64,000 bases of DNA. It comes from an uncultured Oscillibacter sp. Its GTDB lineage: Bacteria > Bacillota > Clostridia > Oscillospirales > Oscillospiraceae. Location of the stretch: NCBI GenBank assembly GCA_947365245.1, contig CANAWG010000001.1, positions 1 through 64,000 on the forward strand, read 5' to 3'. Under the pieces are notes generated by a model. It was given only the letters and a program-made list of their open reading frames with translations, was not told where the DNA came from and made no database searches. This document shows, piece after piece, positions 1 to 64,000 of this stretch (position 1 is its first letter; each line of letters opens with the position of its first letter). The position numbers and the translations under genes are program-made.

Positions 1-69
1 ATGGCGGGCGGCGGCGTCGCTTTGATCGGCGGCACCCTTGTTCCCCTGCTTTCTCAACTTTTTGGATAA
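1..69 (+). CDS. Maff2-family membrane protein, C-terminal end (cut by window edge)
   Basis: The window opens inside an open frame that reads 22 residues, rich in Gly and Leu (it contains GGGVALIGGTLVPLL), to a TAA at 67-69. This matches the hydrophobic tail of the short Maff2-family membrane proteins that precede the VirB6-like gene in Tn1549-type conjugative elements. The first in-window ATG is probably internal, because the family is longer and no ribosome binding site can be seen. It lies 70 bases upstream of the next transfer gene in the same direction. The family assignment rests on position plus a short hydrophobic tail, so it is moderate. Confidence 0.5.
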   Translation: MAGGGVALIGGTLVPLLSQLFG

Positions 70-139
70 TGCCTAAAACAAATACCACCCGCCGCGCCCT
101 CTCGGAAACGGGAGGGCGCGGGAAAGGAGGGATTAACTT

Positions 140-1003
140 TTGATATGGCAGATGATTGAAGATTGGTTTCGCGGCATTTTGACAGACGGGATTTTATCAA
201 ACCTTTCCGGCTTGTTTGACAGCGTAAATACAGAGGTTGGAGAAATCGCAACACAAGTCGGCACGACCCCCGCCGGGTGGAACGCGGGCATATTCAACAT
301 GATACGCAGCCTTTCGGAAAACGTCATTGTGCCGATTGCGGGCGTTATCATTACCTTTGTCATGTGTTATGAACTAATCCAGCTTGTAATTGAAAAAAAC
401 AATCTGCACGATCTCGACACTTGGATATTTTTCAAATGGATTTTCAAAACCTTTGTTGCGGTGCTGCTGGTAACAAATACTTGGAACATCGTCATGGGTG
501 TTTTCGACGTTACGCAGAGCGTCGTCAACGACAGCGCGGGCGTTATCCTATCCGACACAAGCATAGATATTGCAACCGTTATCACCGACATAGAAGCAAA
601 GCTGGACGCTATGAGCGTGGGCGGTCTTTTGGGGTTATGGTTTCAATCCCTCTTTGTAGGGCTTACCATGAAAGCCCTGTCAATCTGCATTATGCTTGTG
701 GTGTATGGGCGCATGATTGAAATATATCTTGTAACGAGCGTTGCCCCTATCCCTATGGCAACAATGGTAAATCACGAATGGGGCAGCATGGGACAGAATT
801 ACTTAAAATCTTTGCTTGCGCTTGGTTTTCAGGCGTTTCTGATCTTGGTGTGTGTCGGCATTTATGCGGTGTTGATACAAACAATCGCAGCGACCGACGA
901 CATTTCCGGCGCGATCTGGGCTTGCATGGGCTATACCGTCCTCTTGTGCTTTACGCTTTTCAAAACGGGAAGCCTTGCAAAGAGCGTCTTTTCGGCACAT
1001 TAA
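140..1003 (+). CDS. VirB6/TrbL-like conjugal transfer membrane protein
   Basis: This 287-residue protein has several long hydrophobic segments (roughly residues 60-85, 105-125, 165-200, 225-250 and 255-280). That fits a polytopic inner-membrane channel component of a type IV secretion system, the VirB6/TrbL role. I chose the TTG at 140 because AAAGGAGG lies 9 bases upstream; the ATG at 152 is the alternative. It sits between the Maff2 gene and the radical SAM, PrgI and VirB4 genes, the standard order in Tn1549/CTn2-like elements. The role is inferred from topology and neighbours; no catalytic motif is expected. Confidence 0.75.
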   Translation: MIWQMIEDWFRGILTDGILSNLSGLFDSVNTEVGEIATQVGTTPAGWNAGIFNMIRSLSENVIVPIAGVIITFVMCYELIQLVIEKNNLHDLDTWIFFKWIFKTFVAVLLVTNTWNIVMGVFDVTQSVVNDSAGVILSDTSIDIATVITDIEAKLDAMSVGGLLGLWFQSLFVGLTMKALSICIMLVVYGRMIEIYLVTSVAPIPMATMVNHEWGSMGQNYLKSLLALGFQAFLILVCVGIYAVLIQTIAATDDISGAIWACMGYTVLLCFTLFKTGSLAKSVFSAH

Positions 1004-1019
1004 GGGGGTGAGTTATGAT

Positions 1020-1916
1020 TTGAAAATCGGTTTAATCGACGTTGACAGCCATAATTTCCCCAACCTCTGCTTGATGAAGCTATCCGCGTATCATAAAGCA
1101 AAGGGGCATACGGTGGAATGGTGGAACGCAAAGGGGCGGTACGACCTTGTATATAAAAGCCGCGTCTTTACGGACACCTATTCCAAAGACACGATAACCG
1201 TTACCAACGCGGAACAAGTTATTTTCGGCGGTACGGGCTACGACACGAAAAACCGCTTGCCGCCGGAAGTGGAACACAGTTACCCGGATTATTCTATCTA
1301 CCCGCAGTTTTTCGGGATTGCCTACGGCTTTTTAAGCCGGGGTTGTCCGAGAAATTGCGGGTTTTGCATTGTCAGCGGTAAAGAGGGGCGCAAAAGCGTC
1401 AAGGTTGCGGATTTGTCCGAGTTTTGGAAATGGCAGCCGGAAATAAAAATCATGGACGCTAATCTGCTTGCCTGTCCCGACCATGAAAATCTCATTGAGC
1501 AGCTTATGCAGAGCCGCGCATGGGTGGATTTTTCGCAAGGGCTGGATATTCGCCTTGTGAGCAGGGATAATGTCAGCCTGTTAAATCGGGTGCGGATAAA
1601 AGCGGTACATTTTGCATGGGATAATCCCGACGAGGACTTGACCGGGTATTTCCAACGTTTTTTGGATTTGACCGCCATTAAGAGCAGCCGCCAGCGGCGC
1701 GTGTATGTTCTTACCAACTACGGCAGCACTCACGAACAGGATTTATACCGCGTGAACACCTTGCGGGCTATGGGCTTTGACCCGTATGTGATGATTTACG
1801 AGCGTCCAACCGCCCCGCCTGTTACCCGCCATTTGCAACGGTGGGTAAACAACAAGCGGCTTTTCTATGCTGTTCCCCGCTTTGAAGATTACATTCCGGG
1901 CAGAAAGGAGGTATGA
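1020..1916 (+). CDS. Radical SAM protein within the conjugation operon
   Basis: The 298-residue protein carries RGCPRNCGFC, a CX3CX2C cluster that binds the [4Fe-4S] centre of radical S-adenosylmethionine enzymes. Upstream of it, KIGLIDVDSHNFPNL resembles the B12-binding-like Rossmann segment that often precedes such cores. An AAGGGGGTGA ribosome binding site at 1002-1011 places the start at TTG 1020; a GTG at 1008 is possible but overlaps that site. It lies 16 bases after the VirB6-like gene and 1 base before PrgI, so it is co-transcribed with the mating genes. Genes of this kind recur here in related elements, but I know of no defined substrate. Confidence 0.8.
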   Translation: MKIGLIDVDSHNFPNLCLMKLSAYHKAKGHTVEWWNAKGRYDLVYKSRVFTDTYSKDTITVTNAEQVIFGGTGYDTKNRLPPEVEHSYPDYSIYPQFFGIAYGFLSRGCPRNCGFCIVSGKEGRKSVKVADLSEFWKWQPEIKIMDANLLACPDHENLIEQLMQSRAWVDFSQGLDIRLVSRDNVSLLNRVRIKAVHFAWDNPDEDLTGYFQRFLDLTAIKSSRQRRVYVLTNYGSTHEQDLYRVNTLRAMGFDPYVMIYERPTAPPVTRHLQRWVNNKRLFYAVPRFEDYIPGRKEV

Positions 1917-1917
1917 A

Positions 1918-2310
1918 ATGGCGTATGTAACCGTCCCAAAGGACTTAACAAAAATCAAAAGCAAGGTAATGTTCAACCTTACGAAAAGACAGTTAGTTTG
2001 TTTCAGCGCGGCGGTAGCAATCGGACTGCCGCTGTTCTTTTTGGTAAAAGGCAGCGTTGGAACGAGCGCAGCGGCATTGTGTATGGTGCTTGCCATGCTG
2101 CCTATGTTTTTGCTTGCCATGTACGAGAAAAACGGGCAACCGCTGGAAGTGATTATTCGGCAATTTGTGGAAGTGAAGTTTCTTCGCCCCAAAGAGCGAC
2201 CTTATCAGACCAACAATTTTTATGCCGCCCTTGCGCGGCAAGAGCAATTAGATAAGGAGGTACGGGCGATTGTCAAAGGAAAAGAAAAACACCCAAAACG
2301 AAAAGCGTAA
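1918..2310 (+). CDS. PrgI family conjugation protein
   Basis: This 130-residue protein starts MAYVTVPKDLTKIKSKVMFN, followed by two hydrophobic segments (about residues 28-45 and 48-68) and a basic tail. That is the PrgI/TcpE-like arrangement of small inner-membrane T4SS partners of VirB4. The ATG at 1918 has AGAAAGGAGGT 6 bases upstream. Its 3' end overlaps the VirB4 frame by 41 bases, which suggests coupled translation. Its role is probably to anchor or assist the VirB4 ATPase (VirB3-like function); that is family knowledge rather than something the sequence proves. Confidence 0.8.
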   Translation: MAYVTVPKDLTKIKSKVMFNLTKRQLVCFSAAVAIGLPLFFLVKGSVGTSAAALCMVLAMLPMFLLAMYEKNGQPLEVIIRQFVEVKFLRPKERPYQTNNFYAALARQEQLDKEVRAIVKGKEKHPKRKA

Positions 2311-4666
2311 ACTTACGCGGCAGGAAAAGAAACAGATCAACGCGCTTATCCGGCAGGCAAAGGGCGACGGGAAGCCCCATACGGCGCAGGACAGCATACC
2401 GTTTGAGCGAATGTATAAGGACGGGATTTGCCGCCTTGCAAACGGGCGGTATTCCAAGTGCATTGAGTTTGAGGACATCAACTATCAGCTTGCGCAGCCG
2501 GACGACAAAACCGCCATTTTTGAAGCCCTTTGCGATATGTATAACTCGTTCGACGCTTCTATCAACGTGCAGCTTTCCTTAATCAGCCGCCATGCGAACA
2601 AGGACGATTTCAAGAACAGTATCACGATTGCGCCGCAGAATGACGACTTTGATAGTATCAGAGCCGAGTACACCGAAATGCTGCAAACGCAGCTTGAACG
2701 CGGAAACAACGGGCTTATCAAGACCAAGTTTCTTACCTTTACCGTTGAAGCAAAGGACATTAGATCGGCGCGGGCGCGTCTTGCCCGCATTGAAACGGAC
2801 ACCCTCAACCATTTTAAGGTGATCGGCGCAGCGGCGCGGGTATTGGACGGGAAACAGCGTCTTGAAGTGCTGCATGGGATTTTCCACCCGGACGGGGAAC
2901 GCTTTAACTTTGCGTGGGAATGGCTACCCACAAGCGGTCTTTCCGTCAAAGACTTTATCGCCCCGTCCTCTTTCCGATTTGGCGACGGGCGAATGTTTCA
3001 AATGGGCGGCAAGTTTGGTGCGGTTTCCTTTTTGCAGATCGTCGCGCCGGAACTCTCCGACCGTATGCTTGCCGACTTCATGGACGCGGAAAACGGGATT
3101 ATCGTCAATCTGCACATTCAGAGTATCGACCACAACGAAGCAATCAAGACGATTAAGCGCAAGATCACCGACCTTGACCGCATGAAGATTGAGGAACAAA
3201 AGAAAGCAATCCGCAGCGGGTACGACATGGATATTATTCCGTCCGACCTTGCCACCTACGGAGGGGAAGCAAAAAACCTACTCCGCGATTTGCAGAGCCG
3301 CAACGAAAGAATGTTTCTGCTCACGCTGCTTGTCTTAAACTTTGCGGATACCAAGCAGAAATTGGATAACGAAGTGTTCGGGGCGGCAGCAATCGCACAG
3401 AAATACAACTGCATTTTGACCCGCCTTGACTATCGGCAGGAACAGGGGCTTATGTCCTCTATCCCGTTAGGGGAAAATCTTGTCAATATCCAGCGCGGCT
3501 TGACGACCAGCAGCACCGCCGTTTTCGTCCCCTTTACGGTGCAAGAGCTGTTCCAAAGCGGCGAAGCATTGTATTACGGCTTAAATGCCCTTTCCAACAA
3601 CATGATTTTGTGCGACCGAAAGAAGCTGAAAAATCCCAACGGCTTGATACTCGGCACACCGGGCAGCGGCAAAAGTTTTTCTGCAAAACGCGAAATCACA
3701 AACGCTTTTCTCATTACGGCAGATGATATTATCATTTGCGACCCCGAAGCAGAATATTACCCCCTTGTCGGACGTTTGAAAGGACAGGTTATCAAGGTTT
3801 CGCAGAACAGCACGCAGTACATTAACCCTATGGATATTAACCTCAATTACAGCGAGGGCGACACGCCCATAGCCTTAAAGAGCGATTTTATCCTTTCCTT
3901 TTGTGAGTTGATTATGGGGGGTAAAAACGGGCTGGAAGCTGTCGAAAAGACCTTAATTGACCGCGCCGTTATCAGCGTGTACCGCAACTACCTTGCCGAC
4001 CCGAAGCCCGAAAATATGCCGATTTTGGGCGACCTCTACGACGAGATCAAGAAGCAGCCGGAAAAGGAAGCGCAGCGTATCGCGGCGGCGTTGGAACTCT
4101 ATGTAAACGGCAGCTTGAACATTTTTAACCACAGGACAAACGTTGACATTCATAATCGCCTTGTCTGCTTTGATATTAAGGAACTCGGTACACAGCTTAA
4201 AAAAGTCGGTATGCTTATCGTCCAAGACCAAGTATGGAACAGAGTAACGGTAAACCGCAGCGAGGGCAAGGCGACGCGGTATTACATCGACGAGTTTCAT
4301 TTGCTCTTGAAAGAGGAACAGACCGCCGCCTATTCCGTCGAGATTTGGAAGCGTTTTAGGAAGTGGGGCGGTATTCCGACAGGTATCACCCAAAACGTGA
4401 AAGATTTGTTGTCGTCCCGCGAGGTGGAGAACATCTTTGAAAACAGCGATTTTGTCTATATGCTCAACCAAGCCCAGGGCGACCGGGAAATCCTTGCCAA
4501 GCAGCTTAACATTTCGCAGCAGCAAATGACCTATGTAACCCATTCCGAAGCGGGCGAGGGACTTATCTTCTATGGCAACGTGATTTTGCCCTTTATTGAC
4601 CGTTTCCCAAAAGATACGGAACTCTACCGCGTGATGACGACCAAGCCCGGCGAGGTGTCGGCATGA
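2270..4666 (+). CDS. virB4: VirB4-family conjugative transfer ATPase
   Basis: The 798-residue protein is the motor of the mating channel. The N-terminal half (about residues 30-440) fits the CagE/TrbE/VirB4 domain. A Walker A motif, GTPGSGKS, lies near residue 465, and an acidic YYIDEFHLLL segment near residue 673 fits Walker B. A late NSDFVYMLNQAQGDRE segment is typical of VirB4/TraC proteins. It starts at TTG 2270, 9 bases after TAAGGAGG and inside the end of prgI. The stop overlaps the methyltransferase start (ATGA at 4663). Length and motifs are intact, so it is likely functional. Confidence 0.93.
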   Translation: MSKEKKNTQNEKRKLTRQEKKQINALIRQAKGDGKPHTAQDSIPFERMYKDGICRLANGRYSKCIEFEDINYQLAQPDDKTAIFEALCDMYNSFDASINVQLSLISRHANKDDFKNSITIAPQNDDFDSIRAEYTEMLQTQLERGNNGLIKTKFLTFTVEAKDIRSARARLARIETDTLNHFKVIGAAARVLDGKQRLEVLHGIFHPDGERFNFAWEWLPTSGLSVKDFIAPSSFRFGDGRMFQMGGKFGAVSFLQIVAPELSDRMLADFMDAENGIIVNLHIQSIDHNEAIKTIKRKITDLDRMKIEEQKKAIRSGYDMDIIPSDLATYGGEAKNLLRDLQSRNERMFLLTLLVLNFADTKQKLDNEVFGAAAIAQKYNCILTRLDYRQEQGLMSSIPLGENLVNIQRGLTTSSTAVFVPFTVQELFQSGEALYYGLNALSNNMILCDRKKLKNPNGLILGTPGSGKSFSAKREITNAFLITADDIIICDPEAEYYPLVGRLKGQVIKVSQNSTQYINPMDINLNYSEGDTPIALKSDFILSFCELIMGGKNGLEAVEKTLIDRAVISVYRNYLADPKPENMPILGDLYDEIKKQPEKEAQRIAAALELYVNGSLNIFNHRTNVDIHNRLVCFDIKELGTQLKKVGMLIVQDQVWNRVTVNRSEGKATRYYIDEFHLLLKEEQTAAYSVEIWKRFRKWGGIPTGITQNVKDLLSSREVENIFENSDFVYMLNQAQGDREILAKQLNISQQQMTYVTHSEAGEGLIFYGNVILPFIDRFPKDTELYRVMTTKPGEVSA

Positions 4667-5619
4667 GGATAGAAACGGATAAAATCTATTGCGGCGACAG
4701 CTTGCAAGTGCTTCAAACCTTGCCGGATAACTGTTTGGATTGTTGCGTAACGTCCCCGCCCTACTATGCTTTGCGCGATTACGGCACAGACGGGCAGATC
4801 GGGCGGGAAGCAACGCCGGAGGAATATGTTTCCCGCATTACAGCGGTTTTCCATGAGGTAAAGCGGGTGCTTACGCCGGAGGGTACTTGTTGGCTGAATA
4901 TCGCGGACACTTATTGCGGTACAGGCAGCAAAGCCGACCACCAAGACCCGAAATATCCCAAAGGCAGGAACGGGCAGCAAGTGGCGGTAAACCACCGCGC
5001 CCCCGGCTGCAAGCCAAAAGACCTAATCGGTATTCCGTGGCTTGTAGCCCTTGCCTTGCGGGGCGACGGTTGGTATTTGCGCAGTTCTATCATTTGGCAT
5101 AAGGGAAACGCCATGCCGGAAAGCGCGCGGGACAGACCGACGCGCTGCTATGAATATGTGTTTCTGCTTACCAAGTCGAAGAAATATTACTACGATTGGC
5201 AAGCAGTAGCCGAGCCGATAGCCCCCACAACGGCGGTACGGCTGAAAAGCGGAGTTGGGAAAGGCAACAAATATGCTGCTACCGTTCCGGGGCAAAACCA
5301 GCCGCAGAAAATCAACCGCCCCCGCAGGAAAGGCGCATACACCGACGAAATGATTTCCCCCGTCCGCAGCCGCCGCAACGTTTGGCAGATCAACACAGCT
5401 TCCTATCGCGGCGGGCATTTTGCAGCGTTCCCGCCGAAACTTGCGGAAACGTGCATTTTGGCGGGCTGTCCTGTCGGCGGGATTGTGCTTGACCCGTTTT
5501 TAGGCAGCGGCACGACCGCAGCGGCGGCAAAAAGCCTTTCCCGCCGCTATATCGGTATAGAGATCAATCCCGAATACTGCACCCTTGCAAAACAGCGTAT
5601 TGGAGGTGATGAACATTGA
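4663..5619 (+). CDS. Orphan DNA methyltransferase (N6-adenine/N4-cytosine type)
   Basis: The 318-residue protein has catalytic motif IV, TSPPYYALRDYG, near residue 30 and the SAM-binding motif I, DPFLGSGTTAAAA, near residue 277. The order IV then I marks the beta class of amino-methyltransferases. SPPY more often goes with N4-cytosine or some N6-adenine enzymes, so the base is undecided. It is ATGA-coupled to virB4, and no restriction endonuclease gene is nearby. Such solitary methylases on conjugative elements are thought to protect the incoming DNA or mark the host genome. Confidence 0.88.
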   Translation: MRIETDKIYCGDSLQVLQTLPDNCLDCCVTSPPYYALRDYGTDGQIGREATPEEYVSRITAVFHEVKRVLTPEGTCWLNIADTYCGTGSKADHQDPKYPKGRNGQQVAVNHRAPGCKPKDLIGIPWLVALALRGDGWYLRSSIIWHKGNAMPESARDRPTRCYEYVFLLTKSKKYYYDWQAVAEPIAPTTAVRLKSGVGKGNKYAATVPGQNQPQKINRPRRKGAYTDEMISPVRSRRNVWQINTASYRGGHFAAFPPKLAETCILAGCPVGGIVLDPFLGSGTTAAAAKSLSRRYIGIEINPEYCTLAKQRIGGDEH

Positions 5620-7583
5620 GCAAGGAATTAAAAGCCCCCGACAAGGTAACACAGAAAATGACCCGCGACGGGGCGGTTGCGGAAAACCTTACAACGGGCG
5701 AAACGACGAGTATCAGCGAAAGACCGCCGGAGGAAAACTATTCAGCCCCCGCAGCGGGAGCAGCGGAAAAAGCGACCCAACGTATCGGCACAGAGGTTAG
5801 CCGCCATTTAGAAAAGGGCGCGGAGAAAAAGGCCCTTGACGCAGCGCAGCTTAAAACCCATACGTCCCGCTTGCAGTTTTCCGAAGCGGAACGGGCAACG
5901 CCGGAACTGCAAAAGGCAATCAAAAAATCCGATACGGCGGCTGACCGTTTAGACAAAGCGCGGGCAGCTATCCCCAAACAGACCAAAATCACAAAAGAGC
6001 GCGTTTTTGACGAGGCCAAAGGCAAAGCAAAGACGCGCCTTGCTTTTGAAAAGACGGATAAGCCCCCAAACGGTAAATTGCGTCATAACCCGTTATCCCG
6101 TCCGGCGCAGGAATTGGACGCCGCCGTACATGGAAAAATCTATGAGGTAGAGAAAGAAAATGTCGGTGTGGAAAGCGGACACAGGATAGAACTTGTGGGC
6201 GAGAAAGCGGGCGGCATGACGACGCGGGCGGTAAAACGCGGCATACGCAGCCATAAGCTGAAACCCTACCGGGCAGCGGCAGCAGCCGAGAAAAAGGCAG
6301 CAAAGGCAAACGCCGATTTTCTCTATCAAAAGGCGCTGCATGATAACCCCGCCCTTGCGCACTCTAACCCGATTTCCCGGTTTTGGCAAAAGCAGCGCAT
6401 TAAAAAGCAGTATGCAAAGGCGTTGAAAACAGGCGGCAAGGTGAAAAAGACCGCCGAAGCCACCGCAAAGGCGGCGAAGAAAACGGCGCAGGAAACAAAG
6501 CGGGCGACGTTCTTTGTCGTCCGGCATTGGAAAGGCTGTTTGATCGTGGGCGGGATTGCCTTTATCGTGCTTCTGTTTTTCGGCGGCTTGTCCTCTTGTT
6601 CCCTGTTCGGCGGCAACAGCGGCAGCGGTTTGATTGCGTCGTCCTATCTTTCCGAGGACGCGGATATTACGGGCGCGGAAGCAGCTTACACCGATATGGA
6701 AGCAGAGTTACAAGATATGCTGGATAATATCGAACGCGAATACCCCGGCTACGACGAATACCGGGTAAACGCGGACGAGATCGAGCATGACCCTTATGTG
6801 CTAATCTCTATCCTTTCCGCGCTGCATGAGGGCGTATTTACGCTCGATGAAGCGCAAAGCACCCTTGAAATGCTCTTTGAGAAACAGTATATCTTGACGG
6901 TTACGGAGGAAGTCGAGGTACGCTACCGCACCGAAACGCGGACGGACAGCGAGGGCAACGAATACGACGTTGAAGTACCCTATAACTATTACATTCTCCA
7001 TGTGGATTTGGAAAACTTCAACCTCTCCCATGTTCCCGTTTACATTATGGGCGAGGAACAGCTATCCATGTACGCTATGTATATGTCGTCGCTTGGAAAC
7101 AGACCCGACCTTTTCCCACAATCCGGCTATATCTCAAAATACTATGAAAACCCGCCAGCGGATTATGAAATCCCGCCCGCCTATCTGGAAGATGAACAGT
7201 TTGCGCGATTGATTGAAGAAGCGGAAAAGTATGTCGGTTTTCCCTATGTGTGGGGCGGCAGCAGCCCGGAAACCTCTTTTGATTGCAGCGGTTTTGTTAG
7301 CTATGTGCTGACGAACAGCGGCTTATACAATACGGGCAGACTTGGGGCGCAGGGGCTTTACAACATTTCAACCCGCGTTTCCAACCCGCAGCCGGGGGAT
7401 TTGGTTTTCTTTACGGGTACATACGACACGCCGGGGGTATCTCATGTGGGTATCTACGTTGGCGAGGACGGGGACGGAAGCCCCGTCATGCTGCATTGTG
7501 GCGACCCGATACAATACACAAAACTTGATACAAGCTATTGGCAATCCCATTTTTACGCCTATGGGCGGCTACATTACAACTGA
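5616..7583 (+). CDS. Membrane-anchored NlpC/P60 peptidoglycan hydrolase (conjugation)
   Basis: This 655-residue protein has a long charged, Ala/Lys-rich cytoplasmic region (residues 1-300), one membrane segment (CLIVGGIAFIVLLFFGGL, about 307-325), an extracellular linker and a C-terminal NlpC/P60 domain. That domain shows the catalytic cysteine in FDCSGFV and a downstream histidine in SHVGIYVG. It should open the cell wall for the mating channel (VirB1-like role). It starts at TTG 5616 behind GGAGGTGATG and overlaps the methyltransferase stop. The long N-terminal region may dock to other transfer proteins; that is inference. Confidence 0.88.
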   Translation: MSKELKAPDKVTQKMTRDGAVAENLTTGETTSISERPPEENYSAPAAGAAEKATQRIGTEVSRHLEKGAEKKALDAAQLKTHTSRLQFSEAERATPELQKAIKKSDTAADRLDKARAAIPKQTKITKERVFDEAKGKAKTRLAFEKTDKPPNGKLRHNPLSRPAQELDAAVHGKIYEVEKENVGVESGHRIELVGEKAGGMTTRAVKRGIRSHKLKPYRAAAAAEKKAAKANADFLYQKALHDNPALAHSNPISRFWQKQRIKKQYAKALKTGGKVKKTAEATAKAAKKTAQETKRATFFVVRHWKGCLIVGGIAFIVLLFFGGLSSCSLFGGNSGSGLIASSYLSEDADITGAEAAYTDMEAELQDMLDNIEREYPGYDEYRVNADEIEHDPYVLISILSALHEGVFTLDEAQSTLEMLFEKQYILTVTEEVEVRYRTETRTDSEGNEYDVEVPYNYYILHVDLENFNLSHVPVYIMGEEQLSMYAMYMSSLGNRPDLFPQSGYISKYYENPPADYEIPPAYLEDEQFARLIEEAEKYVGFPYVWGGSSPETSFDCSGFVSYVLTNSGLYNTGRLGAQGLYNISTRVSNPQPGDLVFFTGTYDTPGVSHVGIYVGEDGDGSPVMLHCGDPIQYTKLDTSYWQSHFYAYGRLHYN

Positions 7584-7604
7584 CTTTGAAAGGAGTTAAT
7601 TTCT

Positions 7605-7871
7605 ATGGCAAACACGAAACTTGACCGTATCGAACGGGATATTGAGAAAACGAGGGCGAAAATCCTTGAATACCAAAAAAGGCTGAAAGACCTTGAAGCG
7701 CAGAAAATCGAGGAAGAAAATGCGCAGATCGTTCAAATGGTGAAAGCGGTACACCTTGACGGGGCGCAGCTTGCCGCGTTCCTCTCCGCTTACGCCAGCG
7801 GCGAAATTGCCTTGCCGCAGCCGGACGCAGACTATACCGACGAACAGGAGGAAACCGAAGATGAAGCATAA
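7605..7871 (+). CDS. DUF4315 family coiled-coil protein
   Basis: The protein has 88 residues. Residues 5-45 have a heptad-like charged pattern (IERDIEKTRAKILEYQKRL) predicted to form a coiled coil; the end is acidic. Size, start motif and position between the NlpC/P60 and DUF4366 genes match DUF4315 proteins of Tn1549-like elements. The ATG at 7605 follows AAAGGAG. Its stop overlaps the next start at 7861. The function is unknown; a structural or regulatory role in the mating apparatus is a guess from context. Confidence 0.8.
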   Translation: MANTKLDRIERDIEKTRAKILEYQKRLKDLEAQKIEEENAQIVQMVKAVHLDGAQLAAFLSAYASGEIALPQPDADYTDEQEETEDEA

Positions 7872-8586
7872 AAAACTGTTCCGCAGCGTTACCGCTTTGC
7901 TTGCCGCCCTTGTACTCATGGGCGGCTTTTCTGTTACCGCTTTTGCGGGCGGCGGTGATGTGAGCGACGAGCCGCCTACCCCCGTAACCGAAACCGAGCC
8001 GGAAGAAACGACGGGCGGCTATGAGCCGCAGCCCTTAACGCCGGAGGGCAACATGAGCCTTGTGGACGATATAACGGGCGAAGCGTCCGGCGATAAACAG
8101 TTTATTACCGTCGTTACGAAAAACGGAAACTATTTTTACATCATCATTGACCGCGCCGAGGACGGAGAAAACACCGTCCATTTCCTCAATCAAGTTGATG
8201 AAAAAGACCTTTTGCAGCTTATGGAGGACGAACAGACCGAAATCCCCGCTTGTAGCTGTACTGAAAAATGCGCCCCCGGAAGCGTCAACACCGATTGCCC
8301 CGTTTGCAGCGTCAACATGAGCGAGTGCGCGGGCAAGGAAGCCGAGCCGGAGCCGGAAGAAACCGAGCAGCCGGAGCCGGAGGAAGATAAAGGCGGCGGC
8401 ATGGGCGGCGCTATTCTGCTTGTGGTGCTGCTTCTTGCCGCAGCGGGCGGCGGCGCGTTCTATTACTTTAAGATTATGAAACCCAAAAAGGACGCGGCAA
8501 AAGGCAGCAGCAACCTTGACGATCTCGACTTTGACGAGGACGACGAGGAAGAATTAGAAACCGAGCAGGAGGACGAGGAAGTATGA
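7861..8586 (+). CDS. DUF4366 family surface/membrane protein
   Basis: The 241-residue protein begins with a signal peptide (basic start, then a hydrophobic stretch ending near TAFAG). An extracellular domain follows, with a Cys cluster around residues 135-160 (CSCTEKC ... CPVCSVNMSEC). Next come a Pro/Glu repeat segment, a membrane helix near residues 180-200 and a strongly acidic tail of Asp/Glu. This matches DUF4366 proteins in conjugative elements. It starts at ATG 7861, inside the DUF4315 stop region, and ends overlapping topB. The function is unknown; its surface location suggests contact between mating cells or channel assembly. Confidence 0.8.
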   Translation: MKHKKLFRSVTALLAALVLMGGFSVTAFAGGGDVSDEPPTPVTETEPEETTGGYEPQPLTPEGNMSLVDDITGEASGDKQFITVVTKNGNYFYIIIDRAEDGENTVHFLNQVDEKDLLQLMEDEQTEIPACSCTEKCAPGSVNTDCPVCSVNMSECAGKEAEPEPEETEQPEPEEDKGGGMGGAILLVVLLLAAAGGGAFYYFKIMKPKKDAAKGSSNLDDLDFDEDDEEELETEQEDEEV

Positions 8587-10658
8587 AACTTGTAATTGCA
8601 GAGAAACCGAGCGTCGGGGCGGCGATTGCCGCCGTACTTGGCGCGAATGAAAAGCGCAGCGGATATTTTGAGGGCAGCGGCTACCTTGTGTCCTGGTGTA
8701 TCGGGCATTTGATTAGCCTTGCGGACGCGGCGACCTACAACGAGCAGTACCGAAAATGGAAGTATGACGATCTCCCCATTGTCCCGCAGGATTGGCAGTT
8801 TACCGTTGCCAGCGGCAAGGAGCAGCAGTTTTCCGTACTCAAAGACCTTATGCACCGCAGCGACGTTTCCGAGATTGTCAATGCGTGCGACAGCGGGCGC
8901 GAGGGAGAACTCATTTTTCGCTTTGTCTATGAACAGGCAAATTGCAAAAAGCCCTTTTCCCGCCTTTGGATTAGCAGTATGGAAGAAAGCGCAATCCGCG
9001 AGGGCTTTTCAAACCTTAAAGACGGGCGCAGCTATGACGACCTCTATCAATCCGCGCTTTGCAGAGCAAAGGCAGATTGGCTTGTCGGGATTAACGCGAC
9101 CCGCCTTTTCTCTATCCTCTATCACAAAACGCTGAATGTCGGCAGAGTGCAGACGCCCACCCTTACCATGCTGGTAAACCGCGACTATGCGATCAGCAGC
9201 TTTAAGAAAGAAAAATATCATGTTGTCCGTCTGGACGCGGGTGGTGTTTCGGCTTTGTCCGAAAGGCTGAACGACGAAGCGGCAGCGCAGCAGATGAAAG
9301 CGGCTTGCGAGAAATCGCAAGCCGTTTGTACTTCCCTCAAAAAAGAGAAAAAGACCGTTGCACCGCCGAAGCTGTTTGACCTTACCGCGTTGCAGCGCGA
9401 AGCCAACCGCCTGTACGGGTTTACGGCGAAACAGACCCTTGATTATGCGCAAGCCCTCTATGAAAAGCGGTTTTTGACCTATCCCCGCACCGACAGCAAA
9501 TATATCACTTCCGATATGCAGGACAGCACAAAGGAACTCATTACCGGGCTTTGTTCGCTGCTTCCCTTTATGCGGGACGTGAAGCTGCAAGCAGACCTTA
9601 CAAGGGTTTGCGACAACAGCAAAGTAACCGACCACCACGCTATTTTGCCGACAGCCGAGTTTTTGAAAGCGGGATTTTCTTCCCTTGCCGACAGCGAAAC
9701 AAAACTTATGACCCTTGTGTGCGCGAAGCTGCTTTGCGCCGCAGCCGCGCCCTATGAATACGAAGCGGTTACGGCGGTTATCTCTTGCGGCGGCTATACC
9801 TTTACCGTAAAGGGCAAGACGACGCTTTGCGAGGGGTGGCGTGAGATTGAAAAGCTGTCCCGCGCCGCGTCCGAGGAACAGGACGAGGACGCAGATCCGG
9901 AAACCGTTTTGCCGCCGCTTGCCGAGGGGCAGACCTTTGACAATCCGGCAGCGGAGATCTCCGAGCGTTACACGCAGCCCCCGAAAGCATATACCGAAGA
10001 TACGCTTCTGTCCGCTATGGAGAACGCGGGCAAGGAAGAAACGCCGGAGGACGCAGAGCGCAAAGGGTTAGGCACTACCGCAACGCGGGCGGGTATCATT
10101 GAAAAACTCATTAGCGCGGGCTTTGCCGAGCGCAAGGGCAAAAAGCTAATCCCCACAAAGGACGGGTATAACCTTGCCGCTATTCTGCCCGAAGTCCTTA
10201 CGTCCCCGCAGCTTACGGCAGAATGGGAAACCCGCCTTACCGGGATTGCCAAAGGCAGCGACAGCCCGGACGACTTCATGCGCAGCATTGAGGAAATGAC
10301 AGCGGGGCTTATCAAAACCTATTCCGCGATTTCCGAAGATAAAGCGAAGCTGTTTACCCCGCAGCGGGAAGCAATCGGCACTTGTCCCCGTTGCGGCGCG
10401 GCGGTTTACGAGGGCAAGAAAAACTATTACTGTTCCGACAGGGCTTGCAGCTTTGTCATGTGGAAAAATGACTTGTTCTTTCAGCAGCGCAAAAAGACTT
10501 TCACAAAGGCGATTGCCGCCGCCCTTTTGAAAGACGGAAAGGTAAAAATCAAGGGTATGTACTCCACCAAAACCGGAAAGACCTTTGACGGGGTTGTGCT
10601 GCTTGCCGACACAGGCGGCAAGTATGTAAACTTCCGCGTCGAGCAGAACCGAAAATGA
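8583..10658 (+). CDS. topB: DNA topoisomerase III (element-borne)
   Basis: The 691-residue type IA topoisomerase has a TOPRIM domain at the N terminus (LVIAEKPSVGAAIA; ACDSGREGELIF carries acidic metal ligands), and the catalytic tyrosine in FLTYPRTDSKY near residue 305. A C-terminal zinc-finger-like segment (CPRCGAAVYEG ... YCSDRAC) lies near residues 600-625. It relaxes or decatenates single-strand-containing DNA, which suits processing of transferred strands. The start is ATGA-coupled to the DUF4366 gene. Element copies of topB at this position are characteristic of Tn1549-type elements. Confidence 0.93.
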   Translation: MKLVIAEKPSVGAAIAAVLGANEKRSGYFEGSGYLVSWCIGHLISLADAATYNEQYRKWKYDDLPIVPQDWQFTVASGKEQQFSVLKDLMHRSDVSEIVNACDSGREGELIFRFVYEQANCKKPFSRLWISSMEESAIREGFSNLKDGRSYDDLYQSALCRAKADWLVGINATRLFSILYHKTLNVGRVQTPTLTMLVNRDYAISSFKKEKYHVVRLDAGGVSALSERLNDEAAAQQMKAACEKSQAVCTSLKKEKKTVAPPKLFDLTALQREANRLYGFTAKQTLDYAQALYEKRFLTYPRTDSKYITSDMQDSTKELITGLCSLLPFMRDVKLQADLTRVCDNSKVTDHHAILPTAEFLKAGFSSLADSETKLMTLVCAKLLCAAAAPYEYEAVTAVISCGGYTFTVKGKTTLCEGWREIEKLSRAASEEQDEDADPETVLPPLAEGQTFDNPAAEISERYTQPPKAYTEDTLLSAMENAGKEETPEDAERKGLGTTATRAGIIEKLISAGFAERKGKKLIPTKDGYNLAAILPEVLTSPQLTAEWETRLTGIAKGSDSPDDFMRSIEEMTAGLIKTYSAISEDKAKLFTPQREAIGTCPRCGAAVYEGKKNYYCSDRACSFVMWKNDLFFQQRKKTFTKAIAAALLKDGKVKIKGMYSTKTGKTFDGVVLLADTGGKYVNFRVEQNRK

Positions 10659-11023
10659 TTAGGCTTGATGAAAAGCAGTATCGAGCCGTTAAGAAAATGA
10701 CCCGCGCCGCGTGCGCCAACAACGATTGCGGGAACTGTCTGCTATTGGACGACGGGGAAACTTGCGTTTGTGTGCAGAGTATCAGCTATTCGCTGTTATG
10801 CCGTTATTTCCGCGAAGCGGTTTTACCCGCAGACAGGCAGCTATGCGAACAGATCACCCGCAGCGGGGAAACCGATTTGAAGCGTTGCGCGGTATGCGGC
10901 AGCACGTTTGCGGCGGGCAGCAATCGGGCAAAATACTGTCCCGATTGTGCGGCAAAGATACGCCGCAGACAGAAAGCGGAAAGTGAGAGAAACAGGCGTT
11001 TACGGATAAAAACAACTACATAG
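10655..11023 (+). CDS. Cysteine-rich VLP domain protein
   Basis: The 122-residue protein has two Cys clusters: CANNDCGNCLLL with CVCV near residues 18-40, and CAVCGSTF with YCPDC near residues 78-99. These look like zinc-binding ribbons. A basic tail follows. This matches the Cys-rich VLP domain family found right after topB in these elements. It is ATGA-coupled to topB and ends next to the duplicated dyad block. DNA or RNA binding is plausible; the function is not known. Confidence 0.78.
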   Translation: MIRLDEKQYRAVKKMTRAACANNDCGNCLLLDDGETCVCVQSISYSLLCRYFREAVLPADRQLCEQITRSGETDLKRCAVCGSTFAAGSNRAKYCPDCAAKIRRRQKAESERNRRLRIKTTT

Positions 11024-11118
11024 CAAGCACAGCAAACGAGTACCCGTTTGCGAGAAATGCCCGCGCTTCCCATAGAGAGCGCGGGCATTTTGCTTGTTGG
11101 GATAGTCCCAAACCCTTA
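11021..11118 (+). repeat. oriT-like dyad block, copy 1 (interrupted by a hairpin)
   Basis: Bases 11021-11060 match the reverse complement of 17741-17780 at 39 of 40 positions, and 11091-11118 match the reverse complement of 17716-17743 at 27 of 28. Between them sits an extra hairpin with 13-bp perfect arms (11055-11067 and 11078-11090) that probably ends the upstream operon. The block contains two dyads, CAAACG-N6-CGTTTG and TTGGGA-N3-TCCCAA. It lies just upstream of the antirestriction gene in the same relative orientation as copy 2 lies upstream of mobC. A shared promoter, operator or transfer-origin function is inferred. Confidence 0.75.
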
Positions 11119-11147
11119 AAAATCGAGAAAGGACGTGATGAAACAAT

Positions 11148-14100
11148 ATGCCGTATTCTTCATACGACCATGACAAATTGGAAACCGCCGAAACCATGCG
11201 GATAGAACGCCGGATATATTTTGAAGCAAAGGACGGGGAGATTGCCCCCTATGTTTCTTTGCCGCCGGAGCAGCTACACGCCATGCGCGAGGAAAGCGCG
11301 GCAGCGGAACAGGCGATTTTTAACGACCTTGCAAGACGCGCCGCCGCTTGGGAGGAACAGGCGGGAAAAACGCTTTTGCTTGACAAAGCGATTGAATACA
11401 CAAGGACAACCGTTGTGCAGCACACTTCTAACGAGTGGCAGAAAGGCGAATATGACCGATACACCCGCAGCAACCGGGTATATCAGATGAACTACCACAT
11501 TTACGAGAATACCCGCTACGACAAAGAAGCGCAGCAATCTATCCCGTATTCATGGACGCTTACATGGAGCGTGCGCACCAACAGCCCAAGCAGAACCCAA
11601 GCGAAGATCGCCGGACAGGACAGAAAGGTTTTCACCGATAAGGCGGCTATGGAAAAGTATCTGAATGGGCGTATCAAAGCGTATGACCGCTTGTTTACGG
11701 AAATCTCCCCGCCTATCCCGCAGGAGTACGCCGACTATTTCAAAGTAAACGGTATGCTCATGCCGGACTACACCATAGAGGGCGAGGAACCGCCGCAACA
11801 GCAACAGGCGACAGCTATCCCCGAAAATACCGGGCAGGAAAAGGAGCGTGAACACATGGACGGACAGTTTTCAATTATGATAGGCAACCGCAGCCGCTTT
11901 GAAGCGGGCGACCCAAGCGGTTATTGGCTGGATATGCCCGCCACAAAGGAGCAGCTTCACGAAGCTATGCAGAGCGTCGGCATTACCGCAGACAACCCGC
12001 AGGATTTTTCCATTCGCGGTTATTCCGACGACCCGGAGAAACATATTGCCTTGCCTTATGACATGGTATGCGCCGCCAGCGTGGACGAACTCAATTTTCT
12101 TGCGGCGCGGATTGAGCAGCTGGACCCCGCCGAGATCGGCAAGCTGAACGCAGCCTTGCAGCAGAAAAACGGCTTTGAGAACATCGGACAGGTAATCGAC
12201 TTCACCTACAACGTGGATTTCTACGTCCATATTCCCGAAGTACATACCTACCGCGATTTGGGCGACTACTACTTAAATCAATCCGGCATGGTACAAATGC
12301 CCGAAGAATGGAAAGGCGGGATTGACCTTGCCGCTTTTGGCAGAAACGCCGCCGAGCAGGAAAAAGGCGCGTTTACCGAATACGGCTATCTCGTCGAAAG
12401 CGGCGACGAGTGGGAGCGTCAATTTGAGGGGCGCGAAGTGCCGGAGGAATACCGCATTATGAGTTACCCGCAGCAAGAGCGCGGCGAACAGGATAAAGTC
12501 TTTATGGACGTAGCCGAAGCGCAGCAGACAGAAACGCCGCCCGCCGAGCCGCCGCAGCCCCGCCCCGTCGTGCCGATTATCCTTTCTTCTGAAAAACCCG
12601 GCGACAAGGTAAAGGAGATCACCGCCCGTCTGGAACAGGGCATACAAGCAATTTTTGACAGCGACCGCTACAAAGAGTTTTTAACGGCTATGTCAAAGTT
12701 TCACGATTACAGCTTGAATAACACTATCCTAATTGCCATGCAGGGCGGCAATTTGGTAAAGGGCTATTCACAATGGCAGAAAGAGTTTGACCGCCATGTG
12801 AAAAGCGGCGAGAAAGGTATTAAAATCTTTGCCCCCGCGCCCTACAAGGTAAAAAAGCTGGTGGATAAAATCGACCCCGACACAAGAAAGCCCATACTTG
12901 ACAGCGAGGGAAAGACGGTTAAGGAAGAAAAGGAAGTTACCGTTCCCGCCTTTAAGGTTGTAACCGTCTTTGACATTTCGCAGACCGAGGGCAAGGAGTT
13001 TCCCGACCTCTCCGTTAAACCGCTGCTTGCCGATGTAGAACAGTACGAGGACTTTTTCGCTGCCCTTGAAAAAGCGTCCCCCGTTCCGATTGCTTTTGAG
13101 CAGATCACAAACGGCGCAAACGGATATTTCAGCTTGACCGATAAGCGAATTGCTATCAAAGAGGGTGTGAGTGAGCTGCAAGCGGTTAAGACCGCCATTC
13201 ACGAAATCGCCCATGCGAAGCTGCATGACGTGGACTTAAACGCCCCGCTGGAGGAACAAAACCGCATTGACCGCCGCAGCCGCGAGGTACAGGCTGAAAG
13301 CGTTGCCTATACGGTGTGTCAGCATTTCGGGCTTGATACGTCCGATTACTCTTTCGGGTATGTTGCCGGGTGGAGCAGCGGCAAGGAAATGACCGAATTA
13401 AAAGCGTCCCTTGAAACGATACAGGAAACCGCAAAGGAACTCATTACCGAGATTGAGGGACATTTTACCGAATTGCAGCAGCAGCGGCAAGCCGAGCAGG
13501 AGCAAGCGCAGCAGACCCCCGTATTTGATAAGCTATCTCCCGAACAGCAGCAAGCCCTATCCGATACCGTAAAAGATACGCTGCAACTGCTTGTAGACGC
13601 AGACAAGCGGATTTATGGCGACGTTACGGGCAAGACCCTTGAAGCAATCGCAGCGCAAGGGTATTCCTACAAAGACGGGCAGCTTGAAAAGCAGCAGCCG
13701 GAAGCGACCCCCGAAAGCCTTATGACGGGCGAAACCGTCAGAACGCCGCGAGGAAACTTTTGCATTACCGACATGAGCCGCGAACAGATCGAAGCGGCGG
13801 GCTTTGGGTTTCATCATGCGTCGGAGGACGGGAAGTATCTCATTATGGGAAATGGTACACAGGCTTATGCCATAGCTGCCGAGCAGCCGCAGCGGGATAA
13901 TCCCTTAAAGCACGTTGAGGACATTGTAGAGCAGAACGACAACAACTTTGACGGGATTATCAATAATACGCCGCAAACGCCCACCATCGCGGATTTGGAG
14001 CAGCGGGCAAAGGCGGGTGAAGCGATCTCCGTTACCGACCTTGCGAAAGCGGTAAAAGCCGAGAAACGGGAGCAACCGCAGAAGAAACCGTCCATTTTGA

Positions 14101-14183
14101 AGAAGCTGGATGAGTACAAGAAACAGGCGGCGCCGCAGCCGAAAGACAAGCAGAAAGAGCAGAAAAAGGATTTGGAGGTTTGA
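11148..14183 (+). CDS. Fused antirestriction protein: ArdA-like, ArdC-like and metallopeptidase domains
   Basis: This 1011-residue protein appears composite. Residues 1-230 are uncharacterised. Residues 240-445 (FSIMIGNRSRFEAGD ... WLDMP) look like ArdA, a DNA mimic that blocks type I restriction enzymes. Residues 475-600 (FHDYSLNNTILIAMQ) resemble the single-strand DNA-binding N domain of ArdC/LtrC. Residues 640-760 carry HEIAHAKLH, an HExxH zinc-peptidase motif of the ImmA/IrrE and ArdC class. The tail is Gln/Lys-rich. The ATG at 11148 follows GAAAGGACGTGATG. Placement behind an oriT-like block fits early expression in a recipient, protecting incoming DNA. Domain limits are my reading. Confidence 0.75.
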   Translation: MPYSSYDHDKLETAETMRIERRIYFEAKDGEIAPYVSLPPEQLHAMREESAAAEQAIFNDLARRAAAWEEQAGKTLLLDKAIEYTRTTVVQHTSNEWQKGEYDRYTRSNRVYQMNYHIYENTRYDKEAQQSIPYSWTLTWSVRTNSPSRTQAKIAGQDRKVFTDKAAMEKYLNGRIKAYDRLFTEISPPIPQEYADYFKVNGMLMPDYTIEGEEPPQQQQATAIPENTGQEKEREHMDGQFSIMIGNRSRFEAGDPSGYWLDMPATKEQLHEAMQSVGITADNPQDFSIRGYSDDPEKHIALPYDMVCAASVDELNFLAARIEQLDPAEIGKLNAALQQKNGFENIGQVIDFTYNVDFYVHIPEVHTYRDLGDYYLNQSGMVQMPEEWKGGIDLAAFGRNAAEQEKGAFTEYGYLVESGDEWERQFEGREVPEEYRIMSYPQQERGEQDKVFMDVAEAQQTETPPAEPPQPRPVVPIILSSEKPGDKVKEITARLEQGIQAIFDSDRYKEFLTAMSKFHDYSLNNTILIAMQGGNLVKGYSQWQKEFDRHVKSGEKGIKIFAPAPYKVKKLVDKIDPDTRKPILDSEGKTVKEEKEVTVPAFKVVTVFDISQTEGKEFPDLSVKPLLADVEQYEDFFAALEKASPVPIAFEQITNGANGYFSLTDKRIAIKEGVSELQAVKTAIHEIAHAKLHDVDLNAPLEEQNRIDRRSREVQAESVAYTVCQHFGLDTSDYSFGYVAGWSSGKEMTELKASLETIQETAKELITEIEGHFTELQQQRQAEQEQAQQTPVFDKLSPEQQQALSDTVKDTLQLLVDADKRIYGDVTGKTLEAIAAQGYSYKDGQLEKQQPEATPESLMTGETVRTPRGNFCITDMSREQIEAAGFGFHHASEDGKYLIMGNGTQAYAIAAEQPQRDNPLKHVEDIVEQNDNNFDGIINNTPQTPTIADLEQRAKAGEAISVTDLAKAVKAEKREQPQKKPSILKKLDEYKKQAAPQPKDKQKEQKKDLEV

Positions 14184-14187
14184 TAGT

Positions 14188-14397
14188 ATGAATATCCGCT
14201 TTACCATTGAGGAAGAAAACATAATTGCGATTTACGCCGAGGACAGCCGGGAAAGGACGATTGATAATATCAACTCTGCCATGCCCTACATGGACGAGGA
14301 TATGCGCCAGCTTGCCGCCACAGCGGTAAACAAGCTGCAATCCATGACGGACAGCGCATTTTCCGAAACTGTCTTTACTCTCACCGACGACGAATAA
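14188..14397 (+). CDS. Transposon-transfer assisting family protein
   Basis: The 69-residue protein starts at ATG 14188 after GGAGG (14174-14178) and reads MNIRFTIEEENIIAIY. It then has an acidic patch, PYMDEDMRQLA, and a C-terminal TLTDDE. This matches the short TTRAP-type proteins that follow the LtrC-like gene in Tn916/Tn1549-like elements. It sits 4 bases after the antirestriction gene and is followed by a strong terminator, so it closes this transcription unit. Its biochemical role is not established. Confidence 0.75.
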   Translation: MNIRFTIEEENIIAIYAEDSRERTIDNINSAMPYMDEDMRQLAATAVNKLQSMTDSAFSETVFTLTDDE

Positions 14398-14408
14398 GCC
14401 TTAACGAA

Positions 14409-14457
14409 ACGGGGGGCGCGGTTGCCGATTGCCGGCACCGCACCCCCGTTTTTTATC
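14409..14457. terminator. Bidirectional terminator between convergent genes
   Basis: A GC-rich hairpin (GGGGG-CGCGGT-TGCCG ... CGGCA-CCGC-ACCCCC) is followed by TTTTTT. It lies between the transfer-assisting gene and the convergent SLOG gene. Its core is nearly the same as that of the hairpin at 15430-15477. Confidence 0.85.
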
Positions 14458-14905
14458 GTTCCAGCAAGATTATCTTTTTTCCCTGTTTTTGTGCGTACCG
14501 CAGCGTCGTATATGCCCCGCCGAAGTCGCGCCAAACCATAACAATCAAATAGTCGCTATTATCCACAAGCCACCTGTTGCGGGCGGGTATTGCCCGCTTA
14601 TAGTGTATCTCCGCTAACTCTGCCGGGATAAGAATATCATCAAAACTCGTTTCGTAATACTCCTTATACTCGTTTAATTTTTGTTGCATATAGGGAAGAA
14701 CAAGCGTCAGCCGGATTTCTTTGTTTGGGTATTTTCTTTTCAGATTGCGGACAGCAGCAGCGGAAAATCCGTCGAACTCTCCCATACCGCCGACGTAACA
14801 ATATAACGTATCTTCATTTTCGATCAGCGTTTCAAGCGCGTTTTCTATTTTTTGAGTGCAGGAGCCGAAAACTTCTCTATGCCCTGCAAAGGTGCAAGTA
14901 ATCAT
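14453..14905 (-). CDS. SLOG-family (DUF1273/YpsA-like) protein
   Basis: The 150-residue protein starts ITCTFAGHREVFG. This resembles the nucleotide-binding start of the SLOG superfamily (YpsA, DUF1273), and a YVGGMGEFDGFSA loop and a late YLIVMVWRDFGGAYTTLRYA segment follow. These proteins have Rossmann-like folds thought to sense or bind nucleotide-derived ligands. It is transcribed away from the XRE regulator at 15067, with a palindromic operator candidate between them. No signal or membrane segment is seen. The ligand and role in the element are unknown. Confidence 0.75.
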   Translation of the reverse strand: MITCTFAGHREVFGSCTQKIENALETLIENEDTLYCYVGGMGEFDGFSAAAVRNLKRKYPNKEIRLTLVLPYMQQKLNEYKEYYETSFDDILIPAELAEIHYKRAIPARNRWLVDNSDYLIVMVWRDFGGAYTTLRYAQKQGKKIILLER

Positions 14906-14976
14906 TGTATTCCCTCACATATATTAGAAATACAGCTTGTGAGGTGGAATATAAAATATTTTCATCAAAATACAAA

Positions 14977-15012
14977 CTGTATAAAGCAATCCTTTATACA
15001 GATTATTATAAT
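14977..15012 (+). promoter_or_regulatory. Palindromic operator and -10 box upstream of XRE regulator
   Basis: A perfect 10-bp inverted repeat (CTGTATAAAG and CTTTATACAG, 5-base spacer) spans 14977-15001. It is followed at once by TATAAT at 15007-15012. A repressor bound here would cover the -35 region of the XRE gene and could also reach the divergent SLOG promoter. Autoregulation is inferred. Confidence 0.6.
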
Positions 15013-15066
15013 GATACAGCGGAAAAAATACAATATAAGAAAGTGAGTGATTGCGAGGGATTTTTA

Positions 15067-15417
15067 ATGGAATTAGATTATAGAGCGATTGGCAAGCGCA
15101 TAAAGATTGCCCGTATTAAAGCGGATTTGACACAGGAAGCATTAGCAGAAAAAGCGTCGCTTTCCACAACACACATGAGCAACATCGAAACAGGCAACTC
15201 CAAATTGAGTTTGCCGACGATTGTATCTTTGGCAAATGCCCTTTCCGTTTCTGTTGACGAGTTTTTATGTGATAGCGTGATACACTCCAAAGATATTTTT
15301 TCGCAGGAGATACAAGACCTTGTTTCCGATTGCGACGAATACGAAATCCGCATGATTGCAGACTTTGTAAGGGCGGCAAAGGAAACCATACGCAAAAATG
15401 CCAAACTGAAAGAGTGA
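15067..15417 (+). CDS. XRE-family helix-turn-helix regulator
   Basis: The 116-residue protein has an N-terminal helix-turn-helix at about residues 8-62 (KIARIKADLTQEALAEKA, then LSTTHMSNIETG), the classic Cro/CI-type fold. The C-terminal half, around EYEIRMIADFVRAAKETI, is helical and may mediate dimerisation. I take the ATG at 15067 because it begins the conserved domain and has GCGAGGGA just upstream; earlier in-frame starts lie in AT-rich leader sequence. Autorepression through the adjacent palindrome is likely. Confidence 0.85.
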   Translation: MELDYRAIGKRIKIARIKADLTQEALAEKASLSTTHMSNIETGNSKLSLPTIVSLANALSVSVDEFLCDSVIHSKDIFSQEIQDLVSDCDEYEIRMIADFVRAAKETIRKNAKLKE

Positions 15418-15429
15418 TTAGAATAAAGC

Positions 15430-15477
15430 AGGGGCGCGGCTGCCGATTGTCGGCACCGCGCCCCGTTCTTTTTTGCT
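15430..15477 (+). terminator. Rho-independent terminator of XRE gene
   Basis: The hairpin GGGGCGCGG-CTGCCGA ... TCGGCA-CCGCGCCCC is followed by GTTCTTTTTTG. It shares its core with the terminator 1 kb upstream (14409-14457). Confidence 0.85.
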
Positions 15478-15608
15478 TTTTCGTGGAACATTAGAAAGGC
15501 ATTTTTTGAGGTTTGAGTATAAAGTATCGTCCATACCGCTTTCGCGCTCTGGAAGCCGCAGAAACACAGGCGTTTTCAGCCCTTAATGTTCCACTTGCTA
15601 CCCTTGTT

Positions 15609-16004
15609 TTATGCCTTATCTCTTGCCTTGATATGGAGAAGTAACATGACGATAAAAGCAAGCCCGCAGACCACATAAAACCAAAGTTGATCTGCATTGG
15701 AGATAATAAACGCCAGCAGCCCGAAAATGACCGCCCAGGCAGCAGACAGCAGCACCCCGATTACCCAAAATCCAAAACGTGTTTTTTGGAGAAACAACAG
15801 CAGCGCGAATACAGCCGCGCCGATCAGCACGCACAAGGCGGGGTGCAGCGTGAAAAAGTGATTGCAGCACACGCCGGATATAATACCGAGGGCGATACTG
15901 TCAAAAACAATGATATGCCCGATAAAAAGCCCCACTACCATAAGGATAAAGCTAACTACAAGACCGATTATTAAATAGGCTCCCGCCGCCGCTAAATAGC
16001 CCAT
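15609..16004 (-). CDS. Small polytopic membrane protein, unknown function
   Basis: The 131-residue protein is almost entirely hydrophobic, with about four or five membrane helices (residues 5-28, 33-50, 53-72, 78-100 and 105-125) and a short basic end, HIKARDKA. Its start at 16004 is followed by GYLAAAGAYLIIGLVV. It lies 63 bases downstream of the relaxase on the same strand and could be its operon partner. I do not recognise a family. Cargo, immunity or entry-exclusion roles are all possible, none supported directly. Confidence 0.6.
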   Translation of the reverse strand: MGYLAAAGAYLIIGLVVSFILMVVGLFIGHIIVFDSIALGIISGVCCNHFFTLHPALCVLIGAAVFALLLFLQKTRFGFWVIGVLLSAAWAVIFGLLAFIISNADQLWFYVVCGLAFIVMLLLHIKARDKA

Positions 16005-16067
16005 ATATACACTTCCTTTGTTCTTTGAATACAGTTTGATTGTAACAGGTTTTTGTGAAAAAATCTA

Positions 16068-17405
16068 TTAGCCCCGTTCCTGTTCTTTTGCCTTGCTTTG
16101 GGACGGATATAGAATACTGTCAACGTTCTTTTTGACAACGCCGTATTCCTGCATTTGCTTCTTGGCTTGACGATAATCCTCATACAATTTGCTTTTCCTG
16201 TCGTTTAAGCTGCTATACTCTTTACGCAGCGCGGCGAGATCGGGCAGCTTCTTTATCTGCATTTCCTTTAATGCCCTTGCCGCAGCTTCAAACAGAATTA
16301 TTTCGCTTTCATGCCCCCGCAGATACTTTTCCTTGTCCGGTGATTTTCGGTATTCGTCGTAAATCGGTTTTAACTGTCGGTACGTGGTGGTGTGCTTGAT
16401 AAGCAGCGACAAATCAGACATACGCTGCTCTACGTCCTTAACCGCCCTTGCCGCCGCGTCATGGGCGGTCATAATATCCGCGATTTTGCTTTCAAGGTCG
16501 CTGTAATATTCAATCTTGTTTTCAGTCAAGAAGTTCATGCTTTTTGCAGCCTGTTTCAGATTATGGATTTTCACCCACCGTTCATAGCCCGCCGATTGTT
16601 GGGCTTTAATGCTGTTTTCAATATCGACGACAAGACGGATTTTCTTATCTTCCCGCAGCGGTTTTGACTTGGCGATATATACGCCCTTGATACGTTCCTT
16701 TATCGCTTCTTCCGTATAGGCCGCGCCGAGCGTCTTTGCGCGGGTAAACCGTTCCTGTCCGGCAGCGCGGAAAGAAATATATTTGCCCTGTTTGATTTCA
16801 TACCCCATTTCCTGCAAACGGCGCAGCAGTTCGTCAAAATCTTTGACTTGGGGAATGAGGGTATCTATCGCCGTTTTCAGCTTTGCTTTGTAGCTTGTCC
16901 CTTGCTTTTCGGCGGTGTATTCCGCATAGCTTTTCCCTTTGTCCTGTCCCGGCACGACAACGGATAGCCCATGCTCTTTACATATCCTGTCGCTGGTGCG
17001 CCGGATAGCGTGATAGCTTTGCTTGTTGGAATGGTACTTTTTGTAGTCAACGAAGCTAACCGCATTGAAAATCAAGTGATTATGCAGATGGTCTTTATCG
17101 ACGTGAGTTGTCAAAACAAACTCATACTTGCCGCCTAAAATCTCTTTGGCAAGTTCCATGCCGATTTTGTGCGCTTCTTCCGGCGTGGTTTCGCCCACCG
17201 CAAAGGATTGTATCAAGTGCCGCCCTAAATGTGTGCCGCGATCTCCGGCAGTTTCTCGCGTCCATGCAAACTCTATATCGGCGGTTTCCAGCCCGCAGCC
17301 GAAAGAGGACGCAAGCAGTTTCCCGTCCGTCTTTTCGGGATTTAAGATATAGTCTATCGCGGCCTTTAAGGTTGATTTAATAGGGTGCGTCTTTGTAACC
17401 GCCAT
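16068..17405 (-). CDS. Relaxase/mobilization nuclease (VirD2-like, MobA)
   Basis: The 445-residue protein has a relaxase N-terminal domain. HVDKDHLHNHLIFN near residues 101-114 is the histidine triad (motif III) that binds the metal used to nick oriT, and an N-terminal tyrosine in AIDYILNPEKT is the likely nucleophile. The C-terminal half is long, helical and charged. It should cut and stay bound to the 5' end of the transferred strand. Its start overlaps mobC by 40 bases. The candidate oriT lies upstream of mobC at 17.7-17.8 kb. Confidence 0.9.
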   Translation of the reverse strand: MAVTKTHPIKSTLKAAIDYILNPEKTDGKLLASSFGCGLETADIEFAWTRETAGDRGTHLGRHLIQSFAVGETTPEEAHKIGMELAKEILGGKYEFVLTTHVDKDHLHNHLIFNAVSFVDYKKYHSNKQSYHAIRRTSDRICKEHGLSVVVPGQDKGKSYAEYTAEKQGTSYKAKLKTAIDTLIPQVKDFDELLRRLQEMGYEIKQGKYISFRAAGQERFTRAKTLGAAYTEEAIKERIKGVYIAKSKPLREDKKIRLVVDIENSIKAQQSAGYERWVKIHNLKQAAKSMNFLTENKIEYYSDLESKIADIMTAHDAAARAVKDVEQRMSDLSLLIKHTTTYRQLKPIYDEYRKSPDKEKYLRGHESEIILFEAAARALKEMQIKKLPDLAALRKEYSSLNDRKSKLYEDYRQAKKQMQEYGVVKKNVDSILYPSQSKAKEQERG

Positions 17406-17695
17406 ATCTCGTCCACCGCCTTTTTTATATCCTCAATATCCTGCTGGTAAACCGTCCCCGTCGCGTTGGCGCGTTTGGCAATCTGGTTGATATTCCGGCT
17501 CACCGCTTGCAGTTCCCGGATATATGTTTTTGTGTCGCTCCGGTCAACGACAAGGATATACCCGTCAATCGCCATTTTGCGCAGATACGCTCCGTACTGC
17601 TTTATGGGAAGCTGCTTCATTTTCTCGTCGATCAGCCGCTTTTCTTCTTCCGTAACGTAAAACTTCATTTGGATATTTCTCTTTCGGTTTTCCAT
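17366..17695 (-). CDS. mobC: MobC-like relaxosome accessory protein
   Basis: The 109-residue protein starts MENRKRNIQMKFYVTEEEK, a ribbon-helix-helix-like start, followed by a helical segment with VSRNINQIAKRANATG. That segment is characteristic of MobC-type accessory proteins, which open DNA at oriT and guide the relaxase. It overlaps the relaxase start and lies immediately downstream of the dyad-rich region at 17.70-17.81 kb, which it probably binds. Confidence 0.85.
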   Translation of the reverse strand: MENRKRNIQMKFYVTEEEKRLIDEKMKQLPIKQYGAYLRKMAIDGYILVVDRSDTKTYIRELQAVSRNINQIAKRANATGTVYQQDIEDIKKAVDEIWRLQRRTLLNQP

Positions 17696-17702
17696 TTCCG
17701 CG

Positions 17703-17808
17703 CCGCCTTTCGGTATAAGGGTTTGGGATTATCCCAACAAGCATTTTTCGCAAACGGGTACTCGTTTGCTGTGCTTGCTATCTACTCCATACCCCTACCG
17801 AAAGGCGG
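17703..17808 (-). other. Candidate oriT / relaxosome-binding region (dyad block copy 2)
   Basis: A perfect 13-bp inverted repeat, CCGCCTTTCGGTA at 17703-17715 and its complement at 17796-17808, flanks two inner dyads: TTGGGA-N3-TCCCAA and CAAACG-N6-CGTTTG (read on the minus strand). Dyad clusters directly upstream of mobC and relaxase genes are the usual place for oriT. Segment 17716-17780 is nearly identical to the block at 11021-11118. The nick site cannot be fixed from sequence. Confidence 0.6.
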
Positions 17809-17840
17809 TATTTGTTGCGCGTCCCCTCAATTTTGGGCGC

Positions 17841-17875
17841 AAAAAAAGATTGCAGCCGCCATGCGCTGCAATCCT
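17841..17875 (-). terminator. Terminator of the minus-strand XRE gene
   Basis: On the minus strand the hairpin GATTGCAG ... CTGCAATC (8-bp arms) is followed by a run of seven T. It lies 22 bases beyond the stop of the regulator at 17897. Confidence 0.8.
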
Positions 17876-17896
17876 GCATTTCCCGTATGAAAGAGG

Positions 17897-18259
17897 TTAG
17901 CCCTCTGTCTTTTCGACTTCCGTAATTTCCCTTGCCGTTGCGGTTACAATCCGTATGCCCTTATCGCTCATACCGTCCAGCAGCGCGTCAAGCTGCCGCC
18001 GATTGGTAGATTTCTCCACGTTTTTGTTCGGAAAGAAAAATTGATCGACGGAAATATGATACCGTGTTACAAGGTCATAGAACACCTGTAAACTCGGTTG
18101 CTGCCCCTTGTTCTCAATATTTGTAAGGTAGCGCGGGGAAATATATAACTCGTCGCTTACCTTTTTCCGGCTCTCGCCGCGCTCATTTCTCGCGGCTTTT
18201 ATAGCTGCCCCGAAAGCCTTAAAGTCGTACAATGGTACGGGTCTTTTTGCCATTTTCAT
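17897..18259 (-). CDS. XRE-family regulator of the element
   Basis: The 120-residue protein has a helix-turn-helix at residues 14-68 (IKAARNERGESRKKVSDELY, with SPRYLTNIENKGQQPS after it). Next comes a DQFFFPNKN segment and a helical C-terminal part. It is the second XRE protein of the element and sits just upstream of, and divergent from, the cargo island at 18.3 kb. MAKR at 18253 is an alternative start. Regulation of transfer genes is probable, but no target site is identified. Confidence 0.83.
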   Translation of the reverse strand: MKMAKRPVPLYDFKAFGAAIKAARNERGESRKKVSDELYISPRYLTNIENKGQQPSLQVFYDLVTRYHISVDQFFFPNKNVEKSTNRRQLDALLDGMSDKGIRIVTATAREITEVEKTEG

Positions 18260-18346
18260 TCACCCTATTACATTTTACAGTTCACCTTTCTTTTTGGATA
18301 TGTCCACACAATTCATATCATTAGGTTAAATACTTCCTGTTGTGTA

Positions 18347-18375
18347 TTGACAGTAGACTGATTTTCTGATAAAAT
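18347..18375 (+). promoter_or_regulatory. Strong sigma-A promoter of the methylase island
   Basis: Consensus TTGACA (18347-18352) and TAAAAT (18370-18375) are 17 bases apart. They lie 29 bases upstream of the leader ORF and drive the attenuated KTR/methylase unit. Confidence 0.8.
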
Positions 18376-18403
18376 AAAATGTATGTAAAAGGAGGCGGCG
18401 TTT

Positions 18404-18430
18404 ATGTTGCATAGCATGCGTATTAGATAA
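18404..18430 (+). CDS. Eight-residue leader peptide (MLHSMRIR)
   Basis: ATG at 18404 follows AAAAGGAGG (18387-18395) with an 8-base gap and reads eight codons to TAA. Such minimal, well-translated ORFs ahead of ribosome-modifying or ribosome-protecting genes are typical sensors of stalled ribosomes. Its first bases, ATGTTG, are complementary to CAACAT in two downstream hairpin loops. The sequence directly supports translation signals; induction by an antibiotic is inference. Confidence 0.65.
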   Translation: MLHSMRIR

Positions 18431-18436
18431 GCATTG

Positions 18437-18626
18437 AAAAAAGGATTTTCCCATTTTCAACATGGGCTTTTTTGTCATGCTTATTTTGCGGATGCTATAC
18501 AAAAAACTAACGACGTATAGATATAGTATAGACATAGTGCAAGCTATGCCTTAGTTTTGTTGTACTGCTCTGTGCATTATAAATGCAGGTCAATCCTCAA
18601 CATGAGCATTGACCTGCATTTTTTTG
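18437..18626 (+). promoter_or_regulatory. Attenuator leader with two terminator-like hairpins
   Basis: Three structures can be drawn. Hairpin 1 is at 18437-18473 (CCCAT/ATGGG with outer A-run/T-run arms ending CTTTTTT). A middle hairpin pairs about 18499-18508 with 18551-18560. A perfect 12-bp terminator stem, 18583-18594 with 18608-18619, is followed by TTTTTTG. The last lies only 24 bases before the KTR gene, so full transcription needs read-through. ATAGCAT in the leader ORF (18411-18417) can pair with ATGCTAT at 18493-18499, which allows alternative folds. Confidence 0.7.
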
Positions 18627-18650
18627 TGTAAAAAGGACGAGTGAAATATA

Positions 18651-18836
18651 ATGCTTAAAAAATATTGGATAAAATGTCCGATTTGTAACGGAAAGACGAG
18701 AGTTCAAGTATTTCATAATACTGTATTAAAAGATTTTCCTCTTTTCTGCCCTAAATGCAAATTGACGCATATCATTGATGTAGAAAAATTAGAGATTGTA
18801 ATCAAAAATACAGAAAAACAAACTTTTATTATTTAG
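18651..18836 (+). CDS. Cysteine-rich KTR domain protein
   Basis: The 61-residue protein has two CxxC pairs (KCPICNGKTRVQ and FCPKCKLTH) forming a zinc-ribbon-like fold. The KTR residues after the first pair match the Cys_rich_KTR family often found beside resistance genes on Tn916-like elements. ATG at 18651 follows AAAAAGGACGAG. It lies just after the attenuator and 16 bases before the methylase gene, so the two are co-transcribed. The function is unknown. Confidence 0.8.
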   Translation: MLKKYWIKCPICNGKTRVQVFHNTVLKDFPLFCPKCKLTHIIDVEKLEIVIKNTEKQTFII

Positions 18837-18852
18837 AAGAAAGGATATAAAA

Positions 18853-19839
18853 ATGAAACGTTTACCTAAATATACGCCTGCGGAAGTACGGAATGATCCA
18901 TACGGATTTACTTACAAAGAAATGTCGGAAGTTATTGGCGAGAATGAAGCAAAAGCCTTATATAAAGAATTATATAAGCAATTACCACGCAAAAAAAATC
19001 TATCAATGTTGGTAAAAAATATTTACAAAAGCAGTGATACTGAAAAGTATGTTTACGAACTGAAAGACAACAAATACATTGAAACGGTTTTTATCAAGCG
19101 GCGAGATGGTGGAACTGTTTGCGTGAGCACACAAGTCGGTTGTCCTGTTGGTTGTATTTTTTGTGAGTCCGGGCGAAATGGCTTTGTTCGTAATCTAACA
19201 TCGTCAGAAATCGTACAACAGATTATATTGTTGCGTCGAAAAGTAAACCGTATCGTTTTTATGGGTATGGGAGAGCCTTTATTCAATTATGACAACTTGA
19301 TAAAAGCAATCCATATTCTCCGAGATAGATATGGGCTCAACTTTCCAACCGACGGCATTACCATATCAACAGTTGGTCCGGTCGATCAATTAAAAAAATT
19401 GCGCGAGGAACATCTTAAAATTCAGTTGACAATATCTTTACACGCAGCAACACAATCTGCAAGAAATCGTATTATTCCTCACATGCGCATATATGCTATT
19501 GAAGATGTTGTTAAGCAAGCCTTATCCTATTCTGAAAGGCATAATCGCAAAATTGTCTTTGCGTATTTGCTTTTACCGGGTATAAATGACCGGCCCTCAG
19601 ATGTAAGACAACTTGCAAAATGGTTTCGGGGCAAAAAAGTTATGATTAACGTGTTACAATACAACCCAACAAGCAATTCAAGAATTAAAGCACCACAGAA
19701 ACGGGAAATAGTTGCATTCAAACATCAATTAGAGCAAGCAGGACTTGAAGTTACTATGAGAGTTTCTCATGGCAGAGAGATTAACGCGGCTTGTGGACAG
19801 TTAGCTAACACATATAATAAATTCAAAAAAAATGATTAA
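18853..19839 (+). CDS. RlmN/Cfr-like radical SAM 23S rRNA methyltransferase
   Basis: The 328-residue protein has CPVGCIFC (CX3CX2C) for the iron-sulfur cluster, VCVSTQVGC before it with the cysteine expected to resolve the rRNA adduct, FMGMGEPLFNYD, and INAACGQLA near the C terminus with the methyl-carrying cysteine. All key residues for methylating A2503 are therefore present. RlmN acts at C2 (housekeeping) and Cfr at C8 (multi-drug resistance). STQVGC and GMGEPL lean to RlmN, while the divergent N terminus, AT-rich composition, mobile location and attenuated leader suggest an acquired resistance-type gene. The carbon position modified cannot be told here. Confidence 0.85.
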   Translation: MKRLPKYTPAEVRNDPYGFTYKEMSEVIGENEAKALYKELYKQLPRKKNLSMLVKNIYKSSDTEKYVYELKDNKYIETVFIKRRDGGTVCVSTQVGCPVGCIFCESGRNGFVRNLTSSEIVQQIILLRRKVNRIVFMGMGEPLFNYDNLIKAIHILRDRYGLNFPTDGITISTVGPVDQLKKLREEHLKIQLTISLHAATQSARNRIIPHMRIYAIEDVVKQALSYSERHNRKIVFAYLLLPGINDRPSDVRQLAKWFRGKKVMINVLQYNPTSNSRIKAPQKREIVAFKHQLEQAGLEVTMRVSHGREINAACGQLANTYNKFKKND

Positions 19840-19862
19840 AAGTGCCAGACGCATAGACGCAG

Positions 19863-19911
19863 AGCCGATAACGCATTAGGTCAAAAAACCTATGTGTTAT
19901 CGGCTTTTTTA
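19863..19911 (+). terminator. Terminator of the methylase island
   Basis: A near-perfect stem of about 18 bp (AGCCGATAACGCATTAGGT with ACCTATGTGTTATCGGCT, small loop of A) is followed by TTTTTTA. It ends the AT-rich cargo unit. Confidence 0.88.
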
Positions 19912-20017
19912 TTTAATATTGAGCAAAAGCCGCTGTTCCCTATTATAGAATGGATTGCGGGTAGTGTATTAAAGTCGCCCTTTTTTAAGGATACGGCGGT
20001 ATCTGGGAGGTATCGTC

Positions 20018-20125
20018 GTGTCTATTTTTATTTACTGTAACCCGCCTAATGCTTTGCGGTCAAAAAAAGCCATTACCCGCCAGCGGGATATTCCGGCTAT
20101 GAATACGAACTGTCAGTACATCTAA
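20018..20125 (+). CDS. Possible 35-residue small protein
   Basis: GTG at 20018 follows GGGAGG (20005-20010) and reads 35 codons (starting MSIFIYCNPPNALRS) to TAA. The ribosome binding site is good, but the product matches no family I know. It sits in the otherwise non-coding 19.9-20.3 kb stretch ahead of the sigma factor gene. Nothing else clear is seen in that stretch. It could be a leader or chance ORF. Confidence 0.3.
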   Translation: MSIFIYCNPPNALRSKKAITRQRDIPAMNTNCQYI

Positions 20126-20308
20126 ATATTGCTCACAATTCCTTTGCGCTCGTCCGCGTCTTGCGGGCGGGCGCATTTTGTTTATTTCAATATATTTTTG
20201 AAAGGAGCAACAAAGAGCCATCTCCCGAACGGGTACAGAGCGAAAGGGGCAGAGAGGACAAGCCTTTAACTCCCGTCCTCTACTCCACGCGGGAAGGAGG
20301 TGAACTCT

Positions 20309-20746
20309 ATGGAGCTATCTTCTTCCGACAAAGAAAGAATACAACATCAGTATGACGCATTGGCAAAGAAAACGTTGGTAGGCGAAGCGAAAAGCTACCG
20401 CCGCACCCTTGCGAAACGCGCAGCCCGCGAAGTAACTTTTTCGGATTTGAGCGAAAGCGAACTCGCACAGCTTTTCACGACGGACGAATACGAAAGCGAT
20501 TATTACCGTTTTCAAGTGTCCGGCTTTGATGTACTCGTCAAAAATGAACTGCTTGCCGAAGCCCTTAACGCTCTGCCCGAAAGGAAACGCGATATTGTTC
20601 TCTTGTCCTACTTCTTGGATATGAGCGACGCGGAAATTGGCGAACTGCTGAATGTTGTACGCACGACGGTTTTCCGGCATAGGAAATCCGCGCTTGCGAA
20701 GATCAAACAGTATTTGGAGGGAAAAGCAGATGATGAACACCGTTAG
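20309..20746 (+). CDS. Sigma-70-like factor of the conjugative element
   Basis: The 145-residue protein has a C-terminal region 4-like helix-turn-helix (LNALPERKRDIVLLSYFLDM, then SDAEIGELLNVVRTTVFRHR). That is the typical pattern of the small sigma-like proteins (Tn916 Orf7 type) that control element excision and transfer. ATG 20309 lies 8 bases after AAGGAGG; GTG 20300 overlaps the binding site and is rejected. Its stop overlaps the start of the HTH gene at 20730, as in the orf7-orf8 pairs of Tn916-like elements. Confidence 0.87.
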   Translation: MELSSSDKERIQHQYDALAKKTLVGEAKSYRRTLAKRAAREVTFSDLSESELAQLFTTDEYESDYYRFQVSGFDVLVKNELLAEALNALPERKRDIVLLSYFLDMSDAEIGELLNVVRTTVFRHRKSALAKIKQYLEGKADDEHR

Positions 20747-20972
20747 GAAATCTGAAAATCTGTTGCCGTTCCCTGTCATTTCCGCAGCGGCAAACGGCGA
20801 CACAAACGCCATGTGCGCGATCTTGAAGCATTACGGGGGTTACATAGCGAAACTTTGTACCCGAACGCTGAAAGACGACGCGGGCAATACTTACTCCTAT
20901 GTGGACGAAGAAATGCGTAACAGGCTGCAAGTGCGCCTTATTACCCGCACTCTTGCGTTTCATGTAGGCTAA
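20730..20972 (+). CDS. Helix-turn-helix domain protein (Tn916 Orf8-like)
   Basis: The 80-residue protein contains LPFPVISAAANGDTNAMCAI and ILKHYGGYIAKL, which match the short HTH proteins (HTH_16 type) that partner the element sigma factor. ATG 20730 follows GGAGGGAAAAGCAG and overlaps the sigma factor gene by 17 bases, so translation is coupled. It probably acts in the same regulatory circuit. A second ATG at 20733 is an alternative start. Confidence 0.82.
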   Translation: MMNTVRKSENLLPFPVISAAANGDTNAMCAILKHYGGYIAKLCTRTLKDDAGNTYSYVDEEMRNRLQVRLITRTLAFHVG

Positions 20973-21449
20973 CTCTTTAAGCCCATGCGGGGAGCGTGTA
21001 CCCCTTTCCACGCTTCCCGTTATGGGCTGTTTGTCGTTCCGTAAAAGCATATCCGCTGTTGATGTGCTTTTGCAGGCCGACAAAGCCTTATTGTTCCTTG
21101 ATAAAGAAAGCCCGCAAGATAACGGCGGTGCAGTATAACAGGCAAACGAATACATACCGCTTATATCGAGCCGAACAGCGGGTACGCCAGGACAGCTTTT
21201 CACACAGGGAAAGTCGAGCGAGAAATACCGCGCTGCAAAACAGGTTTAGCAGCTTGTGGGCAACGACATATAGGCGGGACAAAACGCCTTTATAGCCATA
21301 GTCCGAGCGTTAAGAGCGTCGCAGGCATTGGGTAAAGCTGCCTTAAATGAGCAGGGGTGAAACTCCCGCGGTGCTGCCGCTGACAGCCGTTCGTTTCTGC
21401 CTTTCATTTTTAATCTTTTTGTTATCCCACGAAAGGGGGATTTTACATT
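20973..21449 (+). other. Non-coding 477-base stretch upstream of tnpW
   Basis: No convincing gene is present. A 38-codon frame at 21022-21138 (MGCLSFRKSISAVDVLLQA...) has protein-like composition but no ribosome binding site. Several short hairpins are seen, such as GGGGTGAAACTCCC near 21354. GC content stays like the element, so this may be a structured RNA, an untranslated leader or a decayed gene. Confidence 0.4.
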
Positions 21450-21620
21450 ATGGAACAAACAAAGCAAACAACAAAATCACCGGTTGTGCGCGAATACAAA
21501 ATCGGGGATATTACCTATATTGTCAAAGCCGTTGTTAAGGACGGTGTAAAAGAGGACGCCGCGACAAAGGTACGCCGCTTAATCCATAATGACTTAAACC
21601 GGGGAAAAAGCCCGGTATAA
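21450..21620 (+). CDS. tnpW: TnpW family transposon-encoded protein
   Basis: The 56-residue protein contains REYKIGDITYIVKAVVKDGV, followed by DAATKVRRLIHNDL. This is the conserved core of TnpW-family proteins, which sit just before the large serine recombinase in Tn4451/Tn1549-like elements. ATG 21450 follows GAAAGGGGGA. TnpW homologues are regularly linked to tnpX/tndX-type recombinases, but their function is not established. The gene is intact. Confidence 0.8.
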   Translation: MEQTKQTTKSPVVREYKIGDITYIVKAVVKDGVKEDAATKVRRLIHNDLNRGKSPV

Positions 21621-21662
21621 TGCCGAAAATGTAATCCTATTGCAGACGGACGACGGGTTTTG

Positions 21663-21671
21663 TGGTATAAT
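21663..21671 (+). promoter_or_regulatory. Extended -10 promoter for the recombinase pair
   Basis: TGTGGTATAAT (TG-N-TATAAT) ends at 21671, 42 bases upstream of the first recombinase gene. A weak TTGCAG sits 20 bases further upstream. The pair may thus be transcribed separately from tnpW. Confidence 0.55.
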
Positions 21672-21712
21672 ACATATAACCTGTTTGTCCGGCTGTCGGA
21701 ATAGGAGGTAAC

Positions 21713-22111
21713 ATGAAACAGTCGGATAAATTGACCGCATACTATTTTCGTGCGGCGCAACAAATAGATACTTTGTACCTTGACAATCAAATGCAAAAAC
21801 TTCTTTACCACGCAAGCCAAAACGGGATTGCCGCCTTTGCGCTGTATGTGGATAACGGTTATAACGGTTTGAACTTTAACCGTCCCGCATTTTCCCTCAT
21901 GCAGCAGGATATGAGCGACGGGCGCATTAGTAAAATCGTTGCTACGAGCCTTGACCGTATTTCCCGTAACAGTTTAGATGTGCTTGCTTTTGCAGATTAC
22001 GCCGTTTCTACGGGCATTTCTCTGGAAACAATCAACGGCGACCATGCAACGCTGGATTGGAACAGACAGCTATATGCTGCACTTGCCGCGAAAGGTGGTG
22101 AGTGCAAATGA
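21713..22111 (+). CDS. Stand-alone resolvase domain lacking the catalytic serine
   Basis: The 132-residue protein covers only the catalytic N domain of serine recombinases. DNGYNGLNFNRPAFSLMQQD and SLDRISRNSLDVL correspond to the conserved DDGYSGTNFxRPGF and MSRxGRDYL blocks. Where active enzymes have R-L-S-Q this protein has R-A-A-Q, so the nucleophilic serine appears to be alanine. There is no zinc ribbon or coiled coil. ATG 21713 follows GGAGG, and its TGA overlaps the next start (ATGA at 22108). A non-catalytic partner or directionality factor is inferred. Confidence 0.7.
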   Translation: MKQSDKLTAYYFRAAQQIDTLYLDNQMQKLLYHASQNGIAAFALYVDNGYNGLNFNRPAFSLMQQDMSDGRISKIVATSLDRISRNSLDVLAFADYAVSTGISLETINGDHATLDWNRQLYAALAAKGGECK

Positions 22112-23877
22112 CAAAGACCTTTTCTTTTCAGCAGATTGCTGTCCCCAAAGTGTTAAGCGAAGAAGTCCGCGAAGCCATTTCAAATAATGTTTTGCAATTC
22201 TATGTGCGCGATCAGCAGCAGGAAGCGCAGGACGAGGGCATAACGGCTTTATATGAACGCCTTTCACAAGAGGACAAATTAGAGGGTGAGAGCAACAGTA
22301 TTGCCAACCAAAAGAAGATATTGGAACGGTACTGCCGGGAGCATGGAATTACCGCTTATCGACATTATGACGAGGACGACGGGTATTCCGGTACAAACTT
22401 CAACCGCCCCGGATTTCAACGTATGCTTGCCGATATAAAAGCTGGAAAAATCAAGCGCGTTATCGTCAAAGATATGTCCCGTTTCGGGCGTGATTATCTG
22501 CAAGTCGGTTTCTACACCGATATGCTGTTCCCCGATTTTGGCGTGCATTTTGTCGCGGTTAATGACGGAGTTGACAGTACGCGGGGCGAAAACGAGTTTA
22601 CCGCAATCCGCAACGTGTTCAACGAAATGTATGCCCGCGATACTTCAAAGAAGATACGCGCTACTTGGCAATCAAAGGGAAAATCCGGCGAACACCTTAC
22701 TACAATCCCGCCTTATGGCTATATGAAAGACCCCGACAACAAAAAGAAGTGGATTATTGACGAGGAAGCCGCAGCCGTTGTGCAGCAGATTTTCGCATTG
22801 TGCGTTTCCGGCATGGGACCGACACAAATTGCAAAATGGTTAGAGAAAAGCGAAATCCTCAATCCTACTTTCTATTGGTTGTCAAAGGGTATGAAAGTCG
22901 GCAACAAGCCGAAGCCGGGGGCAAACCCGTACAAGTGGACGAATGAAACGGTTTCCCGTATGCTTGAAAAGATAGAGTATTTAGGGCATACCGTAAACTT
23001 CAAGACCCGAAAGCAATCCTACAAGAGCAAAAAGAAGTTGTGGAACGACCCGTCCGAATGGGTGATCTTTGAGAACACGCAGCCGCCGATTGTAGAGGAA
23101 AGTGTATTTCTCATTGTGCAGAACATACGCAAATCCCGCCGCCGCCCCACCAAAATGGGCGATATGGGTATTTTCTCCGGGCTGCTTTATTGTGCAGAGT
23201 GCGGCGGTAAAATGTATCAATGCCGAGCAACGAACTTCACCGAAGAACAGAAGTATTTTATCTGTTCAACCTATCGGAAAGGCAAAGACTTGTGTACGAC
23301 CCATTCAATCAAAAATGTTGTTCTGTATGAAATCGTTTTGAAAAACCTACGGGAAGCAATCGACTATGTAACAGAGCATGAAGCCGAGTTTGTGCAGGAA
23401 GCAGCAGACAGCCGTTTGCGAGAGCGCGACGCAGAGTTTTCCCGCAAGCGCGAAACACTTTCCAAAGCTGAAACCCGTATTGCCGAGTTGGATAATCTGT
23501 TTAAGCATTTATATGAGGACAATGTAACCGGGAAATTGTCTGACGAACGGTTTATCAAAATGTCCCATGATTACGAATTGGAGCAGAGCAATCTAAAAGC
23601 TATGGCAGAAGTGCTACGGGAAGAAATCAAGCAGCAGGAAAAACAAAAGACCAACGTTAAAGCGTTTATCAGCGCGGTAAAGAAGTACACCGATATGCAG
23701 CAGCTTGACGCTGCTATGCTACGGGAGTTTATAGACCGTATCGAAGTTTCCCATACCGACAAAAAATCCAAGACAAGGGAAATCACGATTGTATACAACT
23801 TCATCGGTGCATTTGATTTTGAACGGGCGAAAGAAAAAGCCCAAAATACAACGGAAAAACAGCAAAGAACGGCATAG
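22108..23877 (+). CDS. Large serine recombinase (TndX/TnpX-like integrase)
   Basis: The 589-residue protein contains ALYERLSQEDKLEGES, where the serine of RLSQED is the likely nucleophile. YDEDDGYSGTNFNRPGFQRM and VKDMSRFGRDYL complete the catalytic domain. A recombinase domain follows (about residues 190-290), then a zinc ribbon (CAECGGKMYQC ... FICS ... LC) and a long coiled coil near residues 430-530. It should excise and integrate the element by strand exchange at a short core. ATG 22108 is preferred to GTG 22102 because of spacing from AAGGTGGTG. It is the last gene before the right end. Confidence 0.93.
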   Translation: MTKTFSFQQIAVPKVLSEEVREAISNNVLQFYVRDQQQEAQDEGITALYERLSQEDKLEGESNSIANQKKILERYCREHGITAYRHYDEDDGYSGTNFNRPGFQRMLADIKAGKIKRVIVKDMSRFGRDYLQVGFYTDMLFPDFGVHFVAVNDGVDSTRGENEFTAIRNVFNEMYARDTSKKIRATWQSKGKSGEHLTTIPPYGYMKDPDNKKKWIIDEEAAAVVQQIFALCVSGMGPTQIAKWLEKSEILNPTFYWLSKGMKVGNKPKPGANPYKWTNETVSRMLEKIEYLGHTVNFKTRKQSYKSKKKLWNDPSEWVIFENTQPPIVEESVFLIVQNIRKSRRRPTKMGDMGIFSGLLYCAECGGKMYQCRATNFTEEQKYFICSTYRKGKDLCTTHSIKNVVLYEIVLKNLREAIDYVTEHEAEFVQEAADSRLRERDAEFSRKRETLSKAETRIAELDNLFKHLYEDNVTGKLSDERFIKMSHDYELEQSNLKAMAEVLREEIKQQEKQKTNVKAFISAVKKYTDMQQLDAAMLREFIDRIEVSHTDKKSKTREITIVYNFIGAFDFERAKEKAQNTTEKQQRTA

Positions 23878-23895
23878 CCGTTTGGCTACACCGTT
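23868..23895 (+). terminator. Hairpin at the end of the recombinase gene
   Basis: AACGGCATAGCC pairs with GGCTACACCGTT (10 of 12 bp) around a GTTT loop. It overlaps the stop codon. There is no long T-run, so it is a weak terminator or an end-binding structure. Confidence 0.5.
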
Positions 23896-23956
23896 CCTTG
23901 CTAAAATGTTTTCTTAATTCACCGCCCCATTGTGCGCGGCCTCTTTTTCCGTATAC
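23896..23956. mobile_element. Right end (attR) zone of the conjugative element
   Basis: Codon use and base composition change from mid-GC to GC-rich within this interval, between the recombinase and a chromosomal gene read toward it. The exact junction cannot be set, because the left end and its core repeat lie outside the window. Confidence 0.55.
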
Positions 23957-24763
23957 TCAGGGCTTTCCCGCCGGGCCGCTCCCGGCCTGCCTCCCATTTT
24001 GGGAGAAGAGCTTTCCCGCCAGGTCTTTTACCTCCGGCCACATGAGAAAGGCCGCCGCGAAGCCCATGGCGCTTCCGGTGCGCAGCTTCTGGGCCAGGGT
24101 GTCCGCGTCGTCAAAGAGGACAAAGTGGGTCTCCCCCTCCCGGCTGTAGGTGAAGTACCGGGCGCAGAGGTCCCGGGAGAAGAACACCGACGGCCGCTCC
24201 CGCTCCGTCAGACGGCGGAAGTCCTCCTCCGTCAGGGGCTCCCCCTCTCCGGAGCGGGCCGGCAGGCGGAAGTCCATCCGCAGCCTCTGGACGTCCAGGG
24301 CCAGGCGGGAGGCGCCCCCCTGGGCCGCGGCGGCCTCCTGGAGGCGCTGGGAGAAGTTCCCCCCGGAGAGAGCCGTGCACAGCAGCGGGATGCCCGCCGT
24401 GGTGGCCCGGGCATAGCTCTCCGGCAGGTACAGCGCCCGCCGTCCGGCGGACAGGGTCTGTCCCAGGCGCTCCACAAAGGCCAGCCGGTCCCGGCGGGGC
24501 CGCTCCTCAAAGTCCAGCAGGACGCCGCCGTACCCCCGCCGCCCGCACTCCCGCAGCACCGCGGCGCACAGGGCCTGGGGGTCCTCGATCAGCGGCGCCT
24601 CCCGGTCGCTGACGGACAGCAGTCCGCCCCGGGTCTGAAGCAGCAGATTCTGCCGCAGCAGGGTGGAGCCGGAGCCGATGCGGTAGGCCACGTGGGCAAA
24701 GGCGCGGCCGTACTTCCCCGCCTCCCGCAATTCCTCCGGCGTCACGGCAAGATACGTCTGCAA
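23957..24763 (-). CDS. Hypothetical protein with GH18-like TIM-barrel features
   Basis: The 268-residue protein starts at TTG 24763, set by AAGGGGGAG 6 bases upstream. It contains YGGVLLDFEERP near residue 80, which resembles the beta-4 DxxDxDxE strand of glycoside hydrolase 18 barrels. A late GFAAAFLMWPE would fit a closing strand. There is no signal peptide or membrane segment. A chitinase-like, non-secreted protein, perhaps sporulation-linked, is possible but unproven. Its 3' end faces the element's right end at 30-60 bases, so its native C terminus may have been altered by integration. Confidence 0.5.
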   Translation of the reverse strand: MQTYLAVTPEELREAGKYGRAFAHVAYRIGSGSTLLRQNLLLQTRGGLLSVSDREAPLIEDPQALCAAVLRECGRRGYGGVLLDFEERPRRDRLAFVERLGQTLSAGRRALYLPESYARATTAGIPLLCTALSGGNFSQRLQEAAAAQGGASRLALDVQRLRMDFRLPARSGEGEPLTEEDFRRLTERERPSVFFSRDLCARYFTYSREGETHFVLFDDADTLAQKLRTGSAMGFAAAFLMWPEVKDLAGKLFSQNGRQAGSGPAGKP

Positions 24764-24776
24764 TGCAATCTCCCCC

Positions 24777-24805
24777 TTGTGCGAATGGATTTTGGCTGGT
24801 ATACT
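24777..24805 (+). promoter_or_regulatory. Promoter of the YqeG-type gene
   Basis: TTGTGC (24777-24782) and TATACT (24800-24805) are 17 bases apart, 143 bases before the gene at 24948. The promoter starts just beyond the divergent minus-strand gene. Confidence 0.6.
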
Positions 24806-24947
24806 AGAGCAGCGCCCAAAAATACTGAGAAGAGTTCGGCGGTCCGGGAGGCGCACGACTGCGCTTCCTGTCCCGGCTTCCTTTTTCCTCATTATCTCCG
24901 GGAACCGCTCTACATACAATTACTACTATGCGAACGAGGAGGGGCCT

Positions 24948-25451
24948 ATGCCGTTTTGCCTGATCCCACGTCATGTCTTTGACCGCTATGAGAACATCAC
25001 CGCTCAATACCTAAACGAGCAGCACATCACCCTGCTCCTCAGCGACCTGGACTTCACCCTGGCTCCCAAGTCCACCCGCCGCCCGGACCAGGCCCTGCGG
25101 GACTGGATCGAGGGCCTCGCGGCGGCGGGCATCGCCTTTATGATCGTCTCCAACAACCGCTCCGGCACCCGGGTGACGGAGTTCTGCGCCGACCTGGGCG
25201 TCCCCTACCAGGGCCGCGCCGGAAAGCCCTCCACCCGCGGGCTGGAGGCGGCCATGGCGCGCAGCGGGGCGGACCGGGCCCACACCGCCATGCTGGGGGA
25301 CAAGCTTCTGACGGACGTGCTGGCGGCCAACCGGGCCGGGGTGCTGGCGCTGATGGTGGAGCCGGCGGGCGGCGCCGTGACGGTGTGGCAGAAAGTGCTC
25401 CACGCCCTTCAGGCGCCGTTCAAGGCAGTTGCCCGCGCCAGAGGCGGGTAA
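24948..25451 (+). CDS. yqeG: YqeG-family HAD phosphatase (phosphatidylglycerophosphatase-like)
   Basis: The 167-residue protein has the HAD motif I LLSDLDFTLAP (DxDxT nucleophile), the motif II serine in MIVSNNRS, and the GKPS and LGDKLLTDVLAAN segments for motifs III and IV. YqeG/GEP4-type HAD proteins dephosphorylate phosphatidylglycerophosphate, or act beside the YqeH/aroE cluster. ATG 24948 follows CGAGGAGGGG. It stands alone before efp. The motifs are complete; the exact substrate is by family only. Confidence 0.82.
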   Translation: MPFCLIPRHVFDRYENITAQYLNEQHITLLLSDLDFTLAPKSTRRPDQALRDWIEGLAAAGIAFMIVSNNRSGTRVTEFCADLGVPYQGRAGKPSTRGLEAAMARSGADRAHTAMLGDKLLTDVLAANRAGVLALMVEPAGGAVTVWQKVLHALQAPFKAVARARGG

Positions 25452-25530
25452 GCGACTCCGCCGCTCGCGCAGAACGTCCCGCGCCGCCCAAATTTTTTCG
25501 CTTCTCTCCCGCCGATCGGCGGAAAAATAC

Positions 25531-25559
25531 TTGCAATGCTGGACAAGATACGGTAGAAT
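25531..25559 (+). promoter_or_regulatory. Promoter of efp
   Basis: TTGCAA (25531-25536) and TAGAAT (25554-25559) are 17 bases apart, 91 bases before the efp start. Confidence 0.7.
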
Positions 25560-25650
25560 AGGGATGATCAAATTACCAGATCATAGAAAAGACAGAGAAA
25601 ATGCCCTCCCGCGGGTCGTTTTCTCGTAGATTTTTGAGGAGGGTATCACT

Positions 25651-26220
25651 ATGCCTACAATTTCCGCCGGCGATTTCCGCAAGGGTATGATCTTCGAGAT
25701 GGAGGGCAAGCCCATGCTGGTGGTGGACTTCCAGCACGTCAAGCCCGGCAAGGGCGCCGCGTTCGTGCGCACCAAGTATAAAAACGTCATCACCGGGGCT
25801 ATCCGCGAGGAGTCTTTCAACCCCACCGCCAAGTTCGAGCAGGCCAGCGTGGAGCGCAAGGACGCCGAGTACAGCTACAACGACGGCGACCTGTACTACT
25901 TCATGGACCCCGAGACCTACGACATGTCCCCCCTGAACCGGGACGTGCTGGGCGAGGCCTTTAAGTTCATGAAAGAGAACACCGTCTGCAAGCTGGTGAG
26001 CTACAAGGGCAATGTGTTCACGGTGGAGGTCCCCAACTTCATGGACCTGGAGGTCACCGAGACCGAGCCCGGCGTGAAGGGCGACACCGCCACCAACGTC
26101 ACCAAGAAGGCCACCCTGGAGACCGGCGCCGTGATCCAGGTGCCTCTGTTCATCAACGAGGGCGAGAAGATCCAGGTAGACACCCGCACGGGCGAGTACC
26201 TGGGGCGGTGCAAGGAGTGA
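25651..26220 (+). CDS. efp: Translation elongation factor P
   Basis: The 189-residue protein has the three-barrel EF-P pattern: KOW-like N domain with [12 protein letters not shown] (tip lysine 34, the usual modification site), then the OB domains ending with [17 protein letters not shown]. It binds between the P and E sites and relieves stalling at polyproline. ATG 25651 follows GAGGAGGG. It is monocistronic, with a strong terminator downstream. The C-terminal signature [10 protein letters not shown] is intact, so the gene is functional. Confidence 0.96.
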
Positions 26221-26226
26221 AAACTC

Positions 26227-26252
26227 AAAGGGGGGACTGACGTCCCCCCTTT
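26227..26252 (+). terminator. efp terminator
   Basis: AAAGGGGGGAC pairs with GTCCCCCCTTT around TGAC, right after the efp stop. A closely similar hairpin occurs near 51745-51775 beside rplA. Confidence 0.8.
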
Positions 26253-26323
26253 GGATTCCCCCTGTCCTGCCGGGGACCTGGGAGGCAAACGAAAGCCCGG
26301 GTTTCTATCGGCAGCGGGGCCTG

Positions 26324-26464
26324 ACACCAGTGAGGTCCGCTCACTGGTGTGTGCGCCCCAGGGGCGCACAGGTCAAGGTATTTTCGGCAGGCGCATGTCC
26401 CGCCGAAAATGATTGAAAAATCTTTCTCCGCCTCCGGCGGAGAAACCGGGAACCTGCGGTTCCC
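26324..26464. repeat. Dispersed multi-hairpin intergenic element, copy A
   Basis: Five consecutive hairpins: CACCAGTGA/TCACTGGTG, GTGCGCCCC/GGGGCGCAC (26351-26369), ATTTTCGGC/GCCGAAAAT (26380-26410), TTTCTCCGCC/GGCGGAGAAA (26423-26445) and GGGAACC/GGTTCCC. Linkers match copies B and C. A second TCCTCCGCC-type hairpin follows at 26521-26545. No coding potential is seen. Confidence 0.75.
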
Positions 26465-26619
26465 TGGCCCCTCCCTTTCGCGCCCTTGGGGCGCTGGGAC
26501 GGGGATTGTCTCTGTAAAATCTTCCTCCGCCTCCGGCGGAGGAATCGGGGAGGCGCTTCTCCCCTGATCCCTTTTCCGCAACACCATACCATCATCTGAC
26601 AATGAAAGGAGCTGCTGTT

Positions 26620-27054
26620 ATGGAAATCACCGAGAAAGTCGCTTACCTGAAAGGACTGGCCGAGGGCATGGACCTGGACACCGACAAGAAAGTCGGCAAG
26701 CTGCTGGCCGCCATCATCGACACCCTGGACGACATCGCTCTGGAGCTGGAGGACATCAAGGACGAGCAGGCGGAGCTGGCCGACGGGCTGGACGCCGTCA
26801 GCGACGACCTGGAGGACGTGGAGGACGTGGTCTTCGGCGAGGACGAGGACGACGAGGACGACGATTACTACTACGACGACCTGGACGAGGACGAGGAGTG
26901 CTACGCCACCACCTGCCCCACCTGCGAGGAGACCATCTACTTTGACGAGTCCGTTCTGGAAGACGGCGAGGTCATCTGCCCCAACTGCGGCGAGCGGCTG
27001 GAGTTCGACCTGGAGAGCCTGGAAGAGGACGAAGACGGGGATGACGACGAGTAA
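26620..27054 (+). CDS. Acidic zinc-ribbon protein, unknown function
   Basis: The 144-residue protein has a helical N-terminal half (EITEKVAYLKGLAEGM and a long ELEDIKDEQAELADGLDAV coiled-coil-like segment), then a run of Asp/Glu, and a C-terminal ribbon with TCPTCEETI and CPNCGERLEF. CD1247-type N-terminal domain proteins of Clostridia look like this. ATG 26620 follows GAAAGGAG. The upstream Met at 26602 overlaps the binding site. The zinc ribbon suggests nucleic-acid or protein binding; no function is assigned. Confidence 0.8.
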   Translation: MEITEKVAYLKGLAEGMDLDTDKKVGKLLAAIIDTLDDIALELEDIKDEQAELADGLDAVSDDLEDVEDVVFGEDEDDEDDDYYYDDLDEDEECYATTCPTCEETIYFDESVLEDGEVICPNCGERLEFDLESLEEDEDGDDDE

Positions 27055-27077
27055 TTCTTTCCAAAAAACGCAAAAGG

Positions 27078-27103
27078 CCGCCCGGCGCTCATGCGCCGGG
27101 CGG
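27078..27103. terminator. Bidirectional terminator between convergent genes
   Basis: CCGCCCGGCGC pairs with GCGCCGGGCGG around TCAT. It lies between the zinc-ribbon gene and the convergent pantothenate kinase gene. A-rich bases lie upstream and TTCCTTT downstream. Confidence 0.8.
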
Positions 27104-27118
27104 TTCCTTTATCTCTCC

Positions 27119-27952
27119 TCAGGGCTGCTGCCGCAAACTGCACAGCCCCGCGCCGATGGCCGTGGCGAAAGTGGCGTTCTCCGGCACGATGTAGTGGAAG
27201 CCGTAGAGCTTTTCAAACAGCTGGAAGTTGGGCTTCACCTGGGACAGCGTGGTCATGGAGCCGGTGAGGATCACCGTGTCCGCTCCGCAGGCCTGACAGG
27301 CCAGCACCGTCATGGTGCCGATAGCCTGGAGCACCAGGTTCACCACCCCGGCGGCCAGGTCCGCGGGGGCCGCGTCCTCCGCCAGGTTGCCGAAGTTGGC
27401 GGCGGTCATGTCCGGGTCCAGCGTGGCGGCTGCGTTTTTGGAGATATCCCGGATGGTCAGATCCACCCTTTTCAGGTCCCCCTGCTCCGCCAGGCGCTTG
27501 ATCTGGCCGAAGCGCTCCATGTCCACCAGCTTGCGGCACAGGCCTCCCAGGGTGCCGCCGCCGATGCCGCTGCCGCACAGGTGCCGTACCGTGCCGTCCT
27601 GCTCCGCCCAGAGAAAGGCGGTTCCGGTGCCCATGGTCACCACCACGCCCCGCTCCTGCCCCGACAGGGACAGCGCCCCGGCGCAGCTGGCGGAGAACTC
27701 GTCCACCCGGCAGGTGGGCAGACCGTAGATGTCCCCCTCCACATAGGAGGTGCCCACGCCGGTGAGAACCACCCGCTCCACATCGGTGAGGGCCAGGCTG
27801 TTGGTGGTCAGGTAGTTGCCCAGGGCCCCAAAGAGGCTGGTCACCTGATCCTCCGCCCGCACCCGCAGCATGGAGATCACCCTGCCGTCCGGCCCCAGCC
27901 CCACGATCTTCGTGGTGGAGCCGCCGATGTCGATTCCCAGAATCACGCCCAT
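27119..27952 (-). CDS. coaW: Type II pantothenate kinase
   Basis: The 277-residue protein begins GVILGIDIGGSTTKIVGL, the phosphate-1 loop of the ASKHA/BadF-like kinase fold. MGTGTAFLWAEQDG and GGGTLGGLCRKL follow, and ILTGSMTTL near residue 230, as in type II pantothenate kinases (CoaW). It should phosphorylate pantothenate in the first step of coenzyme A synthesis. ATG 27952 is the start; a longer frame upstream is judged out-of-place. It is divergent from pncB, and the upstream 28012-28092 region is partly duplicated near 31.2 kb. Confidence 0.85.
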   Translation of the reverse strand: MGVILGIDIGGSTTKIVGLGPDGRVISMLRVRAEDQVTSLFGALGNYLTTNSLALTDVERVVLTGVGTSYVEGDIYGLPTCRVDEFSASCAGALSLSGQERGVVVTMGTGTAFLWAEQDGTVRHLCGSGIGGGTLGGLCRKLVDMERFGQIKRLAEQGDLKRVDLTIRDISKNAAATLDPDMTAANFGNLAEDAAPADLAAGVVNLVLQAIGTMTVLACQACGADTVILTGSMTTLSQVKPNFQLFEKLYGFHYIVPENATFATAIGAGLCSLRQQP

Positions 27953-28011
27953 ACACACCGTCCCTTTCTCTGTCCCGGCGGCCCGTGCCGCCGCGTCTTT
28001 TTGGACTATCC

Positions 28012-28092
28012 CCATCATAAAAGAGGGGCGGCGGGTTGTCAATCGGAATCTTCCAAAAAGGGAAAAAGCGGTTGCTTTTCCCCGCCTGGGGC
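28012..28092 (+). repeat. Upstream region of pncB, parent copy of a duplication
   Basis: These 81 bases recur at 31208-31288 with one mismatch. The segment lies between coaW and pncB and includes the putative pncB promoter region, with TTATAATG just after it. The distant copy is joined directly to the last 42 bases of pncB, showing a past duplication followed by deletion. Confidence 0.9.
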
Positions 28093-28182
28093 CTTATAAT
28101 GACTTTTAACTGTGACGACGGCGGGCGTCCGTCGGAAAACACGGCCGCGGCTTACGTCCGCCGCCGTATACGGAGGCTTTTT

Positions 28183-29631
28183 ATGAAAACGGAAGAGAAT
28201 CTGAACATGACCATGCTCTGCGACTTCTACGAGCTGACCATGGGCAACGGCTATTTCCAGGTGGGCTTTCAGGATCGGATCACCTACTTTGACGTCTTCT
28301 TCCGGGATGTTCCGGACGGGGGCGGCTTCGCCATCTGCGCGGGTCTGGAGCAGGTGATCGACTACATTGAAAACCTGCGCTTCGGGGAGGCGGACATCGC
28401 CTATCTCCGGGGACGGGGGCTGTTTTCCCCGGAATTTCTGGAATTTTTGCGCAGCTTCCGCTTCACCGGCGACATCTGGGCCGTACCGGAGGGGACGCCC
28501 ATCTTCCCCGGGGAGCCCATTTTGACAGTCCGGGCTCCCGCCATCCAGGCCCAGCTGATCGAGACGTTCCTCCTGCTGACGCTGAACCACCAGAGTCTCA
28601 TCGCCACCAAGGCCAACCGCGTCGTCCGGGCGGCCCGGGGGCGCACGGTGCTGGAGTTCGGCTCCCGCCGGGCCCAGGGCACCGACGCCGCCATCACCGG
28701 CGCCCGGGCGGCCTATATCGGCGGCTGTAAGGGCACCGCCTGCACCATCTCCGACCAGCTGTACGGCGTTCCCGCCGGCGGCACCATGGCCCACTCCTGG
28801 GTGCAGATGTTCGACAGCCAGTACGAGGCTTTCAAGGCATACTGCGAGACCTACCCCACCAACGCGACGCTGCTGGTGGACACCTACAATGTGCTCAAAT
28901 CCGGCGTGCCGGACGCCATCCGGGCTTTCAACGAGGTCCTGCGGCCCCGGGGAATCACCCAGTGCGGCATCCGGCTGGACTCCGGCGACATCGCCTACCT
29001 CAGCCGGGAGGCCCGGCGGATGCTGGACGAGGCCGGCTGGACCGGGTGCCAAATCTCCGCCTCCAACTCCCTGGACGAGCACATCATCCGCGGGCTGCTG
29101 CTGCAGGGCGCCAAGATCGACCTCTTCGGCGTGGGCGAGCGGATGATTACCGCCCGCAGCGAGCCGGTGTTCGGCGGGGTGTACAAGCTCTGCGCCGTTG
29201 AAGACGACCGGGGGAATATCATTCCCAAGATCAAGGTCAGCGAGAATGTGGGCAAGATCACCAACCCCCACTTCAAAAAGGTCTGCCGCATCTTCGACAA
29301 CGAAACCGGCAAGGCGGAGGCGGACTACATCACCGTCTGGGACGAGGCGGTGGACGAGTCCCAGCCCCTGGAGCTGTTCGATCCCCAGGCCACCTGGAAG
29401 CGCAAGACCTACACGGGCTTCACCGCAAAGCCCCTGCTGCGCCCGGTGTTCCAGGCGGGGAAGCTGGTCTATGACCGCCCCTCCCTGCCGGAGATCCAGC
29501 GCTACTGCCTGGAGCAGGTGGACACCCTCTGGGACGAGGTCAAGCGCTTTGAGAACCCCCACACCTACTACGTGGACCTGAGCCAGAGGCTGTGGGACAT
29601 CAAGCAGGACCTCCTGCGGGAGAAGCGCTAA
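28183..29631 (+). CDS. pncB: Nicotinate phosphoribosyltransferase
   Basis: The 482-residue protein has MLCDFYELTMGNGYF at the N terminus, the catalytic loop EFGSRRAQGTDAA near residue 160, and GIRLDSGDIAYLSR near residue 265, all typical of NAPRTase. It turns nicotinate and PRPP into nicotinate mononucleotide for NAD salvage, at the cost of ATP. ATG 28183 follows ACGGAGG. The copy is intact, but its natural terminator has been separated from it: the pncB 3' end plus terminator reappears at 31288-31376, 1.7 kb away, after an accessory insert. Confidence 0.95.
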   Translation: MKTEENLNMTMLCDFYELTMGNGYFQVGFQDRITYFDVFFRDVPDGGGFAICAGLEQVIDYIENLRFGEADIAYLRGRGLFSPEFLEFLRSFRFTGDIWAVPEGTPIFPGEPILTVRAPAIQAQLIETFLLLTLNHQSLIATKANRVVRAARGRTVLEFGSRRAQGTDAAITGARAAYIGGCKGTACTISDQLYGVPAGGTMAHSWVQMFDSQYEAFKAYCETYPTNATLLVDTYNVLKSGVPDAIRAFNEVLRPRGITQCGIRLDSGDIAYLSREARRMLDEAGWTGCQISASNSLDEHIIRGLLLQGAKIDLFGVGERMITARSEPVFGGVYKLCAVEDDRGNIIPKIKVSENVGKITNPHFKKVCRIFDNETGKAEADYITVWDEAVDESQPLELFDPQATWKRKTYTGFTAKPLLRPVFQAGKLVYDRPSLPEIQRYCLEQVDTLWDEVKRFENPHTYYVDLSQRLWDIKQDLLREKR

Positions 29632-29665
29632 ATGTAGTATCTCCACTTCCGCCGCACCACAACAT

Positions 29666-30124
29666 ACGCACCCCGCCGCCCGCAGGCGGCGGAACCCAGC
29701 CCCGCCCGCAGGCGGAGCCGCGCGCAAGCCAAGCGAAGCCCCGCGCGCGGCGGAGGCCCCGGCGGCACCAGGCCGAAGCCGCCGCCAGCGAGGCCCGCCG
29801 AGGGGGGCCCGCCGCCCCGCGACGGCGGGAGCGAGGGCGGCGGGGGGCTGAACCGGCCCCCGCGACCACCGCAAGCGGGCCGACCAGACGCCGGGGCCGG
29901 GGGGCCAGCGGCTGACGGGCCGCTTGCGGCACGGCACCCGCGAACAGGGGCGGGCCCGCAGGCCCGGCCGGCCCCCACCGCAGAGCCCCGAGCAAGCGAA
30001 GCGGCGCAGGGGCAGGCGGCGAGGAGCGGGGGCCAGGGCGGAGCCAGCCGCGGAAGCGGGGGCGGAGACAGCGGCCCCCCGACGAACCGCCCGACGAACG
30101 GAAGAGCCCCGGCAACCACCCCCG
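29666..30124. other. GC-rich tract almost free of T on the plus strand
   Basis: From 29666 to 30124 (459 bases) the plus strand has only four T, at 29849, 29913, 29924 and 29925. The longest T-free runs are 183 and 199 bases. The 120 bases at 29701-29820 are 87% G+C. Many small hairpins with A-rich loops occur, such as CCGCAAGCGG. Six-frame translations give only low-complexity Arg, Pro, Gly and Ala tracts. It lies between pncB and an 88-residue minus-strand gene. Nothing recognisable is encoded. Confidence 0.85.
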
Positions 30125-30178
30125 TCCCGCCCGCAGGCGCCCCACCTCCGCCGCGCGGCCGTGAGTGGCCATTCACGC

Positions 30179-30445
30179 TCAAAGGCTCATGTAGTCCCGC
30201 CGCCGCGAGGCCAGGTATACCGAGATCATGTACCGCAAAAGCCCGTAGACCGTGATGCCCTGGGCGCGGCACTCCGCCTTGAGCCGTTCCATCTCCTCCA
30301 CTCTGAGGCGGCATGAGGCCGTGCAGATATGGTTTTTGTCCCACCGGGCTTGCCGCTTCCGGTCCAGCTTCCAGGCCCGGGCCGCCTCCAGCGCTGCGTC
30401 CTGGGCGGACGCCCTCCAGGTTTCTTGTGATTGTACTGTCTGCAT
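30179..30445 (-). CDS. Small helical DNA-binding-like protein, phage/plasmid type
   Basis: The 88-residue protein begins MQTVQSQETWRASAQD. Its C-terminal half, CRLRVEEMERLKAECRAQGI, followed by TVYGLLRYMISVYLASRR, resembles ribbon-helix-helix or mobilisation-type proteins. ATG 30445 follows GAGAGGAGAC. It is downstream of the HNH gene on the same strand, with 82 bases between. It could be a remnant of a phage packaging or plasmid module. Family placement is tentative. Confidence 0.6.
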   Translation of the reverse strand: MQTVQSQETWRASAQDAALEAARAWKLDRKRQARWDKNHICTASCRLRVEEMERLKAECRAQGITVYGLLRYMISVYLASRRRDYMSL

Positions 30446-30527
30446 GTTGTGTCTCCTCTCTCATCCTACCACAGAATATGGTGTACTGTCTACTTCCGGA
30501 TTTCCTCCGGATTGCGGGAGGGGGGAA

Positions 30528-30878
30528 TCATCCCCCCCACCCACTGTCCTGCTCCAGGGATATCAGCTTCTCCGCCCAGGGATTCCAGGCGAGGCCGTAT
30601 ACCTCCGCGTAGTAGTCTGCCAGGTACTCCACAACGGCGAGTTCCACCTCCTCTTTCGACATCCACTCCGGCCAGTCCGGGAACTTCGTCCCATGGGCCA
30701 TGGCGTGGCACCGCCAGCAGAGGGTGACCAGGTTGTGCTTGTAGCTGGTCCCGCCCTCTCCCCTGGGCACTGCGTGGTGAATCTGGAGCCCGTCTGCGGA
30801 ATCGCACAGGACACAGCGGTAATGGTCCCTCCGGTAGACTGCTTTCCTCGTCTCGTTGCTGATGTTCGCGCTTATCAT
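30528..30878 (-). CDS. HNH endonuclease (phage-type)
   Basis: The 116-residue protein has a zinc-stabilised HNH fold: CVLCDSADGLQIHHAVPRGE, then HNLVTLCWRCHAMAH, with CxxC, HH, N and CxxC-H in order. ATG 30878 follows AAAAGGAGGACGG. Small HNH nucleases of this size often lie next to terminase genes in tailed phages, where they assist packaging. No terminase is present, so it looks like a stranded fragment. It has no RuvC domain, so it is not an IscB-type nuclease. Confidence 0.85.
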   Translation of the reverse strand: MISANISNETRKAVYRRDHYRCVLCDSADGLQIHHAVPRGEGGTSYKHNLVTLCWRCHAMAHGTKFPDWPEWMSKEEVELAVVEYLADYYAEVYGLAWNPWAEKLISLEQDSGWGG

Positions 30879-31207
30879 AGTGCCGTCCTCCTTTTCAAAG
30901 ATACCTCCCAGGCACTACGGCGGTCAAGGACGCGGAGCGCCGCCCGCAGGCGGACGCCCGGAGGGCGGTCCTTGAGGGCCGTGGTATCATGCACCGACAA
31001 TGAAAAGGAGGGCGGCACTTCCCCCGGTAGGACGCCCCAGGGGGGCTGCAAGGGGGGCCGGAGCCCCCCTGAGCTTCGACCCGGGAAGCAGAATAGAACG
31101 CATGTTCTCGCAGTATTAGGGGCTCTTTTGCGTACTTTTGGGGCACTATCTGCGGTTCCACCCCGGTTCCAGTGTTTTCTGCCGCGTGAGCGGCACCCAG
31201 GATTTGG
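30879..31207. promoter_or_regulatory. Non-coding stretch with a GAAC-N4-GTTC box
   Basis: This 329-base interval has no gene. It includes a GC-rich hairpin set (31030-31080) and GAACGCATGTTC at 31096-31107, which fits the Gram-positive LexA (SOS) half-site pattern. It is far (about 220 bases) from the HNH start. Given the phage-like neighbours it could be a phage promoter relic. LexA control is only a suggestion. Confidence 0.35.
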
Positions 31208-31329
31208 CCATCATAAAAGAGGGGCGGCGGGTTGTCAATCGGAATCTTCCAAAAAGGGAAAAACCGGTTGCTTTTCCCCGCCTGGGGCTGTGGGACATCA
31301 AGCAGGACCTCCTGCGGGAGAAGCGCTGA
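31208..31329 (+). pseudogene. Internally deleted duplicate of the pncB region
   Basis: Bases 31208-31288 equal 28012-28092 (one mismatch), and 31288-31329 equal 29590-29631 (TAA changed to TGA). Thus the pncB upstream segment is fused to the last 14 codons of pncB, and 1.5 kb (28093-29589) is missing. The junction lies in GGGGC/GAGGC microhomology. The native terminator of pncB follows. It encodes nothing functional. Confidence 0.9.
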
Positions 31330-31338
31330 GCCGCCCCG

Positions 31339-31376
31339 CCGCGGCCCCGCCGAAAGCGGGGCCGCGGCGTTTTTTC
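31339..31376 (+). terminator. Ancestral pncB terminator
   Basis: CCGCGGCCCCGC pairs with GCGGGGCCGCGG (12 bp) around CGAAA, then CGTTTTTT. It now follows the deleted pncB relic. Confidence 0.9.
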
Positions 31377-31399
31377 CAGGATTGTTTACAGAAAAACGG

Positions 31400-31428
31400 T
31401 TGCGTACCGGGCTGTTTTTTTGTATAAT
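31400..31428 (+). promoter_or_regulatory. Promoter of cardiolipin synthase gene
   Basis: TTGCGT (31400-31405) and TATAAT (31423-31428) are 17 bases apart, 44 bases upstream of the coding start. Confidence 0.8.
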
Positions 31429-31471
31429 CTAGGGATAGGATGAAAACCTGAGAGGGAGAGGAGACGGAGCC

Positions 31472-33037
31472 ATGCACAAAAATCTGCCCAGGACCACCGA
31501 GCGGACGGAGCGGCGCATCTCCGCCGCCACCAGCATCGCCATGTGCGCTCTGACCGTGATCGCCCAGATCGCCACCACGCTGGTCCTCACCCACTTTCTT
31601 CAGGAGAAAGCCACCTACTTCTACTCCATTCTGGAGCTGGCCGGCGTCATCGTGGCCATTCGGGTCTATCAGCGGCCCGGCAGCCCCACCTACAAGCTGG
31701 CCTGGATGTGCCTGCTGCTGGCCCTGCCGGTGTCCGGCATGCTCCTGTTCTGCCTGTGGGGCGGCACCCACCAGGCCAAGAGCCTGAGCCTGCGGCACGT
31801 CCCCCCTCTCCCCCTGCGGGAGGGCCAGCGCCTGGCCAGTGAGAAAAACCTGGCCCAGCTGCGCCGTCAGTCCCCGGCCTGGGGCCGGCTGGCCGCCTAC
31901 CTCCAAAAGCGGGGCTTTATCCTCTACCGGAACACGGAGGCCAAGTATTTCGGCGACGGAGCGGCCTTTTTTGAGGATCTGATCGCCCATCTGCGCCAGG
32001 CGGAGACGTATATCTTCCTGGAGTACTACATCCTGGCGGAGGGCCGGCTGTGGGACCGGATCTTTGAGGTGCTGCGGGAGCGGGCCGCCGCCGGTGTGGA
32101 GGTCTACATCATCTTCGACGACTTCGGAAACCTCACCCGCCTGTCTGACGAGACGCTTCAAATCATGCAGCACGCCGGAATCGAGGTGGAGGTGTTCAAT
32201 CCCGTCCACCGCTACGTCAACCGCATCTACTTCAACTACCGGGACCACCGGAAGATCGCCGTGGTGGACGGCCACTACGCCTGGACCGGCGGCATCAACC
32301 TGGCAGACGAGTACGCCGGGCTCATCGTCCGCTTCGGCCACTGGAAAGACAGCGGCGTGCGGATCGAGGGCGAGGGGGCCTGGGGCTTTGCCTCCCAGTT
32401 CATCCAGATGTGGCAGATGATGGGCCGTTCCCTGCCCAACGAGGAGGACTACTACCGCTCCCGCCACCACATGCCCGTTTGCGACGGCTTCTGCCAGCCC
32501 TTTACGGACGGTCCGCTGAACAACCCCGACAATCCCATCGAGGAGACCTACCTCCAGCTGATCTCCTCCGCCCAGCGGATGCTGTATATCACCACCCCCT
32601 ACTACGCCGTGGAGGAGTCCATGCAAAAGGCGCTGTGCATCGCCGCCGACGCGGGGGTGGATGTGCGGCTGCTGATCCCCGGCATCCCGGACCACCACAA
32701 GTTCACCTACATGGTGGCGGAGACCTACTGGGGCGAGCTGCTGAGCCACGGCGTCAAAATCTACAAGTACACCCCCGGCTTTCTCCACGCCAAGAGCGTG
32801 CTGGCGGACCGGGAGGCCATGCTGATCGGCAGCACCAATATGGACTACCGCACGTTCCAGCTGCACTATGAGTGCGGCGTACTGCTGTACCATGCGCCGG
32901 TAGTGGAGGAGCTGCTGGAGGACCTGGATGACATCATGGCAAAGAGCGCCCCCTATACGATGGAGGACTGGAACAGGCGGGGCTTCTTCCGAAAGATGTT
33001 CTCCTCCCTGTTCCGGCTGGGGGCGATCTGGCTGTAG
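31472..33037 (+). CDS. cls: Cardiolipin synthase
   Basis: The 521-residue protein has two N-terminal membrane helices (about residues 20-45 and 75-97) and two phospholipase D HKD motifs: DHRKIAVVDG near residue 260 and LHAKSVLADREAMLIGSTN near residue 435. It joins two phosphatidylglycerols into cardiolipin at the membrane. ATG 31472 follows GAGAGGGAGAGGAG. It is monocistronic, with dispersed repeat copy B after the stop. Length and motifs are standard for the family. Confidence 0.93.
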   Translation: MHKNLPRTTERTERRISAATSIAMCALTVIAQIATTLVLTHFLQEKATYFYSILELAGVIVAIRVYQRPGSPTYKLAWMCLLLALPVSGMLLFCLWGGTHQAKSLSLRHVPPLPLREGQRLASEKNLAQLRRQSPAWGRLAAYLQKRGFILYRNTEAKYFGDGAAFFEDLIAHLRQAETYIFLEYYILAEGRLWDRIFEVLRERAAAGVEVYIIFDDFGNLTRLSDETLQIMQHAGIEVEVFNPVHRYVNRIYFNYRDHRKIAVVDGHYAWTGGINLADEYAGLIVRFGHWKDSGVRIEGEGAWGFASQFIQMWQMMGRSLPNEEDYYRSRHHMPVCDGFCQPFTDGPLNNPDNPIEETYLQLISSAQRMLYITTPYYAVEESMQKALCIAADAGVDVRLLIPGIPDHHKFTYMVAETYWGELLSHGVKIYKYTPGFLHAKSVLADREAMLIGSTNMDYRTFQLHYECGVLLYHAPVVEELLEDLDDIMAKSAPYTMEDWNRRGFFRKMFSSLFRLGAIWL

Positions 33038-33078
33038 GCCTCCTCGAGGGGGAGCAGGCTCCCCCTCGACCTCCCCCA

Positions 33079-33212
33079 CCACCAGTCTGCGGACTGGTGT
33101 GTGCGCCCCGGGGGCGCACGGATCGGGGTATTTTCGGCAGGCGCATGTCCTGCCGAAAATGATTCCAATTTCTTTCTCCGCCGGCGGCGGAGAAACCGGG
33201 GGCCGCGCCCCC
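33079..33212. repeat. Dispersed multi-hairpin intergenic element, copy B
   Basis: The same order of hairpins as copy A: ACCAGTC/GGACTGGT, GTGCGCCCC/GGGGCGCAC (33101-33119), ATTTTCGGCAGG/CCTGCCGAAAAT (33130-33160), TTTCTCCGCC/GGCGGAGAAA (33172-33194) and GGGGGC/GCCCCC. Copy A has CCCGCCGAAAAT where B has CCTGCCGAAAAT. Linkers such as GGTATTTTCGGC and GAAAATGATT are shared. Confidence 0.75.
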
Positions 33213-33286
33213 TGGCCCCCCTGGCTCTCTCTGGCCCGCTTAGGCCCGTGCCTTTCGATCTCTTTTTCAACCAGGAGAACACGCTT

Positions 33287-34129
33287 ATGTCCCGTGAACT
33301 CACCCCCCGGGAGACCGCCGAGCGCAGTCTCATCAAGACCTACCGCAAGACCCTCTGGAACCCCTTTATCGCCGCGGTGAAGCGGTACGAGCTGGTCTCC
33401 CCCGGGGACCATATCGCCGTGTGCGTCTCCGGCGGCAAGGACTCCATGGTGCTGGCAAAGCTCATGCAGGAGCTGCAAAAGCACACGGACCAGCCTTTCT
33501 CCCTCACCTTTTTGGCCATGGACCCGGGGTATAACCCCGCCAACCGCCGCCTGCTGGAGGAGAACGCCGCCCGTCTGGGCGTCCCCCTCACCGTGTTTGA
33601 GAGCGACATCTTCCACGTCACCACCCAGGTGGAGAAGAATCCCTGCTACCTGTGCGCCCGGATGCGCCGGGGCAATCTGTACGCCAAAGCCCGGGAGCTG
33701 GGCTGCAATAAGATCGCCCTGGGACACCACTTCTCCGACGTCATCGAGACCACCCTCCTGGGCCTTTTCTACGGCGCCCAGCTCCAGGCCATGCCCCCCA
33801 AGCTCCACAGCAGGAACTTCCCCGGCATGGAGCTGATCCGGCCGCTGTACTGCGTCCACGAGGACGCCATCGTGGCCTGGAAGAACTACAATCATCTGCG
33901 CTTCCTCCAGTGCGCCTGCCGCTTCACCGAGGCCCGGGACGCCTCCGGCGACGGCGTCGGCGAGAGCAAGCGCCAGGAGATCAAGCTGCTGCTGCGGCAG
34001 CTGAAGCGGGAGAACCCCAACATCGAAAAGAGCATCTTTCGGGCCATCCACGGCGTGCAGCTGGACACATTCCCCGGCTTCAAGTACCGCGGAAACGCCT
34101 ATTCTCTCTTGGATGTCTATCGTCAATAA
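33287..34129 (+). CDS. TtcA-like tRNA 2-thiolation ATPase
   Basis: The 280-residue protein has the PP-loop motif VCVSGGKDSMVL near residue 48, which binds ATP to adenylate the target. PCYLCARMRRG (CxxC) near residue 122 and a further Cys in FLQCACRF near residue 208 fit the iron-sulfur ligand pattern of TtcA enzymes. TtcA thiolates cytidine 32 of tRNA. The substrate in this group is unproven; some relatives have other targets. ATG 33287 follows CCAGGAG. It sits between copy B and the Sel1 gene. Confidence 0.85.
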   Translation: MSRELTPRETAERSLIKTYRKTLWNPFIAAVKRYELVSPGDHIAVCVSGGKDSMVLAKLMQELQKHTDQPFSLTFLAMDPGYNPANRRLLEENAARLGVPLTVFESDIFHVTTQVEKNPCYLCARMRRGNLYAKARELGCNKIALGHHFSDVIETTLLGLFYGAQLQAMPPKLHSRNFPGMELIRPLYCVHEDAIVAWKNYNHLRFLQCACRFTEARDASGDGVGESKRQEIKLLLRQLKRENPNIEKSIFRAIHGVQLDTFPGFKYRGNAYSLLDVYRQ

Positions 34130-34261
34130 ACCCGCGCCCTGCGCACTGGTCGGCCACAGATCGGCCAGTTGAAAGACGGCAATCCGCCATTTTTCAACTT
34201 TACTGACGATATCATTCATCACCAGCCGCCCCGGGAGGCGGCGCCGAACAGGAGTGATACC

Positions 34262-36634
34262 ATGGATTATTATCGCTGTGAAAATCCGGACTGCGGCTTC
34301 GTGGCCGAGAAAGAGGAGCCGGATATCTGTCCCCGCTGCGGCGGCACGTTTTTCATTGCCCTGAACGAGGAGGAGATGACCGCCGGGGACTGGATCTCCA
34401 TGGGCAACCGGGCCGTGGATGAGAAGCGGGAGACCGACGCTCTGGCCTGTTACCAGCGGGCGGCGGCCCAGGGAGACCCCCTGGGCCTGACCAACCTGGG
34501 CTGGTGCCTGGAGGCCGGCATCGGCGTGGAGGCGGACCCCAGACAGGCGGTGCTGCTGTACGCCCAGGCCGCCTCACAGGACTATATCCCCGCCCTGACT
34601 AACCTGGGGTACTGCTATACATACGGCATCGGCGTGGAAACCGACGAGTCCAAGGCCCTGGAGTGCTTCCGCAAGGGCGCGGAACAGGGCCATCCCCGGG
34701 CCCAGTTCCTGCTGGGCGAGGCCTGCCGGCGGGGCGCCGGCATGGAGGCGGACGACGCCGAGGCCGCCAAGTGGTACCAGTCCGCCGCGTGGCTGGGCTA
34801 CCCGGCGGCGCAGACGGAGCTGGGCCGCTGCTACGAGTTCGGCGCCGGCGTGGAGGAGGATCTGGAGCAGGCGGTGAAATGGTACCGCGCCGCCGCCGAC
34901 CAGGGCAGCGCCCCCGGTCAGTGCTGCCTGGGCTTTTGCTATGAATCCGGCCGGGGCGTGGAGCAAAGCTGGACCGAGGCCGTCCGCTGGTACCGTGCCG
35001 CGGCGGACCGCGGCTATCCCAGGGCCCTGTGTAACCTGGCCTGGTGCTATGAAAACGGCCAGGGCGTGGAGCGGGACTTCGCCGAGGCCGCCCGCCTCTA
35101 CCGCGCCGCCGCCGACCAGGGCTATCCCCGGGGGCTGGTGTGCCTGGGCTTTTGCTATGAGCGGGGCCAGGGCGTGCCCGCCAGCAAGTCGGAGGCCGCC
35201 GCCTGGTACCGCAAGGCCGCTGAGAGCGGCGACGAGGACGGCGCCTGCTGTCTGGGCTACCTCTACGAGACCGGTCAGGGCGTGGAGCAGAGCTGGACCG
35301 AGGCCGTCCGCTGGTACCGCGCCGCGGCGGAGCAGGGCCTGCCCCGGGGCCAGTGCAACCTGGCCTGGTGCTATGAGCATGGCCGGGGCGTGGAAAAATC
35401 CCAGGCGGAGGCTTTCCGCTGGTATATGGCCGCGGCCCAGCAGGGGTATCCCCGGGGCCTTTTCAACGTGGCCCGGGACTACGACTACGGCCTGAGCCAG
35501 CCCCAGGACCAGGCGGAGGCCTGCCGCTGGTATCAGAAATCCGCCGACGCCGGCTATCCCCCCGCCATGTGCGACCTGGGCGTTTGCTACGAGCGGGGCG
35601 AGGGCGTGGAACAGAGCTGGGAAAAGGCGGTGGAGCTGTACCGCCGGGCCGCCGACCTGGGCAATCCCCCCGGCCAGTGCAACCTGGGTTACCTCTACGA
35701 GGTGGGCCGGGGCGTGGAGCAGAGCTGGACCGAGGCCGTCCGCTGGTACAAGGCGGCGGCGGAGCAGAACTTCCCCCGGGCCCAATGCAACCTGGCCTGG
35801 TGTTACGAAAACGGCAAGGGCCTGGAGCGAAATCCCACCCGGGCCATGAACTGGTACCGCAGGGCGGCGGAGCGGGACGATCCCCGGGGGATGTTCTCCC
35901 TGGGCCGCTGCTATATGCGGGGCCTGGGGGTGGAGAAAGACCCGAAAGCCGCCGTGGACTGGTATCAAAAGGCCGCCGACGCCGGCTATCCCCCGGCGCT
36001 GTGCAGCCTGGGTCTCTGCTACGAATCCGGCGACGGCGTGGACCAGGATCCCGCCGAGGCCGCCCGCCTGTACCGCATGGCGGCGGATAAGGGCGACGCC
36101 GCCGCCCAGTGCAACTTGGGCTTCCTCTACGAGGAGGGCCGGGGCGTCAAAAAGGACTGGAGGCAGGCGGCCGCCTGGTATCAAAAGGCCGCCGCTGCCC
36201 AGTACCCCCGGGGGATGTGCAGCTTCGGCGTATGCTGCGAGTTCGGCCGGGGCGTGAGACGGGACGTCACCGCCGCCGCGGAGTGGTATCACCGGGCCGC
36301 GGAGCGGGGCGACCGGACGGCGGCCTGCAACCTGGGCTATCTCTATGAGACCGGCTCCGGCGTGGAGCAGAGCTGGACCGAGGCCGTCCGCTGGTACCGC
36401 ACCGCCGTGGAGCAGGAGAGCCCCCGGGCTCAGCACAACCTGGCCCGGTGCTACGAAAACGGCAAGGGCGTGCCCAAGGACCTCACCAAGGCCCTGGAGC
36501 TGTATCGGGCCGCCGCGGGCCAGGGATTCCAGGAGGCGGCGGAGGCTCTGGAGCGCCTCAAGGACGCCAAACCGGAGCGGCGGGAAAAGGGCGGTTTTTT
36601 GCGGGGATTTTTCGGCGGGGGCAGAAATTCATAA
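34262..36634 (+). CDS. Large Sel1-repeat protein with N-terminal zinc ribbon
   Basis: The 790-residue protein starts with a rubredoxin-like zinc ribbon (YRCENPDCGF ... ICPRCGGTF, residues 4-28). Then 19 Sel1-like repeats of 36 residues follow, each with a G-x-C-Y-E-x-G-x-G-V-E core (about residues 70-765), and a short basic tail with RGFFGGG. Sel1 repeats form alpha-solenoids for protein-protein contacts. ATG 34262 follows AGGAGTGATAC. Four DNA copies of a 45-base segment repeat at multiples of 108 bases, which makes the gene prone to slippage. The binding partner is unknown. Confidence 0.88.
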   Translation: MDYYRCENPDCGFVAEKEEPDICPRCGGTFFIALNEEEMTAGDWISMGNRAVDEKRETDALACYQRAAAQGDPLGLTNLGWCLEAGIGVEADPRQAVLLYAQAASQDYIPALTNLGYCYTYGIGVETDESKALECFRKGAEQGHPRAQFLLGEACRRGAGMEADDAEAAKWYQSAAWLGYPAAQTELGRCYEFGAGVEEDLEQAVKWYRAAADQGSAPGQCCLGFCYESGRGVEQSWTEAVRWYRAAADRGYPRALCNLAWCYENGQGVERDFAEAARLYRAAADQGYPRGLVCLGFCYERGQGVPASKSEAAAWYRKAAESGDEDGACCLGYLYETGQGVEQSWTEAVRWYRAAAEQGLPRGQCNLAWCYEHGRGVEKSQAEAFRWYMAAAQQGYPRGLFNVARDYDYGLSQPQDQAEACRWYQKSADAGYPPAMCDLGVCYERGEGVEQSWEKAVELYRRAADLGNPPGQCNLGYLYEVGRGVEQSWTEAVRWYKAAAEQNFPRAQCNLAWCYENGKGLERNPTRAMNWYRRAAERDDPRGMFSLGRCYMRGLGVEKDPKAAVDWYQKAADAGYPPALCSLGLCYESGDGVDQDPAEAARLYRMAADKGDAAAQCNLGFLYEEGRGVKKDWRQAAAWYQKAAAAQYPRGMCSFGVCCEFGRGVRRDVTAAAEWYHRAAERGDRTAACNLGYLYETGSGVEQSWTEAVRWYRTAVEQESPRAQHNLARCYENGKGVPKDLTKALELYRAAAGQGFQEAAEALERLKDAKPERREKGGFLRGFFGGGRNS

Positions 36635-36672
36635 ATTTTTGAAACTCGTTTCCAAAAAATCGAAAAAATCCC

Positions 36673-36700
36673 TTGACAAAGCATCTCTTTTCTGTATAAT
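36673..36700 (+). promoter_or_regulatory. Consensus promoter of tRNA-Gln
   Basis: TTGACA (36673-36678) and TATAAT (36695-36700) with a 16-base spacer lie 29 bases before the tRNA. Both hexamers are perfect. Confidence 0.9.
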
Positions 36701-36729
36701 AATATCTGTTCGCTGAGGCGGGCAGATAC

Positions 36730-36803
36730 AGCGGGTTTGTGTAAAGGTAGCACAGCAGACTCTGACTCTGTATGTGAGGGTTCGAATCCTTCACCCGCTG
36801 CCA
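36730..36803 (+). tRNA. tRNA-Gln (anticodon CTG)
   Basis: A complete cloverleaf can be drawn: acceptor AGCGGGT/ACCCGCT, a D-arm with the GG-type loop, anticodon stem GCAGA/TCTGT (one G-U) with loop CTCTGAC (anticodon CTG), T-arm GAGGG-TTCGAAT-CCTTC, then G and an encoded CCA at 36801-36803. It should read CAG codons for glutamine. It stands alone, with its own promoter upstream and palindromes plus a terminator downstream. Confidence 0.95.
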
Positions 36804-37004
36804 GCTCAGAAATTCCCACCACCGTTCCGTTTCCGGCTTCGCCGAAAACTGCACTCTGGTGGGAATTCTTTCGCTTTCCAACCGCAAACGCTCCGCCGGT
36901 TTGCGGGTGGAGGAGGCCGGAGATACGATATCCGGATTGTCCGAGAATTTCAAGAGAAAAGCCGCCGGAATCATTGGTACTCAATGATTCCAGCGGCTTT
37001 TTTT
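36804..37004 (+). terminator. Palindromic downstream region of tRNA-Gln with strong terminator
   Basis: About 200 bases hold nested inverted repeats: AATTCCCACCA/TGGTGGGAATT (36809-36865) and CCGCAAACG/GTTTGCGG near 36883-36906. A terminator stem AAAGCCGC-GGAATCATTG/CAATGATTCC-AGCGGCTTT at 36957-37004 ends in seven T. The interval to 37059 is otherwise non-coding. It could fold as a long stable RNA. Transcription stop for the tRNA is the safe reading. Confidence 0.7.
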
Positions 37005-37059
37005 ACTTTTTGCGCTTTTATATTGGAAAAGCGGGGACGCAGATCCGTCCCCGCACATT

Positions 37060-37242
37060 TCACTGAATATGCTCTTCGCAGAAATTGTCCAACACCCGGT
37101 ATCCCATGTCCTCCGGCGGAGCCACCGGAAATTTCGCGATGGTCACAGGGTCGAAGATGGGACACATCCGCTTCTCCGGCTCCAGCCGCAGGAAAGGCTT
37201 GCCGTCATCCAGGTTGTTGACCGCCTTTTTGCCGTCCGGCAT
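37060..37242 (-). CDS. Small hypothetical protein
   Basis: The 60-residue protein contains LRLEPEKRMCPIFDPVTIAK and EDMGYRVLDNFCEEHI. ATG 37242 follows GGGGTGAT with 4 bases between. There is no membrane segment, and only two scattered cysteines. I do not recognise a family. It lies alone between the tRNA-Gln terminator and KtrA, on the KtrA strand but downstream of it. Protein-like composition and a ribosome binding site support reality; conservation is untested. Confidence 0.45.
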   Translation of the reverse strand: MPDGKKAVNNLDDGKPFLRLEPEKRMCPIFDPVTIAKFPVAPPEDMGYRVLDNFCEEHIQ

Positions 37243-37329
37243 CAAATCACCCCGGCGGTAGTATGGGCAGCGCCGCCGGAACTATGACTGTCACATTGCG
37301 GCAGACGCGCCAAATTTTTGCGTTTGGCC

Positions 37330-37983
37330 CTACGCCTCCTCGTTCATCAGCCGGACGCCGGCCTCCTTGTCCCCCGCCACGATCAGATGGGCGTCGGGCT
37401 CAAAGCGGTAGTCCGGGCTCAGCAGCGGCTCCACCTCGTCGCCGTTTTTCACGCCCAGAATATTCACGTTGTACCGGCGGCGGACGTCCACCTCCGTCAC
37501 CGTGCGGCCCTCCCACTCCCGGGGAGTCTCAATCTCAAAGACCGCGTACTTGGGCGTCAGCTCGAAGTAGTCAAAGGCGTTGCGGGCGGAAAAGCGCATG
37601 GCAACCCGGGCGGCCATGTCCATCTCCGTGTGGATGACGTAGTCCGCGCCGATCTTCTTCAAAAATTTGATCTGCCGCTCCTGGTCCGCCCGGGCCACCA
37701 CGCACCGGGCCCCCAGCTCTTTCAGCGAGGCCGTGGCCTCCAGAGAGCACTGGAAATCATCCCGCACACAGACGAAGCACGCGTCAAAATTCCGAATGCC
37801 CAGGGAGGCCAGCACCTGCTCATCCTGGCAGTCCCCCACACACACGGCGGTGGCCACGGAGGCCAGCCGCGCCACCTGCTCCTCGTCCTGGTCCAGGATC
37901 ATCACCTCGTTACCAAGCTCCGCCAGGCGCTTGGCCAGGTGCCGCCCGAAGCGGCCCAGGCCCACTATCAAAAAGGATTTCAT
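37330..37983 (-). CDS. ktrA: Potassium uptake regulatory protein KtrA/TrkA family
   Basis: The 217-residue protein starts KSFLIVGLGRFGRHLAKRLA, a GxGxxG nucleotide-binding RCK-N domain. An RCK-C domain follows from about residue 135 (EIETPREWEGRTVTEV). It forms the cytosolic ring that gates the KtrB channel in response to ATP/ADP or NAD(H), with cyclic-di-AMP binding known for RCK-C in Firmicutes. ATG 37983 lies 13 bases downstream of the ktrB stop, so the two form an operon. Confidence 0.92.
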   Translation of the reverse strand: MKSFLIVGLGRFGRHLAKRLAELGNEVMILDQDEEQVARLASVATAVCVGDCQDEQVLASLGIRNFDACFVCVRDDFQCSLEATASLKELGARCVVARADQERQIKFLKKIGADYVIHTEMDMAARVAMRFSARNAFDYFELTPKYAVFEIETPREWEGRTVTEVDVRRRYNVNILGVKNGDEVEPLLSPDYRFEPDAHLIVAGDKEAGVRLMNEEA

Positions 37984-37995
37984 CTTTCGCTCCCC

Positions 37996-39324
37996 CTATC
38001 CGATCAGGATCTTCTCCGGGATGTTCCGCAGCTTGGGCTGGGGCTTATCCCGGGTCACGGCCATGGCAACGGACATACTGCCCACCCGGCCGGAGAACAT
38101 CAGCAGCAGTATCGCCGTCTTGGACAGCGCCGGCAGGTACGGCGTCACACCCCGGGTCAGCCCCACGGTGCCCACGGCGGAGATGGCCTCAAAGAGGGCG
38201 CTGTCCAGGGAGATCCCCTGGAGACACAGCACCATGGTCCCCGCCAGACACGCCAGGAAGTAAATGCTCACCGACGAGTAGGCCTTTTGGATGGTCTCCG
38301 CGTCCAGCCGGCGGCGGAACACGTTCACATCCTCCTTCCGCCGCACCTGGGCAAAGGCGCTGAGCAGCAGCACGGCGACGGTGTTCACCTTGGCCCCGCC
38401 GCCGGTGGAGCCGGAGCCCGCGCCGATGAACATCAAGATCATGGTCAGCAGCGTCCCGCTCTGGCTCAGGGCCATCAGCGGGGCGGTGTTAAACCCCGCC
38501 GTCCGGCAGGTGACGGACTGAAAGGCCGCCATCAGCGCCCGCCGTCCCGGGTCCGCACCGGCAAAGGCGTGGTCCCGCTCCAAAACATAGAACGCGGCCG
38601 CGCCGCCCGCGAACAGCACCGCGGTGGAGAACACCACGATTTTGGAGTGCAGCCGCCAGCGGCAGAAGCGCAGCCCGTGGGTCAACAGGTCCTCCCAGAC
38701 CAGAAAGCCCAGTCCGCCGCAGATCACCAGCGTCATCAAAACCAGATTGGGCAGCGGCTCCCCGGCCAGGGCGGTCAGGGACGTCCCGTTGCCCAGAATG
38801 TCAAACCCGGCGTTGCAAAAGGCGGAGACCGCGTGGAAAAGGGACATCCAAAGGCCCGGGCCCAGGCCGTACCGGGGGCAGAACCACAGCGCCAGCAGCG
38901 CCGCCCCCGCCCCCTCGCAGACGAGGGTCACCCGGATGGCCCGGCGGGTCAGCCGCACAATGCCTCCCATCTGGAGGGCGCCCACGCTGTCCATCAAAAT
39001 GGACCGCTGGCGCAGGCCGATGCGGCGGTGGAGCAAAAGGGCCACCAGGATGGAGACGGTCATAAACCCCATGCCCCCCACCTGGATCAACAGCAAAATC
39101 ACCGCCTGTCCGAAGAGGGAGAACTGGGTGCAGGTGTCGTAGAGCACCAGCCCCGTGACGCAGGAGGCGGAGGCGGCGGTGAAGAGGGCGTCCAAAAAGG
39201 GCAGCCCCTGCCGGTCCCGGGAGGATACCGGCAGCGCCAGCAGCACGCCGCCCAGCAAAATCAGCGCGGCAAAGCCCAGGGCCAGCGTCTGAACGGCATT
39301 CAGTTGAACACGGCGGCGGGGCAT
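37996..39324 (-). CDS. ktrB: Potassium uptake channel subunit KtrB/TrkH
   Basis: The 442-residue polytopic protein has the four SxTG-like selectivity loops of TrkH/KtrB channels: ASASCVTGLVL, VSAFCNAGFD, SVTCRTAGFN and EAISAVGTVGLT near the end. It takes up potassium, with sodium coupling in KtrAB systems. ATG 39324 follows GGGAGGTG; the longer frame upstream crosses the promoter and is rejected. It is transcribed from the promoter at 39356-39383 and followed by ktrA. Confidence 0.93.
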   Translation of the reverse strand: MPRRRVQLNAVQTLALGFAALILLGGVLLALPVSSRDRQGLPFLDALFTAASASCVTGLVLYDTCTQFSLFGQAVILLLIQVGGMGFMTVSILVALLLHRRIGLRQRSILMDSVGALQMGGIVRLTRRAIRVTLVCEGAGAALLALWFCPRYGLGPGLWMSLFHAVSAFCNAGFDILGNGTSLTALAGEPLPNLVLMTLVICGGLGFLVWEDLLTHGLRFCRWRLHSKIVVFSTAVLFAGGAAAFYVLERDHAFAGADPGRRALMAAFQSVTCRTAGFNTAPLMALSQSGTLLTMILMFIGAGSGSTGGGAKVNTVAVLLLSAFAQVRRKEDVNVFRRRLDAETIQKAYSSVSIYFLACLAGTMVLCLQGISLDSALFEAISAVGTVGLTRGVTPYLPALSKTAILLLMFSGRVGSMSVAMAVTRDKPQPKLRNIPEKILIG

Positions 39325-39355
39325 CGCGGGCACCTCCCGGTATAAGTATGTCCTT

Positions 39356-39397
39356 ATTATACACCTTTTGGCCATTTCGTCAACTCTGTGGTATACT
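39356..39397. promoter_or_regulatory. Overlapping divergent promoters: ktrBA and sigma operon
   Basis: On the minus strand TTGACG (39383-39378) and TATAAT (39361-39356), 16 bases apart, drive ktrB. On the plus strand TTGGCC (39368-39373) and TATACT (39392-39397), 18 apart, could drive the sigma gene. The -35 regions interleave, so polymerases would compete. Confidence 0.65.
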
Positions 39398-39501
39398 GCC
39401 CCTGGAGACCTCACTCTCCAAAAAATTCGGCCCCGGGCGGAACCAAGCCGCCATTTTCCCGTCTATACTGACAAAGCGCTTTTTGAAAGGAGGCGGAACC
39501 C

Positions 39502-40059
39502 ATGGAGGACAGCGCCATCATCGACCTGTACTGGAGCCGGGACCAGCGGGCCATCGAGGAGACCGCCGGAAAGTACGGCCCGTTCCTTGAGAGCCTGGTG
39601 TGGAACATCCTCCGCAGCCGGGGCGACACGGAGGAGTGCGTCAACGACACCTACCTGCGGGCCTGGAACGCCATTCCCCCCGCCCGGCCCGCGGCCTTTC
39701 GGGCCTGGCTGGGCAGAATCGCCCGGAATCTGTCCCTGGACCGCTGGAAGGCGGCCCGCGCCCAGCGGCGGGGCGGCGGCGCGGAGGTGCTGCTGGGGGA
39801 ACTGGAGGAGTGCATTCCCACTCCCCGCGGCGTGGAGCAGCAGCTGGAGGACCAGGAGATCGCATCGCTCATCAGCGCCTTTTTGCGCCGCCTCCCGGCG
39901 GAGAGCCGCCGCGTCTTTCTCCGGCGGTACTGGTACGGCCAGGATCTTAAGGAGATCGCGGCGGAACAGGGGTGCGGCGTGGGGAAGGTGAAATCCTCCC
40001 TCTTCCGCACCCGAAAGGCCCTGCGGAACTATCTGGAGGAGGAGGGGATCGAACTGTGA
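39502..40059 (+). CDS. ECF-type RNA polymerase sigma factor
   Basis: The 185-residue protein starts MEDSAIIDLYWSRDQRAI and has region 2 motifs (GDTEECVNDTYLRAWNAIPP) at about residues 41-60. Region 4 follows with LPAESRRVFLRRYWYG and a helix-turn-helix, LKEIAAEQGCGVGKVKSSLF. ATG 39502 follows AAAGGAGG. It overlaps the anti-sigma-like gene by 4 bases (GTGA), the usual sigma/anti-sigma pairing. A parallel pair lies at 61.0-62.6 kb. Confidence 0.9.
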   Translation: MEDSAIIDLYWSRDQRAIEETAGKYGPFLESLVWNILRSRGDTEECVNDTYLRAWNAIPPARPAAFRAWLGRIARNLSLDRWKAARAQRRGGGAEVLLGELEECIPTPRGVEQQLEDQEIASLISAFLRRLPAESRRVFLRRYWYGQDLKEIAAEQGCGVGKVKSSLFRTRKALRNYLEEEGIEL

Positions 40060-41657
40060 AAGGCGAGCGGCTATTTCGGATTTTGGGGCTGGTGGACGAC
40101 GACCTCATTGAGGAGGCGGCGTCCGCCTCCTCAGCCGCCGCTTCCAAGCGGCGGAGCGCCTCATGGCGCGCTCTGGGCCTGGCGGCGTGTCTGGCGCTGG
40201 TCTGCGGTCTGGGGCTCTTCTGGTTCCGGGGCGGCGGGCTGGCGGGCATTGGCTTTGGCGGCAGCGCCGGCAATGCCTCGTCGGGCGACAGCGGCAGCGC
40301 CGCAGACGACCCTCTGTCCACGGAGGGCACCGCTTTCATGTTCTACGCCGGCCCGGTGTTCCCCCTGACCACACTGGAAGAGGATGCCGGCCTCACGGCG
40401 GAACGGGCCCTCACCTGGGACTTCACCCCCGGGACCCATGCGGACGGAACGCCCCGCCGGCGGGGCGCCACAGTGGCGGACCGCTACATCCTGACCAATC
40501 CCGGGCCAGAGGCCGTCACTGTCACGGCCCTGTATCCCTTTGCCGGGAGCTTTCGTGAGCTGGCGGACCTCCGGCCCGCGGTGACGGTGGACGGCGTGGA
40601 AACAGACGCCGTCCTGTACGCCGGGGCCTACGCCGGCGGGTTCCAGGGCGTCTGGCAGAGCGTCGGGCAGCTGGACGGCTCTACACTGAATCTGGCGCCC
40701 CCAGGCAGCTGGACGGACTACAAGGCCCTGCTGGAGAGCGGCGATTACCTGGCCCAGGCCCTGGGAGACGCCCCCGCACTGGACCAGCCGGTCACCGTGT
40801 ATGAATTCGCGGACTTTGAGGCGCCTCACGGGGAATATGACGCCGCCACTCAGGCCATCGAATTCACCATCGATCAGGAGAAAACCACCGTTCTCACCTA
40901 CGGCTTCAACGGCGGTTCCTGGGACCCGGACACCGGCTGGCAGCGGCACAGCTACTTTGTTCCCAACGGCGTCCGCCGCGAACCGGAGAAGAAAGTATTG
41001 GCGGTGCTTGGGGAGGACATCGGGGACTACACCCTCACCGGCTACAAAAACGGCGGCTGTAACGAGGGAGAGGAGATCGAGGGCGTCTCCTGCACTGTCA
41101 CCCGGCGGGAGACCACCCTGGACGCGGTGCTGGACGAATTGTGCCGGTACTTTTACGAGGACTACGCCGGGTGGCAGTACGGCATGGCGGACAGCACCGT
41201 GGAGGCCGTCCCCTATCCCCTGTTCCGCCGTGCCGCCTCGGAGCTTTTGACCCAATACGGCGTTTTGTCCCGGGAGGCCACGGTGGACCGCTACGCCGAC
41301 GGACGGCTGGACGACATCCTCTCCGAGGCGCTCAGCCAGGAGCGGGTGCTGTATCTGTCCGTGCCCGTCACCGTTCCCGCCGGCGGATCAGTTGACATAA
41401 CATTTAAGCTGTGGAAAGCGCCCAGCTTCGACTATGGCTGCTCCGGCTCGGAGAACGCAGGGCTCCAGGGCTATGACCTGGTGACGCGCCTGGGCTCCAA
41501 TCTGGACTTCACCCGGCAGACCGCCGCGGTGGCAAACACGGAGGGCGTCGAGCTCGTCCGGCAGAACCTGGGCTTTGACCTGGCGGCCGGCGTCACCGCG
41601 GTGGAGCTGGACCCGGCGGAGGAGCACTACTATCTGGAGATCCGGCCCGCGGAATAG
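40056..41657 (+). CDS. Membrane-anchored anti-sigma-like protein with large extracellular domain
   Basis: The 533-residue protein starts at GTG 40056, overlapping the sigma stop. A short cytoplasmic segment (residues 1-42) and one membrane helix (ALGLAACLALVCGLGLFWF, about 43-61) precede a long extracellular part. That part has an Ala/Gly/Ser linker and a beta-rich region with no catalytic motif I know. The gene order and topology suggest it holds the ECF sigma factor at the membrane and releases it on an external signal. The signal is unknown. Confidence 0.7.
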   Translation: MKGERLFRILGLVDDDLIEEAASASSAAASKRRSASWRALGLAACLALVCGLGLFWFRGGGLAGIGFGGSAGNASSGDSGSAADDPLSTEGTAFMFYAGPVFPLTTLEEDAGLTAERALTWDFTPGTHADGTPRRRGATVADRYILTNPGPEAVTVTALYPFAGSFRELADLRPAVTVDGVETDAVLYAGAYAGGFQGVWQSVGQLDGSTLNLAPPGSWTDYKALLESGDYLAQALGDAPALDQPVTVYEFADFEAPHGEYDAATQAIEFTIDQEKTTVLTYGFNGGSWDPDTGWQRHSYFVPNGVRREPEKKVLAVLGEDIGDYTLTGYKNGGCNEGEEIEGVSCTVTRRETTLDAVLDELCRYFYEDYAGWQYGMADSTVEAVPYPLFRRAASELLTQYGVLSREATVDRYADGRLDDILSEALSQERVLYLSVPVTVPAGGSVDITFKLWKAPSFDYGCSGSENAGLQGYDLVTRLGSNLDFTRQTAAVANTEGVELVRQNLGFDLAAGVTAVELDPAEEHYYLEIRPAE

Positions 41658-41662
41658 GCTCA

Positions 41663-41694
41663 AAAGCGCACCGTGCAAAAGCACGGTGCGCTTT
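41663..41694 (+). terminator. Terminator of the sigma operon
   Basis: AAAGCGCACCGTGC pairs with GCACGGTGCGCTTT (14 bp, loop AAAA). It lies 6 bases after the stop codon. Confidence 0.85.
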
Positions 41695-41899
41695 GTCCGC
41701 TGATGGTCTCTGCTCTTCTGTCTATATCTATAACCCTCTGCCCTGCCCGCCGCATGGGCGGCTTTTTTGCCTTGCCGCAGCGATTGCCGCGAAGCCGCCG
41801 CCGGACATCGGGAGAGGAAGTCGCTGTTTATGGGGCCGCATTCCGCGGCCCGGCGGCCTTTCACACCGCCGTGAGAGGATTTTTTATCAGGAAAGCGTA

Positions 41900-43297
41900 T
41901 TACCAGCCCCGGTTGCCGAAGAAGTAGTCGAAGAGGTCGTAGGGATTCATGTTGTAGCCGTTGCCGTACTGGCTGTTGTCATCGCCGCCTCGCTGGGGCT
42001 CCTGCTGCGGGGTCTGCTGGTCCTCGGGCACCGCGTCCCAGGTGAGCTCCATCTCCAGGGTCTCCCCCTGGCGGTAGACGGTGAGAGTGACGGTGTCCCC
42101 GGCGCTGTACTGCTTTTTGACGATGGTCAGATCCGCCATATCCTTGATCTCGTGGTCGTCCACCTTGGTGATGACGTCGCCCATCTGGAGGCCCGCCCTG
42201 TCCGCCGCGCCGTCCTCGTCCACGGCGCTGATGAAGACGCCCTCGGTGATGTCGTAGCGGAACTGATTGGCCAGATCCTGACTCATGGACATGGCCGTCA
42301 CGCCCAGGTAGGGCTTGTTGGTCACAAAGCCGTTGGTCATGATGTCCTGGATCATGGCCGCCACGTCGTTGATGGGGATGGCGAAGCCCAGGCCCTCGGC
42401 GCTGGCGCCGCTGGAGGATTGGGTGTACTTGGCGGAGACGATGCCCACCACCTGGCCGTACTGGTTGAACATGGGCCCGCCGGAGTTGCCGGGGTTGATG
42501 GAGGCGTCGGTCTGGATCATGTTAAAGGGCACGCCCTCCACGTCAATGGCCCGGTTTACGGAGGAGACCATGCCGCCGGTCTGGGAGAACGTCAGCTCCC
42601 CCAGGGGGTTGCCGATGACCAGCACCCGGTCGCCCACGTTCAGCAGCGTGCTGTCCCCCATGGTGACGGGCTTGAGGTTCTCCGCCTCCACCTTGATGAC
42701 GGCGATGTCGTAGTCCTCGTCGCCGCCCACGACCTCCGCGTCGTAGCTGTCGCCGTTGTAGAACGTCACCTTGATGGTGTCGGCGTCGCCGATGACGTGG
42801 TAGTTGGTGGCGATGAATCCGTCGGGGGTCAGGACGAAGCCGGAGCCGGCGCCGGCGGTGGGCTGCTGGCTCTGCCAGAAGCCGCTGCCGGAGGTGGCGG
42901 TGCCGGTGGTGTTGATGGACACCACACTGTCCACATTGGCGGCGTAGACCTCCGCGTCGGTGAGGAGGGTCTGGCCGTCCACCCGGTTCAGCTTCACGGT
43001 GGAGGCGGCGGAGCTCCCGCCGCCCCCGGCGGGGCTGTTCAAAACGGGGCCGCTCTGGGCGGTATCGCCGCCGCGGCCCACGGCGGCCCAGACCACCCCG
43101 CCGCCCACGCCGCCGCCCAGCAGGGCGCAGCACAGGGCCAGGGCGGTGATCTTCAATCCGATCCGGTTTTTCTTCACGGGCTTCATCTCCTGCACAGGGC
43201 CCCCCGCGGGCTGGTAGTCGTCCGCCGGCGGCGGCGCGGTCTCGCTGCCGTCTCTGCGGTAGGTGTAGTGGTACAGATTGCGTTCATCGTTATACAT
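41900..43297 (-). CDS. htrA: HtrA/DegP-type membrane serine protease with PDZ domain
   Basis: The 465-residue protein has an N-terminal cytoplasmic tail, a membrane helix near residues 47-70, a Gly/Ser linker, a trypsin-like domain with the triad His in ATNYHVIG, Asp in DYDIAVIKVE and Ser in NPGNSGGPMF, and a PDZ domain (residues 330-425). The tail is Gln/Asn/Gly-rich. It degrades misfolded proteins outside the membrane. ATG 43297 follows AGGAGGTATGC. The catalytic triad is complete. It is convergent with the sigma operon. Confidence 0.94.
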   Translation of the reverse strand: MYNDERNLYHYTYRRDGSETAPPPADDYQPAGGPVQEMKPVKKNRIGLKITALALCCALLGGGVGGGVVWAAVGRGGDTAQSGPVLNSPAGGGGSSAASTVKLNRVDGQTLLTDAEVYAANVDSVVSINTTGTATSGSGFWQSQQPTAGAGSGFVLTPDGFIATNYHVIGDADTIKVTFYNGDSYDAEVVGGDEDYDIAVIKVEAENLKPVTMGDSTLLNVGDRVLVIGNPLGELTFSQTGGMVSSVNRAIDVEGVPFNMIQTDASINPGNSGGPMFNQYGQVVGIVSAKYTQSSSGASAEGLGFAIPINDVAAMIQDIMTNGFVTNKPYLGVTAMSMSQDLANQFRYDITEGVFISAVDEDGAADRAGLQMGDVITKVDDHEIKDMADLTIVKKQYSAGDTVTLTVYRQGETLEMELTWDAVPEDQQTPQQEPQRGGDDNSQYGNGYNMNPYDLFDYFFGNRGW

Positions 43298-43531
43298 AAT
43301 GCATACCTCCTATTATGTATCCCGGTTCCCGTTTCTTTAGAACCGATCATACGCCGGGAATGTGTCAAAAATTTGAAGATTCTTTGCACTTTCTTTGAAA
43401 TCTCTTCCATTCCCCTTTGCTTTGATCACAGTATAGGTCCGGTATCTTAAAGGCGCCTGAAAACTTTGTATATAATTTTTGAACCCGCGGTTTTCCGGCG
43501 GGGAAATCTGTGTTACAATGGGATGGACATC

Positions 43532-45139
43532 ATGAAAGGCGTGAGGCCCTTGCTGAAAATTGAAAACATCAAGCTCCCCCCCGGCGCCTCCATGGATGGC
43601 CTTGCCGCCGAGGCCGCCCGGCTGCTGCGGGTGCGGGAGGCGGACCTCCTCTCCCTCCGCGTCCTCCGCCGCAGCGTGGACGCCCGGGAGGGCGTGTATC
43701 TGGTCTACACCGTGGAGGCGAGCGTCCGGGACGAGGCCGCCGTTTTAAAGCGCTGCCGCGGCAAAAAGGTGAGCCGTTCTGTCCCCCGTCCCGCCTACGT
43801 CCTCCCCGCCCCCCGCCCCGCGCCAAAGACGCCGCCGGTGGTGGCGGGAGCGGGACCCGCGGGCCTCTTCTGCGCCCTGGTGCTGGCCCGGGCGGGCCTG
43901 CGGCCCATCCTGCTGGAGCGGGGCCGGGCCGTGGAGGAGCGGCAGGCGGATGTGGAGCGGTTCTGGTCCGCCGGGACGCTGGACCTCACCTCCAACGTCC
44001 AGTTCGGCGAGGGGGGCGCCGGGGCCTTCTCCGACGGGAAGCTGTCAACCGGCACCAAGGACCTCCGCCACCGCTTCATCCTGGAGCAGCTGGTATCCTG
44101 CGGCGCACCGGAGGACATTTTAATCGACGCCAAGCCCCACGTGGGCACGGACTTCCTCCACATTGTCCTCCAAAATCTTCGCCGGGAGCTGCTGGCGCTG
44201 GGGGCGGATATCCGCTTTGAGACGCGCCTTGCGGATCTGGACATCCGTCAGGGGCGCCTCGCGGGCGTCACGACGGAGGGACCGGAGGGGGCATACACCC
44301 TCCCCTGCTCCCATCTGGCCCTGTGCCCCGGCCACTCCGCCCGGGACACTTTCGCCATGCTCCACGCCCGGGGCGTCGCGCTGGAGGCCAAGCCCTTTGC
44401 CGTGGGCGTGCGGATCGAGCACCGGCAGTCGGACTGCGACGCCGCCCAGTATAAGCAGTACGCCGGGCACCCCGGCCTTCCGGCCTCCAGCTACAAGCTC
44501 TCCTGCCACCTGCCCGGCGGGCGCTCCGCTTTCTCTTTCTGCGTCTGCCCCGGCGGGGAGGTGGTGGCCGCCGCCTCCGAGGAGCGCCAGGTGGTGACCA
44601 ACGGCATGAGCGAGTTCGCCCGGAGCCGGGAGAACATCAACGGCGCACTGCTGGTAAACGTGACGCCGGAGGACTTCGGCGGCAACTCCCCTCTGGCGGG
44701 CGTCGAATTCCAGCGGCGGCTGGAGCGGAGTGCCTACAAACTGGGTGGCGGCGGATACCGGGCTCCGGCCCAGCGGGTGGAGGACTTCCTGGCGGGGCGG
44801 CCCTCTACGGGCCCCGGGCGGGTGGTCCCCAGCTACCGCCCCGGGGTGACCTGGACGGACCTCCACGCCTGCCTGCCCGCTTTCGTCTCGGACGCCATCG
44901 CGGAGGCCCTGCCCATCCTGGGGCGGAAGCTCCGGGGCTACGACGCCCCGGACGCGGTGCTCACCGCCGTGGAGAGCCGCTCCTCCTCCCCCGTCCGCAT
45001 TCCCCGGGACGAGACGTACCAGTCCTCCCTGCCGGGGCTGTATCCCTGCGGCGAGGGGGCCGGCTACGCCGGGGGCATTCTCTCCGCCGCCGCCGACGGG
45101 ATGCGCTGCGCGGAGCAGATCTGCAAGTCCATCCCATAG
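43532..45139 (+). CDS. NAD(P)/FAD-dependent oxidoreductase (COG2509-like)
   Basis: The 535-residue protein has a small N-terminal domain (LKIENIKLPPGAS, residues 7-90), then the FAD-binding VVAGAGPAGLFCALVLARAG near residue 108 and LLERGRAVEERQAD after it. NVQFGEGGAGAFSDGKLSTG and a C-terminal GLYPCGEGAGYAGGILSAA complete the pattern of this FAD-dehydrogenase family. The substrate is unknown. The start is uncertain: ATG 43532, 43523 or TTG 43550 are possible, and no strong ribosome binding site separates them. It may form an operon with the two genes after it. Confidence 0.85.
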   Translation: MKGVRPLLKIENIKLPPGASMDGLAAEAARLLRVREADLLSLRVLRRSVDAREGVYLVYTVEASVRDEAAVLKRCRGKKVSRSVPRPAYVLPAPRPAPKTPPVVAGAGPAGLFCALVLARAGLRPILLERGRAVEERQADVERFWSAGTLDLTSNVQFGEGGAGAFSDGKLSTGTKDLRHRFILEQLVSCGAPEDILIDAKPHVGTDFLHIVLQNLRRELLALGADIRFETRLADLDIRQGRLAGVTTEGPEGAYTLPCSHLALCPGHSARDTFAMLHARGVALEAKPFAVGVRIEHRQSDCDAAQYKQYAGHPGLPASSYKLSCHLPGGRSAFSFCVCPGGEVVAAASEERQVVTNGMSEFARSRENINGALLVNVTPEDFGGNSPLAGVEFQRRLERSAYKLGGGGYRAPAQRVEDFLAGRPSTGPGRVVPSYRPGVTWTDLHACLPAFVSDAIAEALPILGRKLRGYDAPDAVLTAVESRSSSPVRIPRDETYQSSLPGLYPCGEGAGYAGGILSAAADGMRCAEQICKSIP

Positions 45140-45166
45140 CATCCCATAGAAAGGAAGTTTTGCTGC

Positions 45167-45334
45167 ATGAAACTCGCTGTGACCGCGTTCCTCGTCACCA
45201 TCGCGGTGGGCTATTTGGTAGACTGTTTCCTCTCCTACGCCTGGGGCTGGCCCGATATGGGGACCGTGTTCGCCGTTGCCACCATGGGGGCGTTTCTCCT
45301 GTGGTCCAACCAGCGGAAAAACAAATCCAACTGA
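45167..45334 (+). CDS. Small membrane protein, 55 residues
   Basis: ATG 45167 follows AGAAAGGAAG. The protein has two hydrophobic segments (AVTAFLVTIAVGYLVDCFL and MGTVFAVATMGAFLLW) and a basic end, RKNKSN. It lies 27 bases after the FAD oxidoreductase and 21 bases before the dehydrogenase gene, all in one direction. The spacing suggests co-transcription. The function is unknown; a membrane helper of an oxidoreductase is only a guess. Confidence 0.65.
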   Translation: MKLAVTAFLVTIAVGYLVDCFLSYAWGWPDMGTVFAVATMGAFLLWSNQRKNKSN

Positions 45335-45355
45335 TTGAAAGGAGCTTTTATCGCC

Positions 45356-46327
45356 ATGAGCCGTGACATCTGTATCTGTCAGGAATTTCTGACCGAGGCC
45401 CACCGGGCCAGGATCCGGGACACCGCCGCCCGGGCGGGCTTCGTGCCCCACTTCTTTACACCGGATCAGTTCGACGAGGCCCGGGAGTGCCTCCAGCACT
45501 GCGAGGTGCTCTATGCCCACTCCACGGAATTGCTGCACTCGGCCCCCGCCTCCCTGAAGTGGTACTGCTGCTCTTTCGCCGGGGTGGACCCCTACTGCAA
45601 GGACCCCGGCCTCTTCGCCAATCCCGACTGTATGCTCACCAACTCCAACGTCTACGGCGTCACCATCGCCGAGCACGTGGTGATGGTGACGCTGATGCTG
45701 CTGCGGCGGATGCCGGAGTACGAGGCCGTTGTCCGGGACCGGGGGTGGTCCAACCAGCTGCCCATCCGCTCGATCCGGGACAACGAGTTCACCCTCCTGG
45801 GCACCGGCAACATCGGCGTCAACGTGGCGGAGCGGCTGCGGTCCATGGGGGCGGCGAAGATCACCGGCCTCAGCCGCTCCGGCCGGGCGGTGCCGGGCTT
45901 CGACGAGGTGTATCCCATCTCCCGGCTGGACGAAATTCTGCCCTCCGTGAAGGCCCTTATCATGTCCCTGCCGGGCACGCCGGAGACCGTCCAGATTCTG
46001 AACCGCGCCCGCATCGCCCTGCTGCCGCCGGAGGCCTATGTCATCAACGTGGGCCGGGGCACCGCCATTGAGCAGGAGCCCCTGATCGAGGCGCTGAACG
46101 GCGGCCGCCTGGCCGGCGCGGCTCTGGACGTCATGGACCCGGAGCCCCTGCCGCCGGATCACCCCCTGTGGAGCGCCAGAAATCTCATTCTCACGCCCCA
46201 CGTCTCCGGCAACATGACCCTGGGCTACACCTGCGATGCCAACGTGGAGCTGTTCTGCGCCGACCTCCTGCGCTATGGCCGGGGGGAGACGTTGAAAGGT
46301 CTGGTGGACCGGAAGAGGGGATATTGA
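45356..46327 (+). CDS. D-isomer specific 2-hydroxyacid dehydrogenase
   Basis: The 323-residue protein carries the NAD-binding fold LLGTGNIGVNVAERLRSMG (GxGxxG) near residue 148. Catalytic residues fit the family: Arg in INVGRGTAIEQE, a Glu in DVMDPEPLPPDHPLW and His in LTPHVSGNM. It likely reduces a 2-oxoacid. The substrate cannot be told. ATG 45356 follows GAAAGGAGC. Its neighbours, a FAD oxidoreductase and a small membrane protein, suggest a redox operon. Confidence 0.9.
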   Translation: MSRDICICQEFLTEAHRARIRDTAARAGFVPHFFTPDQFDEARECLQHCEVLYAHSTELLHSAPASLKWYCCSFAGVDPYCKDPGLFANPDCMLTNSNVYGVTIAEHVVMVTLMLLRRMPEYEAVVRDRGWSNQLPIRSIRDNEFTLLGTGNIGVNVAERLRSMGAAKITGLSRSGRAVPGFDEVYPISRLDEILPSVKALIMSLPGTPETVQILNRARIALLPPEAYVINVGRGTAIEQEPLIEALNGGRLAGAALDVMDPEPLPPDHPLWSARNLILTPHVSGNMTLGYTCDANVELFCADLLRYGRGETLKGLVDRKRGY

Positions 46328-46448
46328 CCCTCCGCATACAGCCGCCGGGAGCGGACGCTTCCGGCGGTCTCTTTCGCTCTCCGGCGGACGGAATGCCTTT
46401 TGCCCAAAGAGCGGCGAAATAATTGCATGGTTTTGTGCGGAATTCCGG

Positions 46449-46477
46449 TTGTAAAACCTCAAAAAGTGCGGTATCAT
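46449..46477 (+). promoter_or_regulatory. Promoter of the AraC/MATE operon
   Basis: TTGTAA (46449-46454) and TATCAT (46472-46477) are 17 bases apart, about 100 bases before the AraC start. Confidence 0.65.
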
Positions 46478-46501
46478 CTCCACAGTTGAAACGGAACACT
46501 T

Positions 46502-46555
46502 GAGGAACCGCTGAATCAATCTCCGTGCATAGGCTGATTAAATCAACGCTTCCTC
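46502..46555 (+). repeat. Imperfect palindrome in the AraC leader
   Basis: Arms 46502-46521 and 46536-46555 pair at 16 of 20 positions (GAGGAAxCG ... CGxTTCCTC). The palindrome lies between the promoter and the AraC start. It may be an operator, an RNA hairpin or a tiny transposon scar. Confidence 0.4.
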
Positions 46556-46579
46556 GATTCTCTCTATGGAGGTGCTTCC

Positions 46580-47428
46580 ATGCTGGATCGGAGCGAAGTG
46601 GGAAAACGGGGCTATCTCAACGAGGGCTTCCGCCTCTTCCACCTGAAGGACAGCCGCGCGCCGAAGCTGGACTACCACTATCACGAGTTCGACAAGCTGA
46701 TTTTGCTGCTGGGCGGCAAGGTCAACTATGTGGTGGAGGGCGTCACCTACTTCCTCCGCCCCTGGGACGTGCTGCTGGTGCAGCACAACATGATCCACCG
46801 GCCCGTCATCGATGCCTCGGAGCCCTATGAGCGGGTGGTGATCTGGCTGGACCGGACGTGGCTGGCGGAGCGCAGTGACCCCGAGGAGGCCCTGGACACC
46901 TGCTTTCACACCGTCCGGGAGCGGGGTTTCCACCTGCTGCGCACCTCCCCGGAGCGGCGGCTGGAGTACATGAAAGACATCCAGCGGCTGGAGGAGGCCC
47001 TGCGGTCCCAGGAGTTCGCCGCCGCCCGTCTGGCGGACACCCTCTGCCAGCAGCTGCTGATCGGCGTGAACCGGGACGTTCTCCGCAGCCGCACCGCCGC
47101 GGAGGCGCAGGAGAGCTACCGGGTGGACCCCAAGATCGAGGAGATCTTAAAGTACATCTCCACCCATCTGGAGGAGGAGCTCACCGTGGAGAGCCTGGCC
47201 AAGCGGTTTTTCCTCAGCCGCTACTACCTGATGCACCGGTTCAAGGCCGTCTCCGGCTACACGGTCCACCAGTATATCAGCCAGAAGCGGCTCCTGCGGG
47301 CCGGGGAGCTGATCCGCGCCGGCGTGCCGGTGATGAAAGCCGCGGAGCAGGCGGGCTTTTCGGAGTACTCCACGTTCCTGCGGGCCTTTCAGAACACCTT
47401 CCACATGAGCCCCCGGGAGTTCCGGTGA
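46580..47428 (+). CDS. AraC-family transcriptional regulator
   Basis: The 282-residue protein has an N-terminal cupin-like sensor domain (YHYHEFDKLILLLGGKVNY, residues 33-51) and a C-terminal pair of helix-turn-helix motifs from about residue 180 (LAKRFFLSRYYLMHRFKAVS and AAEQAGFSEYSTFLRAFQNT). It ends HMSPREFR, the classic AraC signature. ATG 46580 follows TGGAGGTG. It precedes the MATE exporter by 22 bases and probably controls it in response to a small molecule. Confidence 0.92.
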   Translation: MLDRSEVGKRGYLNEGFRLFHLKDSRAPKLDYHYHEFDKLILLLGGKVNYVVEGVTYFLRPWDVLLVQHNMIHRPVIDASEPYERVVIWLDRTWLAERSDPEEALDTCFHTVRERGFHLLRTSPERRLEYMKDIQRLEEALRSQEFAAARLADTLCQQLLIGVNRDVLRSRTAAEAQESYRVDPKIEEILKYISTHLEEELTVESLAKRFFLSRYYLMHRFKAVSGYTVHQYISQKRLLRAGELIRAGVPVMKAAEQAGFSEYSTFLRAFQNTFHMSPREFR

Positions 47429-47450
47429 GCATCTTGAAAAGAGGAAAACC

Positions 47451-48809
47451 ATGGAAACCATGCAAACCACGCAAACTGAAATCGAATTTTCCGGGCAGGA
47501 TCTGCGGCGGCTCATCATACCGCTGGTCATTGAGCAGCTGCTGGCCATCACCGTGGGGCTCTTCGACTCCGTGATGGTCTCCCAGGTGGGAGAGGCGGCC
47601 ATCTCCGCCGTGTCCCTGGTGGACACGGTGAACGTACTGCTGGTGAACGCTTTCGCGGCCCTGGCCACCGGCGGCGCCGCCATCGCGGGGCAGTACCTGG
47701 GCCGCCGGGAGCCGGACAAGGCCGGCCACTCCAGCGCCCAGCTGCTGCTGTTCATGGGGGAGGTCTCGCTGGCGATCACGGCCCTCTTCTACCTGGGCCG
47801 GGGCTTTGTGCTGGGCACGGTCTTCGGCCAGGTGGAAGCGGACGTGGCCGCCTACGCCAACACCTACTACCTCATCGTGGAGGCCTCCACCCCTTTCCTG
47901 GCCATCTACAGCGCCGGGGCGGCCCTCTTCCGGGTCATGGGCAACTCCAGGATCTCCATGTGGGTCTCCCTGGGGATGAATATCATCAACGTCTGCGGCA
48001 ACGCCCTTTTGATTTTCGGCCTCCACATGGGCGTGGAGGGCGTGGCCATCCCCACGGTGGTCTCCCGGCTGGCGGCGGCCGCCGTCATGGTGATCCTGCT
48101 GCGCCGCCCTGGGATGCCCATCCGGGTGGAGCGGTTCACCCTCCGTCACGACCGCTACGTGGTGCGGAACATCCTGCGCTTCGGCGTTCCCAATGGGCTG
48201 GAGAGCAGCATGTTCCAGCTGGGCAAGATCTTGCTGCTGTCCACCGTGGCCGTGCTGGGCACCGCCTCCGTGGCGGCCAACGCCATCGGCAACAACCTGA
48301 CCTCTTTCCAGTGTGTGGCGGGCAACGCCCTGGGCCTTGCCATCGTGACGGTGGTCTCCCGCTGCATCGGGGCCGGCAGCTTTGAGCGGGCCCGATTCTA
48401 CACCAGAAAGCTCATGAAGTACACCTACCTCTTCATGGCCCTCTCCGTGGGCGCCACCCTGATCTCCCTGCCGCTGCTGCTGCGGCTGTACGACGTGTCC
48501 GCCGAGGCGGCAAATTACGCCCGGCAGATCGTGTGGATGCACGGGATCATGGGCATCTTGATCTGGCCGCTGTCCTTCACCCTGCCCCAGGCCCTCCGGG
48601 CCGCCGGAGACACCCGCTTCACCATGGTGGTCTCCACCGTGTCCATGTGGACCATGCGGGTGGGCTTCGGCATCCTGCTGGGCCGGCACCTGGGCTTCGG
48701 CGTGCTGGGAATATGGATGGCCATGTTTGTGGACTGGATCCTGCGGATCGTCTTCTTCCTCCCCCGGTTCTTGGGACACAAGTGGGAGACCATGGGCCTG
48801 AGTGCGTAA
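47451..48809 (+). CDS. MATE family efflux transporter
   Basis: The 452-residue protein has about twelve membrane helices and the twofold MATE pattern. Segments such as VMVSQVGEAAISAVSLVDTV early and ATVAVLGTASVAANAIGNNL-like TVAVLGTASVAANAIGNN in the middle are typical. It exports drugs or metabolites with sodium or proton gradients. ATG 47451 follows GAAAAGAGGAA. It is co-transcribed with the AraC regulator. The substrate is unknown. Confidence 0.92.
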   Translation: METMQTTQTEIEFSGQDLRRLIIPLVIEQLLAITVGLFDSVMVSQVGEAAISAVSLVDTVNVLLVNAFAALATGGAAIAGQYLGRREPDKAGHSSAQLLLFMGEVSLAITALFYLGRGFVLGTVFGQVEADVAAYANTYYLIVEASTPFLAIYSAGAALFRVMGNSRISMWVSLGMNIINVCGNALLIFGLHMGVEGVAIPTVVSRLAAAAVMVILLRRPGMPIRVERFTLRHDRYVVRNILRFGVPNGLESSMFQLGKILLLSTVAVLGTASVAANAIGNNLTSFQCVAGNALGLAIVTVVSRCIGAGSFERARFYTRKLMKYTYLFMALSVGATLISLPLLLRLYDVSAEAANYARQIVWMHGIMGILIWPLSFTLPQALRAAGDTRFTMVVSTVSMWTMRVGFGILLGRHLGFGVLGIWMAMFVDWILRIVFFLPRFLGHKWETMGLSA

Positions 48810-48814
48810 CGTGC

Positions 48815-48850
48815 AAACCCCCGCCCTGCCTCACGGCAGGGCGGGGGTTT
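48815..48850 (+). terminator. Terminator between MATE and symporter genes
   Basis: AAACCCCCGCCCTGCC pairs with GGCAGGGCGGGGGTTT (16 bp, loop TCAC). It serves the plus-strand operon and probably also the convergent gene. Confidence 0.88.
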
Positions 48851-48860
48851 CTTCTTGACA

Positions 48861-50222
48861 TTACGAGGGAATCAGCCCTTGAATCAAAATCACCAGAATC
48901 AAAACCGGCAGCACAAACTGGAAATAGGGCTTGAGCCCCCGGGGCATCTTCACACCCTGGCCGGCGTTGGCCTCCTCCAGGTACTTGTCGTAGCCCCAGC
49001 CCCACTTGCTTACGCAGAAGAGCAGATACACCAGGGAGCCCAGAGGCAGCAGCAGATTGGAGACCAAAAAGTCCTCGCTGTCCAGCACGCCCCGGCCGCC
49101 GATGAGCTGGAGGTCGCTCCAGACATTGAAGCCCAGGACGCAGGGGAAGCTGGCGATGAGGATGAACACGCAGTTGACCACCGTGGCCTTTTTCCGGCTC
49201 CAGCCGAAGTTGTCGATGCTGTTGGCCTGGAGATTCTCAAACACGGCGATAACCGTGGAGAAGCTGGCAAAGGTCATGAACAGGAAGAACAGCGCCCCCC
49301 ACAGGCGGCCGCCGGTCATGTTCAAAAAGACCTTGGGCAGCGTGATGAAGATCAGGGAGGGTCCGCTGTCCGGCCGGACGCCGTAGGCGGTGCAGGCCGG
49401 GAAAATGATGAGGCCCGCCACCAGCGCCACGAACGTGTCCAGGGAACAGATGCGGATGGCCTCGCTGGTGAGGGTGTGGTCCCGGCCCATATAGCTGCCG
49501 AAGACCTCCATGGCGGCGATGCCCAGACTCAGGGTGAAGAACGCCTGGTTCATGGCGGCGGTAATCACGTTGCCGATTCCCGCCTCGGCGGCCCGCTGGA
49601 AGTCCGGCAGGAGATAGAACTTCACGCCCTCCATGCCGCCGGGCAGCGTCAGGCTGTGGACCGCCAGAATGGCGATCAGGCCCAGCAGCCCCACCATCAT
49701 CACCTTGGTGATGCGCTCCAGGCCCTTTTGCAGGCCGAAGCTGCAGATCAGGAACCCGGCCAGCACGGTGACCACCATCCAGATGGACATCTCCGTGGGA
49801 TTTCCCAGCATCCCCTCAAAGAACATACTGTCCACCGCCTCGCTCTCCAGGCCCGAGAAAGATCCGGCGGCAAATTTGAAGAAGTATCCCAGCATCCACC
49901 CGGAGACCGTGGTGTAGAACATCATCAAAAGGCAGCAGCCCGCCACGCAGAACCAGCCGTGGATGTGCCACTTGCTGCCCGCCGGCTCCAGCGCCTTGTA
50001 GCTCAGCACCGCGCTCTTCCGGCTGGCGCGGCCCACCGCCAGCTCCATGGTCAGCACCGGCACGCCCATCAGCACCAAAAACAGCAGGTAGAACAGCACA
50101 AACACGCCGCCGCCGTTCTCACCGGTGACGTATGGAAATTTCCACACATTCCCGATGCCCACGGCGCAGCCCGCGCTGACCAGCAAAAAACCCAGCCGGG
50201 ATTGGAAACGCTCCCGTTTCAT
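48861..50222 (-). CDS. Sodium-dependent symporter, NSS/SNF family
   Basis: The 453-residue protein starts with SRLGFLLVSAGCAVGIGNVW and KFPYVTGENGGGVFVLFYLL, the helix-1 signature of neurotransmitter:sodium symporters. It has about eleven or twelve helices in the LeuT-type fold. It should import an amino acid or similar solute with sodium. The substrate is not defined. ATG 50222 is the family start; no other Met precedes the signature. Confidence 0.92.
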   Translation of the reverse strand: MKRERFQSRLGFLLVSAGCAVGIGNVWKFPYVTGENGGGVFVLFYLLFLVLMGVPVLTMELAVGRASRKSAVLSYKALEPAGSKWHIHGWFCVAGCCLLMMFYTTVSGWMLGYFFKFAAGSFSGLESEAVDSMFFEGMLGNPTEMSIWMVVTVLAGFLICSFGLQKGLERITKVMMVGLLGLIAILAVHSLTLPGGMEGVKFYLLPDFQRAAEAGIGNVITAAMNQAFFTLSLGIAAMEVFGSYMGRDHTLTSEAIRICSLDTFVALVAGLIIFPACTAYGVRPDSGPSLIFITLPKVFLNMTGGRLWGALFFLFMTFASFSTVIAVFENLQANSIDNFGWSRKKATVVNCVFILIASFPCVLGFNVWSDLQLIGGRGVLDSEDFLVSNLLLPLGSLVYLLFCVSKWGWGYDKYLEEANAGQGVKMPRGLKPYFQFVLPVLILVILIQGLIPS

Positions 50223-50254
50223 AAATCAAATCCTCTCTTTTTTCTGTACCGAAA

Positions 50255-50284
50255 AAAGGCCCGCGGCATTTGCCGCGGGCCTTT
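50255..50284 (-). terminator. Terminator downstream of rplL
   Basis: On the minus strand AAAGGCCCGCGGCA pairs with TGCCGCGGGCCTTT and is followed by TTTTTT. It ends the rplJL unit. Confidence 0.88.
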
Positions 50285-50335
50285 CCGTTGCGAAAAATGC
50301 CTCGTCCCCAAGGGGACCTACAGCGTCAGCTGAAC

Positions 50336-50707
50336 TTACTTCAGCTCGACCTTGCCGCCGGCCTCCTCGATCTGCTTCTTCATGGCCTCGGCATCGTCCT
50401 TGGACACGCCCTCCTTCAGGGTGGCGGGGGCGCCCTCGACAGTGGCCTTGGCCTCGGCCAGACCCTGGCCGGTGATCTCGCGGACGACCTTGATGACCTT
50501 GATCTTGGCAGCGGCGTCGAAGCCGGCCAGAACCACGTCAAACTCGGTCTTCTCCTCGGCGGCGGGGGCGGCGGCGCCGGCGGCGGGAGCGGCCATGGCG
50601 GCGGCGGAGACGCCGAACTCCTCCTCCAGAGCGTGGACGAGCTCGCTGAGCTCCAGAACGGTCAGACCCTTGATCTCTTCGATCATGGCGGTAACTTTCT
50701 CAGACAT
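50336..50707 (-). CDS. rplL: Ribosomal protein L7/L12
   Basis: The 123-residue protein has the N-terminal dimerisation helices ([20 protein letters not shown]), an Ala-rich hinge and the C-terminal domain with [20 protein letters not shown]. It forms the ribosomal stalk that recruits translation factors. ATG 50707 follows a AGGAGG-type site. It follows rplJ by 45 bases. Confidence 0.97.
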
Positions 50708-50752
50708 TGTATGAACCTCCTGATAGTAAATTTTTAAGTGTGGTGTCGCCGC

Positions 50753-51295
50753 TTACTCGGCGGCGGGAGCCTCCTCGGCGGGAGCGGCGGCCTCGGCGGG
50801 AGCGCCGTTCTTCTCGGCGATCTGCTTCAGCACGACGGCCAGGCCGGTGATGGGGGCCAGCATGGTGCCCAGAACCTGCGCCTGCAGGACGGGCAGCGCG
50901 GGGATGGAAGCCAGGGAGTTGATGGTGGCCAGGTCCACGGGCTTGCCGTCCATGAAACCGCCCTTGATCTCGAACTTGCCGTCCAGCTTCTTGGCGTAAT
51001 TCGCCATGACGCGGGCGGGAGCCACGGGATCGGCGCACAGAGCCAGAGACGTGGTGCCGTTCAGCAGATCGTCCAGGTCGCCCAGGCCGGTGTTGTTGAA
51101 CGCGAAGCGGAGCAGGGTGTTCTTTACCACCGCGTAATCCACATCGTTCTCCCGGCACTCGCGGCGCAGCGCGGTGTCTTCTTCAACGGTGATGCCCTTG
51201 TAGTTGACAATCACGCCGGCGGTGGCCTTCTGGATCTTCTCAGACAGCTGGGCCACGATGGCCTGCTTCTCGGATAAGACCTTTGCGTTAGGCAT
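50753..51295 (-). CDS. rplJ: Ribosomal protein L10
   Basis: The 180-residue protein starts MPNAKVLSEKQAIVAQLSEK and has VIVNYKGITVEEDTALRREC and VVKNTLLRFAFNNTG, as usual in L10, the base of the L7/L12 stalk. The Ala/Glu-rich tail is longer than in many L10 proteins. ATG 51295 follows AATGGAGGTGAAC. It is preceded by its autoregulatory leader RNA and a consensus promoter. Confidence 0.97.
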   Translation of the reverse strand: MPNAKVLSEKQAIVAQLSEKIQKATAGVIVNYKGITVEEDTALRRECRENDVDYAVVKNTLLRFAFNNTGLGDLDDLLNGTTSLALCADPVAPARVMANYAKKLDGKFEIKGGFMDGKPVDLATINSLASIPALPVLQAQVLGTMLAPITGLAVVLKQIAEKNGAPAEAAAPAEEAPAAE

Positions 51296-51299
51296 TCTT

Positions 51300-51445
51300 G
51301 TGTTCACCTCCATTAGGAAATCGGTGCGTCCATAAAAGAACCGTCCCTGTGACGCAAAGAAACAGGGACGGAGCAGTAATCTCACGATTTGCCGCCCTCG
51401 GCAGGACTTACGGGCAGAGCCCACCTGCTGTCTTTGGAACGCAAA
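51300..51445 (-). ncRNA. L10 leader RNA (autoregulatory) with attenuator
   Basis: On the minus strand the segment AAAGACAGCAGGTGGGC (near 51436-51420), then CCTGCCGAGG, matches the conserved L10-leader kink-turn region bound by the L10-(L12)4 complex. It is followed by a hairpin GTCCCTGT/ACAGGGAC (51336-51374) with TTCTTTT, which acts as a terminator. Excess L10 should fold the leader into the terminating form. Confidence 0.85.
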
Positions 51446-51449
51446 AAGT

Positions 51450-51478
51450 ATTATATACGTGGGTCTGCCAAAAGTCAA
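51450..51478 (-). promoter_or_regulatory. Promoter of rplJL
   Basis: On the minus strand TTGACT (51478-51473) and TATAAT (51455-51450) are 17 bases apart, just upstream of the L10 leader. Confidence 0.88.
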
Positions 51479-51510
51479 GCCCAAAACAGAAAAAGAAGCA
51501 AAAAAATCCC

Positions 51511-51680
51511 GCGCCCCGGGGGCGCAGGGAAAGGGGCCAGGGGAAACCTGGGTTTCCCCGGTTGATTCGCCAGAGGCGAATCAAGAAATTAAAATCATTT
51601 TCGCCGCGGCGTGTACGTGGCGAAAATACCTTGACCCGTTTGCCCCAGGGGCAAACACACCAGTGACCGATGTCACTGGT
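51511..51680. repeat. Dispersed multi-hairpin intergenic element, copy C (inverted)
   Basis: Read on the minus strand the order matches copies A and B, but the stems differ: CACCAGTGA/TCACTGGTG, GTTTGCCCC/GGGGCAAAC (51639-51657), ATTTTCGCC/GGCGAAAAT (51597-51627), TTGATTCGCC/GGCGAATCAA (51562-51583) and GGGGAAACC/GGTTTCCCC (51541-51560). A CCCGCGCCCC/GGGGCGCAGGG hairpin adds at 51508-51528. The rest of the interval up to 51786 has a second terminator-like hairpin, GGGGGGAC/GTCCCCCC, near 51745-51775, serving rplA. Confidence 0.75.
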
Positions 51681-51786
51681 GAGGGGGAATCTACTGCGCA
51701 GCCGTTGGCGGCTTTGCCGCCTTACGGATGCGGCGTCCCCTTTACGGGGAAAGGGGGGACGCCAGTCCCCCCTTTACTGCTTACCC

Positions 51787-52479
51787 TCAGACCAATTTGG
51801 CCGTGGACATCTTCACGCCGGGGCCCATGGTGGAGGCGACGACGCAGCTGCGGATGTACTGACCCTTGGCAGCGGCGGGCTTTGCCTTCACGATGGCGCC
51901 CATCAGGGCGTTGTAGTTCTCCACCAGCTTCTCGGGTCCAAAGGACACCTTGCCGATGGGGCAGTGGATGATGTTGGTCTTGTCCAGGCGGTACTCGATC
52001 TTGCCGGCCTTGACCTCCTGCACGGCCTTGGCCACGTCGGGGGTCACGGTGCCGGCCTTGGGAGAGGGCATCAGACCCTTGGGGCCCAGGACCTTACCCA
52101 GACGGCCCACCACGCCCATCATGTCGGGGCTGGCAACCACCACGTCGAACTCAAACCAGTTCTCCTTCTGGATCTTCTCCACCAGGTCCATCTCGCCGAC
52201 GTAGTCGGCGCCGGCCTCCCGGGCGGCGTCGGCCTTGTCGCCCTTGGCGAACACCAGGACCCGGACGGTCTTGCCGGTGCCGTGGGGCAGGACGATGGCG
52301 CCGCGGACCTGCTGGTCGGCGTGGCGGGAGTCGACGCCCAGCTTCACGTGCAGCTCGACGGTCTCGTCGAACTTGGCGCTGGCGGTTTTGCAAACGAGAG
52401 CCAAGCCCTCCGCAGCCTCATACTGCGTGTTCTTATCGATCTGCTTGGCACTATCCTTATATTTCTTGCCTCTAAACAA
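51787..52479 (-). CDS. rplA: Ribosomal protein L1
   Basis: The 230-residue protein starts at TTG 52479, set by GAGGAGGAAG upstream; the usual first residues [14 protein letters not shown] follow. [20 protein letters not shown] and [16 protein letters not shown] near residue 140 are typical L1 segments. It forms the L1 stalk and controls its own operon by binding mRNA. It lies downstream of rplK, in the usual order. Confidence 0.97.
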
Positions 52480-52568
52480 TGTTACTTCCTCCTCATAGTG
52501 GTTCTTCGGAAACAGTTCCTCCCACTGTATCGGGCGGCCTGATTTCATCCGCCTCGCTGGTTTTGGGA

Positions 52569-52994
52569 TCAGTCGCCGACGATGACGCCCATGGAGCGGC
52601 AGGTGCCGGCGATCATGCTCATGGCGGACTCCAGGCTGGCGGCGTTCAGGTCCTTCATCTTGATCTCGGCGATCTTCTGGATGGAGGCCTTGGAGATGGT
52701 GGCCACCTTGGTCTTGTTGGGCACGCCGGAGCCGGACTCGATGTTGCACTCTTTCTTAATCAGGACGGCCGCGGGGGGCGTCTTGGTGATGAAAGAGAAA
52801 GAGCGGTCGGCGTACACGGTGATGACCACGGGGATAATCATACCCGCGTCATTCTTGGTGCGCTCGTTGAATTCCTTGGTGAAAGCGGCGATATTGACGC
52901 CGTGCTGGCCCAGGGCGGGACCCACGGGGGGCGCGGGAGTCGCCTTGCCTGCGGGAATCTGCAGCTTGATATAACCTGTTACTTTCTGTGCCAC
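52569..52994 (-). CDS. rplK: Ribosomal protein L11
   Basis: The 141-residue protein starts [20 protein letters not shown] and has [15 protein letters not shown], the hallmark of L11, and ends [12 protein letters not shown]. It binds the GTPase-associated centre of 23S rRNA. ATG 52994 follows GGAGGTGC. It is between nusG and rplA. Confidence 0.98.
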
Positions 52995-53119
52995 GGAGTA
53001 GCACCTCCTAAATTATAGATGTGGTGGCGGGCGGGTGCCCGTCTTTGGCGGGGCGGTCAAAGCCCCTCCCACTTGCGCCGGAATCCTCCGGCAAAACAGC
53101 GCCCAAAAGCGCCGGATGG

Positions 53120-53644
53120 TCAGGTCTGGACCTCTACCTGGTCCAGCTCCAGCTCCACGGGGGTCTCTCTGCCGAACATGGAGACCACCACGCTGACCCG
53201 GTTCTTCTCCGGCTCGATCTCCTCGACCACGCCGGTGAAGCTGGCCAGGGGGCCGTCCATGATCCGCACATGGTCGCCCACGCTGTATCTGACCACGATC
53301 TCGTGCTTCTCCATGCCCATGGCCAGCACCTCCTCCTCGGTGAGGGGGATGGCCTTGTTGGCAGAGCCCACAAAGCCGGTGACGCCGCGGACATTCCGCA
53401 CCAGATGCCATGTCTCGTCCGTCATGACCATCTTAATCAGCACGTAGCCGGGGAAGACCTTCCGCTCCACCTCTTTGGTGGCGCCGGAGTCGGTGACCTC
53501 GGTGACCGTCTCCATGGGGATCTCCATCCGGAGGATCTGATCCTCCATGCCGCGGCCGGTGACAAACTTCTCAATGCTGGTCTTGACGGCGTTCTCGTAG
53601 CCGGAATAGGTATGGATCACATACCACTTCGCGCTGTCTGACAT
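53120..53644 (-). CDS. nusG: Transcription antitermination/termination factor NusG
   Basis: The 174-residue protein has the N-terminal NGN domain ([20 protein letters not shown]), the segment [20 protein letters not shown], and a C-terminal KOW motif, [20 protein letters not shown]. It couples RNA polymerase to Rho and ribosomes and enhances elongation. It follows secE by 10 bases in the same operon. Confidence 0.97.
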
Positions 53645-53654
53645 ATCGCTCTCC

Positions 53655-53870
53655 TTACGCGCCGAACACGCTGAGGATCAGATCCACGGCGGACACCGCC
53701 ACGAAATCGAAGATCCAGATGCAGGCGCCGACCACCAGGGAGCACAGCAGCACGGTGCCGGTGTTCTTGATGACCGTCTGCCGATTGGGCCAGACAACCT
53801 TTTTCAGTTCGCTTTTCATCTCGCGGAACCAGAGCCCGCGGTCCTTTTTCTTCTTCGCTTCTTCAGCCAT
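53655..53870 (-). CDS. secE: Preprotein translocase subunit SecE
   Basis: The 71-residue protein has the SecE amphipathic helix (FREMKSELKKVVWPNRQTVI) and one membrane helix, TVLLCSLVVGACIWIFDFVA. It is the essential small subunit of SecYEG. It sits between rpmG and nusG as in most bacteria. ATG 53870 has a good GGGCGTGTGAC-type region upstream. Confidence 0.96.
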   Translation of the reverse strand: MAEEAKKKKDRGLWFREMKSELKKVVWPNRQTVIKNTGTVLLCSLVVGACIWIFDFVAVSAVDLILSVFGA

Positions 53871-53903
53871 GTGTCACACGCCCTTTCTTAAAAATCGCCG
53901 CCA

Positions 53904-54053
53904 TTACTTGGTCTCGCTGTGGAGCGTGTGCTTTCTGCAGAAACGGCAATACTTGTTCAGCTCAAGCTTGTCCGGGGTGTTCTTCTTGTTCTTCATCGTA
54001 TTGTAGTTTCTCTGCTTGCACTCATTGCATCTCAAAGTGACTTTCACGCGCAT
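53904..54053 (-). CDS. rpmG: Ribosomal protein L33 (zinc-binding form)
   Basis: The 49-residue protein has [19 protein letters not shown] and [15 protein letters not shown], with two CxxC pairs binding zinc (C+ form). ATG 54053 follows AGGAGGTGCC. It heads the rpmG-secE-nusG-rplK-rplA operon. Confidence 0.97.
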
Positions 54054-54201
54054 TAACGGCACCTCCTTATTATTGGTATCTCTCCGGCAAGCGCCGGGGA
54101 TACCGACTGCCTCCCTGCCGGTCAGAAATGCGGCCCCAAGCCGCGCGCCGAAAAGCGAAATGCGCGCGCGACAACAAAGCCCTTTCTCGCAGGTAAGTGA
54201 G

Positions 54202-54230
54202 ATTCTACCACAAGTCAAGCCCCAGGTCAA
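54202..54230 (-). promoter_or_regulatory. Promoter of rpmG-secE-nusG operon
   Basis: On the minus strand TTGACC (54230-54225) and TAGAAT (54207-54202), 17 bases apart. The untranslated leader to 54053 is about 140 bases and contains inverted GC segments. Confidence 0.75.
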
Positions 54231-54287
54231 CAGGTTTTCACAAAAATTTTCCGGAATTTCCACGGTTTCGGGGCCGTTTTTCCCGCC

Positions 54288-54316
54288 TTGCCTCCCCGCG
54301 GGAAATGTGGTATACT
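54288..54316 (+). promoter_or_regulatory. Promoter of the VanX-like lipoprotein gene
   Basis: TTGCCT (54288-54293) and TATACT (54311-54316) are 17 bases apart. The 54054-54422 stretch holds only this and the opposite promoter, plus a CCCGG-rich inverted repeat near 54335-54350. Confidence 0.7.
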
Positions 54317-54422
54317 CTGTTGATATCCAGTATACCCCGGATGACCGGGGTCCTAACCGGCGGGCCGCCGGGGGCGCCCGCCCCACGGACTCCATATCCA
54401 ACAGACTGCCGAGGTGTTGACC

Positions 54423-55148
54423 GTGCGGTTTTTCCTGATGATAGCCCTCTCCCTCCTGCTGACGGGCTGCGGACAGTGCCTGCCCGCCCCGCCGCCGGAG
54501 GCCCCCGCGTCCGCGGAGGAGCCGGCTCCCCCGCCGGTCCCCGCGCCGGAGCCGAAACCGGAGTCCGTGCCGGAATCGGAGCCGGAACCCAAGCCGGAGC
54601 CCGCGCCGGAGGACTTCGTGCCGGTGGCGGATTACGTCCCCGGCGTGCGGGTGGAGCTGAAGTACGCCGGGTCGGACAACTTCACCGGACAGGTGATCTA
54701 CGACTTCACGGAGGCGTACCTCCGGTACGGCACCGCCCAAAAGCTGGCGGCCGCCCAGGAGGCCCTGGCCGCCCAGGGGTACTCCCTGCTGGTCTGGGAC
54801 GCCTTCCGCCCCGCGGAGGCCCAGTTCCGCCTGTGGGAGATCTGTCCGGACCCGGTGTATGTGGCAAACCCGGAGAAGGGCTTCTCCTCCCACAGCCGGG
54901 GGAACACCGTGGATGTGACGCTGGTGCTCCCGGACGGCTCCCCGGTGGAAATGCCCACCGGGTTTGACGACTTCTCCTCCCTGGCGGACCGGGACTACAG
55001 CGATGTGCCGGAGGCCGCCGCCGTGAACGCCCGTCTGCTGGAGGACGTGATGACAGACTGCGGCTTCAAGCCCTATGCCGGCGAGTGGTGGCATTTCTCG
55101 GACACCGACAGCTATCCCGTGGAGGAGGACTTTGTCCCCGGAAAGTGA
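54423..55148 (+). CDS. VanX/DdpX-type D-Ala-D-Ala dipeptidase lipoprotein
   Basis: The 241-residue protein starts at GTG 54423 (GAGGTG 6 bases upstream). It has a lipoprotein signal, [13 protein letters not shown] with the Cys of the lipobox, a long Pro/Glu/Ala linker (residues 20-65) and a peptidase M15D domain. That domain shows [21 protein letters not shown] (SxHxxGxxxD) and EWWHF, the zinc ligands and base of VanX. It hydrolyses D-Ala-D-Ala, likely for wall recycling outside the membrane. There is no vanH or ligase nearby, so it should not be read as a resistance gene. Confidence 0.85.
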
Positions 55149-55156
55149 GGAACATT

Positions 55157-55573
55157 ATGCGGATCATGGCCATCGACTACGGCGACGCCCACACCGGCAT
55201 CGCCGTCTCGGACCCCACCGGATTGCTGGCGGGGTTCACCGCCACCATCGACGCCTACCGCCCGGAGGTGGTAGCGGAGCGGATCGCCGCTCTTGCGAGA
55301 GAGCATGGCGCGGAGGAGCTGGTGCTGGGCCACCCCGTCAACATGGACGGCACTCTGGGCCCCCGTTCGGAGAAAGCCCGGGCCATGAAACGTCTGCTGG
55401 AGGAGCGGACCGGCCTGCCGGTGGTCTTGTGGGACGAGCGCCGCACCACCATCGACGCCCATCAGATCCTGATGAACAGCGGCAAGAATGCCAAAAAACG
55501 AAAAAAAGTCGTGGACGCCGTGGCGGCGTCGCTGATTCTGGAGGGGTATCTCACCTACCGCAGGCAGGGCTGA
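55157..55573 (+). CDS. ruvX: RuvX/YqgF Holliday-junction resolvase-like RNase
   Basis: The 138-residue protein starts MRIMAIDYGDAHTGIAVSDP, the RNase H-fold signature of YqgF, with LGHPVNMDGTLGPR and VVLWDERRTTIDA. It is thought to process the 5' end of pre-16S rRNA. ATG 55157 follows AAGTGAGG, 8 bases after the dipeptidase stop. The family acidic residues (D in AIDYG, E/D in LWDERRTT) are present. Confidence 0.93.
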   Translation: MRIMAIDYGDAHTGIAVSDPTGLLAGFTATIDAYRPEVVAERIAALAREHGAEELVLGHPVNMDGTLGPRSEKARAMKRLLEERTGLPVVLWDERRTTIDAHQILMNSGKNAKKRKKVVDAVAASLILEGYLTYRRQG

Positions 55574-55587
55574 CTCCGCCGCGGAAA

Positions 55588-55622
55588 AAAGAGCCCGGAG
55601 GCCGTTGGCCTCCGGGCTCTTT
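55588..55622 (+). terminator. Terminator of the dipeptidase/ruvX operon
   Basis: AAAGAGCCCGGAGGCC pairs with GGCCTCCGGGCTCTTT (16 bp, loop GTT). Confidence 0.9.
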
Positions 55623-55647
55623 GCGCTTTTTTCGGAAATAGGCTCCA

Positions 55648-56916
55648 TTACTCCGCCAGGCTCCTGTACAGGAACGTGACAATCTGGCCGCGGTTGCAGG
55701 GGTTGTCGGGGGCGAACGTGGTGCCATCGCCAGTGCCGGCGGTGATCTCGTTCTCCACGGCCCAGGCCACGGCGGCGGCGTAGTCCGCGTCGGCGGCCAC
55801 GTCGGTGAAAGTCTTCTCAGTCTCCACCTTGGGGCTCTCGGCGGCCTGCCACATAAAGGTCACGGCCATGCTGCGGGTGCAGGTGGCGGTGAGGTCGGCG
55901 TCCTCGGTGATCATCTTCTGCTCCACGGCCCACTTGGCGGCGGAGTCGCGGTCGGCCACGCCCTCCTCGGCGCCGGGCTTGCCGTTGGCGCGCCACAGGA
56001 ACGTCAGGATGTGGGACACGGTGCAGGGGTCGGCGGGCCCGAACGTGGTCTCGGTCTTGCCCAGGGTGATCTCCTTGGCCACGGCCCAGTCAATGGCGGC
56101 GGCAAACGGAGAGGTGGGGGCCACGTCGGTGAACTTGGGAGCGGCGGGCTCGGCGGAATCCACCTCCTCGGCGGGGGTCTCGGGCTCGGCGGGCTTCTCC
56201 GCGGCTTTCACCTCGATATCCGCGTTGAGGTTCTCGGGCTTCTGGTCCTCGGTGGCGAACGTGGCGGTGCCGTCGATGTCGTGGTTCTCAGGGAGCTCCA
56301 GCTTGGCACCCTCGTTCATCACCAGGTTGCCCTCCAGGTTGAAGTACATACCGGCCTTCAGGGAGACGTCCTTGGCAATGGTGAGGCTCTTGCCGCCCCG
56401 CACGTCAAAGACCGCGCCGTCAAAGCTCTCGGTGAGCTCCACGTCCTTGCCGCTGAAGCACAGCGTGTTCACTTTGCCGTTGGCGGTGTCCTTCACCAGG
56501 GCGTTGATGTCGTCGGGCTGAGTGCCGTACATGACACGGTAGCAGCCGTCGTCGCCGGCGTAGAGCACGAAAGTCTCCATGGTATCGCCCACGATGATCC
56601 AGGTGTTCTCCTGGTCCTCATAGTTGAACTTGCCCTGGGGCACGTCGCTGGTCACCACGGCGCCGGGGGCCAGCTTAAAGGCGCCGTCCTTGCCCACCAG
56701 GATGGGCTTGTTGGCCTCCAGATTCCCCTCGGGAACGGTGACCTCGCCGACGATCTTGATCTCCTCCACCTTCTCGTCTTTCAGGGCGGCGGTGAGCTCG
56801 TCGTAGTTCTTCACTTCCGTGGCGCTGTCCCAGTCGGCCGCCAGGGCGGCGGGCAGGGAGCAGACCAGCAGGGCCAGGGTCATCAGGCCCGCCAGCCATT
56901 TCTTTGCTGCTTTCAT
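55648..56916 (-). CDS. S-layer homology domain surface protein
   Basis: The 422-residue protein has a signal peptide (KKWLAGLMTLALLVCSLPAA, cleaved near ALAAD) and an N-terminal beta-rich domain with repeated hydrophobic strands (residues 30-235). An acidic Pro/Glu linker and three SLH repeats follow from about residue 245 (FTDVAPTSPFAAAIDWAVAK; FTDVAADADYAAAVAWAVEN). SLH repeats bind wall pyruvylated polymers. ATG 56916 follows TTGAGGAGGAAC. The N domain resembles a right-handed beta helix with unknown ligand. Confidence 0.88.
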   Translation of the reverse strand: MKAAKKWLAGLMTLALLVCSLPAALAADWDSATEVKNYDELTAALKDEKVEEIKIVGEVTVPEGNLEANKPILVGKDGAFKLAPGAVVTSDVPQGKFNYEDQENTWIIVGDTMETFVLYAGDDGCYRVMYGTQPDDINALVKDTANGKVNTLCFSGKDVELTESFDGAVFDVRGGKSLTIAKDVSLKAGMYFNLEGNLVMNEGAKLELPENHDIDGTATFATEDQKPENLNADIEVKAAEKPAEPETPAEEVDSAEPAAPKFTDVAPTSPFAAAIDWAVAKEITLGKTETTFGPADPCTVSHILTFLWRANGKPGAEEGVADRDSAAKWAVEQKMITEDADLTATCTRSMAVTFMWQAAESPKVETEKTFTDVAADADYAAAVAWAVENEITAGTGDGTTFAPDNPCNRGQIVTFLYRSLAE

Positions 56917-57048
56917 TTTGTTCCTCCTCAATAATCCCGCGAAAAGTGTCTCTTTTCCACGGATAAGATAGAATTAGTATAATCCCCCTGGAAAGGCTTG
57001 TCAAGCATTCTCTCACCCGCTGGGGAAAGCGCGCGCCGCGGCCGCCTC

Positions 57049-58467
57049 TCAGTCCTGGTCCCGGATCACCGCCTCCGGCGGCGCGTCCAGCTGCCAGGGG
57101 TCGTCCAGGAGGCTGTGGAGATACCGCATGGCGGAGGCGAAGTAGAACCCGTCCACAATCCGCTCGTCGGTGACGAAGCAGCAGTCGATGTACTTGCGCA
57201 GCACGGCGCCGCCGTCCCGCCGGGTTTCGTACACCCGCCGCTTCCTGCCGAACGAGCAGAACACCGGCACGTTGCCGAAGTCGTACAGATGGTGGTAGAT
57301 GGGCGGGATGCCCAGAGACGCCATGGAGGTGATGTACAAAGAGCCATGGAACGGCGAGAGCTTTGTCAGCGCCCGGGGCAGGAGGCCGAAGTAGTCCAGG
57401 GTCTGCAGGAGAAAGACGAAGAATTTCAGCACCAGGCCCGGAATCAGATTGAAAGCCCCCGCCAGCTTGTCAAAGCCGGTGTCCAGCGGCGCGTCCTTTA
57501 CCGACTGGACCTTTTCGTTGAACTTCCCGTACACCGTGTCCGCCGTGTCGGCGGGGTCAAAGGTCACTTTAATCACCGTGTCCGGGGAATCCGTGGACAT
57601 CTCCTTTTTGATGGTCATATTGACCTCGATCTCCCGGTCCCGGCAGAAGATCTTCTGCCCCGCGATGAACCGGTTCAGCCCCGGATACCGGGCGCAGACG
57701 CGGACGTAGGCCGCCAGCAGCACGTGGAGGACGCCGAAGTTCCTCATGCCCGCCCGCCGCTTCTCGGCGATGTAGCGGTCCGCGGCGGTGACCTCGATGT
57801 GGTCCTCGATGAAGTTCTGGGAGGTGTTGCGGGTCTTCATGATATAGGGGGACACCGCGAAGATGGGGGAGAGCTTCCGAAGCCGCCGGCCGTCGCTGCG
57901 GTCGCCGAAGCCGGGGACGTACTCCCCCTCCCCCGCCGTCCGCCTCTTCATGGCCAGAGACACGCACAGCAGCGCCGCCATGCACAAAAGCACCGACGCC
58001 TCCGGCAGCCAGTCGTGGAGGGGCCAGCCGGCCTTCTGCCTGTCCTCCACAAGAATGTGGTACAGCAGCGGCAGGCCGAAGAGTAGCCACAGCGGCTTCT
58101 GGGTGGGCACCCGGCCCGTCACCGTGGCGGTGTAGAGGGCCGCCACCAGGGCGTACAGCCCCAGGCAGAGGACCGTGTGCACCAGAGACGGAAAGCCCAG
58201 CGCCTTGACGGCGAAGAACACGCACCCCAGCCACACGGGGATGGCGGAGCGGAAGAGGCGGTCCTTTCCGTCCCGCAGGAGAATCAGCACAAAGGACACG
58301 TTCGCCGCGAGAGGCAGGAGGATTTGGAGGCACAGGAAAGACCGGGGGAGCGGCGGCTCCCCGCAGGCCCACACAATGCGCGCCACTGCCGAGCAAACCA
58401 TGAACAGCACTGACAGGATCACCGGGAGCGTAAACCCCGGCAGGTAGTAGATTGTCTTTCTTTTCAT
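57049..58467 (-). CDS. Membrane protein fused to an E2/CAT-like acyltransferase domain
   Basis: The 472-residue protein has five or six membrane helices (residues 8-165) followed by a cytosolic domain (215-460) that resembles the catalytic core of 2-oxoacid dehydrogenase E2 and chloramphenicol acetyltransferases. NFGVLHVLLAAYVRVCARYP and GSLYITSMASLGIPPIYHHL fit that fold. The usual DHRxxDG active-site motif reads DERIVDG near residue 438, so the catalytic histidine is Glu. It starts at ATG 58467. Catalysis may be lost or changed. The role is unknown. Confidence 0.65.
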   Translation of the reverse strand: MKRKTIYYLPGFTLPVILSVLFMVCSAVARIVWACGEPPLPRSFLCLQILLPLAANVSFVLILLRDGKDRLFRSAIPVWLGCVFFAVKALGFPSLVHTVLCLGLYALVAALYTATVTGRVPTQKPLWLLFGLPLLYHILVEDRQKAGWPLHDWLPEASVLLCMAALLCVSLAMKRRTAGEGEYVPGFGDRSDGRRLRKLSPIFAVSPYIMKTRNTSQNFIEDHIEVTAADRYIAEKRRAGMRNFGVLHVLLAAYVRVCARYPGLNRFIAGQKIFCRDREIEVNMTIKKEMSTDSPDTVIKVTFDPADTADTVYGKFNEKVQSVKDAPLDTGFDKLAGAFNLIPGLVLKFFVFLLQTLDYFGLLPRALTKLSPFHGSLYITSMASLGIPPIYHHLYDFGNVPVFCSFGRKRRVYETRRDGGAVLRKYIDCCFVTDERIVDGFYFASAMRYLHSLLDDPWQLDAPPEAVIRDQD

Positions 58468-58602
58468 AGCTCGCTGATTATATCACACCTTCGCACCGCT
58501 GGAAAGTTCTTTGGGGGAAATTTCCAGCAAAAATTCCCAAAAAAGCAGGGGGCGGCGTCCCCACCGCGCCCCTGCTCCACAGGCTTCGATTTTCCCCCGG
58601 CC

Positions 58603-59166
58603 TCAGCCCTTGACCGTCCCGTCCGCGTTGAACAGCGGCAGGGGGGCCAGGAATTTGATGTCGGGCCGGTTTTGGGCGTCGCCCTCCGCCAGCACCGCCA
58701 CCCGGCCGGCCACGGTGCCGCCGGCCATGGCCACCAGGGCCTCCATGGCGTGGAGGGAGCCGCCGGTGGAGATCACGTCGTCCATCAGCAGAATCCGTCT
58801 GCCCCGGATCAGGTCCGCGTCGTCCCGGCCCAGGAAGAGCTTCTGCTCCCCGGCGGTGGTGATGGACTGGTCGGTCACATGGATGGGGTCCGGCATGTAG
58901 GCCTTGGGGCCCTTCCGGGCGATAAAGTACTTTTTGGCCCCGGACTGCCGGGCCATCTCGTGAATCAGGGGGATGCTCTTGGCCTCGGCGGTGAGCATGT
59001 AGTCATAGCTGTCCGCGCTCACCAGCTTCAAAAGCTCCCGGGCGCAGGCCACCGTCAGCTCCGCGTCGCCGAAGACAATGAACGCGCCGATGTACAGCTC
59101 CTCCGTGACCTTGCAGATGGGCAGCTCCCGCCTGACGCCCGCCACCTCGATGGGATATGTATGCAT
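58603..59166 (-). CDS. Phosphoribosyltransferase family protein (adenine PRTase-like)
   Basis: The 187-residue protein has the PRPP-binding loop ILLMDDVISTGGSLHAM near residue 130. The upstream YMLTAEAKSIPLIHEMARQS and ARKGPKAY fit adenine/purine phosphoribosyltransferases (apt-like, with an added N-terminal strand pair). It likely salvages a purine base. ATG 59166 follows GGGAGAGGAG; the longer frame crosses a T-rich promoter and is rejected. It is monocistronic. Confidence 0.85.
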   Translation of the reverse strand: MHTYPIEVAGVRRELPICKVTEELYIGAFIVFGDAELTVACARELLKLVSADSYDYMLTAEAKSIPLIHEMARQSGAKKYFIARKGPKAYMPDPIHVTDQSITTAGEQKLFLGRDDADLIRGRRILLMDDVISTGGSLHAMEALVAMAGGTVAGRVAVLAEGDAQNRPDIKFLAPLPLFNADGTVKG

Positions 59167-59309
59167 GTCTCCTCTCCCTTTCTCAAAAAATCTCTCCGGG
59201 GTTTTTTCCAAAATCATTATACCCCGCCCCTGTGAAAAGTCAATAAGACAATGGCGTTTGGAATTTGCGGAAAACCCCATCTTTTTCCCCGGGAAACGCC
59301 GCCTCCCTC

Positions 59310-59338
59310 TTGCTTCTTTCCCGGGAAGGTGCTAGAAT
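59310..59338 (+). promoter_or_regulatory. Promoter of gdhA
   Basis: TTGCTT (59310-59315) and TAGAAT (59333-59338) are 17 bases apart, 72 bases upstream of the start. Confidence 0.75.
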
Positions 59339-59409
59339 GAGGAGGAAAGGCGGGATGTCCCGCCGCCCCCCGATGGGATCGTCACGATTTTAAGAGGAGG
59401 TCATTTCAG

Positions 59410-60759
59410 ATGAATGCATATCTCGCCCGCGTGATCGAAAGCGTCAAGACCAAGCACGCCGATGAGCCGGAGTTTATCCAGACGGTGGAGGAGGTCCTCA
59501 CCTCCCTGGAGCCCGTGGTGGAAAAGCACCCCGAGTACGAGAAAGCCTGCCTGCTGGAGCGGCTGGTGGAGCCGGAGCGGACCATCAGCTTCCGCGTGAC
59601 GTGGATGGCGGACGACGGCACCTGGCACACCAACACCGGCTGGCGCTGCCAGTTCAACGGCGCTATCGGCCCCTACAAGGGCGGCCTGCGGTTCCAGAAG
59701 AACGTGAATCTCAGCATCATGAAGTTCCTGGGCTTCGAGCAGACGTTTAAAAACTCCCTGACCGGCCTGCCCATCGGCGGCGGCAAGGGCGGCAGCGACT
59801 TCGACCCCACCGGCAAGTCCGACGCGGAGATCATGCGCTTCTGCCAGTCTTTCATGACGGCCCTGTACCGCTACATCGGCCCGGACGTGGACGTGCCCGC
59901 CGGCGACATGGGCGTGGGCACCCGGGAGATCAGCTATCTCTTCGGTCAGTACCGCCGCCTGCGGGGCGCCTGGGAGAACGGCGTCCTCACCGGCAAGGAC
60001 TTCGCCTCCGGCGGCTCCCTGGTGCGGCCCGAGGCCACGGGCTTTGGCTCCGTGTACTATCTGGAGAACGTCCTCAAGCACGAGGGCGAGGAGATCAAGG
60101 GCAAGACCATCGCCTGCGCGGGCTTCGGCAACGTGACCTGGGGCATCTGCAAAAAGGCGACCCAGCTGGGGGCCAAGGTGGTCACCCTCTCCGGCCCCGA
60201 CGGGTACGTCTACGACCCCGACGGCGTCGCCACCCAGGAAAAGATCGACTACCTGGTGGAGATGCGCGCCTCCGGCCGGAACCGGGTGCAGGACTACTCC
60301 GACAAGTTCGGCGTGCAGTTCTTCCCCGGAGAGAAGCCCTGGGGCGTGAAGGTGGACGTGTGCATGCCCTCCGCCATGCAGAACGACGTGCATCTGGAGC
60401 ACGCCAGGAAGATCGCCGAGAGCGGCGTGAAGTACTACATCGAAGTGGCCAATATGCCCACCACCAACGACGCGCTGAAGTTCCTGCTGGACCAGCCCGG
60501 CATCATCGTCGCCCCCTCCAAGGCGGTCAACGCCGGCGGCGTGGCCACCTCCGCCCTGGAGATGGCCCAGAACAGCGAGCGCCTGGTCTGGACGGAGACG
60601 GAGGTGGATCAGCAGCTCCGCCACATCATGGACACCATCTACAACATGAGCGTGGAGGCCGCGGAGAAGTACGGCCTGGGCTACAACCTGGTGGCGGGCG
60701 CCAACATCGCCAGCTTCCAGAGAATCGCCGACGCCATGATGGCGCAGGGCATCTTCTAA
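59410..60759 (+). CDS. gdhA: NADP-type glutamate dehydrogenase
   Basis: The 449-residue protein has TNTGWRCQFNGAIGPYKGGL and TGLPIGGGKGGSDFDPTGKS, where the second has the catalytic-lysine region typical of hexameric bacterial GdhA. GFGNVTWGICKKA (GxGxxx-type nucleotide site) is near residue 240. It makes glutamate from 2-oxoglutarate and ammonia, or the reverse. ATG 59410 follows AGAGGAGGTC. It is single and strongly terminated. The length is standard. Confidence 0.97.
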   Translation: MNAYLARVIESVKTKHADEPEFIQTVEEVLTSLEPVVEKHPEYEKACLLERLVEPERTISFRVTWMADDGTWHTNTGWRCQFNGAIGPYKGGLRFQKNVNLSIMKFLGFEQTFKNSLTGLPIGGGKGGSDFDPTGKSDAEIMRFCQSFMTALYRYIGPDVDVPAGDMGVGTREISYLFGQYRRLRGAWENGVLTGKDFASGGSLVRPEATGFGSVYYLENVLKHEGEEIKGKTIACAGFGNVTWGICKKATQLGAKVVTLSGPDGYVYDPDGVATQEKIDYLVEMRASGRNRVQDYSDKFGVQFFPGEKPWGVKVDVCMPSAMQNDVHLEHARKIAESGVKYYIEVANMPTTNDALKFLLDQPGIIVAPSKAVNAGGVATSALEMAQNSERLVWTETEVDQQLRHIMDTIYNMSVEAAEKYGLGYNLVAGANIASFQRIADAMMAQGIF

Positions 60760-60763
60760 AATC

Positions 60764-60789
60764 CGTCCAAAATCCGCGGATTTTGGACG
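60764..60789 (+). terminator. Hairpin after gdhA
   Basis: CGTCCAAAATCC pairs with GGATTTTGGACG (12 bp perfect). There is no T-run, so it is a stabiliser or a weak terminator. A second strong hairpin follows at 60821-60850. Confidence 0.6.
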
Positions 60790-60820
60790 AGGGAGGGTTT
60801 GCACTCCCCTACGCGCACTC

Positions 60821-60973
60821 AGCCCCCACCCGCCAAAGCGGGTGGGGGCTTCGCACACTCCGGGGAGTGAGAAGCGTTTTTGGCGACGTACACGCCGCCG
60901 CCAAAAACAGATTTGAATTGATTTCGCCGCCCTCGGGCGGCGAAACTCCCGCGGAGTGCCTTCGGGCACTTTC
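60821..60973. repeat. Dispersed multi-hairpin intergenic element, copy D (divergent)
   Basis: Hairpins AGCCCCCACCCGC/GCGGGTGGGGGCT, GTTTTTGGCG/CGCCAAAAAC (60876-60908), TTTCGCCGCC/GGCGGCGAAA (60922-60945) and AGTGCC/GGCACT lie in order. The middle loop ACGTACACGCC equals that of copy C. It is a distant member: it keeps the order but lacks copies A-C linkers. Confidence 0.6.
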
Positions 60974-61011
60974 GGAGGGCTTTCAGCCGCAAAGCAGGGG
61001 GCCTCCCCGTC

Positions 61012-62031
61012 TCACTCATCCCCCGCCGGCGCGCCGCCGGGCAGCTCCCGGGCTCCGGCTGGACCGGACGCCGCGGCGGGATCCGCTTCCACGGTGTCCG
61101 CCGGGACCGCCTGGGGCTCCGCGGGAATGGCGGCAGTCCGGCTCTCCTCCGCTCCGATCATCCCCCGGATATAGTCCGTAACCTCGTCCAGCGTCTCCGC
61201 ATCCGCGATGTCCTCATAGACGCCCCGCTCAAAATCCAGGCTCTCCCCGGTGTCCAGGAACACGAACCGCAGCCCCTCGGAGAGGTAGAAGTCCGCCAGG
61301 TCGGCGTAGCAGAACCAGCTGTCCCCCTCCTGCCGGCCGGTCTCCGCCGTGGCGGCGGCGGGCATGAAGACGGCCTCGCTGCCCACCTTCAAATCGTCCA
61401 GCGGGCCGGAGAGGCTGGTGGTCATATCCGGCCCGCCCATGTAGAGAACGGTCCGGATCTCCCCGGGATGCACGTCCCCCCGGATGCGGTCGGTGATCTC
61501 CACCGACGCCGCGGTGTACTGCGTCTCGCAGCCGCCGCCTTCCACCACGTAGTACCGCAGCGCCCGGACGGTGCCCCGGAAGATAGCCGTGTCCATGGCG
61601 AAGATCTCCTCCGGCGGCAGCCAGGCCACGCAGGAGGCGGAGCTGAATCCCGTCCGGTCCCCGGGTCCCTCTTTCCGGTTCTCTGTTCCCCCCAGCTCTC
61701 CGATCTCCACATTGACGGAGCAGCGGGGGACCGGACCGTCGGGCTCGTAGTCCGCGCCGTCCAGGCCGCCCGTGTCCCCGCCGCCGGCGGGGGCGCTCTC
61801 CTGGGAGGCCTGAACATGGACCGCCGGATAAAAACTCTCCAGCAGCGCCGCCCATCTCCCCGCGTCCTTCAGCCGCCCCAGGGCCAGGGCCCCCGCCAGC
61901 ACCAGGGCCAGACACGCCGCCAACGCCCCGTACCGCCGCCGGGGGCGGCTCTCTTTCCTCATACTCTCCGCCTCCGTGATCTGGTCCTCCCGAACCTCCC
62001 CCACGGCGCGGAACAACTCCTCTTTCGTCAT
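61012..62031 (-). CDS. Membrane-anchored anti-sigma-like protein
   Basis: The 339-residue protein begins MTKEELFRAVGEVREDQITE, has a basic RRRY stretch and one membrane helix (GALAACLALVLAGALALG, about residues 33-51). An extracellular part follows that has no catalytic motif I know, with a Pro/Ala-rich tail. Its ATG overlaps the sigma stop (ATGA), as in the 40-kb pair. It should restrain the sigma factor at 62.0-62.6 kb. The external signal is unknown. Confidence 0.68.
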   Translation of the reverse strand: MTKEELFRAVGEVREDQITEAESMRKESRPRRRYGALAACLALVLAGALALGRLKDAGRWAALLESFYPAVHVQASQESAPAGGGDTGGLDGADYEPDGPVPRCSVNVEIGELGGTENRKEGPGDRTGFSSASCVAWLPPEEIFAMDTAIFRGTVRALRYYVVEGGGCETQYTAASVEITDRIRGDVHPGEIRTVLYMGGPDMTTSLSGPLDDLKVGSEAVFMPAAATAETGRQEGDSWFCYADLADFYLSEGLRFVFLDTGESLDFERGVYEDIADAETLDEVTDYIRGMIGAEESRTAAIPAEPQAVPADTVEADPAAASGPAGARELPGGAPAGDE

Positions 62032-62576
62032 AGGTCGTACCCCTCCTCGATCAAATAGGCCCGCAGCCCTTTTCGGGCGCGGTGGAGCAGGGACTTCACC
62101 TTTCCCTGGGTAAAGCCGTATCCGGCGGCGATCTCCTGAATGGCGTCGCAGTACCAGTACCGCCGGAGAAAGACCCGCCGGCACTCCGGGGACACGGTGT
62201 CCAGGTACGCCGAGATGGCCTCCCCCAGCCGCCTGAGATCGAAGTCCTCCCCCGCGCCGCCGCCCACGCACTCCCCAAGCTCCTCCAGCGCCGCCGTGCA
62301 GCCGCTCCTGCCCTGGGCGGTGTTGTAGTCATAGCGGTCCAGGGCGGTGTTCCGGGCGATGCGCCCCAGAAAGGGCGGCAGACGCTGGGGCCTCTGGGGC
62401 GGCATGGCGTTCCAGGCCCCCAGCCAGGTGTCCCCCAGGCACTCCTCCACGTCCCGGCCGTCCCCCAGCACCCGGCGGATGATGGCGGCGCAGTAGTTGC
62501 CGTACTTGGCCGCCGTGGCCCGGATGGCCTCCTCGGAGCGCTCCCAGTACAATGCGATGATGTCGCTGTCCTCCAT
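62028..62576 (-). CDS. ECF-type RNA polymerase sigma factor, second paralogue
   Basis: The 182-residue protein starts MEDSDIIALYWERSEEAIRA and shares the MEDSxIIxLYWxR start and layout with the 39.5-kb sigma factor. Region 2 contains DVEECLGDTWLGAWNAMPPQ; region 4 contains VSPECRRVFLRRYWYCDAIQ and a helix-turn-helix. ATG 62576 follows AAAGGAAGTG. The two factors probably form one paralogous set. Confidence 0.9.
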   Translation of the reverse strand: MEDSDIIALYWERSEEAIRATAAKYGNYCAAIIRRVLGDGRDVEECLGDTWLGAWNAMPPQRPQRLPPFLGRIARNTALDRYDYNTAQGRSGCTAALEELGECVGGGAGEDFDLRRLGEAISAYLDTVSPECRRVFLRRYWYCDAIQEIAAGYGFTQGKVKSLLHRARKGLRAYLIEEGYDL

Positions 62577-62648
62577 GTGTTCACTTCCTTTGAAAGCTGC
62601 TTTCACCTCTTTAGTCGGAACCGGGGGGCCGTTGGTTCCGCGGCGGGC

Positions 62649-62688
62649 AAAAAAATCGGGCCGGGAATCCGATTCCCGCCCGATTTCA
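62649..62688 (-). terminator. Terminator of the minus-strand PPTase gene
   Basis: On the minus strand AAATCGGGC-GGGAATC pairs with GATTCCC-GCCCGATTT and is followed by a T-run. It lies between PPTase and the sigma gene upstream region. Confidence 0.75.
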
Positions 62689-62757
62689 TCCGTGCTTCTC
62701 CAAAAACGCCGTTCCGGCCCCAGGTGCGCCGGCCTCCCCGCCGGTCACCGCGTCCTC

Positions 62758-63390
62758 TCAGATTTCTCCGTCAGGCGGTTTTTCCGGCGTCTCCTCCGGC
62801 GGATTGCCCAGAACCAGCCGCCGCACGGTGCCGGAGCGCTCGGCGCCGCCGGCGGCCACCCCCGCCGCGTAGCCGGGAAAGGTCTCGATCTCATAGTAGA
62901 CCTCGCCGTACCGCAGGGGCGTCTCCCCCTGCATCATGGTGCCCACACCGTCGCCGCTGCGCTTGGCCCGGGCCTCCCGCCGCACCCAGCTGCGGAAAAA
63001 ATCCTCCCGGGTGTCCACGTCCGCCAGCCGCCGCATGGCCCGCTGGCTCACCGGGCGGATGTGCTCGATGTCCACTCCCAGGGGCTCGTCCGCCACCCCC
63101 ACCAGCACCGCGCCGGCGGTATGGCTCAGGTTGAACTGCACCTCCGGGTGCCGGGGAAAATAGGGCTTTCCCCTGTTCGTCAGGGCGATCTCCGGCAGCT
63201 CCCTCCAGCCGCAGAGCTCCCGCAGGGCCTGACACAGAATGAAATAGGCGCAAAGCGGCTCCTGCCGCTTTGCCTCCCGCTGGAGCAGCAGCCGCTCCCG
63301 GCGCGCAGGAGGCAGCAGCGCCATCATGGTCTCCGTCTCCTCCGCCGTCAGCGGCCTCCCCAGCCGGGCCGCCCAAAGTTCGATGGACAT
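62758..63390 (-). CDS. 4'-phosphopantetheinyl transferase (Sfp-like)
   Basis: The 210-residue protein has FNLSHTAGAVLVGVADEPLG and VDIEHIRPVSQRAM, where the GVDIE motif binds magnesium, and a later FFRSWVRREARAK (W-x(3)EA) typical of Sfp-type enzymes. It moves the phosphopantetheine arm from coenzyme A to carrier proteins. A Pro/Glu tail adds about 30 residues. ATG 63390 follows AGAGAGAAAG. It may serve a fatty acid or peptide synthase elsewhere; none is in the window. Confidence 0.88.
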   Translation of the reverse strand: MSIELWAARLGRPLTAEETETMMALLPPARRERLLLQREAKRQEPLCAYFILCQALRELCGWRELPEIALTNRGKPYFPRHPEVQFNLSHTAGAVLVGVADEPLGVDIEHIRPVSQRAMRRLADVDTREDFFRSWVRREARAKRSGDGVGTMMQGETPLRYGEVYYEIETFPGYAAGVAAGGAERSGTVRRLVLGNPPEETPEKPPDGEI

Positions 63391-63626
63391 CGCTTTCTCT
63401 CTCCTCCGCCGTCATCATTCATTGTCCGCCAGCTTCATTGTAGCCGCCGTTCCCGCCGGTGTAAAGCCCCCTTTCTCACAAAATTTTCTGAAAATTTATG
63501 AAAAAAAAGAGGAAAATCCATGGGCGCGGGGTATATGTAGTATACCGCATTGAATTCCGCCGTCGGTTTTCTGTATGACCGGCGGGAAATTTGGAAAAAC
63601 TGACCGAACGGAGGGAGGCGGTGTCC
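63391..63626. promoter_or_regulatory. PPTase/dnaG divergent intergenic region
   Basis: This 236-base region holds AT-rich promoter-like DNA. GGTATA-N5-TATACC at 63530-63546 is a small palindrome about 80 bases before dnaG and could carry a -10 box or an operator. Nothing else is clear. Confidence 0.45.
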
Positions 63627-64000
63627 GTGGCGTTTCCCCAGAGCTTCCTGGACGAGCTGGTGGCCCGGTGCGACATCGTGGACGTGGTGGGCAGTTACGT
63701 CCAGCTGACCCGCAAGGGCGCCAACCTCTTTGGTCTGTGTCCTTTCCACAGCGAGAAGACCGGCTCTTTCTCCGTCTCTCCGGACAAGCAGATCTACTAC
63801 TGCTTCGGCTGCAAAAAGGGCGGCGGCGTCGTGAACTTCATCATGGAGGAGGAGAATCTGACTTTCCCCGACGCGGTGCGGTTCCTGGCCAAGCGGGCGG
63901 GGATGGAGGTTCCGGAGGAGGAGGGCGACCGGGAGGCCGGCCGCCGCCGGGCCCGGCTCCTGGAGCTGAACCGGGACGCCGCCCGCTTCTACCACCAGCT
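63627..64000 (+). CDS. dnaG: DNA primase DnaG, N-terminal part (cut by window edge)
   Basis: The frame reads AFPQSFLDELVARCDIVDVV and the CHC2 zinc finger (LCPFHSEKTGSFSVSPDKQI and YYCFGCKKGGG), the DNA-binding start of primase. GTG 63627 lies 8 bases after GAGGGAGG; a GTG at 63621 abuts that site and is rejected. The gene runs off the window after about 124 codons. rpoD often follows dnaG in Firmicutes, but that lies outside. Confidence 0.95.
   Translation, partial: MAFPQSFLDELVARCDIVDVVGSYVQLTRKGANLFGLCPFHSEKTGSFSVSPDKQIYYCFGCKKGGGVVNFIMEEENLTFPDAVRFLAKRAGMEVPEEEGDREAGRRRARLLELNRDAARFYHQ

Follow-up and report, generated by a model that had tools for sequence, protein, structure and literature searches.

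Behind pncB, the window (the whole 64-kb stretch of DNA that was analysed) carries a 1.66-kb insertion, 29630-31285, bordered by a 42-bp exact direct repeat (Table 1). Two genes are read from its minus strand, one for a small HNH endonuclease and one for a putative ribbon-helix-helix-like protein, and a non-coding tail lies directly downstream of both. The tract 29666-30124, which makes up most of this tail, had been singled out in a sequence-only reading for its lack of T. The same reading correctly placed it beside pncB, in a patch that also holds an HNH nuclease gene.

Table 1. Features of the insertion behind pncB and of its borders (positions in the window).
Feature	Position	Strand	Remark
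Left copy of the 42-bp exact direct repeat (pncB 3' end)	29588-29629		Both copies identical; read as target-site duplication
Non-coding tail, contains tract 29666-30124	29630-30178	-	A 3.3% on the minus (HNH-sense) strand
88-aa ribbon-helix-helix-like protein (tentative)	30179-30445	-	Own sequence without Pfam match
116-aa HNH endonuclease	30528-30878	-	PF01844, E 7.7e-9, above cut-off; activity predicted from sequence
Long hairpin in HNH leader, pairs ribosome-binding site	30879-31019	-	Arms 30879-30897 / 31001-31019, 95% complementary
Small hairpin near element 5' end	31179-31198	-	Just inside the extra 5' piece
Extra piece at 5' junction	31208-31288	-	80/81 match to region upstream of pncB, 28012-28092
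Right copy of the 42-bp exact direct repeat	31286-31327		Identical to left copy

On the plus strand, the 459 bases of the tract comprise 74 A, 189 C, 192 G and 4 T, the latter exactly at the positions counted earlier (29849, 29913, 29924 and 29925). Its two runs without T, 199 and 183 bases long, were likewise recovered and exceed all others in the window, the next measuring 81 bases. The tract has the lowest T count of any 459-base stretch in the window (mean 91 T), and the longest A-free or T-free run elsewhere in the same genome amounted to 123 bases in a sample of 400 kb, i.e., 20 stretches or about one seventh of the genome. Open frames within the tract are uninformative because a T-free strand allows no stop codon on either strand. 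A protein encoded in the tract was rejected, as none of its six frames, the two longest minus-strand open reading frames included, gave a Pfam match, in support of the earlier statement that it holds no convincing protein. An Rfam search, also suggested at that stage, did not yield a credible match over the tract (window stretch, E up to 1). A match to BTH_s1 RNA (E 8.3e-5) was rejected; it is situated outside the tract at 31316-31401 and reaches 31 bits vs. a gathering score of 74.

That the patch is an insertion follows from four loci of close relatives, L035-L038, that have the same gene order without it; only 141-164 bp separate pncB from cls there, and the spacer holds a hairpin that was read by eye. 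Of 80 pncB loci from named genomes, 18 also contain cls or the upstream kinase gene, and L035-L038 are the first four listed of these. As sequence homologues of the tract itself, only short GC-rich fragments were found (longest 163 nt at 71%). In another genome, some 3.2 kb of other inserted DNA is present between pncB and cls (L041, 2350-5518), without the HNH element; it was dismissed as a copy of the same element, since it lacks an internal 20-bp repeat and its open frames show nothing of the element. Elsewhere in the window, two intergenic regions, 26349-26567 and 33101-33250, give alike translated strings that start with approximately MCAPGAH and end near SFSAGGGET, which suggests a dispersed repeat.

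With regard to coding capacity, the six frames of the window element and of its counterparts in genomes G331, G548 and G710 contained HNH as their only Pfam domain with E no higher than 0.001; besides HNH models, these four elements gave one sub-threshold RHH_9 match, and no match to a transposase, integrase or reverse transcriptase. The ribbon-helix-helix fold of the 88-aa protein is tentative: a profile of nine relatives weakly matches ParG (E 0.0096), the relative from G710 matches RHH_9 below cut-off (E 0.0067), and in Foldseek the sole matches, to RelB/DinJ, were of low probability and did not reach E 0.001. Within the genus, its gene is present in eight of nine HNH carriers vs. 1 of 77 non-carriers. 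The window HNH protein has no match at E 1e-8 in phage and plasmid collections, and a plasmid or phage origin was rejected on these grounds; viral contigs contain relatives with at most 50% identity among the 80 matches listed.

Homologues of the HNH protein were searched with the single protein and with two alignments, A1 and A2, at cut-offs of E 1e-20 or 1e-22. The genome samples overlapped. Nine of the 86 genomes from the genus had a homologue, always as a single copy; for the family the counts were 14 of 300 and 19 of 399 (two samples), for the order 6 of 394, three of these outside the family, and for the class 1 of 391, which is the window genome itself. The element occurs chiefly in a single family, taken to be Oscillospiraceae on the basis of the named pncB relatives.

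Altogether, 31 loci in 29 genomes were examined. At 24 of them, the HNH gene lies between the two copies of an exact direct repeat that measures 30 bp or longer and is located within 2.5 kb, vs. 1 of 581 random anchors placed in chromosomal stretches; this automatic count includes loci whose longest repeat differs from the presumed target duplication (the window, G017, the G403 tandem pair and the G205 pair). Five of the seven loci without a repeat lie at the end of a contig (G675, G556, G601, G284 and G784), while G016 and G763 are less near to one. Among loci collected once the pattern was known, repeats were present in four of four and then in three of five (G784 being cut by the contig end and G763 having none). 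Tabulated singly, 21 elements have exact repeats of 31-93 bp and interiors of 1019-2168 bp, the G403 tandem pair being counted as one element with an interior of 3015 bp; in G497 and G653, one repeat copy is at the contig end. The HNH subfamily is found again at different places in the chromosome, in most cases flanked by exact direct repeats 31-93 bp long. The repeat sequences vary by site and are unrelated even in the related elements of G487 and G548, as read side by side; the 93-bp repeat of G331 looks like the end of what we take from its translation to be rplL, and that of G017 falls within a 6S RNA match when coordinates are compared by hand. Terminal inverted repeats are absent, the longest exact inverted match between the first and last 60 nt being 4-7 nt in 17 elements. 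At locus L155 (G403:C5), two tandem elements 1540 bp apart have three copies of a 65-bp repeat in common.

The 5' ends show further features. The HNH leader of the window (30860-31040) folds with a z of -2.67, and relatives have a similar leader layout when read by eye; small hairpins with a stem of at least 5 that start 9-14 nt from the 5' end are found in 10 of the 21 tabulated elements. The extra 81-bp piece in the window adjoins the right repeat copy on the element side and brings along a promoter-like site (31238-31210) directed into the element; a third copy was not found in the genome. At the 5' junction in G548, the copied extra DNA consists of 31 nt of the element's own HNH gene. In both cases the copied DNA resembles the outcome of template switching in repair or copying.

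The tails were compared across loci by scanning 150-nt stretches downstream of the HNH gene on its sense strand. Stretches with at most one A occur at 12 of 30 loci and stretches with at most one T at none, with 0 of 581 controls for both bases. At a limit of five, the numbers rise to 19 loci for A and one for T (controls, 5 and 1 of 581), and at a limit of nine to 23 and 2 (controls, 30 and 15 of 581), so that the A poverty of the tails is graded and its loosest cut is also reached by 30 of the 581 controls. G246 is T-poor instead of A-poor in the scan. In a comparison of 16 tails, trimmed to 450 nt where longer and excluding G246, A is rarer than T on the HNH-sense strand in 15, the exception being G722. 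On that strand the tail is short of A, most markedly so in the window among 17 tails. The comparisons of 16 and 17 tails, the fourfold-site counts and the tail folding cover loci with tabulated repeats, 14 loci then lacking these falling outside.

Folding is a less uniform trait. Compared with dinucleotide shuffles (60 each), these 16 tails fold better on both strands, with a mean z of -2.5 on the sense and -3.2 on the antisense strand; on the other hand, the whole 549-nt tail of the window folds as RNA no better than its own shuffles (z -0.53, 23 of 100 as good). In a set of 138 short hairpins, TGCG is the loop seen most often (14 cases); it reads CGCA on the opposite strand. A hairpin with a G-run loop was detected at 10 of 31 loci on the sense strand and at none on the antisense strand, with a descriptor derived from these same elements that gave 15 hits in 2.56 Mb of control sequence and hits in 13 of 1550 shuffled regions; the scan found no such hairpin in the window tail. 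MAFFT alignments of the hairpin misplaced its stems, and the count of stems pairing with their own partners (66 of 66) was discarded as no test, the stems having been chosen because they pair; what can be used is the descriptor scan. The robust common trait is therefore composition, while a common structure exists for a subset only.

Long A-free runs also occur in another context. Within the genus, a contig of 3.37 kb (L115, G013:C44) has a 77-base overlap between its ends and is probably a plasmid-like circle of 3.3 kb; it contains an A-free run of 514 bases (231-744) in addition to frames that we take, from their motifs, to be replication-protein-like and recombinase-like. Because this run is longer than those of the tract and no HNH gene was seen on the circle, A-poor composition is not specific to the HNH element. 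A further A-poor tract (L120, G024:C119, 8981-9527) is located inside a 100-kb contig and adjoins frames that presumably correspond to the replication-protein and recombinase genes of L115.

The sequence-only reading had offered two origins for the missing base. Strand-specific change of T to C, by deamination or mutagenic reverse transcription, is disfavoured because it predicts an excess of C over G on the plus strand, where the two are equal. Loss of A from the whole element is disfavoured as well, because synonymous sites of the HNH genes keep A: the fourfold sites of 16 elements (G246 excluded) have 77 A and 60 T. One-sided base change, whether by deamination or by A-mutagenic copying, was rejected as an element-wide process on these two grounds; a mutational process acting on the tail alone is possible. 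The other origin, a nucleic acid selected to lack one base on one strand, is compatible with the data; the rarity of A relative to T in nearly all tails and the confinement of the G-run-loop hairpin to the sense strand fit with this, whereas the window tail itself has neither this hairpin nor a fold better than its shuffles. The earlier interpretation as a whole is thus partly supported.

Several known systems share single properties with the element. Among NCBIfam models the window HNH is nearest to the IscB HNH (E 1.7e-13), IscB is also nearest among PDB sequences, and by PDB fold it ranks second after CBASS Cap5. Like IscB/HEARO (OMEGA) systems, the element is probably mobile and has structured non-coding sequence beside the gene. 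In contrast to IscB, the window HNH scores 50.4 bits vs. a model cut-off of 175, and the HNH proteins read here (17, of 98-119 aa) are too short for a RuvC domain, which the Pfam search in six frames of the four elements did not find either; no Rfam match to HEARO/omega RNA was obtained in the window (E up to 1) or in five other loci (E up to 0.1). For IS1634/IS1549, long, variable direct repeats of 8-514 bp on insertion are reported (PMC2266710), a precedent for the 31-93 bp in 21 elements here. Unlike those insertion sequences, which possess a DDE transposase as well as terminal inverted repeats, the elements showed no such transposase (four scanned) and no such repeats (17 compared). With free-standing HNH homing endonucleases, the element has in common that cutting is probably done by a small HNH nuclease; no long target duplications are known from homing, and the window HNH differs in having no phage or plasmid match at the threshold given above. 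Group II introns and other retroelements are similar insofar as the maturase HNH domain 6me0 matches the window HNH (E 1.6e-6) and target-primed insertion could give variable repeats, but a reverse transcriptase was neither found in the four elements nor associated with them in the genomes. The element family could not be matched to a known one, and a published description of such an element was not found in the literature searched, largely at the abstract level.

We consider it probable that the tract is the tail of a small mobile HNH element, that the repeats are target duplications made by offset nicks and that the base loss is selected. The element would be a low-copy one, with interiors of about 1.0-2.2 kb, and we infer that its direct repeats are target-site duplications. 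In the proposed mechanism, the HNH nuclease would make two offset nicks at the target, perhaps assisted by the ribbon-helix-helix-like protein and the terminal hairpins; the element would be joined at the nicks and the single-stranded arms filled in, leaving direct repeats, and two offset nicks with fill-in would lead to duplications of variable length. The tail would form a run of G-C stems whose loops have T on one strand, hence A on its complement, and would be needed in single-stranded form, as DNA or RNA, in mobilisation or maintenance, the one-sided base loss then stemming from selection and not from mutational chemistry. Whether these elements constitute a new class of transposable elements, in which a lone IscB-type HNH nuclease, aided by a ribbon-helix-helix-like protein and by a structured tail that is nearly devoid of A and acts as single-stranded DNA or RNA, generates 31-93 bp duplications without transposase, integrase or reverse transcriptase, is a more doubtful matter, and we put this forward tentatively.

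Other origins have to be weighed against this mobile HNH element. If a site-specific (tyrosine) recombinase acting in trans mobilised an integrative element, with the repeats as att sites at gene ends, this would fit the single copy per genome within the genus and the fact that, in 6 of 21 elements, a predicted open frame of at least 100 codons has its end within the repeat. Relatives should, however, have the same att site if the element carried one, yet their repeats are unrelated, and no integrase domain was present in six frames of the four elements, which makes this explanation unlikely. Target-primed retrotransposition, with a reverse transcriptase supplied in trans whose errors purged A from the RNA strand, would account for the variable repeats as well as for the copied extra pieces at the 5' junctions in the window and G548. 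We regard it as very unlikely, given that RVT_1 (PF00078) is found in 10 of 21 carriers vs. 9 of 18 non-carriers, that no reverse transcriptase was found in the 99% complete genome G331, and that A persists at synonymous HNH sites.

It remains to consider chance, a fault of assembly or a mutational process with a local bias that is independent of the element. All searched genomes are drafts, none of the 17 tails is as A-poor as that of the window, and the plasmid-like circle has its 514-base run as well; against this, independent genomes show A poverty on the same strand in the corresponding position vs. 0 of 581 controls, and repeat lengths of 31-93 bp do not correspond to one assembler word length. 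Such an origin is in our view very unlikely as well.

If the mobile HNH element is real, an oddity of composition would mark a family of small mobile elements for which no description was found. A stand-alone, IscB-related HNH protein combined with long target duplications would be relevant to the question of how HNH nucleases contributed to mobility outside RNA-guided systems, and the element would represent a compact insertion system that is open to testing. The A-free tails, finally, raise the question of what selects a long nucleic acid without one base on one strand.
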